A program made the position numbers and the translations under genes. Positions 1 to 58,348 of a DNA stretch of 58,348 nucleotides are shown in pieces. Origin of the DNA: Planctomycetota bacterium (GTDB lineage Bacteria > Planctomycetota > UBA8742 > UBA2392); contig JAJVIO010000048.1 of the NCBI GenBank assembly GCA_022071975.1, forward strand, positions 1-58,348, given 5' to 3'. The notes beneath the pieces are model-generated. The model did not search any database, was not told the DNA's origin, and saw only the letters and a program-made list of their open reading frames with translations. The first letter of the stretch is position 1, and each line of letters opens with the position of its first letter.

Positions 1-487
1 AAACACGAAATCACAAAAGGAGCAGCCACAAAAGGTCTGCTGTTTTTGTGCGCAGTTACTTTTGTGTTTTTGTGTTTTCGTGGCCGACTAACTCGAAGCA
101 CAGCAGACTCACGCCAAGCCGCCAAGGAGCCAGGAGAGGCACTGCTTTTCGTAGCGCCTTGGCGCCTCCGCGTGAACCCGCAGTTGCCGTGCTTCGCGGT
201 CCTTCGCGGAACTTCGCGGTTCACTCCGTTCCGAGCAAACTGCGGCAGGCCACGAAAACACGAAATCACAAAAGGAGCAGCCACAAAAGGTCTGCTGTTT
301 TTGTGCGCAGTTACTTTTGTGTTTTTGTGTTTTCGTGGCCGACTAACTCGAAGCACAGCAGACTCACGCCAAGCCGCCAAGGCGCCAAGAGATGTACTGC
401 AGTTCTTGGCGCCTTAGCGCCTCCGCGTGAACCCGCAGTTGCCGTGCTTCGCGGTCCTTCGCGGAGCTTCGCGGTTCACGCCGTTTC
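1..487. repeat. Imperfect 255-bp tandem repeat with internal inverted repeats
   Basis: The segment from position 1 recurs from position 256 with few changes, giving nearly two copies of a 255-bp unit. Each unit holds an inverted pair: CACGAAAA CACGAAAT CACAAAAG words (8-bp period) face CTTTTGTG TTTTTGTG TTTTCGTG words about 45 bp later. The second half of each unit has CGCCAAG and CTTCGCGG words that resemble repeats at 20.2, 45.6 and 51.8 kb. Open frames crossing it (46-575) follow the repeat and are not credible genes. Confidence 0.85.
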
Positions 488-495
488 GTGGCCCG

Positions 496-1491
496 TCAAC
501 TCGAAGCTGGTGTCACGGCCTTGGGCTGGGGCTTTTCGCGCCATGCCGAAGGTGACACCCCGGTGGCGCGCTTGAAGGCGCGGCTGAAGGCGGCCTCCGA
601 GTCGTACCCCACCCGGGTCGCGATGCGCAGCAGCGTGTGCGAGCTGCCGGCCAGCAGACCGGCCGCCACCTGCATGCGCCAGTTGCGCAGGTAGGTCATG
701 GGCGGCATGCCCACGTGCTCGGTGAAGCGCTCGGCGATCACGGTGCGCGACACGCCGACCCGGCGGGCCAGCTCATCCAGGGTCCACGGGTAGGCCGGGT
801 CCTGGTGGATCAGGGTGATCGCCTGCCCCACCTGCGGGTCTTTCAAACCGGCCAGCCAGCTGCGAGCGCCTTCACCCTGGGCCTCGGCGTAGCGGCGTAC
901 AGCCTCGATGAACAGCAGCTCGCTGAGTTTCGACAGCACGCCGCCGCCACCGATGCGGCGCTGATGGCTTTCCTGCATGGTCGCGTCGATCAGGTTGCCC
1001 AGCCAGTCGTTCGCCGCGCCTTCCACCACGAACATGCGCGGCAGCGACTGCAACAACGGATTGAACGGCCGCGAGTCGCAACCCAGGAATCCGCAAACGA
1101 CGCGGGCACTCTCGACGCCGCCCTCACCGGGCCTGACGTGGAAGGGCAGCGGGCGTTCCAGGCTGGGCTCGCGGTAGAGGTTCATGTTGTAAGCGCCGCG
1201 CATGTTGGGTTCGCTGGAGAGCACGTGGGCGTCGCCCTGCGGGAAGATGACGATGCTGCGCGGGCCGAGTTGCACGGGCTCGGCGCTGCCGTCCGCGAGT
1301 TGCGCCCAGCAACTGCCGTAGGCGATCACGTGGTACTCGATCAGGTGCTGGGCGCCCGGCATCAGGCGCGGCGCGAGCACTTCGCCGGGCGGCGCCTCGG
1401 TGACCCAGGGCTTGGACGCCAGCAGGTCGAAGAAGATCGCGCCGGAGAGGCGCACGTTCTTCAGCACATCCGACAGCAGGTCGCTTTCCAA
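496..1491 (-). CDS. AraC-family transcriptional regulator
   Basis: A 331-residue protein with an N-terminal cupin-like AraC ligand-binding domain (about residues 10-200) and a C-terminal double helix-turn-helix. The HTH region (about 220-320) includes the conserved ARRVGVSRTVIAERF and RVGYDSEAAFSRAFKR stretches. The start is TTG, with AAAAGGG about 8 nt upstream and no in-frame ATG before the upstream stop. It is divergent from the methyltransferase at 1660, and the 168-bp gap probably holds both promoters, so it may regulate that gene. The ligand is not predictable. Family call is firm; regulation of the neighbour is inferred from arrangement only. Confidence 0.92.
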   Translation of the reverse strand: MESDLLSDVLKNVRLSGAIFFDLLASKPWVTEAPPGEVLAPRLMPGAQHLIEYHVIAYGSCWAQLADGSAEPVQLGPRSIVIFPQGDAHVLSSEPNMRGAYNMNLYREPSLERPLPFHVRPGEGGVESARVVCGFLGCDSRPFNPLLQSLPRMFVVEGAANDWLGNLIDATMQESHQRRIGGGGVLSKLSELLFIEAVRRYAEAQGEGARSWLAGLKDPQVGQAITLIHQDPAYPWTLDELARRVGVSRTVIAERFTEHVGMPPMTYLRNWRMQVAAGLLAGSSHTLLRIATRVGYDSEAAFSRAFKRATGVSPSAWREKPQPKAVTPASS

Positions 1492-1659
1492 GTGGCCGCC
1501 CTTTTCAATCTCCGTCCGGACGATCTGTCATGAAGCGCGCACCCGCGATCATTCCGGCTGCGCGCGCCGCGGGGTACGGTCTTCGCGTAATCACCGGCGG
1601 CCCGCGGGCGCTGCCGGCCGTACCGGACCGGCCCGCAACCAGAACCAGGGAGTATAGCG

Positions 1660-2739
1660 ATGAGAGGATTGGCGCATACGGACAAACTCGACCCGGAGAA
1701 GCTCGAACAGTTTTCCCTCAAGGTAATGACCGACATCGGCAGCTCGGTGCTGACGCTGCTCAGCTACATCGGCGACCAGACCGGCGTGTACCGCGCCCTG
1801 CGCGACGGCGGCCGCATGGGCGCCGATGCCCTGGCGCGCGCCGCCGGCGTGGACGCCCGCTACCTGCGCGAATGGCTCAGCGCGCAGGCCGCCGCCGGCT
1901 ACGTCAACTACCACGCCGAAGACGAAACCTTCTCGCTGTCACCGGAGCAGGCGGTGGTGCTGGCACAGGAAGGCCACCCGGCCTGCATGCAGGGCTACGC
2001 ACAGTTCGCGATCTCGCAGCTTGCGACCTACGAGAAGGCGATCGACGTGTTCCGCAGCGGCGCCGGCCGCCCCTGGGGCGAGCACCACTCCGGCTGCTTC
2101 TGCGGCACCGACCGATTCTTCCGGCCGGGCTACGCGCTGCACATGCTGGACAGCTGGCTGCCGGGGCTGGACGGCGTGGTCGAAAAGCTGCAGCGCGGCG
2201 CGCGCGTGGCCGACGTCGGCTGCGGCCACGGCTCATCCACGGTGATGCTGGCCGAGGCCTTCCCTGCCTCGGTGATCGAGGGCTTTGACTTCCACCTGCC
2301 GTCCATCGAGGCCGCGCGTGAACGCGCCGAAGAAGCGGGCGTCACGGGCAACACCAGCTTCGAGGTGCGCGCCGCCAAGCAGTTACCGGCCAAGGGGTAC
2401 GACCTGGTGTGCATGTTCGACGCCCTGCACGACATGGGCGACCCGGTGGGCGCGGCGCGGCACATCCGCGAGTGCCTGGCGCCTGACGGCACCTTCATGG
2501 TGGTGGAGCCGCTGGCGGGCGACAGTCTGTCGGACAACCTGAACCTGCTGGGCCAGCTGTTTTACTCGAGTTCCACGCTGGTCTGCACGCCGGCCTCGCG
2601 CGCACAGGAGGTCGGGCTGGCGCTGGGCGCGCAGGCGGGCGAGAAGCGGCTGACCGAGGTGCTGAAGCTGGCCGGTTTCACGCGCGTGCGGCGCGTGGCG
2701 CAAACACAGTCCAACATGGTGCTTGAAGCGAGGCCGTAG
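1660..2739 (+). CDS. SAM-dependent methyltransferase with N-terminal winged helix
   Basis: A 359-residue class I methyltransferase. Residues about 20-90 form the dimerisation/winged-helix segment typical of small-molecule methyltransferases (GADALARAAGVDARYL). SAM motif I is VADVGCGHG at residues 183-191, followed by an acidic residue in EGFDFH and a later LVCMFDALHDMGDP motif. AGGGAG lies just before the ATG. A strong hairpin follows the stop, so it is probably monocistronic. The substrate is unknown; similar proteins occur beside regulators in many actinobacteria and planctomycetes. Divergent from an AraC regulator that may control it. Confidence 0.88.
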   Translation: MRGLAHTDKLDPEKLEQFSLKVMTDIGSSVLTLLSYIGDQTGVYRALRDGGRMGADALARAAGVDARYLREWLSAQAAAGYVNYHAEDETFSLSPEQAVVLAQEGHPACMQGYAQFAISQLATYEKAIDVFRSGAGRPWGEHHSGCFCGTDRFFRPGYALHMLDSWLPGLDGVVEKLQRGARVADVGCGHGSSTVMLAEAFPASVIEGFDFHLPSIEAARERAEEAGVTGNTSFEVRAAKQLPAKGYDLVCMFDALHDMGDPVGAARHIRECLAPDGTFMVVEPLAGDSLSDNLNLLGQLFYSSSTLVCTPASRAQEVGLALGAQAGEKRLTEVLKLAGFTRVRRVAQTQSNMVLEARP

Positions 2740-2747
2740 ACGAAAGA

Positions 2748-2783
2748 CCGGGCGGCGGGCAGCAGTCCGCCGCCCGGGCGTTT
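2748..2783 (+). terminator. Strong GC hairpin after the methyltransferase gene
   Basis: CCGGGCGGCGG and CCGCCGCCCGG form a perfect 11-bp stem around an 8-nt loop (GCAGCAGT), followed only by GCGTTTG. It starts 8 bp after the methyltransferase stop. The T-run is weak, so it could be a terminator or an mRNA-stabilising 3' hairpin. Confidence 0.7.
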
Positions 2784-2935
2784 GCACAATGATTCAGCAG
2801 AGGCGCGCGGATTGTCATGGTAAGACAACGCGGCTCGGGGGCAGTGATTAAGGACGGATCAATCCGTCGGCGGAAGGAATGCCGGCGGTTCAGGCAGTGT
2901 TAAGTGTGCTCTCCCACCACAGGAGCACACACAGG

Positions 2936-4435
2936 ATGGACCGCGCGGAAAAACTCCGGCAGCTGGGCGTGCACCGCCAGGCATTCTCGCAACTCCAGGA
3001 CGAACTGGGGCTGGAAGCGCTGCCCCGTATAGGTGAACTCACGCCATCGCAGCAAACGGCGATCCATGAGCACCTGGTGCGTGTCGCGCCCAACTTTCTT
3101 TCCCTGCACGCCGACAACGGCGATTACCTGTTCGCCTCAAACGCCGTTGAGCACGTGCTTGGCTACCAGCCCTTTCAGCTGGTGGGACGCAGCGCCTACG
3201 AATTCTTCCACCCCGACGACATCAAGCGCATCGCCGAGGACCACTCAGGGCACAGCAACGGCGACCGCCGGCGCGTGGAGTATCGCATCCGTCGCGGCGA
3301 CGGCAGCTGGCTGTGGGTCGAGACCGACAGCCACTCCTATATCGACGAGCAGACCGGCCAGCGTTTCATCGCGGCCGTCACCCGCGACGTGCAGCGCCGC
3401 CACGAGCAGGAAGAGCAGCTTTCCTGGCTGAACAGGCAGCTCAAGCTGATGCATGAGATCGCCCTGCGCATCAACGGCGGTTCCGATGAAGAACTGCTGA
3501 CCGCCCTGCGCCTGATGCGCGAGGCCCTCGGCATGGAAGCGGGCATGATCAGCCGCATCGAGGACGGCCGGGTAACCGCGCACCTGACGGAAGGGCTCGA
3601 CCTGCCGGTGCCCATGGGCGCCACCTTCCCGATCCAGGACAGCGTCACGGAGTTCACCGCCGGCTCGGTGATGGTGGTGGCCTTCGAGAGCGCCGCCTTG
3701 AATCCCGCGCCTCACGGCCTGATCGTGGAGGCCTGGAAACTCCAGAGCTACATCGGCACACGTCTCAATGTGAACGGCCGGGTGTACGGCACGCTGGCGT
3801 TCGCAAGCCGCAAGCCGCGCGAGAAGACGTGGACCGTTGATGAAAAGCAGCTGGTGAACCTGGCCGGCCAGTGGGTGCAACGTTCCATCGAGCTGGCGCT
3901 GAACAAGCAGGAACTCGACAAGTCCACCACGCGCCTCAAGCGCCTGGCAACACGCGATTCGCTGACCGGCCTGTGGAACCGCGCCGAGGTGATCAGCCGC
4001 CTGCACGCCGAGATGGAGCGCGCCGACCGCTACGGCACGCCGCTGTGTATCGCCATGCTCGACCTCGACCACTTCAAGAAAATCAACGACACCATCGGCC
4101 ACGCCGCCGGCGACGACGCCCTGCGCCTGGTGGCCGAAGCCCTGCACGCCACCCTGCGCACCACGGATATCTGCGGGCGCTACGGCGGCGAGGAATTTCT
4201 GGTGATCTGGCCCAACGTGGGACTGCAGGCCGCCGGCCTGGCCGCCGAACGCCTGCGCAACGCGGTAGGCAACCTGACGGTCACCGCAGATGACAACTGC
4301 CTGTTGCTCGGCGCCAGCCTGGGCGTGGCCGAGTATCGCCGCGGCGAAACGCTGGACGAGCTGGTGGCCCGCGCCGACGCCGCCCTCTACGAAGCCAAAC
4401 ACGCCGGCCGCAACCGCGTGGTGCACGCTTCCTGA
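2936..4435 (+). CDS. PAS-GAF-GGDEF diguanylate cyclase
   Basis: A cytoplasmic signalling protein of 499 residues from the chosen start. It has a PAS domain with PAC motif (about residues 45-165, including YRIRRGDGSWLWVETDSH), a GAF domain (about 180-325) and a GGDEF domain (about 340-498). The active-site motif is GGEEF at 417-421, preceded five residues earlier by RTTD, an intact I-site RxxD. It should therefore make cyclic di-GMP and be product-inhibited. I chose the ATG at 2936, with AGGAG 10 nt upstream; an ATG at 2879 with GGAAGG almost adjacent would add 19 residues. No transmembrane segment is visible. Confidence 0.93.
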   Translation: MDRAEKLRQLGVHRQAFSQLQDELGLEALPRIGELTPSQQTAIHEHLVRVAPNFLSLHADNGDYLFASNAVEHVLGYQPFQLVGRSAYEFFHPDDIKRIAEDHSGHSNGDRRRVEYRIRRGDGSWLWVETDSHSYIDEQTGQRFIAAVTRDVQRRHEQEEQLSWLNRQLKLMHEIALRINGGSDEELLTALRLMREALGMEAGMISRIEDGRVTAHLTEGLDLPVPMGATFPIQDSVTEFTAGSVMVVAFESAALNPAPHGLIVEAWKLQSYIGTRLNVNGRVYGTLAFASRKPREKTWTVDEKQLVNLAGQWVQRSIELALNKQELDKSTTRLKRLATRDSLTGLWNRAEVISRLHAEMERADRYGTPLCIAMLDLDHFKKINDTIGHAAGDDALRLVAEALHATLRTTDICGRYGGEEFLVIWPNVGLQAAGLAAERLRNAVGNLTVTADDNCLLLGASLGVAEYRRGETLDELVARADAALYEAKHAGRNRVVHAS

Positions 4436-4471
4436 TTGCGCGACAGCCGGGACAGGCAATCCGGATATGGC

Positions 4472-4753
4472 CTAGGCGGCGGGGCGGCGGCGCTTGAACA
4501 GGTTGGTGATGCCCCAGCGTCGGGTAGGCCGGCGCGTGGGATTGTCCGGGCCGCTGAAGTTGCGATCATGCAGGTCCAGCGCCAGTTCCATGTCCTCTGG
4601 ACGCGTCAAGACACACCAGCAGCGCGCGTCCGTCACATGCGCGAGCTTGATAACCCTGGCCGCTACGCCTTTCTGGTGAATCAGGTCGCGCAGAAATTTG
4701 GCGTCCGCTTCTGTCAGGGGCGCGCCGATGCGCACCCACACGTGCGATTCCAC
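4472..4753 (-). CDS. Small protein paralogous to the next gene, GTG start
   Basis: A 93-residue protein beginning ESHVWVRIGAPL after a GTG start. The start was set by comparison with the paralogue at 4874-5362: both have GGAG 6-7 nt before a non-ATG start and the same W-V-R-(I/V)-GAPL context. The core (about residues 5-65) has alternating strands and helices reminiscent of DUF2007 putative signal-transducing proteins, though I would not assign that family firmly. The C-terminus is basic (RRPTRRWG, KRRRPAA) with no membrane segment. It is convergent with the diguanylate cyclase. Function unknown. Confidence 0.7.
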   Translation of the reverse strand: MESHVWVRIGAPLTEADAKFLRDLIHQKGVAARVIKLAHVTDARCWCVLTRPEDMELALDLHDRNFSGPDNPTRRPTRRWGITNLFKRRRPAA

Positions 4754-4873
4754 TGCAGTCTCCAATGCCCCGAAGGGCACAGATAAAGTGTAGCGGCCGC
4801 AAGCCGCCTGTCATCGGCCCGAGCGGCGGGGCTGCGGGGCGCGCACCCCACCGCCGGCGGTAGCCGTAGTTTT

Positions 4874-5362
4874 CTACGGCTTGCGTTCGCGGCCTTCGCT
4901 GTTGCGCCTCGCCACGGTCGTCGAGGTCTGCGCGGAGCTCTGTTGCACGGTCGGTTCGCTCACCCGAGATACGGAAAATGCCAGCGCCAGCAGCAGGCCG
5001 CACAAGGCCAGCGCCGCGCCGGCCATGCCGGCCATCAGCGCGCTGCCCCTCACGACCCAGCCCAATGGCGCGCCGATCGCCGCTCCGCTGACGCTGGCGA
5101 CCGCAGGCCACAGGCCCACGGATGCACGGGATGCGCGGGCGCGCTTGGGTTCCGTGCCGTCCGTGAAGTGCCTGGCGCGGATGGCCTTCGCGGCAGAGTA
5201 GTTCTCACGCCGGGTCAGCACCACGACGCTTCGCCCGTCGTCGATGTCGCGCAGGTGCTTGAGCTTCGCGGGGTGTCCGGCGTCTTCGATCAGTTTGCGC
5301 AGGAACTCGGCGTCCTGCTCCACGAGTGGTGCGCCGACGCGCACCCAGTCTTGCGGGTTCAA
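4874..5362 (-). CDS. Paralogue of the 4472 gene with a two-helix membrane tail, TTG start
   Basis: A 162-residue protein whose first ~65 residues (NPQDWVRVGAPL onward, VVVLTRREN) match the small protein at 4472-4753. It adds a hydrophobic C-terminal half with two probable transmembrane helices (about residues 83-105 and 107-130) and a polar tail. The TTG start follows GGAGAACTGCC and aligns with the paralogue's GTG start; an upstream ATG at 5395 would add 11 poorly conserved residues. It precedes the 4472 gene on the same strand by 120 bp, so the pair looks like a tandem duplication in which one copy gained or lost a membrane anchor. Function unknown. Confidence 0.7.
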   Translation of the reverse strand: MNPQDWVRVGAPLVEQDAEFLRKLIEDAGHPAKLKHLRDIDDGRSVVVLTRRENYSAAKAIRARHFTDGTEPKRARASRASVGLWPAVASVSGAAIGAPLGWVVRGSALMAGMAGAALALCGLLLALAFSVSRVSEPTVQQSSAQTSTTVARRNSEGRERKP

Positions 5363-5568
5363 GGCAGTTCTCCAGTGTCCATTGCGGACACGCAATCATT
5401 GTAGTTCAGCGGCGGGCGGTTGCACCTCCACCAGCGGCAGGGGTGAATCCGCACGCCCGGCCCAGCCTGGAGTGTTTGAGCCTCTCCCGGCGCAGCCCGT
5501 GATTTTGTATACAGCCGTAATGCATACCTGAAACTCACAACAAGGCAGGGCCGCCGAGATCTGGAATC

Positions 5569-7806
5569 ATGAGCGCAACCCAAACTGCCGGATTTCGCCA
5601 GTGGCCCTACCTCGCCCTGCTGTTTGCGACCATCGTGCCCGTGCTGGCGCTCGGCTTGTACGCGTACCTGGTTGCGGCCGAGGCCATGGAACAGGACATC
5701 GACTCCAACCACCGCTCCCTGGCAAGCAGCACCGGCCAGTTGGTGTCAAAGGATTTCGAGCACTGGACCAACACCCTGAACAGCTATGCGCGCCTGCCCG
5801 CGTTTTCGCGTTTCATCCGCGACCGTGACGAAGAAGGCTCACGGGCGCGCCTGCAACTCCTGGTGAACCACTTCCCCGAGCTTGACCGCACGTTCGTGGC
5901 CGACTCGCAGGGCACCCTGTGGGCCGACTACCCCATGGCGCCGGAGTCCCTGGGCAAGAGCTTCAGCGACCGCGAATGGTTCAAGGGTGTGTCGCGCGAC
6001 TGGCAGCCCTACGTTTCCGGAGTGTATCGCCGCAACGCCTCGCCCCAGATCCTGCTGGTCGCCATTGCTGTTCCCGTGCCGGACCCCGACACCGGCGAGA
6101 TCGTGGGCATCCTGGTCGCGCAGGTGCGGTTGGACGCGCTGACCCACAGCCTCGCGAAGCTTACCAGGCGCGACGGCACCCAGATCGTGCTGATCGACCA
6201 CAATGGCCTCGTGGCCGCGCACCCGGGCCTGGATCTGCAGGAGCGCGCCCACGATGAATATGCCGGCATGGTTGCGGGCTGGAACGACAATGACACCTTT
6301 GAGGGCGTCGACCCGGTGAGCGGCACGTCCATGACCGGCGCCGTCACCCGCTGCCGCGTCGGCACGCGGGAGTGGACCGCCATCGCGCAGCTTCCGACGG
6401 CCGAGGCCCGCGCGCCGATCTCTTCGCTGCGCTGGCAGTTGCTGATCGGCGACCTGTTGCTGTTGTGCGTGGCCGCCGGTTTCTGCGTGGTGATCATACG
6501 CGATTTCCGGCGTATCCGGCAGTTGAACCGCAGCCTGGACGCAACCAACGAACAGCTGGCGCGCGAAGTCGAGATCCGCAAGGACACCGAGGTCGCGCTG
6601 CAGAAGGCCAACGTGCAGTTGGCGGAACGCGTCGAGGAGGGCAGCCGGGTGCTGGTAGACACGGAAGCCCAGTTGCGGCAGGCCCAGAAGATGGAGGCCG
6701 TGGGCCGTTTGGCGGGCGGTATCGCGCACGACTTCAACAACCTGCTGTCGGTGATCATCGGCTACGCGCAGTTCGCGCAGGAGGGGCTGCCCGGGGACTC
6801 GCCTTTGCGGGCGGACATCGAGGAGATCCGCCAGGCGGGCGAGCGCGCTTCAGCCTTGACGCGTCAACTGCTGGCGTTCAGCCGCAAGCAGGTGCTGCAG
6901 CCCGTGGTGCTGGACCTGAACGAGACCGTGGACGGCATGGACAAGATGCTGCGCCGCCTGCTGGGTGAGGACATCAGGTTCCAGACGCTGCTGGCCGCCG
7001 ACCTGGGCAAGGTCCGCGCCGACCCGGGACAGCTTGAGCAGGTGATCGTAAATCTCGCCATCAACGCCCGCGACGCCATGCCTGATGGGGGCAAGCTTAC
7101 TGTCGAGACCGGCAACGCTGAGCTGGATGAAAACTACGTCGCCGACCACCCCGACGCGAACGTGGGCCCCTACGTGTACTTCGCGATCAGCGACACCGGC
7201 ACCGGCATGGACGCGGCCACGCGCGAGAAGATCTTCGAGCCCTTCTTCACCACCAAGGAAAGAGGCCGCGGCACAGGGCTCGGGCTCAGCACCGTCTACG
7301 GCATCATCAAGCAGAGCGGCGGCAACATCTGGGTCTACAGCGAACCCGGGCGCGGCACGACTTTCAAAGTCTACCTGCCCCGCGTGGAGGACGCGTCGGC
7401 GCCCCGGGCGGCGCAGGCCCCGAAACAGGCCGACCGCGGCACGGAAACCGTGCTGATACTCGAGGACGAACCCGGCGTGCGAAGACTTGCCGTGCAGGTG
7501 CTGGAGTCCGCGGGCTACACGGTGCTGGCGGCCGAGAACGCGGAGCGGGCCCTGGAGTTGTTCAAGGCGAATCTGGGGAAGGTGCAACTGCTGCTGTCCG
7601 ACGTGGTGCTGCCCGGCACGGGCGGGCCGGCGCTGGCGAAGCAGTTGCAGGAGCTGAAGCCCGGCCTGAAGGTGCTGTTCATGTCAGGCTACACGGACAA
7701 CGCCATCGTGCACCACGGCGTGCTGGACGCCGGCGTGAACTTCATCGAGAAGCCCCTGCGCCCCGACGCGTTGCTCAAGAAAGTGCGCGGCGTGCTGGAT
7801 GCCTGA
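5569..7806 (+). CDS. Cache-domain hybrid sensor histidine kinase with receiver domain
   Basis: A 745-residue membrane sensor. TM1 is at about residues 12-35 and an extracytoplasmic Cache sensor at about 40-285 ([20 protein letters not shown] and YVSGVYRR are typical). TM2 is at about 290-313, then a short coiled linker. HisKA has the phosphoacceptor His387 in [13 protein letters not shown], followed by a HATPase ([35 protein letters not shown]). A C-terminal receiver has the phosphoacceptor Asp678 in [10 protein letters not shown]. No DNA-binding output is fused or adjacent. The nearby diguanylate cyclase could share a signal, but that is only proximity. Confidence 0.95.
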
Positions 7807-7960
7807 GCCCTGCTCTCGTGGGTCGCCCACGCCCGAACCCGATTCAGCAACGCGCCAAGGGCCGGTACGAGCATCTGCCGGGGCGGTAAATGGATGCCCT
7901 TGTGGACATCGAACGGTGTGTGGATACCAAGCCACATGCCGCACAGCCGCTGGACTAGGA

Positions 7961-8626
7961 TCACTCCGGCCATTGGGCGCCGGCGTTGATCCATTCCCTC
8001 AACTGCTCTACCTGGGCGTCCGTGAGCTTGTGAACGGCCGCCTGGCGCATGTCGGGGCGGCGGCCGCTGACGATCTCGATCAACGGGCTGGCCGCGCCGT
8101 CGCCGGGAACCACCAGCGGGCTGTCGGCGCGGAAGTAGTCTTCTCGCCGTTCCGCGTGAAAGCCGGCGGCCGGCCGGTCCCCGCCGTGGCAGCCGAGGCA
8201 GTTGTCCTGCAGCAGCCGACGAACGTCACCCGGTGTTGGTGCGGCATGCGGCGACTGGATCTCGTAGCGGCCGGCGTAGGTCAGCCACGCGAAGCCGCCC
8301 AGCAGCCCCGCCAGCGCCAGCACCGTGACGACTGCCGGCTTGATCATGCCCGGTTTGGGATTGCCTGAGCGCAGGATGCGCTTGCCGACTACGCTCACCA
8401 CCCATTGCCAGTGCAACGCCACGTGCAGTACCAGGGTCGCCAGGAACGCCAGGCTGATCCAGAAGTGCACGCTGCCCCACTGGTGTCGCGTCAGCCCCCA
8501 GAGGGCGAGGCTCTGGTTGGTGCCGGGTGGCAGCGGGAAGCGAAGCAGGAAGCCGGTCAGGATCATCGCCAGGAAAAGCACGCCCGCGGCGATGTCCACC
8601 AGCATGTTCACGAGGGTTCGGTTCAT
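7961..8626 (-). CDS. Cytochrome b-like membrane domain fused to a cytochrome c domain
   Basis: A 221-residue protein from the ATG that opens MNRTLVNMLVD. Three hydrophobic segments (about residues 6-27, 43-65 and 88-108) carry several His residues (RHQWGSVHFW, LHVALHWQW), as in DUF4405/cytochrome b561-like haem proteins. After the third helix comes a periplasmic cytochrome c domain with a CLGCH haem motif (about residues 140-144) and a C-terminal LTDAQVEQLREWINAGA, typical of planctomycete-type cytochrome c domains. It probably passes electrons between a membrane quinol/haem site and a periplasmic acceptor. It is convergent with the kinase gene. Confidence 0.8.
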   Translation of the reverse strand: MNRTLVNMLVDIAAGVLFLAMILTGFLLRFPLPPGTNQSLALWGLTRHQWGSVHFWISLAFLATLVLHVALHWQWVVSVVGKRILRSGNPKPGMIKPAVVTVLALAGLLGGFAWLTYAGRYEIQSPHAAPTPGDVRRLLQDNCLGCHGGDRPAAGFHAERREDYFRADSPLVVPGDGAASPLIEIVSGRRPDMRQAAVHKLTDAQVEQLREWINAGAQWPE

Positions 8627-8742
8627 GTGGTGACAACGCAGAACCCCGCGGCGCAAGTCCACGCCGCGTTGCCCTGACGGCCCGTGCCGCTATAGTCTGC
8701 GCGGTCTGGACCGCGCTCAGCGCGGCTTGAGGAAAGGCTGTC

Positions 8743-10461
8743 ATGGCAAAAGGCGAGACGCAGGCTGAGAAGGCTAAGAAGTTTGAGCTGCCCCCTGACC
8801 GGATTCCCAACAAGGTCAGCAAGGCGCGCATGGACTCCGACGAATGGAAGAAAAACGTCGAGGCCATGAACGCGCTGGTAGAGCAGCACCGCAGCACCGC
8901 CAACAAGCTGCGCAACGGCGGCGGCGCCAAGGCTATCGCCAAGAAAGAGGAAGCCGGCCTGCTGCCGCCGCGCAAGCGCGTGGCCGCGCTGCTGGATGAA
9001 GGCTCGCCCTTCCTTGAATACGGCCTGTACGGCGGCTTGGGCATGTACGACGAATGGGGCATTCCCAGCGCCAATGTCATCACCGGCGTCGGCAAGATCA
9101 AAGGCCGCGACGTCATGGTGGTCGCCAACGACAGCACCATCAAGGCCGGCGCGTTCTGCCCCATGACAAGCAAGAAGGTGCTGCGCGCCCAGCGCGTGGC
9201 CATGGAGAACCATCTGCCGCTGGTCTACCTGGTGGATTCCGCCGGCGTGTTCCTGCCCCTGCAGGACGAAGTGTTCCCCGACAAAGACGACTTCGGCAAG
9301 GTGTTCGACTACGCCGCGCGCATATCAGCCAGCGGCATCCCGCAGGTCAGCGCCGTGATGGGCCTGTGCGTGGCCGGTGGTGCTTACCTGCCCGTGCTCT
9401 GCGACCACGTGCTGATGACCGAGGGCAGCGGCATGTACCTCGCCGCCGCGGCACTCGCCAAGGCCGCCAAGACCACCACCGGCGACGTCACCAACGAGGA
9501 GATCGGCGGCGCGCGCGTCCACGCGGAAAAATCCGGCACGGCCGATTACGTCTGCAAGACCGACGCCGAGTGCATCGAGAAGATCCGCAGCATCGTGGGC
9601 ATGTTCAAGGACCGGCCTAAAGCACCCTTCAACCGCGAGACCGCAAAGCCGCCCGCCTACGACGCCGCCGAGCTTCGCGGGATCATCCCGGCCAATCCCT
9701 ACGCGGGCTATGAGATGCGCGACATCATCGCGCGCATTGTCGATGACAGCATCTTCAACGAGTACAAGCCCGACTACGGCAAGACGCTGCTGTGCGGCTA
9801 CGCCCGCATCGGCGGCTGGGCCGTGGGCATCGTGGCCAACCAGAAAGACACCATCCGCCACAAGGACAAGCCCTGGGAAACCGGCGGCGTGATCTACCAC
9901 GATGCGGCCGACAAAGCCGCGCGCTTCATCATGGACTGCAACCAGATCGGTGTGCCGCTGGTGTTCCTGCACGACGTCAACGGCTTCATGGTCGGCCCGG
10001 AGTCCGAGCACAACGGCATCATCCGCAAGGGCGCCAAGATGGTGAACGCCATGAGCAATTCCGTGGTGCCGAAATTCAGCATCATCATCGGCGGCTCCTT
10101 CGGCGCCGGGCACTACGCCATGTGCGGCCGTGCCTACCGGCCGCGCTACATTGCGGCGTGGCCGAGCGCGCGCTACGCGGTAATGGGCGGCGAAAGCGCG
10201 GCGAACACGCTGCTGACGCTGCAGATCAGCAAGATGAAGGCGCAGGGCAAAGAGGTAAGCGACGAAGAGGCGAAGGCGCTGCTGGCGGACATCAAGAAGC
10301 GCTACACGGACGCCACGCACCCGGCCTATGGCGCGGCAAGGCTGTGGCTGGACGCGATCATCGAGCCCGAGGAAACCCGCAACGCGCTGATCAACGCGAT
10401 CGAGATGTCCGCCAACAACCCGGAGCTGCCGGAGTACAGAACGGGCGTGCTGCAGACCTGA
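8743..10461 (+). CDS. Acyl-CoA carboxylase carboxyltransferase (beta) subunit
   Basis: A 572-residue biotin-dependent carboxyltransferase with N- and C-terminal crotonase-fold halves. Diagnostic stretches are VVANDSTIKAGAFCP, the oxyanion-hole region LVDSAGVFLPLQDEVF, MGLCVAGGAYLPVLCDH and, in the C-terminal half, IIIGGSFGAGHYAMCGRAY. The LVDSAG..LPLQ.EVFPD pattern is closest to methylcrotonoyl-CoA carboxylase beta subunits, but propionyl- or geranyl-CoA substrates cannot be excluded. GAGGAAAGG precedes the ATG, and a TATAGT box is about 50 bp upstream. No alpha (biotin carboxylase) subunit is in this window, so the partner must be encoded elsewhere. Confidence 0.9.
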   Translation: MAKGETQAEKAKKFELPPDRIPNKVSKARMDSDEWKKNVEAMNALVEQHRSTANKLRNGGGAKAIAKKEEAGLLPPRKRVAALLDEGSPFLEYGLYGGLGMYDEWGIPSANVITGVGKIKGRDVMVVANDSTIKAGAFCPMTSKKVLRAQRVAMENHLPLVYLVDSAGVFLPLQDEVFPDKDDFGKVFDYAARISASGIPQVSAVMGLCVAGGAYLPVLCDHVLMTEGSGMYLAAAALAKAAKTTTGDVTNEEIGGARVHAEKSGTADYVCKTDAECIEKIRSIVGMFKDRPKAPFNRETAKPPAYDAAELRGIIPANPYAGYEMRDIIARIVDDSIFNEYKPDYGKTLLCGYARIGGWAVGIVANQKDTIRHKDKPWETGGVIYHDAADKAARFIMDCNQIGVPLVFLHDVNGFMVGPESEHNGIIRKGAKMVNAMSNSVVPKFSIIIGGSFGAGHYAMCGRAYRPRYIAAWPSARYAVMGGESAANTLLTLQISKMKAQGKEVSDEEAKALLADIKKRYTDATHPAYGAARLWLDAIIEPEETRNALINAIEMSANNPELPEYRTGVLQT

Positions 10462-10505
10462 CGCCTTCCGGGAGCAATTGCTAGAATTGTCGCACGAGGG
10501 AAGCC

Positions 10506-10745
10506 ATGAAGGCTGATGAAATCCGCAAGGCCATGAACGCCAGTCCGTTCCACAAGTTCACGCTGCACCTGGCGAACGGTCGCAGTTTGAAGGTGGAACA
10601 TCGCGATTTCATTTCTGTCGACCCGCAAGGTCGAACGACCATCGTGTTCAAGCTGGATGGCAACTGGGAAGCCGTTGGCATCCCGCTGGTTAGCTCAATC
10701 GAGTACCACACCGGGCGAAACGGACGCAGGCGCAAAGCCGGCTAG
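10506..10745 (+). CDS. Small conserved protein of unknown function
   Basis: A 79-residue soluble protein. It belongs to a recognisable but uncharacterised pattern: an EIR..MNASPFHKFTLHLANGR opening, a central VEHRDFISVDPQGRTTIVF and a C-terminal SSIEY, which suggest a small beta-rich fold. Such proteins are frequent in planctomycete genomes, usually as single genes. GAGGGA lies 7 nt before the ATG and a TAGAAT box is about 19 nt before it. No catalytic motif is visible and the basic tail (RNGRRRKAG) is unremarkable. Function unknown. Confidence 0.75.
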   Translation: MKADEIRKAMNASPFHKFTLHLANGRSLKVEHRDFISVDPQGRTTIVFKLDGNWEAVGIPLVSSIEYHTGRNGRRRKAG

Positions 10746-10826
10746 CCCGAGCACCGGTCAGGAAACCCGCTACAATCTGTGCAATCTTTGCTATGATGTC
10801 GCATCAGGGGCGGTGCGGGATTGAGC

Positions 10827-12152
10827 ATGCGCGCAGTGCGTTTCTTTACGGTTGCACTTTCCGCGTTGCTGTTTTCGGGCAGCGCCTGGGCCGTCGGCGT
10901 TGGCCAGCCGGCGCCCGACTTCCCCTTCCTGCAGACCTGGAACCTGGACACGGGCAAACAGCGCCTCGCGGATTTCCGCGGCTCTGTTGTTTTGCTCGAG
11001 GTCTGGGCCACGTGGTGAGGGCCCTGCAAGGGTGCCGTGCCGCACCTGCAGAAACTTTCGGACACCTACCGCTCACGCGGCTTCACCGTGGTGGCCGTCA
11101 GCGACGAACCTTCCTCAAAGATCGAACCCTACCTGCGCCAACAGGGCGTGACCTACGGCGTGGCCCGCGCGCCCGGCGTGCTGCGCACCTTCGGCGGCGA
11201 CGGCTACCCCAGCGCGTGGCTGATTGACGCCTCGGGCCGTGTGGCATGGGAAGGCCACCCCATGGGCCTGAGCGCCACGACCATCGAGCCGTTGCTGGGC
11301 ACGGCCGGCGCGGGGCCTGCCGGCACAGCGCCGGGGCAGACGTCCTCCAGTATGGAACAGTCCAACTGGTGGATCTGGCTGATCGTGGTGCCGGCGATCC
11401 TGTTCGCGGCCGCGATGGGCTGGTTTGTCTGGAGCTCGCGCGACCGCACATCCAAACAAGCGCGCACCGCCTGGTACACGCAGCAGCCCTATCCGCAGCA
11501 ACCTGGAGCTCCGCCCGGGGCCGCGCCTCCGGGGGCAGGGCCGCCGCCGGCTACATCGACGGGACTGCACCCGGTACAGATCCCGCCCCAACAGCCGGCC
11601 GCGCCGCAGCCGCCGGCCGGGCAGCCGTTCGAAAACCTGGGCTACAGCGCGCCGCCGCCAAGCTACGGCCCGGCACAGGCGCGGGTGACAGGCGGCGCCG
11701 GCCGCTACGGCGTGGACGGGCTGTCGGAGAGCCCCGGCTCAGCCACCAAGCGGCGCGAGCGCGCCGACGAGTCCAAACCTTACCTGAGCGACGACCCCAT
11801 GCAGGCGCCGCCAATGCCGCCGGCCCCGCGTCCGTTCCCGCAGCCGTTTGCGCCGCAGCGCCCCCAGGTGCCCAATGGGCAGCAGCAGCGCCCGGCGGCA
11901 CCGCCGCAGGGGCCCTACGGGCAGCCGCAGCAGCGCGCGCCGTACCCGCCGCAAGGGCATCCCGGCCAGCCGCGCGCGCCGTACCCTCCCCAGCCGCAGT
12001 ACCAGCAACCGCTGGCGCCGGAGCCGCTGGAGCAGGATGCGCTCGCGCCGGAGCCCTTCGACGATGAACCGCTGACGCCGGATAACGATTTCCCCGGCGA
12101 TGAGTTTCCGCCTTACGACACCAACCAGAACCGGCCCGGCAATCGCTATTAA
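10827..12152 (+). CDS. Selenocysteine-containing membrane-anchored thioredoxin/TlpA-like protein
   Basis: A thioredoxin-fold frame of 441 residues interrupted once by TGA at 11016-11018. The context reads W-A-T-W-TGA-G-P-C-K, so the TGA occupies the first Cys position of a CGPC motif; I read it as Sec64 in a UGPC active site. The same frame continues without another stop into a normal thioredoxin C-half, including the cis-Pro region GDGYPSAWLID. A signal peptide (cleavage after SAWA) is followed by the Trx domain, one TM helix (about residues 180-202) and a roughly 240-residue Pro/Gln-rich tail. A compact hairpin lies just after the TGA. Likely a periplasmic reductase or oxidant sensor. A nonsense mutation is the alternative but fits less well. 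Confidence 0.85.
11019..11051 (+). promoter_or_regulatory. Candidate bacterial SECIS hairpin for the first selenoprotein
   Basis: Immediately after the TGA, CTGCA (11024-11028) pairs with TGCAG (11047-11051) and GGTGC (11031-11035) pairs with GCACC (11042-11046). An AG bulge lies on the 5' side and the apical loop is CGTGCC. The loop begins 17 nt after the TGA and has G in its second position. Both features agree with the known bacterial SECIS consensus: a short stem-loop just downstream of UGA with G within the first two loop bases. Confidence 0.75.
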
Positions 12153-12205
12153 TCTGCCCGCTTGTGAAACAGGTCGCGCAGCCGATAATGCTGCCGGAGA
12201 GCACC

Positions 12206-12550
12206 ATGTCCTATGACCAGCGATTGTTTGAGCGAATGCTGGACGCGCTCGAGCGCAAGAACGGCTGGTCCGAAAAGGACATGTATGGCGGCCGCGTCTG
12301 CATCATCAACGGCCGTCCGTTCGTCGGCGCCGTGGAGGGCGGTTTGATCGCCCTGTGTCCCGAAGACGCGCTGCAGAAGCACCTGGAACTCAAGCATTGC
12401 ACCCCCTTCACCTTCGACGGCAAAACTCTGCCCGGCTGGGTGAAGGTCAGCATGGATGCCCTCAAGACCGCCAAGCAGCTGTCGCGCTGGGTGGACGCCA
12501 GCTACACCCATGCCGCCGCCATGGCTCCCGCCAAGGCGCGCAAGAAGTAG
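12206..12550 (+). CDS. TfoX N-terminal-domain family protein
   Basis: A 114-residue protein of the TfoX_N fold. It has the family pattern M.DALE.K.GWSEKDMYGGRVCIINGRPFVG, followed by ALCPEDALQKHL and PGWVKV. Free-standing TfoX-N proteins are common in bacteria outside the competence context of gammaproteobacterial TfoX/Sxy, and their function is not established. The ATG at 12206 was chosen because GGAGA lies 6 nt upstream; the ATG-like start 42 bp earlier lacks conserved sequence. It sits between the two candidate selenoprotein genes on the same strand (53 and 36 bp gaps), so the three could be co-transcribed. Confidence 0.85.
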   Translation: MSYDQRLFERMLDALERKNGWSEKDMYGGRVCIINGRPFVGAVEGGLIALCPEDALQKHLELKHCTPFTFDGKTLPGWVKVSMDALKTAKQLSRWVDASYTHAAAMAPAKARKK

Positions 12551-12586
12551 GCGAATAAATCCGCCCGCTCGGCCGTTTCATCAGCG

Positions 12587-13030
12587 ATGCAGAAGCTCCT
12601 GAACAACCTGCCTTACCTGATGGCCGCGGCCGTGCTGCTGGGTGTGCTGGGGTATTCCTTCTGGTTTCGGGAGTTACCTCAGGCCGAGGGGCGCATCACC
12701 GGCGACTACGCCGCCGCCGCTGAGCTTGCCCAGGAAGGCGGGATACCGCTGTTCGTGGCGGTGGATATGGCCCCCACCTGATGGTCGTGCGATTCGCTGG
12801 TGCAGCGAATGGAAAAGACCGAGGTGGTGAAGTCGGCCGTCAACGCCAACCAGATCGTGGTGGCCTGCGCCTACCAGGGCCATGTGGCGGACAGCGTGAA
12901 AGCCGCGCTGCCCAGTGGCTTCAACGAACGCCAGTTCGTGGCCAAGTTCGTGAACGGCGAACTGGTGGCCCTGCGCAAGGGTCTGCCGGAAGAAGCCATC
13001 CATGCGCTGCTGACGCAAGCGGCGCAGTAA
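12587..13030 (+). CDS. Second candidate selenoprotein: membrane-anchored thioredoxin-like, UxxC
   Basis: A frame of 147 residues with a single internal TGA at 12779-12781. The N-terminus has one hydrophobic anchor (about residues 8-27), then a segment GIPLFVAVDMAPT that resembles the first strand of thioredoxin-7/DUF255-like domains. Next comes TGA-W-S-C, so the TGA is the first position of a CxxC-type motif: Sec65-W-S-Cys68. The frame continues through a helix and strand (SLVQRMEKTEVVKSAV, QIVVACAY) to a normal stop. A perfect hairpin follows the TGA. No strong Shine-Dalgarno is seen, so translation may be coupled to tfoX upstream. Probably an extracytoplasmic redox protein; partner unknown. 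Confidence 0.83.
12782..12810 (+). promoter_or_regulatory. Candidate bacterial SECIS hairpin for the second selenoprotein
   Basis: ATTCGCT (12792-12798) and AGCGAAT (12804-12810) form a perfect 7-bp stem with loop GGTGC. The loop starts 17 nt after the TGA, identical to the spacing in the 11019-11051 hairpin, and begins with GG, matching the bacterial SECIS loop preference. Confidence 0.75.
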
Positions 13031-13147
13031 CCGCTGCTTACGTCCTTGGACTCATCCGCCACCGCTGCGCGTTTCTTCATTTAACGGCGGCTCATGTGGT
13101 ATAGTGCTCGTGGGTCGCTCACCCGACTTGTGACATGGAGTTCAGCC

Positions 13148-13726
13148 ATGGGACGTCTGACGCTGCTTATCCTTTTGGGTCTTCTGGTCACCGCCGCCGC
13201 ACCCCTGAGCGCTGAGTTGCTGGTCCAGTACCAGGACGAAGTCAGCCTGCGCGACCACGAGACCGCGCGCTACCGCATCAACCTCGACTACGGCACCAGT
13301 GAATGGGCGGATGTGGACATCACCGTGCGCGGGTTCAACGCGCCGCCCCGCGTGCGCATCCTGGAGGCCGACTACGACGAAATCAAAGACGTGCGCGACA
13401 CCGACGGCGACTGGACGGTCGAGCCCGACTTCATCGCCCACGACTATAACTCCACCTACTACGTCGAGGTGGACAGCGCCAATCCCAACGCCTGGGGCGA
13501 CTTCGAAATCACCATCACCATCAACGCCCCGGACGGCGCAGGCGCGGACGCCACGGTCAGCTTCGTGAAGTACTTCTTCGACTACGAATCCGGCGACGAG
13601 TCCGACCACTACGACTGCGCCGTGAACGCCGGCGCGGGAAGCTGGCCGCTCGCCGGCCTGGCCTTGCTGGCGGCTGTGGCGATCTGGCGTCGCCGCCGCG
13701 TGACGCTTGCGCGTGCACGCGAATGA
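13148..13726 (+). CDS. Secreted protein with C-terminal membrane/Arg sorting-like tail
   Basis: A 192-residue exported protein. The ATG at 13148 follows GGAG and opens a clear signal peptide (MGRLTLLILLGLLVTAAAPLSA). The mature part is acidic and beta-rich (about residues 22-155), like a small immunoglobulin-like or adhesin domain. It ends with Cys, a short linker, a hydrophobic helix (SWPLAGLALLAAVAIW) and RRRR. That tail is the same design as MYXO-CTERM and related C-terminal sorting signals, so the protein may be processed at the cell surface; no sorting protease is in the window. The stop overlaps the next gene by 4 bp. Function unknown. Confidence 0.78.
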   Translation: MGRLTLLILLGLLVTAAAPLSAELLVQYQDEVSLRDHETARYRINLDYGTSEWADVDITVRGFNAPPRVRILEADYDEIKDVRDTDGDWTVEPDFIAHDYNSTYYVEVDSANPNAWGDFEITITINAPDGAGADATVSFVKYFFDYESGDESDHYDCAVNAGAGSWPLAGLALLAAVAIWRRRRVTLARARE

Positions 13727-14262
13727 ACACCGCCGCGGAGTTCCTGAAAGGCTGCGTCGCCCGCATGCAGGCCGTGAAGGCCCAGGGCGACGGCGTGCTG
13801 GCGCAGGTGAACGACGAGCAGTTGTTTCACCTGACCGACACCGAGGCCAACAGCATCGCCATCATCGTGCGCCACCTGCACGGCAACATGTTGTCGCGCT
13901 GGACCGACTTCCTGACCAGCGACGGCGACAAGCCCAACCGCCAGCGCGACCGCGAGTTCGAGCAGCCCTCGCGCGACCGGGCGAGCGTGCAGCGCCTGTG
14001 GGATGCGGGCTGGACCTGCACCCTGGACGCGCTCAGGGCGTTGCAGCCGGGCGACGTGCTGCGCGAGGTGCGCATCCGCGGTGAGCCGCTGACGGTGATG
14101 GACGCCATCATGCGCCAGCTTGCCCACTACAGCTACCACGTGGGCCAGATGGTAACCCTCGCCCGCGAGCAGCTGGGCCCGCGCTGGAAAACCCTCAGCA
14201 TCGCGCGCGGCCAGTCAAAAGCCTACAAGCCCCAGGTGCGAGCCGGCGGCATCAAGGAATAG
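13723..14262 (+). CDS. DinB-like/DUF1572 four-helix protein
   Basis: A 179-residue cytoplasmic protein of the DinB/DUF1572 metal-binding four-helix-bundle superfamily. It shows NSIAIIVRHLHGNMLSRW near residues 44-61 and QLAHYSYHVGQM near 128-139, which supply the His ligands typical of the family. Members are often thiol-dependent transferases or are uncharacterised. Its ATG overlaps the stop of the preceding gene (ATGA), so translation is probably coupled although the products act in different compartments. It is followed by a palindromic repeat. Enzymatic activity cannot be inferred. Confidence 0.85.
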   Translation: MNTAAEFLKGCVARMQAVKAQGDGVLAQVNDEQLFHLTDTEANSIAIIVRHLHGNMLSRWTDFLTSDGDKPNRQRDREFEQPSRDRASVQRLWDAGWTCTLDALRALQPGDVLREVRIRGEPLTVMDAIMRQLAHYSYHVGQMVTLAREQLGPRWKTLSIARGQSKAYKPQVRAGGIKE

Positions 14263-14273
14263 CCGCAACGACA

Positions 14274-14368
14274 GTGGCATTCGCGTCTCGCGAATGAGTG
14301 TCAGCGGCCTCCGGCCGCTGGCGCGCGCCGGAGGCGCGCGGCACTCATTCGCCGGAGGCGAATGCCAC
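14274..14368. repeat. Nested palindromic intergenic repeat
   Basis: GTGGCATTCGC at the left pairs with GCGAATGCCAC at the right, with inner palindromes CGGCCTCCGGCCG and GCGCGCCGGAGGCGCGC between ATGAGTG and CACTCAT. It lies between convergent genes and may act as a bidirectional terminator. The style matches other multi-hairpin repeats in the window. Confidence 0.75.
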
Positions 14369-14383
14369 AGTCTCACAGGCCGC

Positions 14384-15751
14384 CTACTTCGTGTGGCGCA
14401 GGGCGTTCAACGCGTAGGCCGTGCACAGGGTGCGGCTGTTTTCCTGCCAGCGGTCGTGTTTTTCGTTGATCCAGCTGCCGTCATCCTGCTGGCGGTCGCT
14501 GAGCGCCTTGATGATATCCGCGCGCCAGTCGTGCTTCAGGCCGCGGTCGGGCTCTTCCACCGCGTCCACACCGAAGGCGTCCAGGGTGCGGGCCATGCTC
14601 AGGAAATAGTAGTACAGGCCCATCTCATACTGCGCCGCCGCGCGGAAGCCGGGCACGCGCTCCACCGTGTAGTTGCGCTGGATCCAGCCCCAGGCCAACT
14701 GCACCGGCACGCTGTCTTTCTTCAGGCCGGCGAAGATGTAGCTGCGCAGCAGGTTGTAGGTCATGCTGCCGTAGCTGAACAGCGTAACCGTGCCGTCCTC
14801 GTTCTCCTGCATGCCCTCGGCCATGCTGGTTTCTTCGCTGTAGATCGCGCCGCCGTAGTCCTGGCTGCCCTTTTCAGCCATCTTGATCTTCTTGCCGCTG
14901 CCTTTCTCGATCGCCTCGAAGCCTTCCTCCTGTACTTCGCCGGCGTTCTGGCTGCGCTTAAGGAACGTCAGCGCTTTCTCCCACAGGGGGTCGCCTTCCT
15001 CAACGCCGCAGGCGTGCAGAGCGTCGATGGCGAAGCTGCTGGTACTCATGTTGGCGGGGGGCTTGCCCTTCTTGTCGACGCTTTCGGCGATCTCTTCCTT
15101 GCTGTAGGCCCAGCCGCCGTAGCCGGTGGTCTTTTCGTCGTAATCCGGCGCGGGGCCTTCCGGGTTGCCCACCTGCGACTGCTTCAGGTAATCGCGCGCC
15201 GAGGCGATCTGGCCGTCCAGCTTGCCTTTCCAAGCGTCCATGCCGTTCAGGTCAACCAGCAGCTGCGCCATGATGGATGTGATGTACACCGCGCGCAGGC
15301 CCTTGAACATGTCGTTGCCGGGCATGTAGCTCCAGGCGCCTGTGGTCTCCTGCGCCGCCAGCAGCCACTCCACGCTGTCCTTGATCATCGGGTCATCCGA
15401 CTTCCAGACGCTCGAGCCCACCAGACCCTGCAGCACCAGCGCCGTGTACGGCACGTTCATGGTCTTCGGGCCCCAGCCGCTCAGCAGGCCCATACGGTCG
15501 GCCGGGTCCGGCGCCTTGTTGTACTGGGTCTTCAGGAAACCCCAGGCCTTCTCCACGGCCGCGTTGCGTGCCGCCACGGCGTCAAACTCGGCCTTGCCGT
15601 TGTCGCCGCCGCAGGCCGTTTCGTTGCCGGCAGGGGGCTGGTTGCCCGCCGGAGCCTGGTTGCCGGCAGGCGCCGCGTTGTTGGCTCCGCCGCCGCAGGC
15701 CGCGAGCAGCACAATGAACAGGCCTGCCGTCGCTAGTCCGATTCGCTTCAT
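14384..15751 (-). CDS. Lipoprotein with squalene-cyclase-like alpha/alpha repeats
   Basis: A 455-residue protein with a lipobox (LLAAC, acylated Cys19), then a low-complexity linker of Ala/Pro/Gly/Asn (APAGNQ units). The large domain (about residues 55-455) resembles the prenyltransferase/squalene-oxidase alpha6-alpha6 barrel, with repeated signatures such as QDDGSW near the C-terminus, QETTGAWSY, and paired Tyr/Trp motifs. Planctomycetes carry many secreted proteins of this type with unknown substrates. No DxDD catalytic motif is obvious, so terpene cyclase activity is not claimed. It is the first gene of a leftward group but has a separate promoter region. Confidence 0.8.
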   Translation of the reverse strand: MKRIGLATAGLFIVLLAACGGGANNAAPAGNQAPAGNQPPAGNETACGGDNGKAEFDAVAARNAAVEKAWGFLKTQYNKAPDPADRMGLLSGWGPKTMNVPYTALVLQGLVGSSVWKSDDPMIKDSVEWLLAAQETTGAWSYMPGNDMFKGLRAVYITSIMAQLLVDLNGMDAWKGKLDGQIASARDYLKQSQVGNPEGPAPDYDEKTTGYGGWAYSKEEIAESVDKKGKPPANMSTSSFAIDALHACGVEEGDPLWEKALTFLKRSQNAGEVQEEGFEAIEKGSGKKIKMAEKGSQDYGGAIYSEETSMAEGMQENEDGTVTLFSYGSMTYNLLRSYIFAGLKKDSVPVQLAWGWIQRNYTVERVPGFRAAAQYEMGLYYYFLSMARTLDAFGVDAVEEPDRGLKHDWRADIIKALSDRQQDDGSWINEKHDRWQENSRTLCTAYALNALRHTK

Positions 15752-15833
15752 GTTCGCTCTCCTCTGCTTGCGCCTTACTTATAGTTCCGTTGCTGCTGCA
15801 ATCCTGACCATAGAAACCACCAGCCACCCGTCA

Positions 15834-16403
15834 TCAGAATCCCGCCGCGTCTACGGCTTCCCGGGCCAGGCTCTCCGTAAAGATCTGCAGCCGCCCCTCG
15901 ATAAAACGCTGGTCGCCGAGCGCGCCGGCCTCGTCGGGGGCCATGTCCAGCAGCTGAAACTCCCGGTCCGCCTCGCCGCGGGCCACCTCGACCTGGCCCT
16001 TGGCGTCAACCAGCATCACCGTCATGGCCATGCGTATGTGGCCGGTCTGGCGCAGCTCGGTCAGGTCGAAAATCGTGATGGCCGAGTGCACCTCGTACTT
16101 CGGCCCGTCGCGGAAGCGGCTGCCGTTCTGGTCAAGTTCGGCGCGGTAGCCCAGCTCATCGAGCCGCGCGTACACGGCCGCTTCAGCCAGCAGGGCCACG
16201 TCGATTTCATCGACCTCCAGCTCGGCCGCGCGGCCCACGGCGTCGCCCAGGTAGATTTCGGGCACCTTGAGCGTCACGCCGCTCAGGTTCTGCACTGGCT
16301 TGACCACCATGGTGTCGGGCGAGAACAGGCCGCGCTCAACGGGCGCCTGGCGGCTCGCGCAGGCGGCCAGCAGCAGCGGGATCAGCAGCAGGCTAAATCG
16401 CAT
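15834..16403 (-). CDS. Outer-membrane-type lipoprotein of unknown function
   Basis: A 189-residue lipoprotein with lipobox LLAAC (Cys15). The mature region has alternating beta-alpha segments, including PVQNLSGVTLKVPEIYLGD and HSAITIFDLTELRQTGHIRMAMTVMLVD. This pattern recalls periplasmic auxiliary lipoproteins such as GNA1162- or LptE-like folds, but no family can be fixed. The start overlaps the 3' end of the gene at 16393 by 11 bp on the same strand, so the two are likely one operon. Function unknown. Confidence 0.7.
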   Translation of the reverse strand: MRFSLLLIPLLLAACASRQAPVERGLFSPDTMVVKPVQNLSGVTLKVPEIYLGDAVGRAAELEVDEIDVALLAEAAVYARLDELGYRAELDQNGSRFRDGPKYEVHSAITIFDLTELRQTGHIRMAMTVMLVDAKGQVEVARGEADREFQLLDMAPDEAGALGDQRFIEGRLQIFTESLAREAVDAAGF

Positions 16404-16977
16404 CGGTCAGCACCTCGCCGGTCAGGGCGCGCCGCAAGATACCCGCAAGCTCCAGGATGCCCACACAGGTTTTCGGCTGCTCGACACCGCGGATCAGCAG
16501 CACCGGCCGATCCAGCGGCGCCGCGTGGCGCGGGGCTGGGCGGCCGTCAGCCAGGGCCCAGGCCGACAGCACCACCAGCCCGCGGCGCGAATCGGCCTGC
16601 GCGATTGCGGTGTCCAGGGCGGCCAGCACGGCCGCGGGCTCATCGGCCAGGCCGGCGATGGTGCGCCACTCAAGTCGCGGCTGTTTGGCGATGGCGCGCC
16701 AGGTGGTCGGCAACGGGTGTTCGGACTGCACGTGCGCCTCGACGCCGGCCTGCACCCAGAAGGGCGCGCCGCGCCCGCCGGCAATGAACTCAGGCAGCAG
16801 GCCGCAGAACAGCGCAGCCTCAAGCTGCGCCGGCGAAGCGCCATCCAGCACGGCAACGGTGGCGGCCGTGCCACGGGCCAGTTTCGCCAGGTGGGGCAAT
16901 GAGGATTCACGCTCCGAAAGCATCCGCGCGGAAAGACCCGGAACGCTAAACACCAGCAGATCAACAGGCGCAGCCAT
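16393..16977 (-). CDS. Short protein possibly related to alkaline-phosphatase-superfamily hydrolases
   Basis: A 194-residue protein from the ATG at 16977. The opening (MAAPVDLLVFSVPGLSARML, then LPHLAKLARG) looks like the first strand and helix of type I phosphodiesterase/alkaline phosphatase domains. The protein is far shorter than that family and I see no metal-binding D/T set, so it is either a reduced relative or an analogy. The frame is open upstream to 17310, but that extension runs through the palindromic repeat and is rejected. It overlaps the downstream lipoprotein gene by 11 bp. Function unknown. Confidence 0.6.
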   Translation of the reverse strand: MAAPVDLLVFSVPGLSARMLSERESSLPHLAKLARGTAATVAVLDGASPAQLEAALFCGLLPEFIAGGRGAPFWVQAGVEAHVQSEHPLPTTWRAIAKQPRLEWRTIAGLADEPAAVLAALDTAIAQADSRRGLVVLSAWALADGRPAPRHAAPLDRPVLLIRGVEQPKTCVGILELAGILRRALTGEVLTDAI

Positions 16978-17075
16978 GAACCGGTTATGCCAGCCATATG
17001 GCACAGACGCCAAGAGCCAAAGATGACCGGCGCTATCGGCGCGCGAGGAGTAGCTCAGTAACGCCGGCAGGCTGC

Positions 17076-17268
17076 GGGCCCCGAAGGGGCCCCCTACGGT
17101 AGCCGGGCGCGTGAGCGCCCGGAATTCAAAGCCCCGTGACCAGGCGCCCGAGGGGCCGCCTGACACGCGCAATGCACCTTTCAGGCGGCCCTTCGGGCGC
17201 GCGGGAATTCGCTTCATGCTCCCCGGGGGCTTACGCCCGCGGCTATCACAGCCGGGCCCTTCGGGCCG
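17076..17268. repeat. About 190-bp multi-hairpin element, copy 1
   Basis: A chain of palindromes: GGGGCCCC stems, CCGGGCGCGTGAGCGCCCGG, a GGGCCGCCTGA / TCAGGCGGCCC pair, a CCCGGGGGC segment and GGGCCCTTCGGGCC. The same order recurs at 51966-52157 with related sequence, so this is a dispersed element rather than chance GC pairing. It fills most of the gap between the divergent genes at 16977 and 17365 (16978-17364); nothing else is seen there except the promoter of the restriction enzyme. Confidence 0.8.
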
Positions 17269-17349
17269 ACCGCACCGCAGCGCATAACGTGAAAGCAGGC
17301 CGTCCTGCACGTCCCCGTTTGAACCTGTGGCCAGTGTCGCAAGAGCAGC

Positions 17350-17355
17350 TACAAT
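17350..17355 (+). promoter_or_regulatory. -10 box close to the start of the MmeI-like gene
   Basis: TACAAT lies 9 nt before the ATG at 17365, leaving room for only about 2-3 nt of leader. No Shine-Dalgarno is present. This resembles the leaderless pattern of the TPR genes. Confidence 0.5.
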
Positions 17356-17364
17356 CCCTTCCCT

Positions 17365-20163
17365 ATGAGACTGTCACTGTCCGAAATCCGCTCCCGCGCC
17401 ATCGCCTTCGCGCACGACTGGGCAGATGCATCCAGCGAACGAGCTGAGGCGCAATCCTTCTGGCAGGCCTTTTTCAACGTGTTCGGCATCAATCGCCGCA
17501 GCGTTGCCAGCTTTGAAGAAAAGGTCCGCAACCTGGGTGGGTCGTTTGATCGCATCGACGTGTTTTACACCGGCGTGATGCTCGCCGAGCACAAGAGCCG
17601 AGGGCAGGACCTTTCCAAGGCCGCCAGTCAGGCCTTCGACTACGTTCAGTCGCTCACCCGTGAAGGTCGAACTGACGAGGTCCCCAAGTACATCGTGGTG
17701 TCCGACTTCGCCCGCTTCGTGGTGTATGACCTTGAATCCGAAGACCCGGCCACGCCGGTCGCCAAGTTCCCCACCGCGAAGCTGCACGAAAACATCCGCC
17801 GGTTCGGATTCCTGTGGGGGCAGGACACCAAGCCGGTTGATCCCGAAGACCCGATCAACGTCAAGGCCGTCGAGATACTCGGCGAACTGCACGACGCCCT
17901 TGAGCACGGCGGCTATCGCGGCCACCAGCTTGAGCGCTTCCTGGTGCGCGTGCTGTTCTGCCTGTTCGCGGAAGACACGGGCATCTTCGATCCGGACACC
18001 TTCCGCCGAATCGTTGAACAGGCCCGCTGGGACGGCAGCGACCTCGGCCCGGCACTGGCACGGCTGTTCCGGGTGTTGGACACGAAGCCCGACGACCGTC
18101 CCGCCAACCTGCCCGAAGACCTCGCGGCCCTGCCCTACGTCAACGGCGAATTGTTCACCGAGCGGCTGGACTTCGCCGAGTTCACGGGCCCCATGCGGGC
18201 CGCCCTGTTGAAGTGCTGCAACTTCAACTGGTCGCGCATCAGCCCGGCGGTGTTTGGCTCGCTGTTTCAGTCTGTGATGGCGGGGGAGGAAGGCCAGCGG
18301 CAGCGCCGCCAGATCGGCGCGCATTACACCTCCGAGCGGGACATCATGAAGTTGATCCGCTCGTTGTTCCTTGACGACCTGCAAGCTGAGTTGAAGTCCT
18401 GCGGCAGCGACCAGCGCAAGCTGAAAGCCTTTCAGGACAAGCTTGCCGGGCTGCGCTTCCTGGACCCGGCCTGCGGTTGCGGCAACTTCCTGGTTGTGAC
18501 CTACCGCGAGCTTCGCCTGCTCGAGCTTGAGGTGCTGCGCAAGCTTCACAGCGGCCGCGACGACGCCATGCAGTTGTTCTCCGGCGCGTTGTTGAAGGTC
18601 GATGTTGACCAGATGTACGGCATAGAGATTGAGGAATGGCCCGCCCGCATTGCGGAAGTGGCCATGTGGCTGATCGACCACCAGATGAACCTGCGCGTAA
18701 GTGAGGAGTTCGGCAAGCCGGTCACACGCCTGCCTTTGAAGAAGGGCGCAAAAATTCACCTCGGCAACGCCCTGCGTACCGACTGGAACACTGTGCTGCC
18801 CGCCAGCGAGTGCAGCTACGTCCTCGGCAACCCGCCCTTTGTCGGCAAGAAGGAACAAAACGCGTCCCAAAAGGCTGACATGGCTCGAGTCTGGGGTGAT
18901 GTTCGCGGCGCTGGTGTTCTGGACTACGTAACCTGCTGGTACCGGGCGGCAGCGAAGTACATTGCGGGACAGCGGATTACAGCAGCCTTTGTTTCCACCA
19001 ATTCAATTTGTCAGGGCGAACAAGTCGGCGTCTTCTGGAAGCACATCCGGCAGGTTGAAAACGTCCACATCCGCTTCGCTCACAATACATTCGCTTGGCA
19101 GAGCGAAGCGCGCGGTGCGGCACACGTGCACGTCGTGATCGTTGGATTTGGCATTCAACCAACTCATGCTGTGCTCTGGGACTACAGCGACGATCCTGAC
19201 CATCCAACCGTTACAAGGCTATCCAGATTATCGCCTTACTTGGTTGAAACGGATGACATCTTTCTGCCCAAGCGCACCAAACCAGTTTGCACCGTGCCGC
19301 AAATGAACTATGGCAGCATGATGATTGACAAAGACAGAGACATACCGGACTCGCTTGGCTTGGTGTTATCGTCGGCAGAACGTGCGGACATTTTGAGGGA
19401 AACACCTGCTGCGCGACCATTTATCCGGCGACTGTACGGATCAAATGAATTCATCAACGGGGACGAGCGTTGGTGCTTGTGGCTTGTAGATGCTCCTCCA
19501 AACATCGCGCGTTCTTCTAGGCTAATTTCGGAACACTTGAAGGCCGTAAAGAGATTTCGAGAAAGTAGTGGACGAACGCGCACCCGTGAGCTTGCTGCAA
19601 CTCCAGGACTTTTTGGTGAGATACGCCAGCCGAAGTCAGCGTACCTTTTAGTTCCAAAGGTATCCTCAGAAGCTCGGCGATACATTCCGATCGGCTTTAT
19701 GCCGGAAGATGCAATCGCTTCTGGAAGCGCGCTCGTGGTGCCCGACGCCTCGCTGTATGAGTTTGGAATGCTTACCAGCGATATGCATATGGCCTGGGTT
19801 CGTCGCGTATGTGGTCGGACAAAGAGCGACTATCAGTACTCAGCAAGACTGGTGTACAATAACTTCCCTTGGCCGCAGGATGTCTCTACCGCCCGTAAAG
19901 CCGCCGTGGAGGCGGCCGCACAGGCTGTGCTGGACGCCCGTGACCAGTTCAAAGGGCAGACACTGGCGGACCTCTACGATCCTCTCACCATGCCCAAGGC
20001 TCTGCGCGACGCCCACAAAAAGCTCGATCGCGAAGTGGACAGGTGTTATCGCAGCCAGCCCTTCCAGAGCGAGCGCTCGCGCGTCGAGTTCCTGTTCAAC
20101 CTGTACCTGAAACTCACCGAGCCGCTGTTGCCCGCGCGACCCGCTCGGCGTCGGCGTTCATGA
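17365..20163 (+). CDS. MmeI-like Type IIL/IIG restriction-modification enzyme
   Basis: A 932-residue single-chain enzyme that would cut and methylate the same asymmetric site. The N-terminal nuclease has D65-x9-E75-x-K77 (D then VFYTGVMLA then EHK), the exact spacing of MmeI. A helical spacer (about 160-330) is followed by the N6-adenine methyltransferase with motif I DPACGCGNF at 367-375 and motif IV NPPF at 489-492. The target-recognition domain covers about 500-830. Both catalytic centres look intact. Base composition drops sharply around 18.86-19.87 kb, inside the recognition domain, while both flanks are GC-rich, which suggests the specificity module was exchanged. No separate REase, S subunit or phage genes are adjacent. 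Confidence 0.9.
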   Translation: MRLSLSEIRSRAIAFAHDWADASSERAEAQSFWQAFFNVFGINRRSVASFEEKVRNLGGSFDRIDVFYTGVMLAEHKSRGQDLSKAASQAFDYVQSLTREGRTDEVPKYIVVSDFARFVVYDLESEDPATPVAKFPTAKLHENIRRFGFLWGQDTKPVDPEDPINVKAVEILGELHDALEHGGYRGHQLERFLVRVLFCLFAEDTGIFDPDTFRRIVEQARWDGSDLGPALARLFRVLDTKPDDRPANLPEDLAALPYVNGELFTERLDFAEFTGPMRAALLKCCNFNWSRISPAVFGSLFQSVMAGEEGQRQRRQIGAHYTSERDIMKLIRSLFLDDLQAELKSCGSDQRKLKAFQDKLAGLRFLDPACGCGNFLVVTYRELRLLELEVLRKLHSGRDDAMQLFSGALLKVDVDQMYGIEIEEWPARIAEVAMWLIDHQMNLRVSEEFGKPVTRLPLKKGAKIHLGNALRTDWNTVLPASECSYVLGNPPFVGKKEQNASQKADMARVWGDVRGAGVLDYVTCWYRAAAKYIAGQRITAAFVSTNSICQGEQVGVFWKHIRQVENVHIRFAHNTFAWQSEARGAAHVHVVIVGFGIQPTHAVLWDYSDDPDHPTVTRLSRLSPYLVETDDIFLPKRTKPVCTVPQMNYGSMMIDKDRDIPDSLGLVLSSAERADILRETPAARPFIRRLYGSNEFINGDERWCLWLVDAPPNIARSSRLISEHLKAVKRFRESSGRTRTRELAATPGLFGEIRQPKSAYLLVPKVSSEARRYIPIGFMPEDAIASGSALVVPDASLYEFGMLTSDMHMAWVRRVCGRTKSDYQYSARLVYNNFPWPQDVSTARKAAVEAAAQAVLDARDQFKGQTLADLYDPLTMPKALRDAHKKLDREVDRCYRSQPFQSERSRVEFLFNLYLKLTEPLLPARPARRRRS

Positions 20164-20179
20164 TTGAGCCACGGTGACA

Positions 20180-20400
20180 GGCACCTGACGGACGACTGCA
20201 AAAACGCGTTCACCACGAAGGGCCGCGAAGGACCACGAAGCAAAGCATGACTCGCTGCGCTTGCGCCATTTCGAAGTCATCTCTTGGCACTGAGCGTCTC
20301 TCAACTGCCTCACGCGAAGGCGCGAAGACCGCGAAGAATGGCTTGAAGCAGGGCTTTGCTTCGCGACCTTCGCGACCTTCGCGTGCCGCAGTTTCTTGAT
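20180..20400. repeat. Periodic CGCGAAG-word inverted repeat
   Basis: Left arm words CCACGAAGGG CCGCGAAGGA CCACGAAGCA (about 10-bp period, near 20210) face CTTCGCGAC CTTCGCGAC CTTCGCGTG (9-bp period, near 20360). The words are related to those at 1-487, 45.56-45.64 and 51.81-51.90 kb. No gene is supported here. Confidence 0.7.
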
Positions 20401-20514
20401 GGCCACGTGGTTCAGGTAGCGTCGTTGCGGCATTGAGGCTTGGAGAAAGATGGTCCTCCGGTTGTGCCAATGCAGGGACCAGAAGTGCCTGTGCCCATCG
20501 GATTCGCCGGGAAT

Positions 20515-20546
20515 GCAAAAAGCCCCCGCGAGGCGGAGGCTTTTGC
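20515..20546. terminator. Bidirectional terminator-like hairpin
   Basis: GCAAAAAGCCCCCGC and GCGGAGGCTTTTGC form an imperfect stem around GAG, with an A-run on one side and a T-run on the other. It is best formed as a minus-strand terminator (GGGGGCTTTTTGC) and would end a leftward transcript from 20.56-20.93 kb. It may also end the transcript of the restriction enzyme. Confidence 0.6.
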
Positions 20547-20559
20547 GGGCCAGGGTGTT

Positions 20560-20930
20560 GCCCCGGCCATTGGTGTGCAGTGAGCCTGCGTCGTGAGGAC
20601 AGCCCCTCACTCTACGCGATCGGGGCGGCTATTCCCCTTTCACGTCCCGGCCTTTCGGCCGGCTGGCGGTTGCGCGGCGTCGACTCCGCGAAGGCTGGCC
20701 GATGTCCCGGCAGGCGTCACCACCTGCCACGGGGGGCGTTTCCGCTTTCCCCGGGAAGCCGCCAGCGAACTGGCGACCTCCGTACACTGCACGCGCGAGG
20801 CGTGCCGGCCTTACCCCGGATAAGTCCTTTGCAGGGGACTCACCCGCAACCCGGTGCTGCATCACCGCGCTGCACGGGAGGAAATGTACCCCGCCAAAAG
20901 CGCTTGTCCAACGGTGTCGGCGGATAGTTG
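20560..20930 (-). other. Hairpin-rich non-coding stretch, possible structured RNA
   Basis: About 370 bp with no credible protein. It contains a series of evenly spaced short stems with small loops: CCGGCC-TTT-GGCCGG, GGCAGG...CCTGCC, CGCCAG-CGAA-CTGGCG and AGTCC...GGACT. A terminator-like hairpin at 20515-20546 lies at the end of a minus-strand reading. I could not match it to RNase P, tmRNA, SRP, 6S or a common riboswitch. It may be a structured RNA or another composite repeat; the strand is a guess from the terminator. Confidence 0.35.
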
Positions 20931-20969
20931 AAATGAGGAAAACCGGCTCGCGGGTGTGTCGGTTGGTGA

Positions 20970-21070
20970 AGTACAGAGTACACAGTCCAGAGTATCGAGT
21001 CCGGCGCGGAAGCAGCTCCTGAGGCCGCTTCCACGCCATTCTGTACTCTGAACTCGGTACTGCTGTACTT
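20970..21070. repeat. Heptamer-period inverted repeat (AGTACAG words)
   Basis: Left arm AGTACAG AGTACAC AGTCCAG AGTATCG AGT runs at exact 7-bp period. The right arm ATTCTGT ACTCTGA ACTCGGT ACTGCTG TACTTCG is its degenerate reverse complement about 40 bp later. It lies upstream of the NO-reductase-like gene. Confidence 0.8.
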
Positions 21071-21207
21071 CGACCTCGTCAGCAACCTGCGGACAAACCT
21101 GCCTTGGCTGACACACCCCGGGCTTGTTCCACGTCTGCGATCGCGCCGGGACGTTGCCCGGCGCGCCGACATTTGCATTTATAGATTTCCGGACCCACAT
21201 ATCTATT

Positions 21208-21213
21208 TATACT
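21208..21213 (+). promoter_or_regulatory. -10 box of the NO-reductase-like gene with flanking dyad
   Basis: TATACT sits 33 nt before the ATG at 21247. Just upstream, ATAGAT (21181-21186) and ATCTAT (21201-21206) form a dyad with a 14-bp spacer that overlaps the -35 to -10 region and may be an operator. Which regulator binds is unknown; it is not a clear FNR or NsrR site. Confidence 0.45.
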
Positions 21214-21246
21214 GGCCGCTGGAGGACTCTATGAACGGAGGCGCAC

Positions 21247-23661
21247 ATGGCGGCCGGCTCACACGTTGAAATGCCTTCCGGGCGCGCGGCGCGCGCCGTC
21301 AAGGCAATCGGCTTCTCCAGGCTGCTGATCCAGAAAAAGTACTGGCCCATCCACATCCTGTTCGTCGCCGCCGTCAGCATCATCGGCGTCGGCTACCTGG
21401 GCCTGGAGACCTACAAGGGCGCGCCGCCGATCGCCGACTTCGTCACGCCTGACGGCAAAACCGTCTTCACCGTCGAGGACATCAACCGCGGCAAAGAGGT
21501 CTTCCACCTGCGCGCACTCATGAGCTACGGCTCGTTCTGGGGCGACGGCGCCGAGCGCGGGCCCGACTTCACGGCCGAGGCGCTGCACCACACGGCCGTC
21601 AGCATGACCGCCTTCTACGAGGCCGAGAAAGCGAGCGACGGCGAGCTCACGCAGGAAGAGCGCGACGCCATCAGCGCCCGCGTCAAGCGCGAGTTGCGCC
21701 AGAACGGCTGGGATGAGCAGGCCGAGCGCATCACCATCACGCAGGCCCAGGCGCAGGGCTTCACCGAGCTGAACACCCACTACACCCGCGTGTTCACGGA
21801 CCCCGAGTACCCCGAGGCTCTGCACCCCACCAACTACATCAGCGACCCCGAAGACATCCGCGCCCTCACCGCCTACTTCTACTGGGGCGGCTGGGTGGCC
21901 GCCGCGCAGCGCCCCGGCGAGGATTACAGCTACACCCACAACTGGCCCTACGACCCGGCCGTGGGCAACTCCCCCACCCAGGCGACCATTCTCTGGAGCG
22001 TGCTGTCGATCTTTGCGCTGTTCATGGGCATCGGCGCGGTGCTGTACGTCTACGGCCAGCTGCGCAACATCGGCGACCCCTTTGAGGCCAACGGCACGCC
22101 CGCACTGACCACAGCCGAGCTGGAATCCGGCTCCGAGCACGTGCGCCCGACGCAGCGGCTGGTCTACAAGTTCTTCGCGTTCGCCATGATCGTGTTCCTG
22201 GTGCAGGTGGGCGCGGGCGTGCTGAGCGCCAACGACTTCGTGCGCACGGACCGGCTGCTGGGCATCGACATCGCGGCGCTGTTGCCGATCACCGTCGTGC
22301 GCAGCTGGCACGTGATCCTGCAGATCTTCTGGTTCTTCATCTGCTGGATCGGCTACACCATCTTCTTCCTGCCCGAGCTTTCGAAAGTCCCGCGCGGGCA
22401 GCGCACGCTGATCAACCTGCTGTTCTGGATGGGCATCCTGGTGGGCGCGGGCGTGTTGTTCGGCATCTACCTCGGGCCCAAGGGCTACCTCAACGAGCAG
22501 CTTGCCTACTGGCTCGGCAGCCAGGGCTGGGAGTTCATGGAGCTCGGCCGCCTGTGGCAGATCGTGATGCTGGCGGCCTTCGTGCTCTGGATCGTGATCA
22601 TCTACCGCGCCGTGCGCCCCTGGCTGAATCGCAGCAACCTGTGGTCGGTGCCGTCCTGGCTGCTGTACGGCAGCAGCATCATGGTCGCCTTCCTGTTCTT
22701 CGGCCTGCTGGTGCGGCCGCAGACCAACTTCGCGATTTCGGATTTCTGGCGCTGGATGGTCGTGCACATGTGGGTGGAGGCGACGTTTGAGGTGTTCACC
22801 ACGGTGGTGGTGGGCTACATGCTGGTGCAGATGGGCGTGATCCGCCGCGCGATGGCCGAGCGCGTGATCTTCCTCGCCGTGATGCTGTTCCTGCTGACGG
22901 CGCTGGTGGGCATCTCGCACAACTTCTACTGGATCGCCAAGCCGACGCCGATCATCGCCCTGGGCTCGGTGTTCTCAACGCTGCAGGTGCTGCCGCTGCT
23001 GCTGCTGACCCTGGACGCCTGGCGCACGCGCCTCGAGCTCAAGCGCGCCGACGCCCTGGCCGTTGAGGGCCGCCAGGCGGTGGTGATGGACGGCGTGTGG
23101 CTGTTCATCCTGGCGGTGAACTTCTGGAACATCTTCGGCGCGGGCGTGTTCGGCTCGATGATCAACCTGCCGATCGTGAACTACTACGAGCACGGCACCT
23201 GGCTGACCGGCAACCACGCCCACGCGGCGATGTTCGGCGTGAAGGGCAACGTGGCGATCGCGGGCATGCTGTTCTGCTGCCAGCACCTGTTCAAACGCTC
23301 GGCCTGGAACGCGAGGCTGATCCGGGTGGTGTTCTGGTCGCTGCAGATCGGGCTGGTGATGATGATGGTGCTGGCGCTGTTCCCGCTGGGCATGCACCAG
23401 GTGCTGATCGTGCTGGATGAAGGCCTGTGGAAGGCGCGCACGCAGGAAGTGGTGACCGGCTCGTTCTGGTCGCGGCTGATCTACCTGCGCTCGATCGGCG
23501 GCACGGTGTTCCTGGCGGGCGGCGTGCTGCCGCTGGTGTGGTTCATCTTGTCGCGGGCGCGCAAGATGGTGCCCGAGGTGGAAGACCACCGCGGCGAGTG
23601 GGACGTCTACGACACCGAGGTTGACCGCGACTCAAAGGTATGGGCCGACTTCGACGACTAG
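21247..23661 (+). CDS. qNOR-family membrane enzyme, putative nitric oxide dismutase
   Basis: An 804-residue protein of the quinol NO reductase (NorZ) architecture: TM1 (about residues 33-54), a periplasmic cytochrome-c-like domain without a CxxCH haem motif (55-240), then about 13 helices of the NorB core. Haem ligands are probably His355 (SWHVILQIFWF) and His657/His659 (GNHAHAAMFG). The FeB site has His507 and Glu511 (HMWVE) and His558, but the next residue, normally the third FeB His, is Asn559 (SHNFYW instead of GHHYFW). That substitution is described for NO dismutase candidates, which would disproportionate 2 NO to N2 and O2. GGAGG lies 5 nt before the ATG. Ordinary NO reduction remains possible. 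Confidence 0.88.
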   Translation: MAAGSHVEMPSGRAARAVKAIGFSRLLIQKKYWPIHILFVAAVSIIGVGYLGLETYKGAPPIADFVTPDGKTVFTVEDINRGKEVFHLRALMSYGSFWGDGAERGPDFTAEALHHTAVSMTAFYEAEKASDGELTQEERDAISARVKRELRQNGWDEQAERITITQAQAQGFTELNTHYTRVFTDPEYPEALHPTNYISDPEDIRALTAYFYWGGWVAAAQRPGEDYSYTHNWPYDPAVGNSPTQATILWSVLSIFALFMGIGAVLYVYGQLRNIGDPFEANGTPALTTAELESGSEHVRPTQRLVYKFFAFAMIVFLVQVGAGVLSANDFVRTDRLLGIDIAALLPITVVRSWHVILQIFWFFICWIGYTIFFLPELSKVPRGQRTLINLLFWMGILVGAGVLFGIYLGPKGYLNEQLAYWLGSQGWEFMELGRLWQIVMLAAFVLWIVIIYRAVRPWLNRSNLWSVPSWLLYGSSIMVAFLFFGLLVRPQTNFAISDFWRWMVVHMWVEATFEVFTTVVVGYMLVQMGVIRRAMAERVIFLAVMLFLLTALVGISHNFYWIAKPTPIIALGSVFSTLQVLPLLLLTLDAWRTRLELKRADALAVEGRQAVVMDGVWLFILAVNFWNIFGAGVFGSMINLPIVNYYEHGTWLTGNHAHAAMFGVKGNVAIAGMLFCCQHLFKRSAWNARLIRVVFWSLQIGLVMMMVLALFPLGMHQVLIVLDEGLWKARTQEVVTGSFWSRLIYLRSIGGTVFLAGGVLPLVWFILSRARKMVPEVEDHRGEWDVYDTEVDRDSKVWADFDD

Positions 23662-23673
23662 GCGGGCGCAACC

Positions 23674-23679
23674 TACAAT
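23674..23679 (+). promoter_or_regulatory. -10 box implying leaderless mRNA, TPR gene 1
   Basis: TACAAT ends 6 nt before the ATG at 23686, placing the transcription start at or next to the start codon. A TTCGAC hexamer lies 18 bp upstream as a possible -35. No Shine-Dalgarno is present. Confidence 0.6.
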
Positions 23680-23685
23680 CGCGCC

Positions 23686-24993
23686 ATGGACGCCGAGGCC
23701 GCCTACCTGTTTCGCCACGCGCTGCTGCGCGACGCGGCCTATGAGCTGCAGCCTCCCGCGATGCGGGCGCAGCTGCATGGCCTGGCCGTGCAGCTGCTGG
23801 AGCAGTTCCACGGCGGGCGCGCGCCGATGCCGGACCTGACGCCGCCCGCGGCTCACTCGTTCACGCCCCATCGGACGGATGGGATCGCCTCAGAGCTGGC
23901 CGCTCATGCCCGCCTGGCGGTACAAGGCGGCGGCGATCCGGACCTGCACGAGCCCCTGTGCGTCTATCATTGCCGAGCAGCGCAGGTGGCGGAGCAGGCG
24001 TACGGCCACGCCGACGCGCTGTCTTCCTGGCAGCTGGCCGCAGCGCTCTTTCCCGACTCGAGGCGCGGCGAGTGCCTGCGCCGTGCGGCCAACTCCGCGG
24101 TGCGGCTGATGAGGACGGAGCAGGCGGAACAACTCCACCTTGCCGCGCTTGACTTAGCCGTGGAGTACGACGACGTGGGGCTGGAGGCTGCGGTGCGCGG
24201 CAGCCGCACGGTGTTGTTCTACCAGCTTGCCAGGCTCGAGGATTGCGAGCGTGAGGGCGCTGCCGCGCTGGAGCTGCTGCGGAAAGCCGCCGACCGACGC
24301 GGGGTAGCCATGGTGCAGTCGGTGCTCGGCAGCATGTGCGTAGCGCGGAGCGAGTTTGACCGCGGTGAAGCCCTCAATCTGCAAGCGCTGGCGATTGCCC
24401 GGGAAACAGGTTTCATCCGGCTTGAGGCCGCCATCACCGTGAACCTGGGTAACCTGCGGAGCTTTCAGCATCGCTGGCAGGAGGCTGAGGAGTTCGACAG
24501 ACAGGGCCTCGAGCTCGCGCGGGCCCACAATTTGCGAGACGTCGAAGCCAGTGCGCTGATCAACCTGAGTGACGTTTCCCGCCACACCAATCGGATTGAA
24601 CAGGCGGAACTCCACCTGCGAGCCGCCGTGAAACTGGCGCGTGCGACGGGGCAGCCGCTGGTGCTGGCTTTCGGGCTGTCCGAACTGGGCCATCTGTTGA
24701 TGGCGCAAGGCCGCGCCCGTGAAGCCGAGCCGTTCCTGCGTGACGCAGTGGCCGTCAGGCTGGAGACCAGCGGCAACGGTGTGTTCGCCGCGGACCAGTG
24801 CAGGTTGGCGTTGTGCCTCTTGAGCCAGGGCAGGCGCGACGAGGCTGCGGCATTGTGGGGGGAAAGCATCGGCGTCCTTCGGGCGCGCGGACGCGCGTCA
24901 AGACTGCAGCAGGTGCGGGACGAAATGCGCGAACACTGCCGTCGGTTCGGTCTGCTTCCACTGCAGGACGAGGAGCCACCCACTCCACAATGA
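23686..24993 (+). CDS. TPR protein 1 of a six-member paralogous family
   Basis: A 435-residue soluble protein. Residues 5-19 (AAYLFRHALLRDAAY) and the following R..LH..A..L.E helix form the conserved head of the family. It matches the segment that normally follows the NTPase and winged helix in STAND-type ATPases and ATPase-cyclase proteins. About six degenerate 40-residue TPR units follow, then a C-terminal cap ending CRRFGLLPLQDEE. It has no nucleotide-binding domain, signal peptide or TM segment. This is the most divergent member. Its stop overlaps the start of TPR gene 2 (ATGA), so those two are coupled. Role unknown; TPRs suggest protein binding. Confidence 0.85.
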   Translation: MDAEAAYLFRHALLRDAAYELQPPAMRAQLHGLAVQLLEQFHGGRAPMPDLTPPAAHSFTPHRTDGIASELAAHARLAVQGGGDPDLHEPLCVYHCRAAQVAEQAYGHADALSSWQLAAALFPDSRRGECLRRAANSAVRLMRTEQAEQLHLAALDLAVEYDDVGLEAAVRGSRTVLFYQLARLEDCEREGAAALELLRKAADRRGVAMVQSVLGSMCVARSEFDRGEALNLQALAIARETGFIRLEAAITVNLGNLRSFQHRWQEAEEFDRQGLELARAHNLRDVEASALINLSDVSRHTNRIEQAELHLRAAVKLARATGQPLVLAFGLSELGHLLMAQGRAREAEPFLRDAVAVRLETSGNGVFAADQCRLALCLLSQGRRDEAAALWGESIGVLRARGRASRLQQVRDEMREHCRRFGLLPLQDEEPPTPQ

Positions 24994-26291
24994 ACGCCGA
25001 GACCGCCTACTTGTTCCGCCACGCCATGCTGCGCGAGGCGGCTTACGGATTGCAGCTGCCCAGCGACCGCTCCAGGCTGCACGAGCTTGCGTTCCACCTT
25101 ATCGAGGCAGCGTTTGGCGGCCGCGCGCCTGAACCCGCTCCCCTGGATGCAGTCAACCCGCCCCGTTACGAATGGTGCGCGACAGATGTCGTTGCATCCG
25201 AGCTGAGTGACCACGCCCGCCAGGCGCTGACGGGCACCGCCGCGCCTGGTGCCGCTCTTTCCGTCACGCCTGAACTGCACCGCCGCTACGTGCGCCGCGC
25301 CGCAGAGTACGCGGAAAAGCAGTACCAGGTAGCGGAAGCCGTCTCGAAATGGCGCGAGCTGTCAGAGCTGCTGCAGGGCGCCGCGCGCGCCGAAGCGCTG
25401 CGCAAAGCCGGCGCGCTGTGTTTCAACACCGGCCGCCCAAAGCCGGCCGAGGAGTTGTTCGACCAGGCGTTGCCGCTGGCGCGCGAGGCCGGCCACCAGC
25501 GCATCGAAAGCGCCGTGCTGATGAACCTGGCGGTTGTGTACTCGGAAACCGGGCGACCCGAACAGGCCGAAACGGCAAGCCAGCGGGCTTTGAACGCCGC
25601 GCGCGAGGTCGGCAACCGCCACGGCGAGGGAATCATTCTTCGCAACCTCTCGGATCTCTATCGCCAGACTGGCCGGCCGGAGCCCGGCGAACAGCTGATC
25701 CAGCAAGCGCGTGAGATCCACCGCGCCATCGGCAGCGAGCGCGAAGAAGGCCCGAACCTGTGCGCCATCGGCATCATCCACCAGGAGGCCAGGCGTCTGG
25801 AACAGGCCGAGCAGTGTTTTGAACAAGCCCTGGCCGCCACACGCCGGGCCGGCGACCGGCGTTACGAGGGCGTCGTGCTGGGCAACCTCGCAATCGTGTG
25901 TCGCCAGTCCGGGCAGTTGGACAAGGCCGAGCACCTGTACCAGCAGGCCATCGCGATCCATCGCGAGGTCGGCAACCGGCGCAGCGAGGGCATCTCGCGC
26001 GGCAACCTGGCCACCCTGTACGCGGTTTCCGGCCGCCGCGACCTGGCCGAGCAGGCCTTCCTGCAGGCGCTCGCGATCCATCGCGAAGTGGGCAACCGCC
26101 GCTTCGAAGCCGTACACCTGCTTGCCCTCGCACTGCTGCAACTGGAGGAGTCCCGCCATGCGGAAGCCCGCGAAACATGGCGACAGGGCGTCGCCATCCT
26201 GCAGGCGCTGGGCGACAAGACACTCCTGCAGAGCCAGGTCACCCAGATGCGGGAGTGGTGCGCGAAGGCGGGCGTACTCCCGCTCGATTAG
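24990..26291 (+). CDS. TPR protein 2 of the family
   Basis: A 433-residue paralogue. The ATG at 24990 overlaps the previous stop and opens MNAETAYLFRHAMLREAAY like its relatives; the frame is open 64 codons further upstream but that part is antisense-like and not conserved. After the head and a helical linker (VASELSDHARQAL) there are about six TPR units with the consensus ALAIHREVGNRR.EGI..GNLA. The C-terminal cap is MREWCAKAGVLPLD. Soluble, with no catalytic motif. Coupled to TPR gene 1 rather than having its own promoter. Confidence 0.88.
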   Translation: MNAETAYLFRHAMLREAAYGLQLPSDRSRLHELAFHLIEAAFGGRAPEPAPLDAVNPPRYEWCATDVVASELSDHARQALTGTAAPGAALSVTPELHRRYVRRAAEYAEKQYQVAEAVSKWRELSELLQGAARAEALRKAGALCFNTGRPKPAEELFDQALPLAREAGHQRIESAVLMNLAVVYSETGRPEQAETASQRALNAAREVGNRHGEGIILRNLSDLYRQTGRPEPGEQLIQQAREIHRAIGSEREEGPNLCAIGIIHQEARRLEQAEQCFEQALAATRRAGDRRYEGVVLGNLAIVCRQSGQLDKAEHLYQQAIAIHREVGNRRSEGISRGNLATLYAVSGRRDLAEQAFLQALAIHREVGNRRFEAVHLLALALLQLEESRHAEARETWRQGVAILQALGDKTLLQSQVTQMREWCAKAGVLPLD

Positions 26292-26352
26292 AAGCCGTCC
26301 CGCGACCGCCGGGTGACTTCTTTTTTCGCGGGTTGGAGCAGGGGCCCGTCTC

Positions 26353-26358
26353 TAGAAT
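26353..26358 (+). promoter_or_regulatory. -10 box implying leaderless mRNA, TPR gene 3
   Basis: TAGAAT ends 6 nt before the GTG start at 26365; no Shine-Dalgarno is present. The surrounding CTAGAAT is shared with TPR genes 4 and 5. Confidence 0.6.
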
Positions 26359-26364
26359 GTCGCC

Positions 26365-27678
26365 GTGACCGGGCTCTCCGCGGAACTGGCCTACCTGTTC
26401 AGGCACGCGCTGCTGCGCGACGCCGCCTATGAGATGCAGCTGCCGAGCGAGCGCGCGAAGCTGCATGAACTGGCGTTCTACCTCATGGAGGAGACATTCG
26501 GAGGTCGCGCGCCCGCGCCCGCGCCGCTGGATGCCGCGGCGCCCGTCGAGGCCGCGGCGCACCCCACCGATTCCGTGGCGCTTGAGCTCGTCAACCACGC
26601 GGGGCTTGCCCTGCAGGGATCCGGCGGCGCCGCTGAACTGGCGAACTTGCGGCGCTTCTACCTGCAGCGCGGGGCCGAGCACGCCGGGCGCGCATACCAG
26701 TCCGACGCGTCGGCCTCGGCCTGGGAGCTGCTGGCGGAGCTGACCGATGGCGCATCTCGCGGAGAAGCACTGCGCCGCGCCGCCTCCGTGCGCGCGCTCA
26801 GCGGCCGCACCGCGGCGGCGGAAACGCTGTTCGAGCGCGCCGTTGAAACGCAGCGGCAGGCGGGCGACCGGCGCATGGAGGGCATCGCGCTCGGCGGTCT
26901 CGCGAACCTGGCCTCGGAGACCGGCCGTCCGGATCACGCTGAAGAGCTGTACCAACAGGCTCTGCAGCGGATGCGGGACGCCGGGGACCGCTACAGCGAA
27001 GGCATCTCACTGGGCAACCTCGCCCTGCTGTATCAGTTCACGGGACGCGCCGAGCTTGCGGAGCACACCTATGAACGGACGCTGGAAATCCACCGCGCGG
27101 TCGGAAACCGGCGCTACGAAGGGATCGCGCTGGGCAACCTCGCGCTGCTGCACCGCGAACAGGGAAGGCTTGACCAGGCTGAGCGCGGCTATGAGGCGGC
27201 CCTGGCGATCCATCGCGAAGTGGGCAACCGCCGCAGCGAGGGAATCATCCTCGGCAACCTGGCCGCCCTGTACCAGGACTCGCAGCGCCCGGAGCAGGCC
27301 CGCGACACCTACGCCGCCGCGCTGGCGATTCATCGCGAACTCGGCAATCGCCGCAGCGAGGCAATCGCGCGCGGCAACTTCGCCGGCCTGCAGCGATTCG
27401 CCGGCCGGCTGGATGCCAGCCGCCGCGGCTACGAAGAGGCCCTGGCGATGCACCGCGAGGTAGGCAACCGGCGATTCGAAGGCATCCACCTGTGCGAGTA
27501 CGGCCTGACGCTGATCGCGCTGAAGCACCCGCGCGCGCGCGACACCTGGCTCGAGGGCTGGGGTATCCTGGCGCAGCTCGGCGACCGCACGAACCTCGAC
27601 GCCCAGATCGCCGCCATGGTCTTCGACTGCGCGGAAGCCGGCATGGCGCCCTTCGTCGAAGCACCGACGCAAGGCTAG
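26365..27678 (+). CDS. TPR protein 3 of the family, GTG start
   Basis: A 437-residue paralogue beginning at GTG: MTGLSAELAYLFRHALLRDA. This opening is almost identical to TPR gene 6 at 34841, which also starts with GTG, so the two share a recent origin or have exchanged 5' ends. About six regular TPR units (for example GDRRMEGIALGGLANLA) follow. The C-terminal cap ends AEAGMAPFVE. Soluble with no catalytic motif. It has its own promoter with a -10 box 6 nt before the start codon. Confidence 0.88.
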   Translation: MTGLSAELAYLFRHALLRDAAYEMQLPSERAKLHELAFYLMEETFGGRAPAPAPLDAAAPVEAAAHPTDSVALELVNHAGLALQGSGGAAELANLRRFYLQRGAEHAGRAYQSDASASAWELLAELTDGASRGEALRRAASVRALSGRTAAAETLFERAVETQRQAGDRRMEGIALGGLANLASETGRPDHAEELYQQALQRMRDAGDRYSEGISLGNLALLYQFTGRAELAEHTYERTLEIHRAVGNRRYEGIALGNLALLHREQGRLDQAERGYEAALAIHREVGNRRSEGIILGNLAALYQDSQRPEQARDTYAAALAIHRELGNRRSEAIARGNFAGLQRFAGRLDASRRGYEEALAMHREVGNRRFEGIHLCEYGLTLIALKHPRARDTWLEGWGILAQLGDRTNLDAQIAAMVFDCAEAGMAPFVEAPTQG

Positions 27679-27681
27679 AAT
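27676..27681 (+). promoter_or_regulatory. -10 box implying leaderless mRNA, TPR gene 4
   Basis: TAGAAT overlaps the end of the preceding gene and ends 7 nt before the ATG at 27689. TTCGTC lies 18 bp upstream as a possible -35. Confidence 0.6.
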
Positions 27682-27688
27682 GCCGGCC

Positions 27689-29473
27689 ATGACCAGCGCC
27701 GAGACCGCCTACCTGTTCCGCCATGCGCTGCTGCGCGACGCGGCGTACCAGCTTCAGCCGCCCAGCGACCGGGCAAGGCTGCACGAGCTGGCGTTCCACC
27801 TGATCGAGCAGACCTTCGGCGGCCGAGCACCCGAGTCGCCGCCTCTGGACGCCATCGACCCGCCCGAGTTTCAGCCGCACCCGACAGACCGCGCGGCCGA
27901 AGAGCTGGTACACCACCTGGGCGTGGCCATTTCTTCCGGCGCGGATGTCCCGGGCAAGCTGAGAGCCGCGCACCAGTTGTATCTGCGGCGCGCGGCGGAA
28001 TCCGCCATGCGTCAGCATCGCCAGGCAGAGGCCGTGCGGTTCTGGCCGACCCTGGCGCCTCAATTGCAGGGTGCGGCGCGCGCGGAGGCCACGCGCCTGT
28101 GTGGCCTGGCGTGGATCCGGGCCGGCCGTCCCAAGGTGGCGGAAGGTCTGGCGGCGGACGCACTGGCGCTGGCACGCGACGCGGGTGACCGGAACATTGA
28201 GAGTCTGGCCTTGGGGTGTCTCGCGCTCGTGTACATGGAAACCGGTCGGATGGGGCAAGCCGAACCGATGTTCGATCAGGCACTGGAACTTCATCGACAA
28301 TCTGGCGACAGGCGCCGCGAAGGCTGCGAATTGGGAAACCTCGCGCTGTTGTATCGGTCCACCGGTCGCACGGAACGGGCCGAGCAGGTTTTAGCGCATG
28401 CGCTGGCGATCCATCGCGAGCTGAAAGACCGCAAGCAGGAGGGCGAGGCGCTGGGAGCGCTCGGGCTTGTGTATGCGGAAACCGGACGCATCGAACAAGC
28501 CGAGCAGACGATCACCAAAGCGCTCGAAATCAATCGGGAGGTGAAGAACCGGCGCTTCGAAGCCATGACGTTGGGAAACCTGGCGTACGCCTACCAGCAA
28601 TCCGGGCGCTTCGAGCAAGCGGAACGCTTGCACGCGAAGACGCTTGAGGTGGTGCGCGAGGTCGGCGACCGCAACTCCGAGGCGTTCGTGCTCGGCAACC
28701 TCGCGCTTGTCTACAAGGATACCGGACGCATGGCGCAGGCCGAGCGCGGCTTCGAGCAGGCGCTGGAGATCGCACGGGAGGAAAGCAGCCGGCAGTTCGA
28801 GGGGATCACCCTGGCCAACCTGGCATCCGTGTACCAGGGCACGGAGCGCCCGGAGAAGGCCGAGCAGGCTTACATGCAGGCGCTGGCGATCGCCCGTGAG
28901 CTCGGCGACAAGCGGGTGGAAGGCGGCGTGCTGGGGAACCTCGCGCAGCTGCTGCAGGAGACCGGGCGCACGGACGATGCCGAGCGCTGCTTCGAGCAAG
29001 CGTTGGCGATCCACCGCGCCGTGAAGAATCGCGCCTTCGAAGGCTCCACCCTCGCGAATCTCGCGTTGGCCTACCGGCGAACCGGGCGCATGGAGCAGGC
29101 GGAGCGGACATTCGAACAGGCACTGGCAATCCTGCGTGAAGTGCGCAACCGGTACTTCGAGGGAATCGCTCTGGGCAACCTCGCCTACGTCTACTACGCG
29201 ACCGGGCGCCTGGCGCCGGCCGAGCAAGCCTTCACCGAGGCGCTGGCGATCCATCGCGAAACCGGCAACCGGCGTTTCGAGGGTATACATTCCTGCGACT
29301 ACAGCCTGTGCCTGCTGGCAGCCGGAAGACACCCCGACGCCGCACGGGTCTGGCGCGAAGGCGCTGCGATGCTGCGCGATATGGACGCGACTCCGCTGCT
29401 TGAGAAGAGAACCGGGGACATGCGCGAGGCCTGCGCCAAGGCCGGAGTGCCCGCCTTCGACCATTCCCGATGA
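27689..29473 (+). CDS. TPR protein 4 of the family, longest repeat array
   Basis: A 594-residue paralogue from the ATG at 27689 (MTSAETAYLFRHALLRDAAY), chosen because it aligns with the starts of the other members; an ATG 9 bp earlier lies inside the -10 box. It carries about ten 40-residue TPR units in register (each with a GDR/KNR..EG..LGNLA.VY..TGR.EQAE pattern), against six or so in its neighbours. The size difference comes entirely from the repeat array: head and cap (ACAKAGVPAFD) are unchanged. Soluble with no catalytic motif. Confidence 0.88.
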   Translation: MTSAETAYLFRHALLRDAAYQLQPPSDRARLHELAFHLIEQTFGGRAPESPPLDAIDPPEFQPHPTDRAAEELVHHLGVAISSGADVPGKLRAAHQLYLRRAAESAMRQHRQAEAVRFWPTLAPQLQGAARAEATRLCGLAWIRAGRPKVAEGLAADALALARDAGDRNIESLALGCLALVYMETGRMGQAEPMFDQALELHRQSGDRRREGCELGNLALLYRSTGRTERAEQVLAHALAIHRELKDRKQEGEALGALGLVYAETGRIEQAEQTITKALEINREVKNRRFEAMTLGNLAYAYQQSGRFEQAERLHAKTLEVVREVGDRNSEAFVLGNLALVYKDTGRMAQAERGFEQALEIAREESSRQFEGITLANLASVYQGTERPEKAEQAYMQALAIARELGDKRVEGGVLGNLAQLLQETGRTDDAERCFEQALAIHRAVKNRAFEGSTLANLALAYRRTGRMEQAERTFEQALAILREVRNRYFEGIALGNLAYVYYATGRLAPAEQAFTEALAIHRETGNRRFEGIHSCDYSLCLLAAGRHPDAARVWREGAAMLRDMDATPLLEKRTGDMREACAKAGVPAFDHSR

Positions 29474-29542
29474 TGAAGGTGAAGGATCTGTCAGCCCGCC
29501 TCGCGGCAGGTGATTTGCCGGGCGGACTCCCGACCCGGACCC

Positions 29543-29548
29543 TAGAAT
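29543..29548 (+). promoter_or_regulatory. -10 box implying leaderless mRNA, TPR gene 5
   Basis: TAGAAT ends 6 nt before the ATG at 29555, in the same CTAGAAT context as TPR genes 3 and 4. No Shine-Dalgarno is present. Confidence 0.6.
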
Positions 29549-29554
29549 CCCGGC

Positions 29555-31093
29555 ATGGACGCTGAACAGGCCTACCTGTTCCGCCATGCGATGATTCGCG
29601 AGGCGGCATACGGACTTCAACTGCCCAGCGACAGGGCGAGACTGCACGAGCTCGCCGTGCGCCTGATCGAGTTGCTCTTTGGCGGCCCCGCGCCTGAACT
29701 TGCCGCGCTGGACGACTTCCACGCACCGAAGCCGCAGCCGCACCCGATCGACACCATTGCCGCGGACCTGGCCGCGCACGCGCGACTGGCGTGCGAAGGC
29801 GTTGATTCGCCTTCGCCCGACATGCTGCGGGCGCGCCTGCACTACCTGCACCGCGCAGCCGAGCACGCCGATACGGCATTCCTTCCGCTCGTCGCGGCCG
29901 CCCACTGGCACGAGTTGTCCGCTGCACTTGAAGGCACTGCAAGGGCTGCCGCCCTGCGGCGCGCGGCCGTTGCCTGCGATGCCTGCGGGCAGACCGCGCG
30001 GGCGCTGGAACTGATAGAGTCGGCGCTTGCCGCGGTGCAGCAGGCCCCCGGCGGGGTCGCCGAGGCATTCGTGCTCGGGGTCAGGGCCAACCTGCTGATC
30101 ATGCAGGGGCGGCGCCAGCAAGCGATCGCGGACTACGAGCGGGCGTTGGCACTGTTCCAGGCCGCGGGCGACCGGGCCGGTGTCGCTTCCACAAGCTCGA
30201 GCCTGGGCCTGGCGCTCTCGCGTGCGGGCCAGCCCGAACGTGGTGAAGCGCTGCTGAGCGACGCGCTGGCGATCCAGCGCGACATCGGCGACCTGCGGGG
30301 ACAGGGCATAACACTCGGCAGCCTCGCGGGCCTGCTGGATGACAGGGGTGAAGCGCGGCTTGCGCTCGAGCACCATCGCGAGGCGCTGCAGCTTCACCGG
30401 CGCGCGGGGAACCGGCGCTTCGAAGGCATCGCGCTCGGCAACTTCGCGCTTTCACTGCAGCGCAGCGGCAACGAGGCGGAAGCCTTGGCTGCGTATCAGC
30501 AGGCGCTCGACATTCATCGTGAAGTCGGCAACCAGCGCAGCGCGGCGATCGTGATCGGCAACCGCGCCAACCTCTTCGCCCAGGCCGGCCAACCAGATCG
30601 CGCGCGGGCCGACTACCAGGCTGCCATCGCCGTCTCGCGGGAACTGGGCAACCACTCCTATGAAGCAATCGCCACCGAGAACCTCGCGCTGCTGGTGCGC
30701 GACGCCGGCGACCTGGAACAGGCCGAGAGTCTGCTGCGGCAGGCACTCGCCGTTCATATCGAGATCGGAAACGCGCGCAACCAGGGCACCGCCTGCTGGC
30801 ATCTGGCCGCCCTGTGCCAGGCAAAGGGCGACGCCGCACAGGCCGACGAATACTTCCGCCGCGCGCTGGCGCTCCATGAGCAGGCCCGGAACCCGCTGGC
30901 CCTGGCGGAAACCCGCTGCGACTACGGCCTGTTCCGGCTGGAGCGGGGCGATGCCGAAGCCGCGCGCCAGGGGTGGACGCAAGGCATGGAACTGCTGCAA
31001 ACGCTCAACCAGCCGGACATCGCAGCCGAGCACCTGCAGTTCATGCACCAGGCCTGCGCCAAGGCCGGAGTGCAACCGTTCGCCGCGCCTTGA
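29555..31093 (+). CDS. TPR protein 5 of the family
   Basis: A 512-residue paralogue with the family head (MDAEQAYLFRHAMIREAAY), the helical linker DTIAADLAAHARLAC and about eight TPR-like units. The cap is QACAKAGVQPFAAP. It ends 1 bp before the end of the convergent ABC transporter gene, so transcription from both sides meets here with no terminator visible. Soluble with no catalytic motif. Last member of the contiguous array. Confidence 0.88.
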   Translation: MDAEQAYLFRHAMIREAAYGLQLPSDRARLHELAVRLIELLFGGPAPELAALDDFHAPKPQPHPIDTIAADLAAHARLACEGVDSPSPDMLRARLHYLHRAAEHADTAFLPLVAAAHWHELSAALEGTARAAALRRAAVACDACGQTARALELIESALAAVQQAPGGVAEAFVLGVRANLLIMQGRRQQAIADYERALALFQAAGDRAGVASTSSSLGLALSRAGQPERGEALLSDALAIQRDIGDLRGQGITLGSLAGLLDDRGEARLALEHHREALQLHRRAGNRRFEGIALGNFALSLQRSGNEAEALAAYQQALDIHREVGNQRSAAIVIGNRANLFAQAGQPDRARADYQAAIAVSRELGNHSYEAIATENLALLVRDAGDLEQAESLLRQALAVHIEIGNARNQGTACWHLAALCQAKGDAAQADEYFRRALALHEQARNPLALAETRCDYGLFRLERGDAEAARQGWTQGMELLQTLNQPDIAAEHLQFMHQACAKAGVQPFAAP

Positions 31094-31094
31094 A

Positions 31095-31798
<704 letters not shown>

Positions 31799-31802
<4 letters not shown>

Positions 31803-33013
31803 GAAGCCAGCACCTCGTTGGGATTGGCCGCCAGGGCCTTGCGCAGGCCCACCATGCCCGCGGCGATCGACAGCCCGAGGATCACGCCGAGCAGCGCCAG
31901 CCGGTCCATGTCCTGCACCAGCACGCGGCGCGGGAACAGGTCGAAGGCCAGCTCGCCGATCAGCAGCGCCACCAGGTAGGCGCTGACCCCCAGCAGCAGC
32001 GACTCTTCGAGAATCAGCCGCAGGATCACCCGCTGCTTTGCGCCCAGCAGCTTGAGCAGCGAGAGCGACAGCATCTTGTCGAGCGTCATGGTGTAGACGA
32101 TCAGCCCCATCACGATGGCCGAGATCAGCACCAGCAGCGCCCGGAACAGCCCGATCTGGCGGCGCGCGCGGTCGATCACGCCGCGCACCAGCAGCTCGCG
32201 CTGCTCGTCGATGGTGTACACGCTGATGTCCGGCCAGCCTTGCAGCGAGGCCTTCACGGCCTCGACGTCGCTGCCGGCCGCGACATCGACCAGGATCGCA
32301 GTGACCGGCGGCGGCGCGGTAACCGGCAAGGGCGCCGCCGAGCCCGCGCGGGCCAGGCTGGCGGGGTCGCGCCCGTAGGGGCTGCGGCGTACACGGGAGA
32401 CGCGCGACTCGCGCTCGAGGCGCAGGGCCTCGCTTGCGAGGTCGTTCTGGATGCGCAGGGCGTCGCTGACGCTGGCGAACACCAGAGGGTCGCCGCTGCT
32501 GCTGACCATGCCGCTGGTGACGCCCACGATCGTGTAGTCGTCGCGCCCCAGCCGCAGGCTCGCGCCGACGGGCAGGCCCAGCGCGCGGTCCGCCACCAGT
32601 TCGTAGTGCGGCTGGCGCAGCGCGCGGCCTTGCGCCAGCGGCAGCGCGTTGCCGAGGTCATCGGGCCAGGAAAGCCCGGCCAGCATGAAGCGCAGGGTCT
32701 CGCCGTCTTCCAGCTCGTGCTGCACGTTCAGCGTCATGTAGCTGCGCGTGCGCGCAACGCCCGGCACGGCGCGGACGCGGTCGGCCAGCAGGGCCGGCAC
32801 GCGCGATGACTCGGCGAACGGCCCCTGCGTTCCCTTCTGCACCACCCACAGGTCGCCGCCGTAGGTGTCGGGCAGAACCGTTGCATCGACAACCATGCCG
32901 TTGTAGATGCCGGTCATCGCCAGCACCACCGACATCAGCATGCCCAGGCCCGCCGCGGTCAGCAGGAAGCGCGACAGGTCGTTGCGGATGTCGCGCACGG
33001 CCAGGTCCATCAT
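31799..33013 (-). CDS. ABC transporter permease (FtsX/DevC type)
   Basis: A 404-residue permease. One TM helix near the N-terminus (about residues 14-36) is followed by a large extracytoplasmic domain (about 40-280) and three C-terminal helices (about 285-310, 330-355 and 370-395), the layout of MacB/DevC/FtsX proteins. It overlaps its neighbours by 4 bp on both sides. An internal low-complexity stretch (PLPVTAPPPVTA) sits in the periplasmic domain. It works with the ATPase at 31095 and the adaptor at 33010. Confidence 0.9.
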
Positions 33014-34170
33014 GGCGCGGGCTCCTGCGCCGTGACCCGCGCGCCGTCACGCAGCTCGGCGCGGGCGCCCGGCGTCGGGCGCAGCACGGTGTCGCCGGCG
33101 GCCAGCCCGCCTGTGATCTCGACCCAGTCGCGGCCCCTGATGCCGGGCGTGACCTCACGAAGCGCGGCCTTGCCGCCCTCGTCTACCCAGGCAAACGCGC
33201 CGTCGCTGCGGAACACCAGGAACTCCGAGGGCACGCGCGTGACGCCCGAGGCCGAAGCACCGTGGATGCGGGCGTCGGCGCGCTGGCCCACGGCCAGCTG
33301 CTCCGGCGGGTTGGTCAGCGCGATGTCCACCAGCAGCTCGCGGGTTTCGCGGTCCACTTCGCGCCCCACCCGCAGCACGCGGCCCGCAAGGCTGCCGCCG
33401 GGCGTTGAGCGCAACTCGACGGTGGCGGCCTGCCCCGGCTTGAGTTGCGGCAGGAAGGTCTCATCCACCCAGACGCTGGCCCACACGCCGGCCGTGTCGC
33501 CGATGCGCAGCACCGCGCCGCCCGGCACGGCCACGTCGCCGGGCTCCGCAAGCCGGGCCAGCACGATGCCGTCGATCGGGCTTTTCAGCACCGTGCGCTG
33601 CAGCTTCGCGCGCGAGACCTCCAGGGCGCGCAACTCCGCCGCCAGGCGGCTGTCGCCCTCGGCCAGCGCCGCCTTGGCGCGCTCCAGCTCTGCTTCCGCC
33701 ACGCGGGCGCGCTCGACGGCCTGGTCCAGGAGGTCGCGCGAGATGGTGTTGCTCTTGAAGGCTTCCTCCTGGCGGCGGGCATGGGCGTCGGCGCCCTCGC
33801 GCTGGGCCTCGGCGCGCTTGATGTCCGCGCGCAGGCGATCCAGCGACACCCGCGCCAGCACCACGGCCTCGGCGGCGGCGCTCTCCTCCGCGCGGTACAC
33901 CTCGTCGTCTATGCGCGCGATCTCGGCGCCGGCCTTCACGCGGTCGCCCTGGTCCACCAGCAGGCTGGTGATGCGGCCGGTAACCTCGAAGCCGGGCTGC
34001 ACGACGCGCGGGCACTCGATGGCGCCGGAGCCGGGGATGTGCTCGGTCACGTCGCCGGTGGCGACCTCATGCATCACCACGGGCACAGGCTTGAACACCA
34101 GCACCCAGCCAATTCCCAGGGCGCCTGCCAGCAGCAGCAACCCGATCACGATCCCGCGCCATCGTCTCAT
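33010..34170 (-). CDS. HlyD/MacA-family membrane fusion protein
   Basis: A 386-residue periplasmic adaptor from the ATG at 34170 (MRRWRGIVIGLLLLAG), preceded by AGGGGA. It has one N-terminal TM anchor, a lipoyl-like half-motif (VTGRITSLLVDQGDRVKAGAEIARID), a long alpha-helical coiled coil (about residues 100-190), the second lipoyl half (KSPIDGIVLARLAEPGDVAVPGG) and a beta-barrel. The frame is open to 34527, but that region is antisense to tspO and is rejected. First gene of the export operon. A TTTATAAC sequence just upstream could be its -10 box. No outer-membrane TolC partner is in the window. Confidence 0.92.
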   Translation of the reverse strand: MRRWRGIVIGLLLLAGALGIGWVLVFKPVPVVMHEVATGDVTEHIPGSGAIECPRVVQPGFEVTGRITSLLVDQGDRVKAGAEIARIDDEVYRAEESAAAEAVVLARVSLDRLRADIKRAEAQREGADAHARRQEEAFKSNTISRDLLDQAVERARVAEAELERAKAALAEGDSRLAAELRALEVSRAKLQRTVLKSPIDGIVLARLAEPGDVAVPGGAVLRIGDTAGVWASVWVDETFLPQLKPGQAATVELRSTPGGSLAGRVLRVGREVDRETRELLVDIALTNPPEQLAVGQRADARIHGASASGVTRVPSEFLVFRSDGAFAWVDEGGKAALREVTPGIRGRDWVEITGGLAAGDTVLRPTPGARAELRDGARVTAQEPAP

Positions 34171-34220
34171 GCAGATCCCCTGGGTTATAAACAGACCTGT
34201 AGGTCCTGATATTCCCGGGC

Positions 34221-34694
34221 TCAGTTCAACTGCCACAGCGCTGCGTTCAGCACCGTGGCGAAGCCGACCCACAGCAGGTACGGAACCAGCAGCAGCGCGG
34301 CCGTGCGCGAATGCCGCCGGAACGCCAGGATCGTGGCCAGGATCGCAAGCCACATGGCGATGATGATCACCAGCGCGACGTCCATGCGATGCAGGCCAAA
34401 GAACACCGGCGTCCACGCGGCGTTCAGCGCAAGCTGCACCAGCCACGGGGCCAGCGGCCGTGCCGAGTTGCCGCGGCGCCACACCAGCCACGCGCTGACG
34501 CCCATCATGGCGTAGAGCGCCGTCCACACCGGGCCGAACACCCAGCCGGGCGGGTTGAACGAGGGCTTGTTCAGCGAGGCGTACCAGTCACCCGGTGTGA
34601 AGAACGCGCCGGCAGCGGAGGCCGCAAAGGCAAGCAGCACCCAGCCGGCAAGCCCGGCCCAGGCCTTGACCCCGGTTATGCGCGCGTCGTCCAT
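34221..34694 (-). CDS. tspO: TspO/MBR family membrane protein
   Basis: A 157-residue protein with five TM helices and the family signatures FFTPGDWYASLNKPSFNPPGWVFGPVWTALY and, later, LNAAWTPVFFGL. TspO proteins bind tetrapyrroles, cholesterol or similar ligands and act in stress or porphyrin-related regulation. It lies 50 bp upstream of the exporter operon on the same strand and could be transcribed with it. Length and motifs are normal. Gene symbol given on family grounds; function in this organism is unknown. Confidence 0.93.
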   Translation of the reverse strand: MDDARITGVKAWAGLAGWVLLAFAASAAGAFFTPGDWYASLNKPSFNPPGWVFGPVWTALYAMMGVSAWLVWRRGNSARPLAPWLVQLALNAAWTPVFFGLHRMDVALVIIIAMWLAILATILAFRRHSRTAALLLVPYLLWVGFATVLNAALWQLN

Positions 34695-34828
34695 GGTCCC
34701 ACAAGCCTAACGCCGCGAACATCAACGCCAGTCCATGCGCCAGATGAAAACGGGAACGGATGCCCTGAGCCGGCCCAGGCAGCCTCGTCCGCATCCGGGA
34801 CTGTGGCGACTCGCGTGCCGCAACGGGC

Positions 34829-34834
34829 TATCAT
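34829..34834 (+). promoter_or_regulatory. -10-like box before TPR gene 6
   Basis: TATCAT ends 6 nt before the GTG start at 34841, the same spacing as for the TPR genes in the main array. It is a weaker match to the -10 consensus. No Shine-Dalgarno is present. Confidence 0.5.
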
Positions 34835-34840
34835 GTCTCG

Positions 34841-36265
34841 GTGACCGGGCTCTCCGCCGAACTGGCCTACCTGTTCCGCCACGCGTTGCTGCGCGACGCG
34901 GCGTACGAGATGCAGCTGCCCAGCGACCGGGCGGTCCTCCACATGCTGACCCTGCGCATCATGGAAGGGCTGCTCGGCGGACGGCCCGAGCCGCCGGACA
35001 TTCTGGCAGAGCGCGATGAAGAAAGTTCCCCTGCCCACCCGACCGACGCCGTGGCGCGCGAACTGGCCGAGCACGCGCGCCATGCCGCGGAAGGCAACGT
35101 GGAGGCCGAGGAAGCCGCCGCGGCGCTCAGGCTCTACACCCACCGCGCGGCGGAGCACGCGGAGGTGTCCTTCGCGCTGCCCGAGGCCGCCTCGCTCTGG
35201 CTCGCGCTCGCCGAGTTGCTGCCCCAGGGTGAAGCAGGCGTGGCACTGCGCCGCGCGGCCGCCACAACCGCCATCCTGGGGCGCACGGAAGAAGCGGAAG
35301 CGCTCTACCAACAGGCGATCGACCAGTTGCAGGCCGCGGGGCTGGAGCTTCAGGTCGCGCACGCGCGCAGCAACGCGGCCATCCTGCTCAGGCGGGTGGG
35401 GCGCGTGGATCGCGCGATGGAGCTGTACCAGTCGGCCATGGCCGTGTTCCGGGCGGCCGGCGAACGGGCAGGAGCGGCCAAGGTGCGGATGAACATGGCG
35501 CACCTGACGTACGTGATGGGCGACGTCGCCGGCGCCGAAGCCGCCTATGCCGAGAGCCTGGCGGAATTCCGCGACCTCGGCTCGGCCGACGGAGAATGCA
35601 CCGTGATCGCGGCGCTGGCCGCCCTCTACACCGGCACCGGTCGATCCGCCGAGGCGGTGCCGATGCTCGAGCGCTGCCTGGCCCTGCGGATGGAGCAGGG
35701 CAACCTGCGGCGCGAGGCCGCGGTGCTGATGACGCTGGCCAACGCGATGTTCAACCTGGAGGCGCGGGACCGGTTCATTGAGTACTCAGAGCGCGCGCTG
35801 GCGATCCATCGCCAGATCGGCAACCTGCCCGGCGAGGGCACGGTGCTGGGCAATCTCGCCGTGCAGTGGCACCAGCAGGGCGAGCTGGACCGGGCCGAGG
35901 CAGGCATGCGGAGGGCGCTGGCGATTCACCGCGAAGTCGGCAGCCGGCGGTCCGAGGCGCTGGCGCTCGGCAACCTGGCAGGCCTGCTGGCGGAACGCGG
36001 CGACCTGGCGGGCGCGGAGGCCGGCTACCGCGAGTCGTTGCGCGGCCTGGCCGCCGTCAAGGATCGCCGTTTCGAAGCCCTGATGCGCTGCGACTACGCG
36101 CTCTGCCTGCTGCAACTGGCCCACCCGGATAACGCACGTGCGCTCTGGCGCCAGGGCGCAGCTGCATTGCACGAGCTCGGCGATACCGCGCAGCTCCCGC
36201 GCAAGCAGGAGGCAATGAGCCACGCCTGCCGCACGGCCGGCGTGCCGCCGTTCGACGTAGAATGA
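34841..36265 (+). CDS. TPR protein 6 of the family, detached copy, GTG start
   Basis: A 474-residue paralogue located about 3.7 kb beyond the main array, across the exporter operon. It starts at GTG and its first 20 residues match TPR protein 3 almost exactly. About seven TPR units follow, with family words such as ALAIHREVGSRRSEALALGNLA. The cap is ACRTAGVPPFDVE. A perfect hairpin terminator follows. The exporter/tspO block may have been inserted into an originally continuous array, or this copy arose by a separate duplication. Soluble, no catalytic motif. Confidence 0.88.
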   Translation: MTGLSAELAYLFRHALLRDAAYEMQLPSDRAVLHMLTLRIMEGLLGGRPEPPDILAERDEESSPAHPTDAVARELAEHARHAAEGNVEAEEAAAALRLYTHRAAEHAEVSFALPEAASLWLALAELLPQGEAGVALRRAAATTAILGRTEEAEALYQQAIDQLQAAGLELQVAHARSNAAILLRRVGRVDRAMELYQSAMAVFRAAGERAGAAKVRMNMAHLTYVMGDVAGAEAAYAESLAEFRDLGSADGECTVIAALAALYTGTGRSAEAVPMLERCLALRMEQGNLRREAAVLMTLANAMFNLEARDRFIEYSERALAIHRQIGNLPGEGTVLGNLAVQWHQQGELDRAEAGMRRALAIHREVGSRRSEALALGNLAGLLAERGDLAGAEAGYRESLRGLAAVKDRRFEALMRCDYALCLLQLAHPDNARALWRQGAAALHELGDTAQLPRKQEAMSHACRTAGVPPFDVE

Positions 36266-36266
36266 C

Positions 36267-36294
36267 AACGGGGACGGATTTCTCCGTCCCCGTT
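36267..36294. terminator. Perfect bidirectional hairpin terminator
   Basis: AACGGGGACGGA and TCCGTCCCCGTT form a 12-bp stem with a TTTC loop between two convergent genes. The flanking bases give short A/T-rich tails on both strands. Confidence 0.85.
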
Positions 36295-36312
36295 TGCGTT
36301 GTCGCTGCGCCC

Positions 36313-37512
36313 CTACGCCGTGTTCTTGGCGCCGGCGTGGGTGGCCTTCTGGTAGGCCCACGGGTCGTTCGGGATCTTCTTGTCCTGGATCCACTCCGGG
36401 TCCTTGAAGATCTCCGCCACGGCCGCGAGGTCCTGCTCCGTGGGCAGCACCTCCTGCAGGTGCTTCGCGTAGTCCTGCTCATTCAGCAGCTCGCCGGTCA
36501 CGCTGTAGGGCATGTTGGCCCAGCGCCCGATCGCGCGGTGGAACTTGATGTCCGGCACGTACAGCTTGGGCTGGCCCGCCGCCACGAAGTTGTTGAGGCG
36601 GTTGACGATGTCCGTCACCTCCGCGTGGTAGAGGTCGCGGTTGTGGTGGTTCAGTTCCTTGCGGTTGAAGTCAACGTTGCCCTTCTTGCGCTGCTCCTCT
36701 TCATCGAAGCGGCTCTTGAAACCCCACACGTACGCCCACTCGGCCGTGCTGCTTTCATCCTTGCCGAACAGGTCCGTGGCCACGCTGATCCACTTGTTGA
36801 ACCACTTCTGCAGCAGCGGTGTCGGCACCTTGCCGGCCTTGATGATGCGGCCCAGGCCGTCGTTGCCGCTGCCCAGGTGGAAGGCTTCCTCTTTAAGCAT
36901 CGGGCCGGCGCTGCGGGCCAGGGGCGCGAAGCCGCACGGGGCCAGCATGGTCAGCTGGTACTTGCCGTCGCGGTCCACGAAGCAGGTGTAGGTGTAGAAG
37001 TCGATCCAGTTGTCCACGGCCTCATTGAAGGCGCCCAGCAGACGCGGGTTCTTCTCTTCGGGGAACGCGCCCGACGCGCGGCGCTCCAGCAACTTGCGGG
37101 CTTCCAGCTTGCCGCTTGAGCCGAAGTGGTTCACCAGCACGTTCGCCATCTGCATGCCGTGGCGCATTTCCTCCAGCATGATGCGCACGGCCGCGTAGCG
37201 GTCATAGTCGTGGGGCACGTTGTTCAGCAGGCGGCGCTGCTGCTCGGTGCTGGCGAACTCCGTGTCGCCCTGCACGAACACCAGCTGCAGCAGGGCGTCG
37301 CGCATGGTCTGGTTGGGGACCTGGCTGATGCGCTCCCACTTGTGCTGGCCCTTGAAGTCGCCGAATTCGACTTCGCTGCTGGGCTTGTCGTCATACAGCG
37401 GCGTCATGAAGAAGCTGGTGGCCTCGGGGATTTCGACGCCGATGTCCTTGCGCCATTCCTCGAAGTAGTCGGTCCAGTCGTCCCAGGTATTGATCGTCTT
37501 GCGTACTTGCAT
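36313..37512 (-). CDS. BoxB/PaaA-like ferritin-fold diiron oxygenase
   Basis: A 399-residue soluble protein of the phenylacetyl-CoA/benzoyl-CoA epoxidase superfamily. The diiron site is indicated by Glu85 (GDTEF), E115-M-R-H118 and E209-A-F-H212, matching the paired ExxH motifs of the four-helix bundle. Length and the EEMRHGMQMANVLV segment are closest to BoxB-type epoxidase subunits. No reductase, CoA-ligase or other ring-cleavage gene is adjacent, so an aromatic-degradation role is not demonstrated. GGAGGAGCTTTGCC precedes the ATG. It lies downstream of a TetR regulator on the same strand, separated by a periodic inverted repeat. Confidence 0.82.
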   Translation of the reverse strand: MQVRKTINTWDDWTDYFEEWRKDIGVEIPEATSFFMTPLYDDKPSSEVEFGDFKGQHKWERISQVPNQTMRDALLQLVFVQGDTEFASTEQQRRLLNNVPHDYDRYAAVRIMLEEMRHGMQMANVLVNHFGSSGKLEARKLLERRASGAFPEEKNPRLLGAFNEAVDNWIDFYTYTCFVDRDGKYQLTMLAPCGFAPLARSAGPMLKEEAFHLGSGNDGLGRIIKAGKVPTPLLQKWFNKWISVATDLFGKDESSTAEWAYVWGFKSRFDEEEQRKKGNVDFNRKELNHHNRDLYHAEVTDIVNRLNNFVAAGQPKLYVPDIKFHRAIGRWANMPYSVTGELLNEQDYAKHLQEVLPTEQDLAAVAEIFKDPEWIQDKKIPNDPWAYQKATHAGAKNTA

Positions 37513-37530
37513 GGCAAAGCTCCTCCGGAG

Positions 37531-37610
37531 CAGGTTTCAGGTTACAGGTGTCAGGTTTCAGGGACCGGTTCGGCGCATTCTCTGGCACCTGAAACCTGAC
37601 ACCTGGAACC
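37531..37610. repeat. Heptamer-period inverted repeat (CAGGTTT words)
   Basis: Left arm CAGGTTT CAGGTTA CAGGTGT CAGGTTT CAGGG and right arm CTGGCAC CTGAAAC CTGACAC CTGGAAC CT run at exact 7-bp period and are reverse complements. It fills the gap between the TetR and diiron genes and could attenuate or end the TetR transcript. Confidence 0.85.
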
Positions 37611-37615
37611 TCGAA

Positions 37616-38233
37616 TTAGCGGTTGGGCAGTTCGCCCTTGCTCAGTCCCTTTACGAACAAGTCTGAATACATGCGCCCGATGTCGGCCGCTTTGAAAGCG
37701 CCGTCCGGGCGATACCACTTGCTGATCCAGTTGATCGCGCCGAGTATCGCGAAGCTGGCCAGCTTGCTGTCCACGTTGCGGAACTCGCCGCCCTTGACGC
37801 CCTCGTTGATCACCGCGCGCATGGAACGCTCGAACTGGTCGCGCTTGGCGATGATCTGCGCCAGGGGCTCGTCGCGCAGGGCCGTGAAGTCCAGCGCCAG
37901 GGCGCTGCCCTGCAGGTCGTCGATCATCACGTGCACCAGCGCGTCGATCAGCGCCGACAGCTTTTCCGCGGCCGGCTCGCCCTTCTGTTCATCGAGCACT
38001 TCGCGTGTGCGCTCGAGCACGCGGTCGAGGCTGAAGTCGTGGCAGGCGAAGAGGATCTCTTCTTTGTCTTTGAAGTAGTAGTAGAGGCTGCCCTTGGTCA
38101 TCAGCAGGGCGTCGCTGATGTCCTCCATGCTGGTGCCGTGGTAGCCCTTGCGGCGGAAAGCAGCGGCCGCGGAGCGCAAGATGGCCTCGCGCTTGAGCTC
38201 AGTTTTCTTCTGTCGGCGTTCAGCAGCCTGCAT
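37616..38233 (-). CDS. TetR/AcrR-family transcriptional regulator
   Basis: A 205-residue regulator. The N-terminal HTH is clear (ILRSAAAAFRRKGYHGTSM...LLMTKGSLYYYFKDKEEI, residues about 18-60). The C-terminal ligand domain (about 80-200) resembles those of fatty-acid or aromatic-CoA regulators such as PaaR or KstR2-like proteins, with the common FAILGAINWISKWY segment. It precedes the diiron oxygenase gene on the same strand by about 100 bp, so it probably regulates that gene and itself. The ligand may be an acyl- or aryl-CoA; that is inferred from context only. Confidence 0.9.
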   Translation of the reverse strand: MQAAERRQKKTELKREAILRSAAAAFRRKGYHGTSMEDISDALLMTKGSLYYYFKDKEEILFACHDFSLDRVLERTREVLDEQKGEPAAEKLSALIDALVHVMIDDLQGSALALDFTALRDEPLAQIIAKRDQFERSMRAVINEGVKGGEFRNVDSKLASFAILGAINWISKWYRPDGAFKAADIGRMYSDLFVKGLSKGELPNR

Positions 38234-38360
38234 AGGTCACCAAGCTTGAAACTTGAACCAAAATTCAAAAGCCTACGCAAGGTACAATAATCCAACCCAG
38301 CAGTCAACAGGCTACGCTTCAGCTCAACCCCATTTATCTCAACGACTTACGCCGAGAGCC

Positions 38361-38459
38361 TCATCGATCCTCAATAACAAACGTGAGGTTGGTGGTGCCG
38401 TCGTAGCGTGCGACGGCGGTGTCGGCACTCGGGCTGGCGACACTTGCAGCGCTTACCAC
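38361..38459 (-). pseudogene. 3' remnant of a GC-rich gene at the edge of the low-GC island
   Basis: On the minus strand an open frame reads VSAASVASPSADTAVARYDG and continues to TTNLTFVIEDR and a TGA at 38361. Its codon use is GC-rich and native, whereas the LRR gene beginning at 38453 is AT-richer. The frame has no start of its own. Together with the fragment at 40252-40464, also minus strand, it may be the split end of one older gene. Function unknown; a real short gene is unlikely. Confidence 0.4.
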
Positions 38460-40207
38460 CGGTAGACGAGCACCTCCAACTCAGGTCTTACTTCCCCGAG
38501 ACTCTTCATCAATTGATCGCCAGTCTCGTCGTACAGATACAATGCAAGTGTCTTAAGCTGTTTCATCTTCCCAATCGTAGCTGCGTAGCCATCGGGTATT
38601 TTCGGTGTTTGCATTCCCAGGTACTCTAACATCGGGAGCGCCTCCAGGCGTTCCAGGTCCTCTCTGCTCGGACTTCCGTAGGCGAATGACATGTGCGTAA
38701 GCGTTTTCAAGCTAACTATCTGTTCATACACCTTTGGGTTTAGTATCGGCGTGAAACGTGAGAGAAACAGGCCTTTCAACTTCTTTAATGTACCCAACGC
38801 GGCGATCAGTCCCTCATCTGTTATCTGGAATTTCTGAGGTTTACCTATCCATCCCTCCTCTTCCTGATAGATAAGTGTAACAACGCGTAATTGCTCAAGT
38901 GATCCGATCGACTTCATTCCTTTGTCAGACGTTCCCGGTCCCAGACGAAGTGCGAGTCGTTCCAATGAGGTACATTTGCTGATGTCATGTAATACCTCGT
39001 CAGTGATACCATCGACAGCCAACACCAAGCTCTGAATCTTGGACAGCTTGGATAACACGCCAGGCCTAATGTCTTCGATAGACACTGCATCCTCACAATA
39101 GAGCACCTTAAGCGACGGCAAGCTCACAATGCAGGCCATTCCTTCTTGAGTCATCCGTCTGCCACTGTCCGGGGAGGAGTACACGTACACTTGCTCGATA
39201 GTATCCCTTCCCTCGATTGCTTTGGGTATCAGATCCCGCTTTTCGTAGTCCGCCACATCCCACTCCAGAGAGGTGAGTGACGCCAGTTTGCCCAGGCTGC
39301 TGACCTCCTCTTCGCTGTGCATGCGGATGCTGTTCAGTATCAAGTGCTTGAGCGTCTTTGAAAGGCAGATGGCATACAACCCGTTTTGCTCAACCCTGCC
39401 CCATATCTCTAGCTCAACCAACTCCGGGAGGTTACTGATGGTAAGACCCAGTTGAGATGTGATTCCCTTCAAACCAACTGTGCTGGAGCCGCCAGAGTGT
39501 CTTCCGAATCGCAAACGCTGCAATTTGGAGGTCTTCAGGAAAGCTTTTGCCACCTCCATATCCTCAATGTTCCATCTAATGTAACACATGGACAACGCTT
39601 TCAATGAAGGAAGAGCTCCGATTGCTGCCGGCAGTGAGGCATCGCAACGTGTGTCTTCGATCGACAACTCCTCGAGATTCCTGAAGCTGCCAATGCAGGG
39701 GATCTCTCCGGCTGTCAGATCGTTTTCCAGCCTTTTTGTGTTGCGTGCGAGGCCGAACCGCAACGCCTTCAAATTAGGAATGTCAGCAATCATTCGGCTG
39801 CTCTCGGCCGTGAATACATCACTCCCTGCAGAATACTCCACATGGAGATAGCGGAGCTTTACGTACCCCTTTAACTGAGCGAGTTGTTTGCAACTCGGAA
39901 TAGCATAGACCACGAATTCGGCATCCTTGGGAAGTTTGTCGATATCGGTCTCTTTCTCCAACCGATATGGCTCCATTGCTTCCGTGGGGTACGCTATTGG
40001 AGTACGAGAGTACTCTACGTACATTGAGCCTGTCCGTACTCGCTGTTTTGAAAGATACGGGTATGCATCTTCGCTATGCAGGGTCGGCGTCACGAGCACT
40101 GCCAACGCCACCGCAATCGCCACTTTAATACACGATGTCCTAGACGACGTTGAAGAAGCCTGCTCCGTCAGTGCTAGCTGCATCAACGTTCCTTTCGACG
40201 TACGCAT
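38453..40207 (-). CDS. Exported leucine-rich-repeat protein, low-GC
   Basis: A 584-residue protein with an N-terminal signal or anchor (about residues 27-44, VAIAVALAVLVTPTLHS). About 18 irregular LRR units run from about 110 to the C-terminus: L..L.L.......I..L..L..L words such as LPSLKALSM, KLASLTSLEW, LKTLTHMSF and MKQLKTLALYLY. No enzymatic domain is present. ATGs at 40207 (GGGAG upstream) and 40183 (AAAGGA upstream) are both plausible. A TATACT box lies at 40230-40235. Composition is visibly AT-richer than all neighbouring genes, which suggests horizontal acquisition. LRRs imply a binding role, with unknown target. Confidence 0.82.
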   Translation of the reverse strand: MRTSKGTLMQLALTEQASSTSSRTSCIKVAIAVALAVLVTPTLHSEDAYPYLSKQRVRTGSMYVEYSRTPIAYPTEAMEPYRLEKETDIDKLPKDAEFVVYAIPSCKQLAQLKGYVKLRYLHVEYSAGSDVFTAESSRMIADIPNLKALRFGLARNTKRLENDLTAGEIPCIGSFRNLEELSIEDTRCDASLPAAIGALPSLKALSMCYIRWNIEDMEVAKAFLKTSKLQRLRFGRHSGGSSTVGLKGITSQLGLTISNLPELVELEIWGRVEQNGLYAICLSKTLKHLILNSIRMHSEEEVSSLGKLASLTSLEWDVADYEKRDLIPKAIEGRDTIEQVYVYSSPDSGRRMTQEGMACIVSLPSLKVLYCEDAVSIEDIRPGVLSKLSKIQSLVLAVDGITDEVLHDISKCTSLERLALRLGPGTSDKGMKSIGSLEQLRVVTLIYQEEEGWIGKPQKFQITDEGLIAALGTLKKLKGLFLSRFTPILNPKVYEQIVSLKTLTHMSFAYGSPSREDLERLEALPMLEYLGMQTPKIPDGYAATIGKMKQLKTLALYLYDETGDQLMKSLGEVRPELEVLVYRW

Positions 40208-40251
40208 TGCCGACTCCCACCTGCGGAGAAGTATAGCACAGGCTTGACGGC

Positions 40252-40464
40252 CGGGGACACCTTACCGTGGTTGCCCAGCGCGGTGAGGTCGCAGCCGTAT
40301 TCGGTGATGGGGTTCAGCACGCGGCCTGCAAGGTCTTCCACGCCCATGTAGGACTGCGGCAGGCCGGCGTCACAGTCCACTTTGAGCAACGTGACGAAGC
40401 TGACGTGGCCGTCGATGCCCGGGTGCACGCAGCGCACCAGGCTGCTGATCACTTCCAGCAGCAT
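40252..40464 (-). pseudogene. 5' or internal GC-rich gene fragment beside the LRR gene
   Basis: The minus-strand frame from an ATG at 40464 reads MLLEVISSLVRCVHPGIDG and onward through GRVLNPITEYGCDLTALGNHGK. It then degenerates into the promoter region of the LRR gene (the frame formally ends at 40183). It is GC-rich, unlike the genes on both sides. I do not recognise the family. It is best read as the remnant of a gene broken by insertion of the LRR gene, with a possible 3' part at 38361-38459. The rest of 40208-40583 holds only the LRR promoter and the left copy of an 18-bp inverted repeat. Confidence 0.4.
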
Positions 40465-40528
40465 TTACGGCTGTCGCACACGAGTTCAGCTAAGGCACTC
40501 ACCTGCAGTTCAGCGCTGGAAGCGGCGG

Positions 40529-40546
40529 ACAAAGGAGCCTGACCCC
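40529..40546. repeat. Left copy of an 18-bp inverted repeat flanking the lipoprotein gene
   Basis: ACAAAGGAGCCTGACCCC is the reverse complement of the right copy at 41456-41473 with one mismatch. A weaker relative (AAGCCTGAACCCC) lies at about 49609. GGGGTCAGGCTC-type sequences are often seen near REP-associated sequences in environmental genomes. Confidence 0.75.
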
Positions 40547-40583
40547 GCTTAGCCCCCGGCACGTCTTGGCTCCCGAAGCAAAT

Positions 40584-41381
40584 CTAGTTCTTCCCTAGTT
40601 CGACAATGCGGTCTATTAGCTCTGCCGTTAGCGTGTGAACTTTCGTCCCATACGGCTCGCCGAGCGCAAACACCTTCGATGTCGTCCGACCACTAAACAT
40701 GAAGACGGTTGGGACGCCCACCCAGATGTCTTCATCGAAGCGATCTCTGTAGAAAACTCCAACCCGAAGTACTCCACCGGTTTGGGAATACTGCTCGCGA
40801 CGTTGCTCCCGGACGCGTAGATCAGGCGTCCTGAGTGAGACCCCCATTTCGAAAAGTGGAGCAACATCGTCTAGGCCTATGCCCTCACCTCCCTTCAGCA
40901 GCGGATCGTCGACCCATTTACCGTTTTTTACACCGTGCAGTATATTTGCGCCGATTTCATCGATTATCGCTTGCGCCTTGGCATCGGGAGTAACGTCCCT
41001 TCGTCCTCCGGGTACGAGAATGGAGTATCCAGAGTAACCGTACCGGGCCCCATGCTCGAAAGAGCGCGCATAGCCTTCGAATTTCACCTTCAAGTTACCA
41101 GTTCGATTAGAGTAGATTGTAACGTCGTTGATTTCTTCGATCAGTTCCAGATTCTCTGTCTCTTGCAACAACTCAACAGTTACGGATACCCAGTGTCGAA
41201 GGTCCGATGCCATGTTGGAATGACCATCGCCGGTCAGGCCCGGGAAGTCGATAGGTAACGGGCTGCGGTGACGAACTAATCCGCAGGACGTAGAGCGTGG
41301 TACGCGGGAGCTGGCGCACCCGGCGGAGGTCAGTGACGCCGACAGTACCAGTAGGAGGACCCAAAAGACCGATCTAAGCAT
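40584..41381 (-). CDS. Lipoprotein of unknown function in the low-GC island
   Basis: A 265-residue lipoprotein with signal and lipobox (LTSAGC, Cys22). The mature part has no recognised family. It contains DVTIYSNRTGNLKVKFEGYARSF-like beta segments and a YGYSGYSILVPGG loop, and ends with HTLTAELIDRIVELGKN. Composition is AT-richer than the neighbouring backbone genes and similar to the LRR gene. It is enclosed by 18-bp inverted repeats at 40529 and 41456, so it could be a small cassette. No transposase is present. Confidence 0.7.
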   Translation of the reverse strand: MLRSVFWVLLLVLSASLTSAGCASSRVPRSTSCGLVRHRSPLPIDFPGLTGDGHSNMASDLRHWVSVTVELLQETENLELIEEINDVTIYSNRTGNLKVKFEGYARSFEHGARYGYSGYSILVPGGRRDVTPDAKAQAIIDEIGANILHGVKNGKWVDDPLLKGGEGIGLDDVAPLFEMGVSLRTPDLRVREQRREQYSQTGGVLRVGVFYRDRFDEDIWVGVPTVFMFSGRTTSKVFALGEPYGTKVHTLTAELIDRIVELGKN

Positions 41382-41455
41382 GCTTGAACCTCGGCCAATA
41401 CTTGTTCAGATTTGGAGTTCTGTCGCCAAGCTCTCGCGCAACATGGAACGTTGAA

Positions 41456-41473
41456 GGGGTCAGGCTCATTTGT
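41456..41473. repeat. Right copy of the 18-bp inverted repeat
   Basis: GGGGTCAGGCTCATTTGT matches the reverse complement of 40529-40546 at 17 of 18 positions. The rest of the 41382-41653 gap holds no supported gene. Confidence 0.75.
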
Positions 41474-41653
41474 TTCCCGTCTCTGGCGGCTGTTTGAAAG
41501 CTTCCGTGCTGCACTGGAGCTTTGTGAGCGGCTTTGGTGGCTGCACCGGTCTTGCTCTTCGTGTCCTCAACGACCGCACATCCCAGGCGGGGGACCTCTC
41601 ATCCCTTCCCGGAAGTATAGCACGTGCCGCGACACGGATTGCTGACTTGGGTG

Positions 41654-44464
41654 CTACTTGCCGCCTTGGATTGTGGCTTGGGTTGTGGCTGCGGGTTTTA
41701 CTTCGAAGGTTTGGTGCCACTTTTCTTCGGCCCCGGGCCAGGGGATTACTTTGTAGCGGCCGGGGGGCAATTGGCGGTCTTTGTATACGAACTCTAATCG
41801 CCCCTGGGGCAGCAGCTGGTCGGGGCTGCCTAAATGCACGTAGCGCGGCGTGGCGGCCACCACCTGGTCCAGCGCCAGCACCACCGGCGGGCGCGGCGCG
41901 TTCTCGCCGTACCACCAGGCGTCGAAGGGGCTGTCCGGCGAGCCACGGCCGCTGAAGGTGAGCGTCACGCGGCCAAATGGCTTGTAGTCGAGCTTGTCCA
42001 GCCGCAGCTCCTGCTCTTCGCGCGTCAGCGTCACCGTCACCCGGGCGAAGCTGTAGCTGTCGCCGGAGCTGCGCGAAACCAGCAACTGCACGCGCCCGAG
42101 TTCCATCTCGATGAAGTCGCCGGCCGTGTAGTCGCCGCATTCGCCGCGCTCGTGGTAGGCCATCACGTGGTAGAAGTCCGGGTCGTACACCTCGGCCTCT
42201 TCGTCGCCGGCATCCCGCAGGCGCAGCAGCCCCTCACCCGGGCGCACCATCTGTGTCGGCGTCACGGTTGCGCGGCCGGGGAAATCGACGTGCACGTCGG
42301 CGGACTCAGAACCCGCGTAAACGCTGACGAGGCGTCTGCCGCGGGGCGCGAAGGCGTACAGCATGCGCTCAGCGGCCCAGATCCGCTGCACGTCGCGGTC
42401 TTCTTCAATGTAGCCGCCGTAATCGCGGGTGAACTCGATGTCGTCATCGGCACCGAAGGCGTAGATAGCAGTCTGCTGCAGGCCGTCGTCGTCGAAATCG
42501 ACCGCCGGCTGCTCGTCGTGAAAGCCTTCGAACTCGAGCTGCAACAGCTCAAGGCCGGGCAGGGCATTGAGGGCGAAATCAAGGCGCGTGGGGCCGGCAC
42601 GGCCGAACTCGATGGGGCCGTAGAGTTCGTGGTCGGTGCCCAGCAGCTCCCAGCGGTAGCTGCCGGCGGGGATCAGCCAGCTGCGGGTGACGCCGGGTTG
42701 CAGCTGGTCGTAGTTTTCGTCGCGCTGGCGCATGGCGGCGTCCAAGGCGTAGAGGTGCTCCTCGGCGCCGTCCCAGGCGTCGTCGGGCAGCAGGTTGAGC
42801 AGGATGGGCTCGCCTTCGCTGCTGAGCAGGCCGGCGAGCTGCGCGTCGATGGTGATTCGCACGGTGTTGATCGCGAGCTCGTAGACGTCGCTGCGTTCCT
42901 CGTTGGGCTTGAGGGTGATCTCCACGGGCGGCAGGGTGGGGATCCAGACGGTGTAGTTGCCGGGCGTGAGCTCAAGGGCTTCGGTTTCGCCGGTTTCGGG
43001 GTCGTGGTCTACGCTGTATTGCCCGGGCTCGCGTTCCCAGCCGCCCAGCAGGCGCAACGAGGCGCGCTCGAGCTGCACGCCGCCGCAGCGGATGATGGGC
43101 TTCCAGCGCGCGCGGATGTCATCGCCGCCATAGAGCGTAATGCCGCGCGCCTCGAACGGGCTGACCTGGAAGCGCACGATGCTGCCGTCGGCGTTGCCGG
43201 GGAAGCTGCAAGTCAGCGTCCACCAGCCGGCCGGCACGTTGCGGATGGTGCCGGTCCAGACGCCGGTGGTGGAGTTCGCGAGCTCCCAATAGAACTCGTG
43301 GGCGTTGTCGGTGTCCTCGAGCCGCTCGTTGAGGCCGCAGGGGCCTGAGGAAATCAGCTCGAGCTGGGGGCCGTTGTCGCCGCCGGGCAACTCGCCGACC
43401 CACTCGATGCGCACGTTGAGAGTGGCGCTGCCCTCGGGGCGCAGGTAGAGGTTCAACTCGTTGCTGCCGGGCACGAGCTGCAGGGTAGCGGCGGCAAAGC
43501 CGTACACGGGGTGCCAGCCGACAGCGCCGAACTTCACGCAGGGCAGGTTGCGCAGTAGTATCGAGCCGTAGGCAGGTTCTTCATAGTACACGATCCGCGG
43601 TCGGCCATTGGGGAGGTGCGCGAAGCTGGTGGTGACGCTTTCCCGTGTGAACTCGCGTCGCTCCTCCTCGGTCCAGCCGGTCCACTGCGACTCCTCAATG
43701 GTGTCATGCGTGTTCTCCTGCATCGACAGCCATTCGTCCGCGGCCGAGCCCGCGTAGATCCACACGTTCTCGATTTGGGCGTCGGGCAGGGGCACGCCCC
43801 ATTCGTCGCGCGCCGTGATGTTCACCGAAGCGAACGGCGTCACCAAAACGTCGAGAGGCCGTGTTGAAGGATTTGCACCGATGCGGTGCATGGAGCACCC
43901 CAAGTCATACGGATCCACAATCGGATACCAACCTTTGGGAATCGGTACATGAAGGAGGGTGGCTTCCTCCATCTCTGTGTTCAGGATGACTTCGACCGGC
44001 TCATCTGGCAGGGCGTCTTGCCTGCAGATGCTGAGCGCAATCAGTCCGTGCTTGTCCGTAGGCCGCGGACTCGGCCTCTGCCTCTCTTGAAGATATGAAA
44101 AACCTGTTCCGGCTCCGGTGTAACCTGCCGGATGCAACTCGATGAATGTGTCCGCCACGGGCCGGTTGCTGCGGGTGTCGATCAGCCGCAGCCAGATGCG
44201 GCCCTTGGCCGGGTCGTTCTCGACCACGGGCGCGGGCGGCGGCGGGGGAAGCTCGCGCGGCAGCTCTGTTATCGAAGAATCCAGCGGCTTGTCCTGCAGC
44301 CGCGCTTCCAGGGGCCGGCTGCCCGCCAGGGGCTCGCCGTCCAGCGGCAGCTCGCTCGGCTTCAGCGGCTTGACGCGCGCCGGCGGCTCGTTCGCCTGCC
44401 AGAACGAGACCAGCACCAGCAGGCCGAGCAAGGCCAAGGCCACAACCAGGAATCGCTTCTGCAT
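41654..44464 (-). CDS. Large membrane-anchored extracytoplasmic protein
   Basis: A 936-residue protein from the ATG at 44464 (MQKRFLVVALALLGLLVLV). One N-terminal TM anchor is followed by a Pro-rich linker (ELPPPPPAPV). Next is a carboxypeptidase-regulatory-like beta domain (about residues 85-125, RIWLRLIDTRSNRPVADTFIEL), then further beta-sandwich-like segments with many Asp/Glu/Trp/Tyr residues. No protease or glycosidase motif is visible. The frame extends 19 codons upstream, but the MQKRF start opens the signal directly. The next gene upstream on the same strand is 168 bp away, and that gap contains only a GCGGGCTGGCAGCCCGC hairpin. Function unknown. Confidence 0.78.
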   Translation of the reverse strand: MQKRFLVVALALLGLLVLVSFWQANEPPARVKPLKPSELPLDGEPLAGSRPLEARLQDKPLDSSITELPRELPPPPPAPVVENDPAKGRIWLRLIDTRSNRPVADTFIELHPAGYTGAGTGFSYLQERQRPSPRPTDKHGLIALSICRQDALPDEPVEVILNTEMEEATLLHVPIPKGWYPIVDPYDLGCSMHRIGANPSTRPLDVLVTPFASVNITARDEWGVPLPDAQIENVWIYAGSAADEWLSMQENTHDTIEESQWTGWTEEERREFTRESVTTSFAHLPNGRPRIVYYEEPAYGSILLRNLPCVKFGAVGWHPVYGFAAATLQLVPGSNELNLYLRPEGSATLNVRIEWVGELPGGDNGPQLELISSGPCGLNERLEDTDNAHEFYWELANSTTGVWTGTIRNVPAGWWTLTCSFPGNADGSIVRFQVSPFEARGITLYGGDDIRARWKPIIRCGGVQLERASLRLLGGWEREPGQYSVDHDPETGETEALELTPGNYTVWIPTLPPVEITLKPNEERSDVYELAINTVRITIDAQLAGLLSSEGEPILLNLLPDDAWDGAEEHLYALDAAMRQRDENYDQLQPGVTRSWLIPAGSYRWELLGTDHELYGPIEFGRAGPTRLDFALNALPGLELLQLEFEGFHDEQPAVDFDDDGLQQTAIYAFGADDDIEFTRDYGGYIEEDRDVQRIWAAERMLYAFAPRGRRLVSVYAGSESADVHVDFPGRATVTPTQMVRPGEGLLRLRDAGDEEAEVYDPDFYHVMAYHERGECGDYTAGDFIEMELGRVQLLVSRSSGDSYSFARVTVTLTREEQELRLDKLDYKPFGRVTLTFSGRGSPDSPFDAWWYGENAPRPPVVLALDQVVAATPRYVHLGSPDQLLPQGRLEFVYKDRQLPPGRYKVIPWPGAEEKWHQTFEVKPAATTQATIQGGK

Positions 44465-44632
44465 ACAGGCGCCAGTAAGGGACGCCCCGGGGATGCACGA
44501 GTATACCCCCTCAAACGGCAAGCCGGCTCACGGGTTCACACATGCTTTCGCCGATTGCCAAAGCGGGCATGCGGCTTTGCGTACCTGCGGGTTGGACGCC
44601 CTTGCCACGTGCGGGCTGGCAGCCCGCATCAC

Positions 44633-45346
44633 CTAGCGCACCACGGCCGGGCCTTCGGGCAGCATGGCGGCCACGAGGTCGAGGCTGAGCGAGCCGTCCT
44701 CTTCCTCAATGCGGAACAGGGCATTGCCGTCTTTCGCCAGCAGGTGCCACAGCTTGCCGTCGCAACAGGGGCGCGCGAGCACGTCGGCGGCCTCGAACTC
44801 CATGGGCTTGCTGGTGAAGGCTTCCACCATGCCGCCCACCTGCTGCAGCACCATCTCGAGCGGGTAGCCGAAGGATTCGGCGATGTCTTTGAACTTGGGG
44901 CGGAAGGCCTGCATCAGGCCCTCGGTGTCTTTGGCGTTCAGCATGTCGCGCAGCTTAAGCGCGTACTCGACCATGGTTTTTTCGTCGCTGGGTTTGGCGC
45001 GGGCCAGCAGCTTCGCGAAGCCGTCCTGGGGCGAGTCGAAGCGCAGCTCGATCACGTGGGGCGGGTCGCCCGCCGGCAGCGGGATGTTTTCGGCGTTGCC
45101 GGTGTCCACGATGTCGCCGGTCTGGGCGTCCTGGACGCTGCAGTTCAGCTCGGCGTCCGGGGTCTTCCTGCTGATCTCGATGCGCAGCAGGTTGCCCTTG
45201 CCGACCAGCACCGGGTTCAGGGGCGCGGTGGTGAAGCCGGCCTCGCCCGATTCGCCGGTGTCGGCCTTCAGGATGGGAAAGCCGTTGATGGTGCCGGTTG
45301 CGTCGATGCCGCGGTAGTTTGCGCTGAGTTGCCAGATCTGTGCCAT
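44633..45346 (-). CDS. Conserved-looking protein of unknown function
   Basis: A 237-residue soluble protein with no signal peptide. The N-half is beta-rich (GTINGFPILKADTG, VGKGNLLRIEISRK). The C-half is helical, with LRDMLNAKDTEGLMQAFRPKFKDIAESFGYP followed by a beta segment ending KLWHLLAKDGNALFRIEEEDGS, which resembles an NTF2/SnoaL-like cone fold. No family is assigned. GGAGGCAACC precedes the ATG. It lies alone between repeat-rich gaps. Function unknown. Confidence 0.7.
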   Translation of the reverse strand: MAQIWQLSANYRGIDATGTINGFPILKADTGESGEAGFTTAPLNPVLVGKGNLLRIEISRKTPDAELNCSVQDAQTGDIVDTGNAENIPLPAGDPPHVIELRFDSPQDGFAKLLARAKPSDEKTMVEYALKLRDMLNAKDTEGLMQAFRPKFKDIAESFGYPLEMVLQQVGGMVEAFTSKPMEFEAADVLARPCCDGKLWHLLAKDGNALFRIEEEDGSLSLDLVAAMLPEGPAVVR

Positions 45347-45656
45347 GGTTGCCTCCGTGCCCGAGCCTAACCGCTGAGCGAAATCGTGCCCGAAAAAACC
45401 GGGGGTCGTTGACAGAATTCACTTTTCGCTCGTTCGGGGCACAGCGACCGGCGCTGCCGCCGCCGCCGGCCGGCGAAAAATCGGCGTCTCGAACGCCCGG
45501 AAAAACGCGGGCACCGGGACACGCGCGCGTGCCCAGCTGAGAAGCGCAACTTTCCTCTGCCTCGGAACGCAACCGCGAAGCACCGCCAAGTTGCTGTTCT
45601 TCGCGGCCGTTCGCGGCTCTTGGCGGTTGCCGCGTTGCCCCGAACCTGCAACCTGC
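45347..45656. repeat. Repeat-bearing gap with CGCGAAG-word inverted repeat
   Basis: No gene is seen in this 310-bp gap. From about 45567, CAACCGCGAAGCACCGCCAAG faces CTTCGCGGCCGTTCGCGGC and CTTGGCGGTTG. The 20-bp word CAACCGCGAAGCACCGCCAA recurs exactly near 51811, so this is a dispersed repeat. The left part has CGGGCACGATTTCGC / CGGGGCAC-like short stems only. Confidence 0.7.
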
Positions 45657-46067
45657 TTACGCCGCTTCGGCCTTGGCCTTCAGCTTCTGGGCCTGCTTCA
45701 GCGCCTGGCGGGCGTCGAGCTCGGCCGTTTTGCGCGCCGCGAAGATCTGCGGGTTGGTGACGGCCAGCAGCGACTCGAGCTGCTTGGCCATCTGCAGCAC
45801 CAGCTTCCAGAGCGGGAACAGCGGGTGCGCGCGCAGGATGGCGGCGTCGCGCTCGCGCACGCCGAACAGCTCGATGCGCTTGGCCTGTGCGGCGACCTGC
45901 GCGGCGTGGATGGCGTGGGCGTCCTGGGGGTCAACGGCCTGGATGGCCGCGTTGACCATATCCATCACGTCCTGCACCAGCCGCACAGCAGCGCAGAACG
46001 CGCCCTTGGCCTGTTCGTCGGTAAGGGGGGCCTCGTTGGCCATCCGCACCTGTTCTTCTTCGGTCAT
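45657..46067 (-). CDS. Small helical cytoplasmic protein of unknown function
   Basis: A 136-residue all-alpha protein from the ATG at 46067 (MTEEEQVRMANEAPLTDEQ), preceded by GGAG. It has two long amphipathic helices, an Ala/Gln/Lys-rich coiled-coil tail (ALKQAQKLKAKAEAA) and no TM segment. The frame upstream to 46103 lacks a better ribosome site. No family is recognised. It is downstream of secA on the same strand but separated by a palindromic repeat, so co-transcription is uncertain. Confidence 0.65.
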   Translation of the reverse strand: MTEEEQVRMANEAPLTDEQAKGAFCAAVRLVQDVMDMVNAAIQAVDPQDAHAIHAAQVAAQAKRIELFGVRERDAAILRAHPLFPLWKLVLQMAKQLESLLAVTNPQIFAARKTAELDARQALKQAQKLKAKAEAA

Positions 46068-46124
46068 GGTATGTCTCCGTAAAGGACCACCGGAAGCATA
46101 CAAGTGGGTGCGACACGGATTGGG

Positions 46125-46258
46125 GCAGCACAGTGGCGCGGGCTGCCAGCCCGCGAGCCCTTTCGTGGGGCCGGCTTCCAGCCTGCCGGCACGGGCGGGG
46201 CGCCCGTGCCACGTGCGGGCGGGGCGCCCGCATCACAGTTTGCGGACGGAACGTCCGC
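46125..46258. repeat. Palindromic repeat between secA and the helical protein gene
   Basis: It contains stems GCGGGCTGCCAGCCCGC, CCGGCTTCCAGCCTGCCGG, GGGCGGGGCGCCC and GCGGGCGGGGCGCCCGC. The CCACGTGCGGGC...GCCCGCATCAC block also occurs at about 44608-44632, so this belongs to the dispersed hairpin family. Confidence 0.7.
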
Positions 46259-46262
46259 GTTC

Positions 46263-49568
<3,306 letters not shown>

Positions 49569-49840
49569 TCTGATGCCCGTTCCGTCTCTCTGTAAAAGAA
49601 GCCTGAACCCCTTTTACGCAGCCGTCCTCATTTGTAACGCGCCAATCCCGCTCGGGCCCACCACCCCGGCGGTGCTATCGTCACAGGTGATCGGCCGTTA
49701 TACTCACGGCCGGGCGGTGGTGGGTCAAGCCTTCGCATTTAGTGAAGCCGATCATGACCTGCCAGAACGCACGCGTTTTGGCTACGGTTATTGGGAAACG
49801 ATTGACCGGGCTTCACTTGTTTCGGAAACCGGGGTCTCAG

Positions 49841-51340
49841 ATGACACGCAGGCTGACATTGCTGGCACTGGCGGCCCTGGCGCTGCCGTTGTTTCACGCG
49901 CCGGCCGACGCACAGGAACAGAAACGCGAAATCGAGCTGCGACTGGTGGCCCTGAGCCGCGGCTACGCGCGGCCGCTGGTCGGCACGGTCGCCCGTCTTC
50001 GCGGCGTGGCCGGCATCGACGCCGTGGAAGCCCTGGGGGCGGGCGGCGACGCCATGCGCTTCAAGGTCACCACCAGCCTTGACGACCAGGCCCTGGCCGA
50101 CGCGCTGAAGCTGAAAGTACAGGGTTCCGCGCCGGGCGCGCTGACGCTGGCGGCCGTGGACGACGCGCGCTCCCGCCATGCCGAGGCGCGCGGCACCGTG
50201 ATGCAGATCGCGCTGGCAATCATGGCGCAGCCCAAGCCGAGCTGGGGCCGCGACAGCAAACCGCTGTTCGAAGGTGCCCCCAGCCTGAAACAGAAGCTGG
50301 AGAAACTGGGCCTCAAGCCCGCGCTGCTGCAGGGCAACCTGTACAAGCTCGACGACTACCACATCGATGAAGAGTGGGAGGGCTCGGGCGGCGAGTACCG
50401 TATCTGGGCGGGCGACGAGTGGGAAGGCGTCTACGTGCCCAGCGACGACTGGTATTTCAGCGACGACCCCGAGGACACCAAGGACAAGCCCGTGAAGCCG
50501 GATTCACGCTTCGTGGGCATCCGCGTCTACCGCAGCCCCTGGAGCAGCAGCCTTTCATGGGTAGACATGGAAGGCCTGCAGCTTTCCGGCTTTGAAAGCA
50601 GCCGCGACGACACCAACGGCGAGGGCGAACTGTACATCAAGGAGGGCGCGGAGTGGCTGCACAACATCCTGCGCGCCCTGGCCGCCCTGCGCGTGCGCGA
50701 GCCCGACCGCAAGCTCGAACGCCTTCCCCAGGGCCGCGGCTGGATGATCATCTCGGAGCTTGGCGGCGACGACGAAGAGGCCGGCCTGCAGCGCTGGGAT
50801 CTGCGGCACTTTGACATCCAGGACTTCCGCCTCAGCTGGCGCGATGAAGACGGCCGCCTGATCGCCAACCTGAAAGTGCACCACCCCGCCCACCCGTTCT
50901 ACCTGGAGGCCGAGGTGGACACCAACCAGGTGATCGACGCCTGCAAGAAGACCATGAACAAGGAAGAGTTGAGCCAGTTGAAGCGTGCCGAGCTGGGAGA
51001 TGCGTTGACCTGGATCGTCGCGGCCGAGGAAAGTGTCGAGGTGTTCCAGCGCCGCCGCAATGAAGCGGCCGCAAACTTCGAGCGCATCCGCGAGGCGCTG
51101 AAGAAGGCGAGCGCCAAACACGCGCTCGACCAGTTGTGCGGCAGCCTGGACGACGCCGGGCTGGCCGGCCGCCTGGGCATTGAGCTGCCGAAGGATGGCG
51201 CGTTTGCCCCCGCGGAGTATCAGATTCGGCCCCAGATGCTGGGCGACGTGGAGATCAGCGTCGGCACGCCCCGCAGCGGCGGGCGTTACTGGGTGCTGGC
51301 CAACGCCGCCAGCGGCGAAGTGATCCGGAGCAGCCAATGA
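49841..51340 (+). CDS. Exported protein of unknown function
   Basis: A 499-residue protein from the ATG at 49841 (MTRRLTLLALAALALPLF), with a signal peptide ending near PADA. The frame opens earlier at 49742, but the extra 33 residues would bury the signal. The mature part is acidic and mixed alpha/beta, with a Trp/Asp/Glu-rich stretch (HIDEEWEGSGGEYRIWAGDEWEG) and a helical region near residues 390-440. No catalytic motif is recognised. TTATACT at about 49695 may be its -10 box. The stop overlaps the downstream lipoprotein gene by 4 bp, so they are co-translated. Function unknown. Confidence 0.72.
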   Translation: MTRRLTLLALAALALPLFHAPADAQEQKREIELRLVALSRGYARPLVGTVARLRGVAGIDAVEALGAGGDAMRFKVTTSLDDQALADALKLKVQGSAPGALTLAAVDDARSRHAEARGTVMQIALAIMAQPKPSWGRDSKPLFEGAPSLKQKLEKLGLKPALLQGNLYKLDDYHIDEEWEGSGGEYRIWAGDEWEGVYVPSDDWYFSDDPEDTKDKPVKPDSRFVGIRVYRSPWSSSLSWVDMEGLQLSGFESSRDDTNGEGELYIKEGAEWLHNILRALAALRVREPDRKLERLPQGRGWMIISELGGDDEEAGLQRWDLRHFDIQDFRLSWRDEDGRLIANLKVHHPAHPFYLEAEVDTNQVIDACKKTMNKEELSQLKRAELGDALTWIVAAEESVEVFQRRRNEAAANFERIREALKKASAKHALDQLCGSLDDAGLAGRLGIELPKDGAFAPAEYQIRPQMLGDVEISVGTPRSGGRYWVLANAASGEVIRSSQ

Positions 51341-51765
51341 AACGCCTGCTGATCGTGCTGACCTGCGCGCTGTGCCTCGCCGCCTGCGGCGACGACTCGG
51401 CTGCCGGCAACGGCAAGCGCATCGTGGAACAGGATAAGTTGCACGCGCCGGGAATACCGCTCGATGCGGTGGACGAATCAGTGCAGACCGAGGCCGTGGC
51501 GGGCAGCATGCGGACAATCGCGCAGCAGCTCAAGCTGAAGCTTGCTGTAGACTACAACGGTGATCTCGCCAGGCTGTCGAAGGATTTCAGCGGGCCCATG
51601 AATGCGACCAAGCTGACAAAGCTGGGGTTGACCGAGCAGACCCTCACCGGGAGCTTCTACAAGCCCACCGATTTCAACCTCTCGTTCAGCGGGAAGACCG
51701 TGACGATCACCGCGCTGTCCCCGGGCACACGCGGCTACACAAAACAGGATTACTCAATCAGCTAG
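51337..51765 (+). CDS. Small lipoprotein, partner of the 49841 gene
   Basis: A 142-residue lipoprotein with lipobox CLAAC (Cys17). The mature part has a charged helical segment (AVAGSMRTIAQQLKLKLAVDYNGDLARL), then a small beta domain ending LSPGTRGYTKQDYSIS, with pilin-tail-like features. No family is assigned. Its start overlaps the preceding gene, so it likely acts with that exported protein. Confidence 0.7.
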   Translation: MKRLLIVLTCALCLAACGDDSAAGNGKRIVEQDKLHAPGIPLDAVDESVQTEAVAGSMRTIAQQLKLKLAVDYNGDLARLSKDFSGPMNATKLTKLGLTEQTLTGSFYKPTDFNLSFSGKTVTITALSPGTRGYTKQDYSIS

Positions 51766-51807
51766 TACCGCGTCAGGCAAGTTTGCCGCCAGTTGCAGTC
51801 CGGCTTG

Positions 51808-51900
51808 AAATGCAACCGCGAAGCACCGCCAAGGACCGCGAAGATTCACTCTTGGCGGTCCTTTGCGGCTCTTAGCGGTTGGCACTTCGTTCGAAACCTG
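51808..51900. repeat. CGCGAAG-word inverted repeat
   Basis: GCAACCGCGAAGCACCGCCA then AGGACCGCGAAG faces CTTGGCGGTCCTTTGCGGCTCTTAGCGGTTG, a near-palindrome sharing its first 20 bases with the repeat near 45567. It lies downstream of the lipoprotein gene. Confidence 0.8.
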
Positions 51901-51965
51901 TAACTGCCGTATGACTTCGATGACAGTGTACTAGCGCATTTTCACGGTTCGTTTGCAGTCGTACT

Positions 51966-52157
51966 GGCCCGAAGGGCCTAGCTAGGGTAGCCGGGGGCGT
52001 AAGCCCCCGGATCCTGGAGTCGCGGAGCCGCGCGCCCGAAGGGCCGCCTAACCCCGCACTGCACCTTTTAGGCGGCCCTTACGGGCGCTTGGGCATTCGC
52101 TTGCAGCACTCCGGGGGCTCACGCCCCCGGCAACCGTAGCGGGCCCCTTCGGGGCCT
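51966..52157. repeat. About 190-bp multi-hairpin element, copy 2
   Basis: Same stem order as 17076-17268: GGCCCGAAGGGCC, CCGGGGGCGTAAGCCCCCGG, a GGGCCGCCTAA / TTAGGCGGCCC pair, CCGGGGGCTCACGCCCCCGG and GGCCCCTTCGGGGCC. It fills part of the 51766-52257 gap, where no gene is seen. Confidence 0.8.
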
Positions 52158-52195
52158 GGGCAGGCTGGCAGCCTGCCCCACGCGGGGACGTTCCT

Positions 52196-52259
52196 AGCCC
52201 GGATATTGCATGGAACTTCGTCGCGAAAGCAGCAGATGGCTCCGTGCAATATCCGGGCT
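52196..52259. terminator. 15-bp inverted repeat between convergent genes
   Basis: AGCCCGGATATTGCA (52196-52210) and TGCAATATCCGGGCT (52245-52259) are perfect reverse complements around a 34-nt loop. The right arm overlaps the stop codon of the aconitase-like gene. It is likely a terminator or another dispersed palindrome. Confidence 0.6.
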
Positions 52260-53517
52260 ACATTTTCGGCCTTCTGCCTGACAGCTTGCTGTCGCGCTGC
52301 GGCTGCTGGTCCAGCCGTTCCGGGTGGACGATCGCGCCGGCGCAGGCGGCCGTGGCGGCCGCCACCACTCCCGCGCGCCAGCAGCCTTGAGGCGCAACCA
52401 CGCCGGTAACCAGGCCGGGTTTGCCCTCCAGCAGCGCCGCCGCGGGTGTGCCCGGCGGGTGCAGCTGCACTCCAAGCTCGACCAGTTGCTCAACTACGTC
52501 CGCGTCCAGTGCGCGCTGGTAGGTCTCGCGGGTGTCGGGCACCACGAAGCACTCGACCTGCGGGTTCTTGCGGCGCAGCTTGATGATCTCCAGCGCCTGC
52601 TGCAGGGCAATCAGGCCGCCGTTGATCACGACGCGCGTCACCGGCTCGCCGCTGGCTTCCCCCACCGTGCGCCACTTCTCGACCCCTTCGGGGGGCACCA
52701 CGTTCAGTTGCGCGTGGCTGATGTCCAGCCCGGCGCGGTGCGCGTAGGCCGCCTCTTTCTCGGGCTCGATAGTCGTGTACGGCCGCGCGATGCGCTTGTT
52801 CAGCTCGGCCACGGCTGCGCGGTCGGGCGGGCAGAAGGCGGCCGCCACGCCGGCGTGCGCGGCCTGCCCGCACAGGGCGATGCGGTCGTCCAGGCTGAGT
52901 GTGGCCAGGCCCTCGCCGCCAAGCTCCAGCGCGCGGCCGACCAGGCGGTCGCGGGTCAGCTCGCGCCTCAGGGTGAAGAAGACGTCACGGCCGGAAACCA
53001 GCGCCTGCCGTTGACCTGTCAAGTCAACGCGCACGGCCGCGGGCACGGTCTGCGACAGCGGCTTGCCGGCCAGCAGTGAAGCGATGTCGCGGATGGTGAC
53101 ACGCAGGCCCAGCGCGCCGATGCCGCCCAGGCGATGAACTTCGGGCAGGTTGGCGACGGCCAGCTCGCCGGGCACGACCAGCGAATGCTCGAGCACATGG
53201 GCCAGCTCGCAGCCGGCGGCCGGGATCACGCGCTTGATGCCGGCCTGCGCGGCGACCTCGTTCAGTTGCTTGCGGCGGTTGGCGGCGGCGGCGTCGGGCG
53301 CGGGCAGGTTGTCTTCGCTGAACAGGATGACGCGGTCAGGCTCCGGGATTTCTTCGCCGCCCGCCAGCAGGTAAGCCTTCAGCGCGGCCAGGCCGTCGCG
53401 CGGGCCCAGGATGACCAGGTGCGGCCGAACCTCGATGCGCTCACCGGGCGCGATGTTGCGCGCATCGGTGCAGCCCTGCAACAGGCGAACAACAGCGGTT
53501 TGCGGCGTGTGGGGCAT
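52258..53517 (-). CDS. Aconitase-superfamily protein apparently lacking Fe-S cluster cysteines
   Basis: A 419-residue protein from the ATG at 53517. Segments align by eye with the LeuC/aconitase large-subunit fold: VTIRDIASLLAGKPLSQTVP, RVDLTGQ...RDVFFTLRREL, ALELGGEGLATLSLDDRIALC and a C-terminal VAAATAACAGAIVHPERLD. The positions of the three cluster cysteines seem lost: the GSCTN(G) motif reads as VINGGL and the PGCSAC motif as HPPGTPAAA. No TDSHT motif is seen. It would therefore be a cluster-free pseudoenzyme or a new activity. It lies next to purL and 4 kb from a normal acnA. A LarA-type racemase was considered and does not fit. Confidence 0.65.
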   Translation of the reverse strand: MPHTPQTAVVRLLQGCTDARNIAPGERIEVRPHLVILGPRDGLAALKAYLLAGGEEIPEPDRVILFSEDNLPAPDAAAANRRKQLNEVAAQAGIKRVIPAAGCELAHVLEHSLVVPGELAVANLPEVHRLGGIGALGLRVTIRDIASLLAGKPLSQTVPAAVRVDLTGQRQALVSGRDVFFTLRRELTRDRLVGRALELGGEGLATLSLDDRIALCGQAAHAGVAAAFCPPDRAAVAELNKRIARPYTTIEPEKEAAYAHRAGLDISHAQLNVVPPEGVEKWRTVGEASGEPVTRVVINGGLIALQQALEIIKLRRKNPQVECFVVPDTRETYQRALDADVVEQLVELGVQLHPPGTPAAALLEGKPGLVTGVVAPQGCWRAGVVAAATAACAGAIVHPERLDQQPQRDSKLSGRRPKM

Positions 53518-53528
53518 GGTCTGAACTT

Positions 53529-53590
53529 CAATTCTCAATGTCCAATGACCAATTGTTTCGGACATTGGTCATTGGTTATTGGACATTGCT
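53529..53590. repeat. Heptamer-period inverted repeat (CAATGTC words)
   Basis: Left arm CAATTCT CAATGTC CAATGAC CAATTGT and right arm CATTGGT CATTGGT TATTGGA CATTGCT keep exact 7-bp period and are reverse complements. The repeat begins 3 bp after the purL stop and ends just before the aconitase-like gene, so it separates two same-strand genes. Confidence 0.85.
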
Positions 53591-53592
53591 TT

Positions 53593-56556
53593 TCACACAG
53601 CCGGCGCCTTCTCGCCCATGATCTCGTACAGCGGGTTGCGCCAGGTGTTCACCAGCTCATCTACCGGCAGGTCGATCGGCACGGTGCCCTGCAGGCCCTC
53701 GATCACCAGGCGCGGGTTGGCGCTGACCTCACCCAGCTCGAACAGCGGCACGCCCTCAAAGAAGCGGATCAGACCGGCCTCGTTGCTGGGCTCGACCTCC
53801 AGCACGATGCGCCCGTTGCTTTCCGCGAACAGCAGGGTGGTGTCGTCGATGTCGGCGTCCGTGGCCGCCAGCTCCTGGGTCAGGCGCACTTTGGCGCCCA
53901 GGCGCCCGCCGATGCACATCTCGGCCAGGCACACCGCCAGACCGCCCTCGGCGCAGTCGTGGGCGGCGCGCACGATGCCGGCCTCCTGCGCGGCGTTGAT
54001 GGCGCGATAGGCCTTCAGAGCGGCGGCCGGGTCCACGCGCGGCGGCTGGTCGCCCTTGACGCCGGTGACCAGCTCGTGGTGCGAGGCGGCGAATTCGCGC
54101 CGCGTGTAGCCCACAATGTAGAGCTTGTTGCCGGCCCTTTTCAGGTCGCTGGTCGTCAGCGCGTCCAGGCTGACAGCCTTGCCGATCGCGCTGATCAGCA
54201 GGGTGTGCGGGATGTGGATGCTGACGCCGGCCTCGGTCAGGAACTCGTTGTTGAGGCTGTCCTTGCCGCTGATGAACGGCGTGCCGTAGGCGCGCGCGGC
54301 GTGCAGGCAGGCGTAGCAGGCGCGCACCAAAGCACCCAGGCGGTCCGGCTTGTTGCAGTTGCCCCAGCTGAAATTGTCGAGGATCGCGCAGTGGTCGATG
54401 TTGCCGCCGCTTGCCACGTAGTTGCGCAGGGCCTCGTCGATGTTCGACATCGCCATCCAGTACGGGTCCACGTCGCCGTAGCGCGTGTTGAGCCCGTTGG
54501 CGACCACGAAGGCGTCGTCGCTGTCCAGCTTGGGCACCACGGCGCAGGCGTCGCTGGGGCCGTCGCGTTTCACGCCGGTGAAGGGCTTGATCGCGCTGCC
54601 GGCCTGTACTTCGTGGTCGTACTGGCGCACGATCCACTCCTTGCTGCAGACGTTCCATGAGCTCAGGATCGCCTTGAGCACGCCCGCAGCGTCGCCGGCA
54701 TCGACGCTGCCGCCCGCGACCACCCGGTGCTCGGGCGTCTGCCACAGGGCGTTGCGCCACACCTTGGGCATGCCGTCGTGCAGGAACTTCATGTCGAGGT
54801 CGCACACCACTTCGCCGTGCCAGCTCAGCACCAGGCGGTGCTCGCCGGTGAAGGTGCCGATGTCGGTGGCCTCGACGTCTTCGGATTCGAACAGCTCCAG
54901 CGCTTCTTTCACCTTGTGGGGCGGCACGGCGATCACCATGCGCTCCTGCGCTTCGCTGATCCAGGTTTCCAGGTAGCTCAGGCCCTCGTACTTGAGCGGC
55001 ACGCGCGAAAGCTCGACCTCCGCGCCGAGTTCTTCGCCCATTTCCCCCACGGCGCTGCTGAGGCCGCCGGCGCCGCAGTCGGTCACCGCGTTGTACAGGC
55101 CCAGGTCGCGCGCCTTGAGCAGCGTTTCTTGAACCATCTGTTCCTGGATCGCATTGCCGATCTGCACCGCGCCGCTGCTGACCACTTCGCTCTTGCTGGT
55201 CAGTTCTGCGCTGCTGAAGGTCGCGCCGCCGATGCCGTCGCGCCCGGTGCGCCCGCCGACCACGATGATGTGGTCGCCCGTGTGCGCGCCCTTCTCGATC
55301 TTGTCGCGCGGCATGATGCCGACGCTGCCCGCGTAGACCAGCGGGTTGCCGGTGTAACGTGCGTCGAAATGCACGCTGCCGTTCGCTGTAGGAATGCCCA
55401 TGCGGTTGCCGTAGTCGCGCACGCCGCTCACCACGCCCTGCATGATCTTGCGCGGGTGCAGCGCGCCGCGCGGCACGTCCTCGCGCGGCAGGTCCGGCGG
55501 GCCGAAGCAGAACACGTCGGTGTTCACGATCGGCCGAGCACCTAGGCCCGTGCCCAGAATGTCGCGGATTACGCCGCCGATGCCGGTGCCCGCGCCGCCG
55601 TAGGGCTCGATGGCGCTGGGGTGATTATGGGTTTCGACCTTGAAGCAGATGGCGTCCTGTTCGTCGAAGGCGATCACGCCGGCGTTGTCCACGAAAACGC
55701 TGAGGCACCAGTCGCGGTTCAACTCATCGGTGGCGCGCTTGATGGTGTCTTTCAGCAGGTTGTCGATCTGCCCGTTCTGGGGCAGGTCCGGCAGGTCGAA
55801 CAGGCTGTCCTGCGCGGCGCGGTCCGCGCTGCCGGGCCCGGTTTCGCGGTAGTAGACGTGGCCGGCGAGGGTCTTGTGCTTGCAGTGCTCGGACCAGGTC
55901 TGGGCGATGGTCTGCAGCTCGACGTCCGTGGGGTCGCGCTGTTCTTTCTCGAAGTAGTCGCGGATCGCGACCATCTCCTCGGTGTTCAGCGCCAGCCGGT
56001 GCTTCTGGTTCACCTCGTGCAGGTTCTGGTCGTCGAAGCTGCGCAGCGTCACCACTACCTTATGGAACTGGTACTTTCGGCCGCGTGGCAGACTGTCCAG
56101 TTTCAGCGGCCCGTGGTGGGCTTCGTCCACCACGATGTTGCCCAGCGCGGCCGCGGTTCGGGAAAGGTCCTGGGCGCTGGGCTTTTCGGCAAACAGGAAC
56201 TGGTCGGCCGACTTGACGGCGTCGGGCTCAAGGCCGCTGTCGCGCAAGGCGCGGGTGAGCGACGCCTCAACCGGGTCCATCACGCCGGTGCGACGCATGA
56301 TGTGGAACAGCCGGTCGCCCTCGGGTTCTACGTCGCTGCCCTTGTAGATTTCCGCGCGCTCCAGCACCGGGTCGGCCAGCAGTTTACGGCCGATGCCTTC
56401 GGCTTCGTCTTCGCTGATCAGCCCTTCAATAAGGAAGAGGCGGTTGTGGGTAATGCCCTCGGCGTGCACGCCCGCGGCCTTGAGCTTGCGGGCGACGCGC
56501 AGACTGTCGGGGCTGTCGGGTCCCTGGGTGGGGACAAGTCGGATTTTCCAGAGCAT
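53593..56556 (-). CDS. purL: Phosphoribosylformylglycinamidine synthase, PurS-like N-terminus, no glutaminase
   Basis: A 987-residue FGAM synthase, acting in step four of purine synthesis. The N-terminal ~80 residues look like a fused PurS domain (MLWKIRLVPTQGPDSPDSLR). The catalytic PurL part has TWSEHCKHKT, FKVETHNHPSAIEPYGGAGTG, TDCGAGGLSSAVGEMG and HDCAEGGLAVCLAEM. It lacks the C-terminal GATase domain of large gamma-proteobacterial PurL, so a separate PurQ is needed. The ATG at 56556 follows GCGAGGACGCCG. The frame stays open to 56772, but that part is translated heptamer repeat (SCFLPPA words) and is not real. Confidence 0.95.
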   Translation of the reverse strand: MLWKIRLVPTQGPDSPDSLRVARKLKAAGVHAEGITHNRLFLIEGLISEDEAEGIGRKLLADPVLERAEIYKGSDVEPEGDRLFHIMRRTGVMDPVEASLTRALRDSGLEPDAVKSADQFLFAEKPSAQDLSRTAAALGNIVVDEAHHGPLKLDSLPRGRKYQFHKVVVTLRSFDDQNLHEVNQKHRLALNTEEMVAIRDYFEKEQRDPTDVELQTIAQTWSEHCKHKTLAGHVYYRETGPGSADRAAQDSLFDLPDLPQNGQIDNLLKDTIKRATDELNRDWCLSVFVDNAGVIAFDEQDAICFKVETHNHPSAIEPYGGAGTGIGGVIRDILGTGLGARPIVNTDVFCFGPPDLPREDVPRGALHPRKIMQGVVSGVRDYGNRMGIPTANGSVHFDARYTGNPLVYAGSVGIMPRDKIEKGAHTGDHIIVVGGRTGRDGIGGATFSSAELTSKSEVVSSGAVQIGNAIQEQMVQETLLKARDLGLYNAVTDCGAGGLSSAVGEMGEELGAEVELSRVPLKYEGLSYLETWISEAQERMVIAVPPHKVKEALELFESEDVEATDIGTFTGEHRLVLSWHGEVVCDLDMKFLHDGMPKVWRNALWQTPEHRVVAGGSVDAGDAAGVLKAILSSWNVCSKEWIVRQYDHEVQAGSAIKPFTGVKRDGPSDACAVVPKLDSDDAFVVANGLNTRYGDVDPYWMAMSNIDEALRNYVASGGNIDHCAILDNFSWGNCNKPDRLGALVRACYACLHAARAYGTPFISGKDSLNNEFLTEAGVSIHIPHTLLISAIGKAVSLDALTTSDLKRAGNKLYIVGYTRREFAASHHELVTGVKGDQPPRVDPAAALKAYRAINAAQEAGIVRAAHDCAEGGLAVCLAEMCIGGRLGAKVRLTQELAATDADIDDTTLLFAESNGRIVLEVEPSNEAGLIRFFEGVPLFELGEVSANPRLVIEGLQGTVPIDLPVDELVNTWRNPLYEIMGEKAPAV

Positions 56557-56616
56557 CGGCGTCCTCGCCCGTGAAGATACGAAGCAGGCGGGCCAAAGCC
56601 ATATGTGAGGAAGTGG

Positions 56617-56937
56617 AATGCGGGAGGCGGGAGGCAGGAGGCAGGAAGCAGGAGGCAGGAAGCAGGAAGCAGGAAGCAGGAGGCAGGAGGCAGGGAAGCA
56701 GGAGGCAGGAGGCGGGAAGCAGGACTCAGGAAGCAGGAAGCAGGAAGCAGGACTCAGGAAGCAGGACATCACTTCGGTTGTTCTGCCACCTGCCAGCTGC
56801 CGCCAGCCACCTGCCTACTGCCGCCTGCCACCTGCCGCCTGCCACCTGCCGCCTGCCACCTGCCGCCTGCCGCCTGCCGCCTGCCGCCTGCCTCCTGCCG
56901 CCTGCCTACTGCCGCCTGCCTCCTGCCTCCTGTCCAA
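56617..56937. repeat. Long heptamer inverted repeat (GGCAGGA / TCCTGCC)
   Basis: Left arm (56617-56766) has about 20 tandem copies of variants GGCAGGA, AGCAGGA, CTCAGGA and GGCGGGA. The right arm (56784-56937) is made of reverse-complement words (CTGCCAC, CTGCCGC, CTGCCTC, CTGCCTA). The arms could form a hairpin over 130 bp long with a loop around ACATCACTTCGG. It lies between purL and a small TPR gene. There are no spacers, so it is not CRISPR. Confidence 0.9.
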
Positions 56938-57345
56938 TCAATCCGCCTGTTTCAGCCGCTGGCTGCGCTGCACCAGGGCCTTCTTCTGGTATTCACGAAA
57001 CTCGGGGCAGTCGCGCAGGGGGGCGAGGTCCGGGTCGGCCGTCAGGTACTCGTAGTCGCTGAAGCCGAGTGAAATCGCGTGCTGCAGCGCCGCCAGCGCG
57101 TCGTCGCGCCGGCCCACGCAGCACAGGCCGCAGGCGTAGTTGTAGTGATAGCGCGGATTGTCGGGCTCCAGCGCCAGCAGCTTCAGCGACGCCGCCAGGG
57201 CCTCCTCGTGGCGCCCCGCGGCGGAGTAGGTCGTGACGAGGCCATCCAGCACCCGGCGGCTCTGCGGGTAAAGCGCCCGCCCAAGCTCGTAGAGCTGCAG
57301 CTCGAAGTTGATTGCCAGTTCGTCGTAGGATTCAGGCTGCTTCAT
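56938..57345 (-). CDS. Small TPR protein
   Basis: A 135-residue soluble protein from the ATG at 57345 ([16 protein letters not shown]). It contains about two to three TPR units ([47 protein letters not shown]), then a conserved-looking end ([16 protein letters not shown]), as in many TPR-only proteins. It is unrelated to the six-member family in head and cap. The extension upstream to 57441 is antisense-like and rejected. Divergent from acnA. Function unknown. Confidence 0.8.
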
Positions 57346-57476
57346 CTGCCTCGTATTGCAGCACTGGAGCGGGTTGGCGGCAAGGCGTACCCCCGTTGGA
57401 AAAGGCACAGCAGTTTTGGCATAAGCAGTGCAGCAGCACACGTTCTGCTGTGGGACACTTCACACACGAGGCCAAC

Positions 57477-58348
<872 letters not shown>

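What the first reader, a model, noticed from the sequence alone, without database searches (positions are those of the whole stretch)
10827..12152. In-frame TGA at the CxxC position of a thioredoxin: probable selenoprotein with a long Pro/Gln tail
Seen: the frame reads W-A-T-W-TGA-G-P-C-K and continues in the same frame to a stop 1.1 kb later, with normal thioredoxin residues on both sides. The TGA sits exactly where the first active-site Cys belongs. A bulged hairpin follows, with its loop 17 nt after the TGA and a G in the second loop position. Known: bacterial Sec insertion needs a SECIS stem-loop immediately downstream of UGA. Inference: a UGPC selenothioredoxin, membrane-anchored, with a disordered cytoplasmic-type tail I do not know from other selenoproteins.
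Basis: partly seen in the sequence, partly recalled or inferred. Interest (0 to 1): 0.95.

Follow-up and report, generated by a model that had tools for sequence, protein, structure and literature searches.

The report
Membrane-anchored selenium thioredoxin beside another
This bacterial gene has an in-frame TGA stop codon exactly where a thioredoxin's first active-site cysteine belongs; the codon is predicted to be read as selenocysteine, giving a likely membrane-anchored enzyme that would reduce disulfide bonds outside the inner membrane, and a second gene with such a TGA lies just downstream.

Summary
ORF 10827-12152 reads WATW-TGA-GPC inside a thioredoxin domain, followed by a predicted membrane helix and a 237-residue Pro/Gln-rich tail. 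The genome has selA, selB, selD and a UCA tRNA-Sec. Of 30 fetched loci (own gene included), 25 have TGA and 5 a Cys codon at this site. The nearest database proteins start just after the TGA. The hairpin fits the published bacterial SECIS model, but so do 205 of 300 background positions. Beyond the finding: (1) a second TGA gene, 12587-13030 (APT-TGA-WSC), has 15 members in the order, own included: 14 TGA, 1 TAA, no Cys; its hairpin codons are frozen (TCG 15/15, CTG 15/15) while the loop's third base varies, the clearest SECIS evidence here. (2) Gene 1, a TfoX_N gene and gene 2 keep their order in 12 genomes. (3) The genome's one DsbD_TM match carries two in-frame TGAs, both at UxxC. Gene 1 is a new architecture of the known UxxC TlpA-like selenoprotein kind (phylum likely Planctomycetota); the anchored, tailed form was seen only in this GTDB family. 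Best model: a DsbD-fed envelope Sec reductase. Se insertion, donor, substrate and tail partner are untested.

The parts
10827..12152 (+). gene 1: TlpA/ResA-like thioredoxin protein, 441 aa with U64 (TGA), predicted selenoprotein
11016..11018 (+). in-frame TGA at the first active-site position (UGPC)
   Evidence: TGA in 25 and Cys codon in 5 of 30 fetched loci, own included
11024..11051 (+). predicted SECIS-like hairpin, loop CGTGCC at 11036-11041
   Evidence: fits published model but background rate is high
10827..10895 (+). predicted signal peptide or N-terminal hydrophobic segment (residues about 1-23)
   Evidence: hydropathy; no signal-peptide program available
10899..11297 (+). thioredoxin domain, residues 25-157
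   Evidence: Pfam; AlphaFold2 block pLDDT 82-95 for residues 21-160
11367..11435 (+). predicted single transmembrane helix, residues about 181-203, followed by RDR
   Evidence: W182, W184, F193, A196, G198, W199, F200, R205, D206 invariant
11439..12149 (+). Pro/Gln-rich tail, residues 205-441 (25.7% P, 12.7% Q), predicted disordered
   Evidence: conserved short motifs
12105..12149 (+). C-terminal motif FPPYDTNQNRPGNRY
   Evidence: FPPYDTNQN-like motif in 16 of the 18 proteins (by eye); other genera end differently
12206..12550 (+). TfoX_N-domain protein between the two TGA genes
   Evidence: Pfam PF04993 37.5 bits, cut-off 30.1; order conserved
12587..13030 (+). gene 2: thioredoxin-like protein with N-terminal helix, 147 aa, TGA at residue 65 (UWSC), predicted selenoprotein
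12779..12781 (+). in-frame TGA of gene 2
   Evidence: 14 TGA, 1 TAA, 0 Cys in 15 members, own included
12793..12809 (+). SECIS-like hairpin of gene 2, TTCGCTG-GTG-CAGCGAA
   Evidence: z -3.9, -2.8 against synonymous shuffles; frozen synonymous codons in the stem
8743..10461 (+). carboxyl transferase (acyl-CoA carboxylase) upstream neighbour, ends in TGA
   Evidence: Pfam 450.6 bits; neighbour in relatives

Best explanation
Window 10827-12152 encodes a thioredoxin-domain protein with an in-frame TGA in place of its first active-site cysteine; this codon is predicted to be decoded as selenocysteine, making a likely envelope-facing, membrane-anchored Sec thiol-disulfide reductase (UGPC) with a probably cytoplasmic Pro/Gln-rich tail. 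Shown here by sequence: the UGPC frame, the invariant Glu, Pro and second Cys, the selABCD genes, TGA/Cys interchange in relatives, the conserved neighbourhood with a second TGA gene, and a DsbD with two in-frame TGAs. Inferred: the N-terminal segment exports the domain; Sec64 attacks disulfides and Cys67 resolves the intermediate; DsbD re-reduces it from cytoplasmic thioredoxin; the tail holds short docking motifs for an unknown partner; gene 2 works in the same envelope pathway, as another acceptor or a relay.
For: Sec machinery: selB 334 bits, selA 548, selD 391, tRNA-Sec with UCA anticodon. Codons at the site in 30 fetched loci, own included: 25 TGA, 5 Cys. In the 17 genomes held for the order, 79 of 108 hits hold one TGA and none TAA/TAG (counted by eye; position read only in the 30 loci). 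Tree: three Sec/Cys changes, Sec also in the four outgroup paralogues. Best-scoring solved relatives are ResA/DsbE-type reductases. G26, E58, U/C64, C67, P128 invariant in 15 of 15. Gene 1-TfoX_N-gene 2 order in 12 genomes. DsbD of this genome has UGPC and UKNC sites. In the 15 genomes with both, DsbD's last domain is Sec in 10 of 10 with Sec gene 1 and 2 of 5 with Cys gene 1.
Against: No Se or protein data. The hairpin after this TGA is only weakly distinctive: 8 of 10 gene-1 TGA sites fit the published model, but so do 205 of 300 background positions; only 1 of 10 lies in the most stable tenth of its own gene; and against synonymous shuffles the 5 Cys sites fold no worse (mean z -0.88) than the 10 TGA sites (mean z -0.61), with two paralogues at z above +2.6. 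Five relatives carry Cys, three of them in the same genus. The DsbD link is a co-occurrence not corrected for kinship (p 0.022); DsbD's first domain does not follow gene 1 (Cys in G009-G011, where gene 1 is Sec). Side of the tail and substrate are not shown. Nearest relative G008 has a frame break in the tail.
Confidence: 0.72

Rival explanations
1. The TGA is a true stop: the gene is a decayed or wrongly sequenced thioredoxin, or makes only a 63-residue fragment plus a separate downstream ORF from GTG 11037.
For: The nearest database protein is a 371-aa ORF starting just after the TGA (P0012, 25 member sequences); a lone base error could make TGC into TGA.
Against: Same codon in other species (25 of 30 loci), coding-like composition on both sides, Pfam domain spans it, no TAA/TAG inside 108 hits, full Sec machinery.
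Confidence: 0.04
2. UGA is read as another amino acid (Cys, Trp or Arg by a code change or suppressor) and not as Sec.
For: None found beyond the open frame.
Against: TGA ends the neighbouring gene; only two coding-like in-frame TGAs in 58 kb, both at UxxC sites; tRNA-Sec, selA, selB and selD present.
Confidence: 0.02
3. It is a Sec protein, but its job is cytochrome c maturation (a ResA/CcmG-type specific reductase) rather than general envelope thiol reduction.
For: Best-scoring solved structures are ResA and DsbE; NCBIfam ResA 68 bits.
Against: Far below the ResA cut-off of 170 bits; none of the neighbours scanned with Pfam is a cytochrome maturation gene; the acidic residue after CxxC typical of ResA/TlpA (recalled) is absent. 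ResB/CcsA were not searched.
Confidence: 0.15
4. It is a sensor: the Sec site outside the membrane reads oxidant level and the tail relays it to a cytoplasmic partner, perhaps the TfoX_N protein coded next door.
For: Tail keeps short motifs and ends in a zinc-ribbon-like stretch in four relatives (Pfam for one); the TfoX_N gene lies between genes 1 and 2 in 12 genomes and beside gene 1 in two more.
Against: No direct evidence of interaction; the tail is otherwise variable and predicted disordered.
Confidence: 0.15

Closest known systems
UxxC thiol-disulfide isomerase-like / Prx-like / redoxin-family selenoproteins (PMC13188914 Table 1; PMC1088965)
   Same: thioredoxin domain of the AhpC-TSA/Redoxin type with Sec at the first active-site position
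   Different: here with a predicted transmembrane helix, a long Pro/Gln-rich or zinc-ribbon tail and a conserved second TGA neighbour; the parts of these papers that I read mention no such tail
ResA / TlpA / CcmG envelope thiol-disulfide oxidoreductases
   Same: domain, CxxC-type site and conserved Pro; N-terminal hydrophobic segment
   Different: Sec instead of Cys; predicted anchor and tail C-terminal; scores below NCBIfam cut-offs
NF041054 ResA-like WAxxUGC motif protein
   Same: Sec-containing ResA-like protein with WA near the Sec
   Different: 33 bits against a cut-off of 300; motif here is WATWUGPC
Soluble TGA-containing TlpA proteins of the same phylum
   Same: mostly WATWUGPC with a conserved stretch after it; several per genome in this order
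   Different: no Pro/Gln tail in the hits printed for 20 hand-picked regions from 20 of the 119 genomes outside the order with a match; most end in a helical-looking charged region
Thioredoxin_7 / DsbD thioredoxin domains (for gene 2)
   Same: similar layout around UxxC in gene 2 and both DsbD domains (by eye); thioredoxin fold
   Different: below the Pfam cut-off (22.4 against 27); no NCBIfam family above cut-off; stand-alone with N-terminal helix; no Cys in 15 members

Membership tests
bacterial UGA-Sec selenoprotein | in-frame UGA at a redox position that aligns with Cys in homologues | tested here: met
bacterial UGA-Sec selenoprotein | selA, selB, selC, selD in the genome | tested here: met
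bacterial UGA-Sec selenoprotein | SECIS hairpin immediately downstream (loop 3-9 nt, G in first two, 16-37 nt spacing, MFE <= -7.5) | tested here: inconclusive
   criteria met (loop 6, spacing 17, -17.7 kcal/mol) but 205 of 300 background positions also meet them; model quoted from PMC13188914
bacterial UGA-Sec selenoprotein | selenium shown in the protein | not testable with these tools
   needs 75Se labelling or mass spectrometry
UxxC TlpA/Prx-like selenoproteins (PF00578, PF08534) | AhpC-TSA/Redoxin domain with UxxC | tested here: met
   56.7 and 48.1 bits, above cut-offs
ResA (NCBIfam NF002854) | score above curated cut-off | tested here: not met
   68.1 against 170
ResA/TlpA | acidic residue shortly after CxxC (recalled) | tested here: not met
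   alignment A1: K-G-A-V after UGPC in the window protein
WAxxUGC ResA-like selenoprotein NF041054 | score above cut-off and UGC motif | tested here: not met
   33.2 against 300; motif UGPC
Thioredoxin_7 (gene 2) | score above Pfam cut-off | tested here: not met
   22.4 against 27
known selenoprotein families of NCBIfam (gene 2) | score above any cut-off | tested here: not met
   only NF041382 at 14.2 against 350

The most novel reading that the evidence does not exclude
This lineage runs its envelope thiol chemistry on selenium from end to end: a DsbD with Sec in its thioredoxin domains passes electrons to a family of Sec-TlpA reductases, one of which is membrane-anchored and reports or docks through a motif-bearing cytoplasmic tail, together with a new Sec-only thioredoxin family (gene 2) whose selenium is not replaced by sulfur in any relative found.
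Probability: 0.35. Interest if true: 0.78.

Novelty: new variant of a known kind. Interest (0 to 1): 0.62.

Why it matters
If Sec is inserted, this lineage gives a natural test of why an envelope reductase uses selenium: the same anchored protein exists with TGA and with Cys inside one genus, while its neighbour, gene 2, has no Cys form among 15 members. The two-TGA DsbD suggests that donor and acceptor of a redox relay can both use selenium. It also shows that annotation cuts such genes in two: the seven database proteins found for gene 2 are pieces of 88-108 aa.

Tried and rejected
Naming the organism: the only genome-contig scan used a pattern that demands Cys, so it returned Cys TlpAs of many phyla and no near relative; the phylum rests on database names of a few close proteins (Planctomycetes / Planctomycetota), not on a tree. 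Code change and pseudogene readings were rejected (see rivals). RNA folding as sole proof was rejected: z is -1.3 or weaker for this gene, Cys sites fold no worse, and the published SECIS model fits 205 of 300 background positions in my loose scan. The position test shows the hairpin better in soluble paralogues (8 of 15 in the top tenth of their gene) and gene 2 (8 of 14). Literature (open-licence PMC papers only): on Planctomycetes and selenocysteine listed PMC4807772, which reports selenoproteins in other Planctomycetes (passages), and no paper whose listing pointed to this protein; others (anchored or Pro-rich Sec thioredoxin; DsbD with Sec; 10 of 161 shown) likewise. PMC1088965 was read as passages; of PMC13188914, section 7 parts 1-2 of 3 and passages. 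The rest of what searches list was seen as listings only. misread minus-strand loci and is replaced; one search used coordinates off by one and is replaced. One search's pattern missed some first domains of DsbD; one search replaces it there. One search's comment speaks of counting one search's hits, which that script did not do: counts were made by eye. L059 (TAA) was left out of alignment A2; P0028 and the lower hits (17 of 120 listed were used) were left out of A4.

Full report
WHAT IS THERE. ORF 10827-12152 (+) runs from ATG to TAA and contains one TGA at 11016-11018; read through, it gives 441 residues with the motif WATW-U-GPC. Pfam AhpC-TSA and Redoxin match across the TGA above their cut-offs. 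A scan of the whole window for in-frame TGA with 45 open, coding-like codons on either side gave two sites: 11016 and 12779.

THE SEC MACHINERY. The own genome (G000, 4.24 Mb, 88.7% complete) holds selB (334 bits), selA (548 bits), selD (391 bits, itself with one TGA) and tRNA-Sec (73 bits, anticodon UCA by ARAGORN). The tRNA lies 0.8 kb after selA at the end of one contig and again at the start of another, probably one gene at a contig overlap. In the order, 16 of 17 genomes have a tRNA-Sec; none was found in G001.

RELATIVES OF GENE 1. Its thioredoxin domain was searched in all 17 genomes held for the order: 108 hits, of which 79 contain exactly one TGA, 29 none, and none a TAA or TAG (counted by eye). 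For the 30 loci fetched, own included, the codon at the active site was read: 25 TGA, 4 TGC, 1 TGT. Three of the Cys forms are in the window's own genus. A tree of 29 anchored proteins plus 4 soluble outgroup paralogues needs three Sec/Cys changes; since the outgroup is Sec, loss of Sec is the simpler direction. Seven of those rows are truncated database ORFs whose codon could not be read and were left out of the count. In 392 genomes of the phylum, the 150 hits listed (own family included; more exist) hold one TGA in 105 and none in 45 (by eye), so UxxC TlpA proteins look common there; only the 30 loci and the 20 regions below were read at the codon. I fetched 20 hand-picked regions from 20 of the 119 genomes outside the order with a match; no hit printed from them had the Pro/Gln tail. 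Within the GTDB family, 15 of 16 genomes have the anchored form (all but G004).

ANATOMY. AlphaFold2 gives a confident thioredoxin domain (block pLDDT 82-95 for residues 21-160), a helix at 181-216 and a tail at 57 or lower per block after residue 220; hydropathy places an N-terminal hydrophobic segment and one membrane span at about 181-203. In the 15-row alignment, E58, U/C64, C67 and P128 are invariant. E58 sits where E. coli thioredoxin has Asp26, and P128 at the cis-Pro (both recalled). The tail is 25.7% Pro and 12.7% Gln but not featureless: 16 of the 18 proteins (the Sec window protein, Cys relatives and truncated ORFs) end in a motif like FPPYDTNQN, and DG..ESPG and PYLG-type motifs recur (by eye). 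Other genera end differently: PYLGQPP (L027, L028, L032), FRPFNAGGR (L042, L044), or a CxxC-CxxC zinc-ribbon-like stretch (L035, L036, L037, L046); for L036 Pfam Zn_Ribbon_1 is just over its cut-off (26 against 25).

THE SECOND GENE. Gene 2 is found in 15 of 17 genomes of the order, own included; 14 have TGA and one (G013) TAA at the same position; none has Cys. In 392 genomes of the phylum it is found in the same 15 plus one weak match. The model is a thioredoxin fold with an N-terminal helix (mean pLDDT 84; the 50 best Foldseek hits shown are thioredoxins and thioredoxin domains). Its hairpin is the best SECIS evidence of this report: the codons of Ser, Leu and Gln around the loop are TCG, CTG and CAG in 15 of 15, while the loop codon GTN uses all four third bases; of the 20 conserved columns with four or more synonymous codons that were compared, only this Ser and Leu are fully uniform, the next being 86%. 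Its loop lies 18 nt after the TGA, gene 1's 17 nt. The seven database proteins found for this family are pieces of 88-108 aa that end before or start after the site. NCBIfam has no family for it above cut-off; I could match no Table 1 entry of PMC13188914 to it by name, though some entries there are generic.

THE SETTING. Genes 1, TfoX_N and 2 follow each other in the same order in the window and 11 other genomes; in two (G002, G003) gene 2 lies elsewhere; in G013 genes 1 and 2 are on separate short contigs. The genome has one DsbD_TM match. Its ORF carries two in-frame TGAs, at UGPC in a first Thioredoxin_7 domain and UKNC in the last domain. Among the 16 genomes with a match, the last domain is Sec in 12 and Cys in 4 (G003, G004, G005, G006); the first domain is Sec in 6 (G000, G004, G008, G014, G015, G016), Cys in 7 and was not seen in 3. 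Where gene 1 is Sec, DsbD's last domain is Sec in 10 of 10; where gene 1 is Cys, in 2 of 5 (Fisher p 0.022, not corrected for kinship). The first domain does not follow gene 1.

THE HAIRPIN OF GENE 1. It fits the published bacterial model (loop 6 nt, G second, spacing 17, -17.7 kcal/mol), and by my loose scan 8 of 10 gene-1 TGA sites, 13 of 15 paralogue sites and 14 of 14 gene-2 sites fit, against 1 of 5 Cys sites of gene 1 and 205 of 300 background codons; the one TAA site of gene 2 also fits. Under the position test the window's hairpin is in the top 14% of its own gene; 1 of 10 gene-1 TGA sites and 0 of 5 Cys sites are in the top tenth. Against synonymous shuffles the Cys sites (mean z -0.88) do not fold worse than the TGA sites (-0.61). 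So structure supports but does not prove; homology and machinery carry the case.

HOW IT LIKELY WORKS. Inferred: the domain is exported, anchored by its helix, and reduces disulfides by Sec64/Cys67; DsbD returns electrons; the tail binds a cytoplasmic partner by its motifs; gene 2 serves the same pathway. A sensor role of the tail, or a role in cytochrome c maturation, remain open.

KNOWN OR NEW. UxxC TlpA-like, Prx-like and Redoxin selenoproteins are listed kinds (PMC13188914; PMC1088965). Apparently new, as far as the searches reach, are the anchored Pro/Gln-tailed form, the conserved pair with gene 2, and the two-TGA DsbD. Verdict: real, well supported as a predicted selenoprotein, a new variant of a known kind with a probably new neighbour family.

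Noticed in passing
L059 / L174 (G013:C130:16560-16982): Relative of gene 2 has TAA exactly at the Sec position with the hairpin codons kept; that genome's tRNA-Sec has anticodon UCA and its gene 1 uses TGA. Assembly error, recent loss or odd decoding: unexplained.
   Followed up: partly
L195 (G000:C31) 583-585 and 2572-2574: The genome's DsbD has two in-frame TGAs, both at UxxC; DsbD and TsoB NCBIfam models score about 185 bits, under their cut-offs of 330 and 805. Two-Sec forms also in G008, G014, G015, G016.
   Followed up: partly
P0006, P0007, P0010, P0011; L055: Relatives of gene 2 carry a Cys-rich C-terminal tail (DCKSCDDKTCDDC type) that the window's gene 2 lacks.
   Followed up: no
G001 (L034, L048): Genome of the sister family has three TlpA hits, each with one TGA, but no tRNA-Sec was found in its about 260 contigs.
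   Followed up: no
G000:C1, C4, C14, C52, C83: Five further TlpA-like hits with one in-frame TGA in the own genome; only the C1 copy was read at codon level.
   Followed up: partly
L020 / L178 (G008): The nearest relative's tail has a frame break between about residues 366 and 396.
   Followed up: no
window 46-575: A stretch of about 26 residues occurs twice in the ORFs at the window start, suggesting a short DNA repeat.
   Followed up: no
window 21247-23661: Long multi-helix ORF that looks like a quinol nitric oxide reductase (recalled from its sequence, not searched).
   Followed up: no
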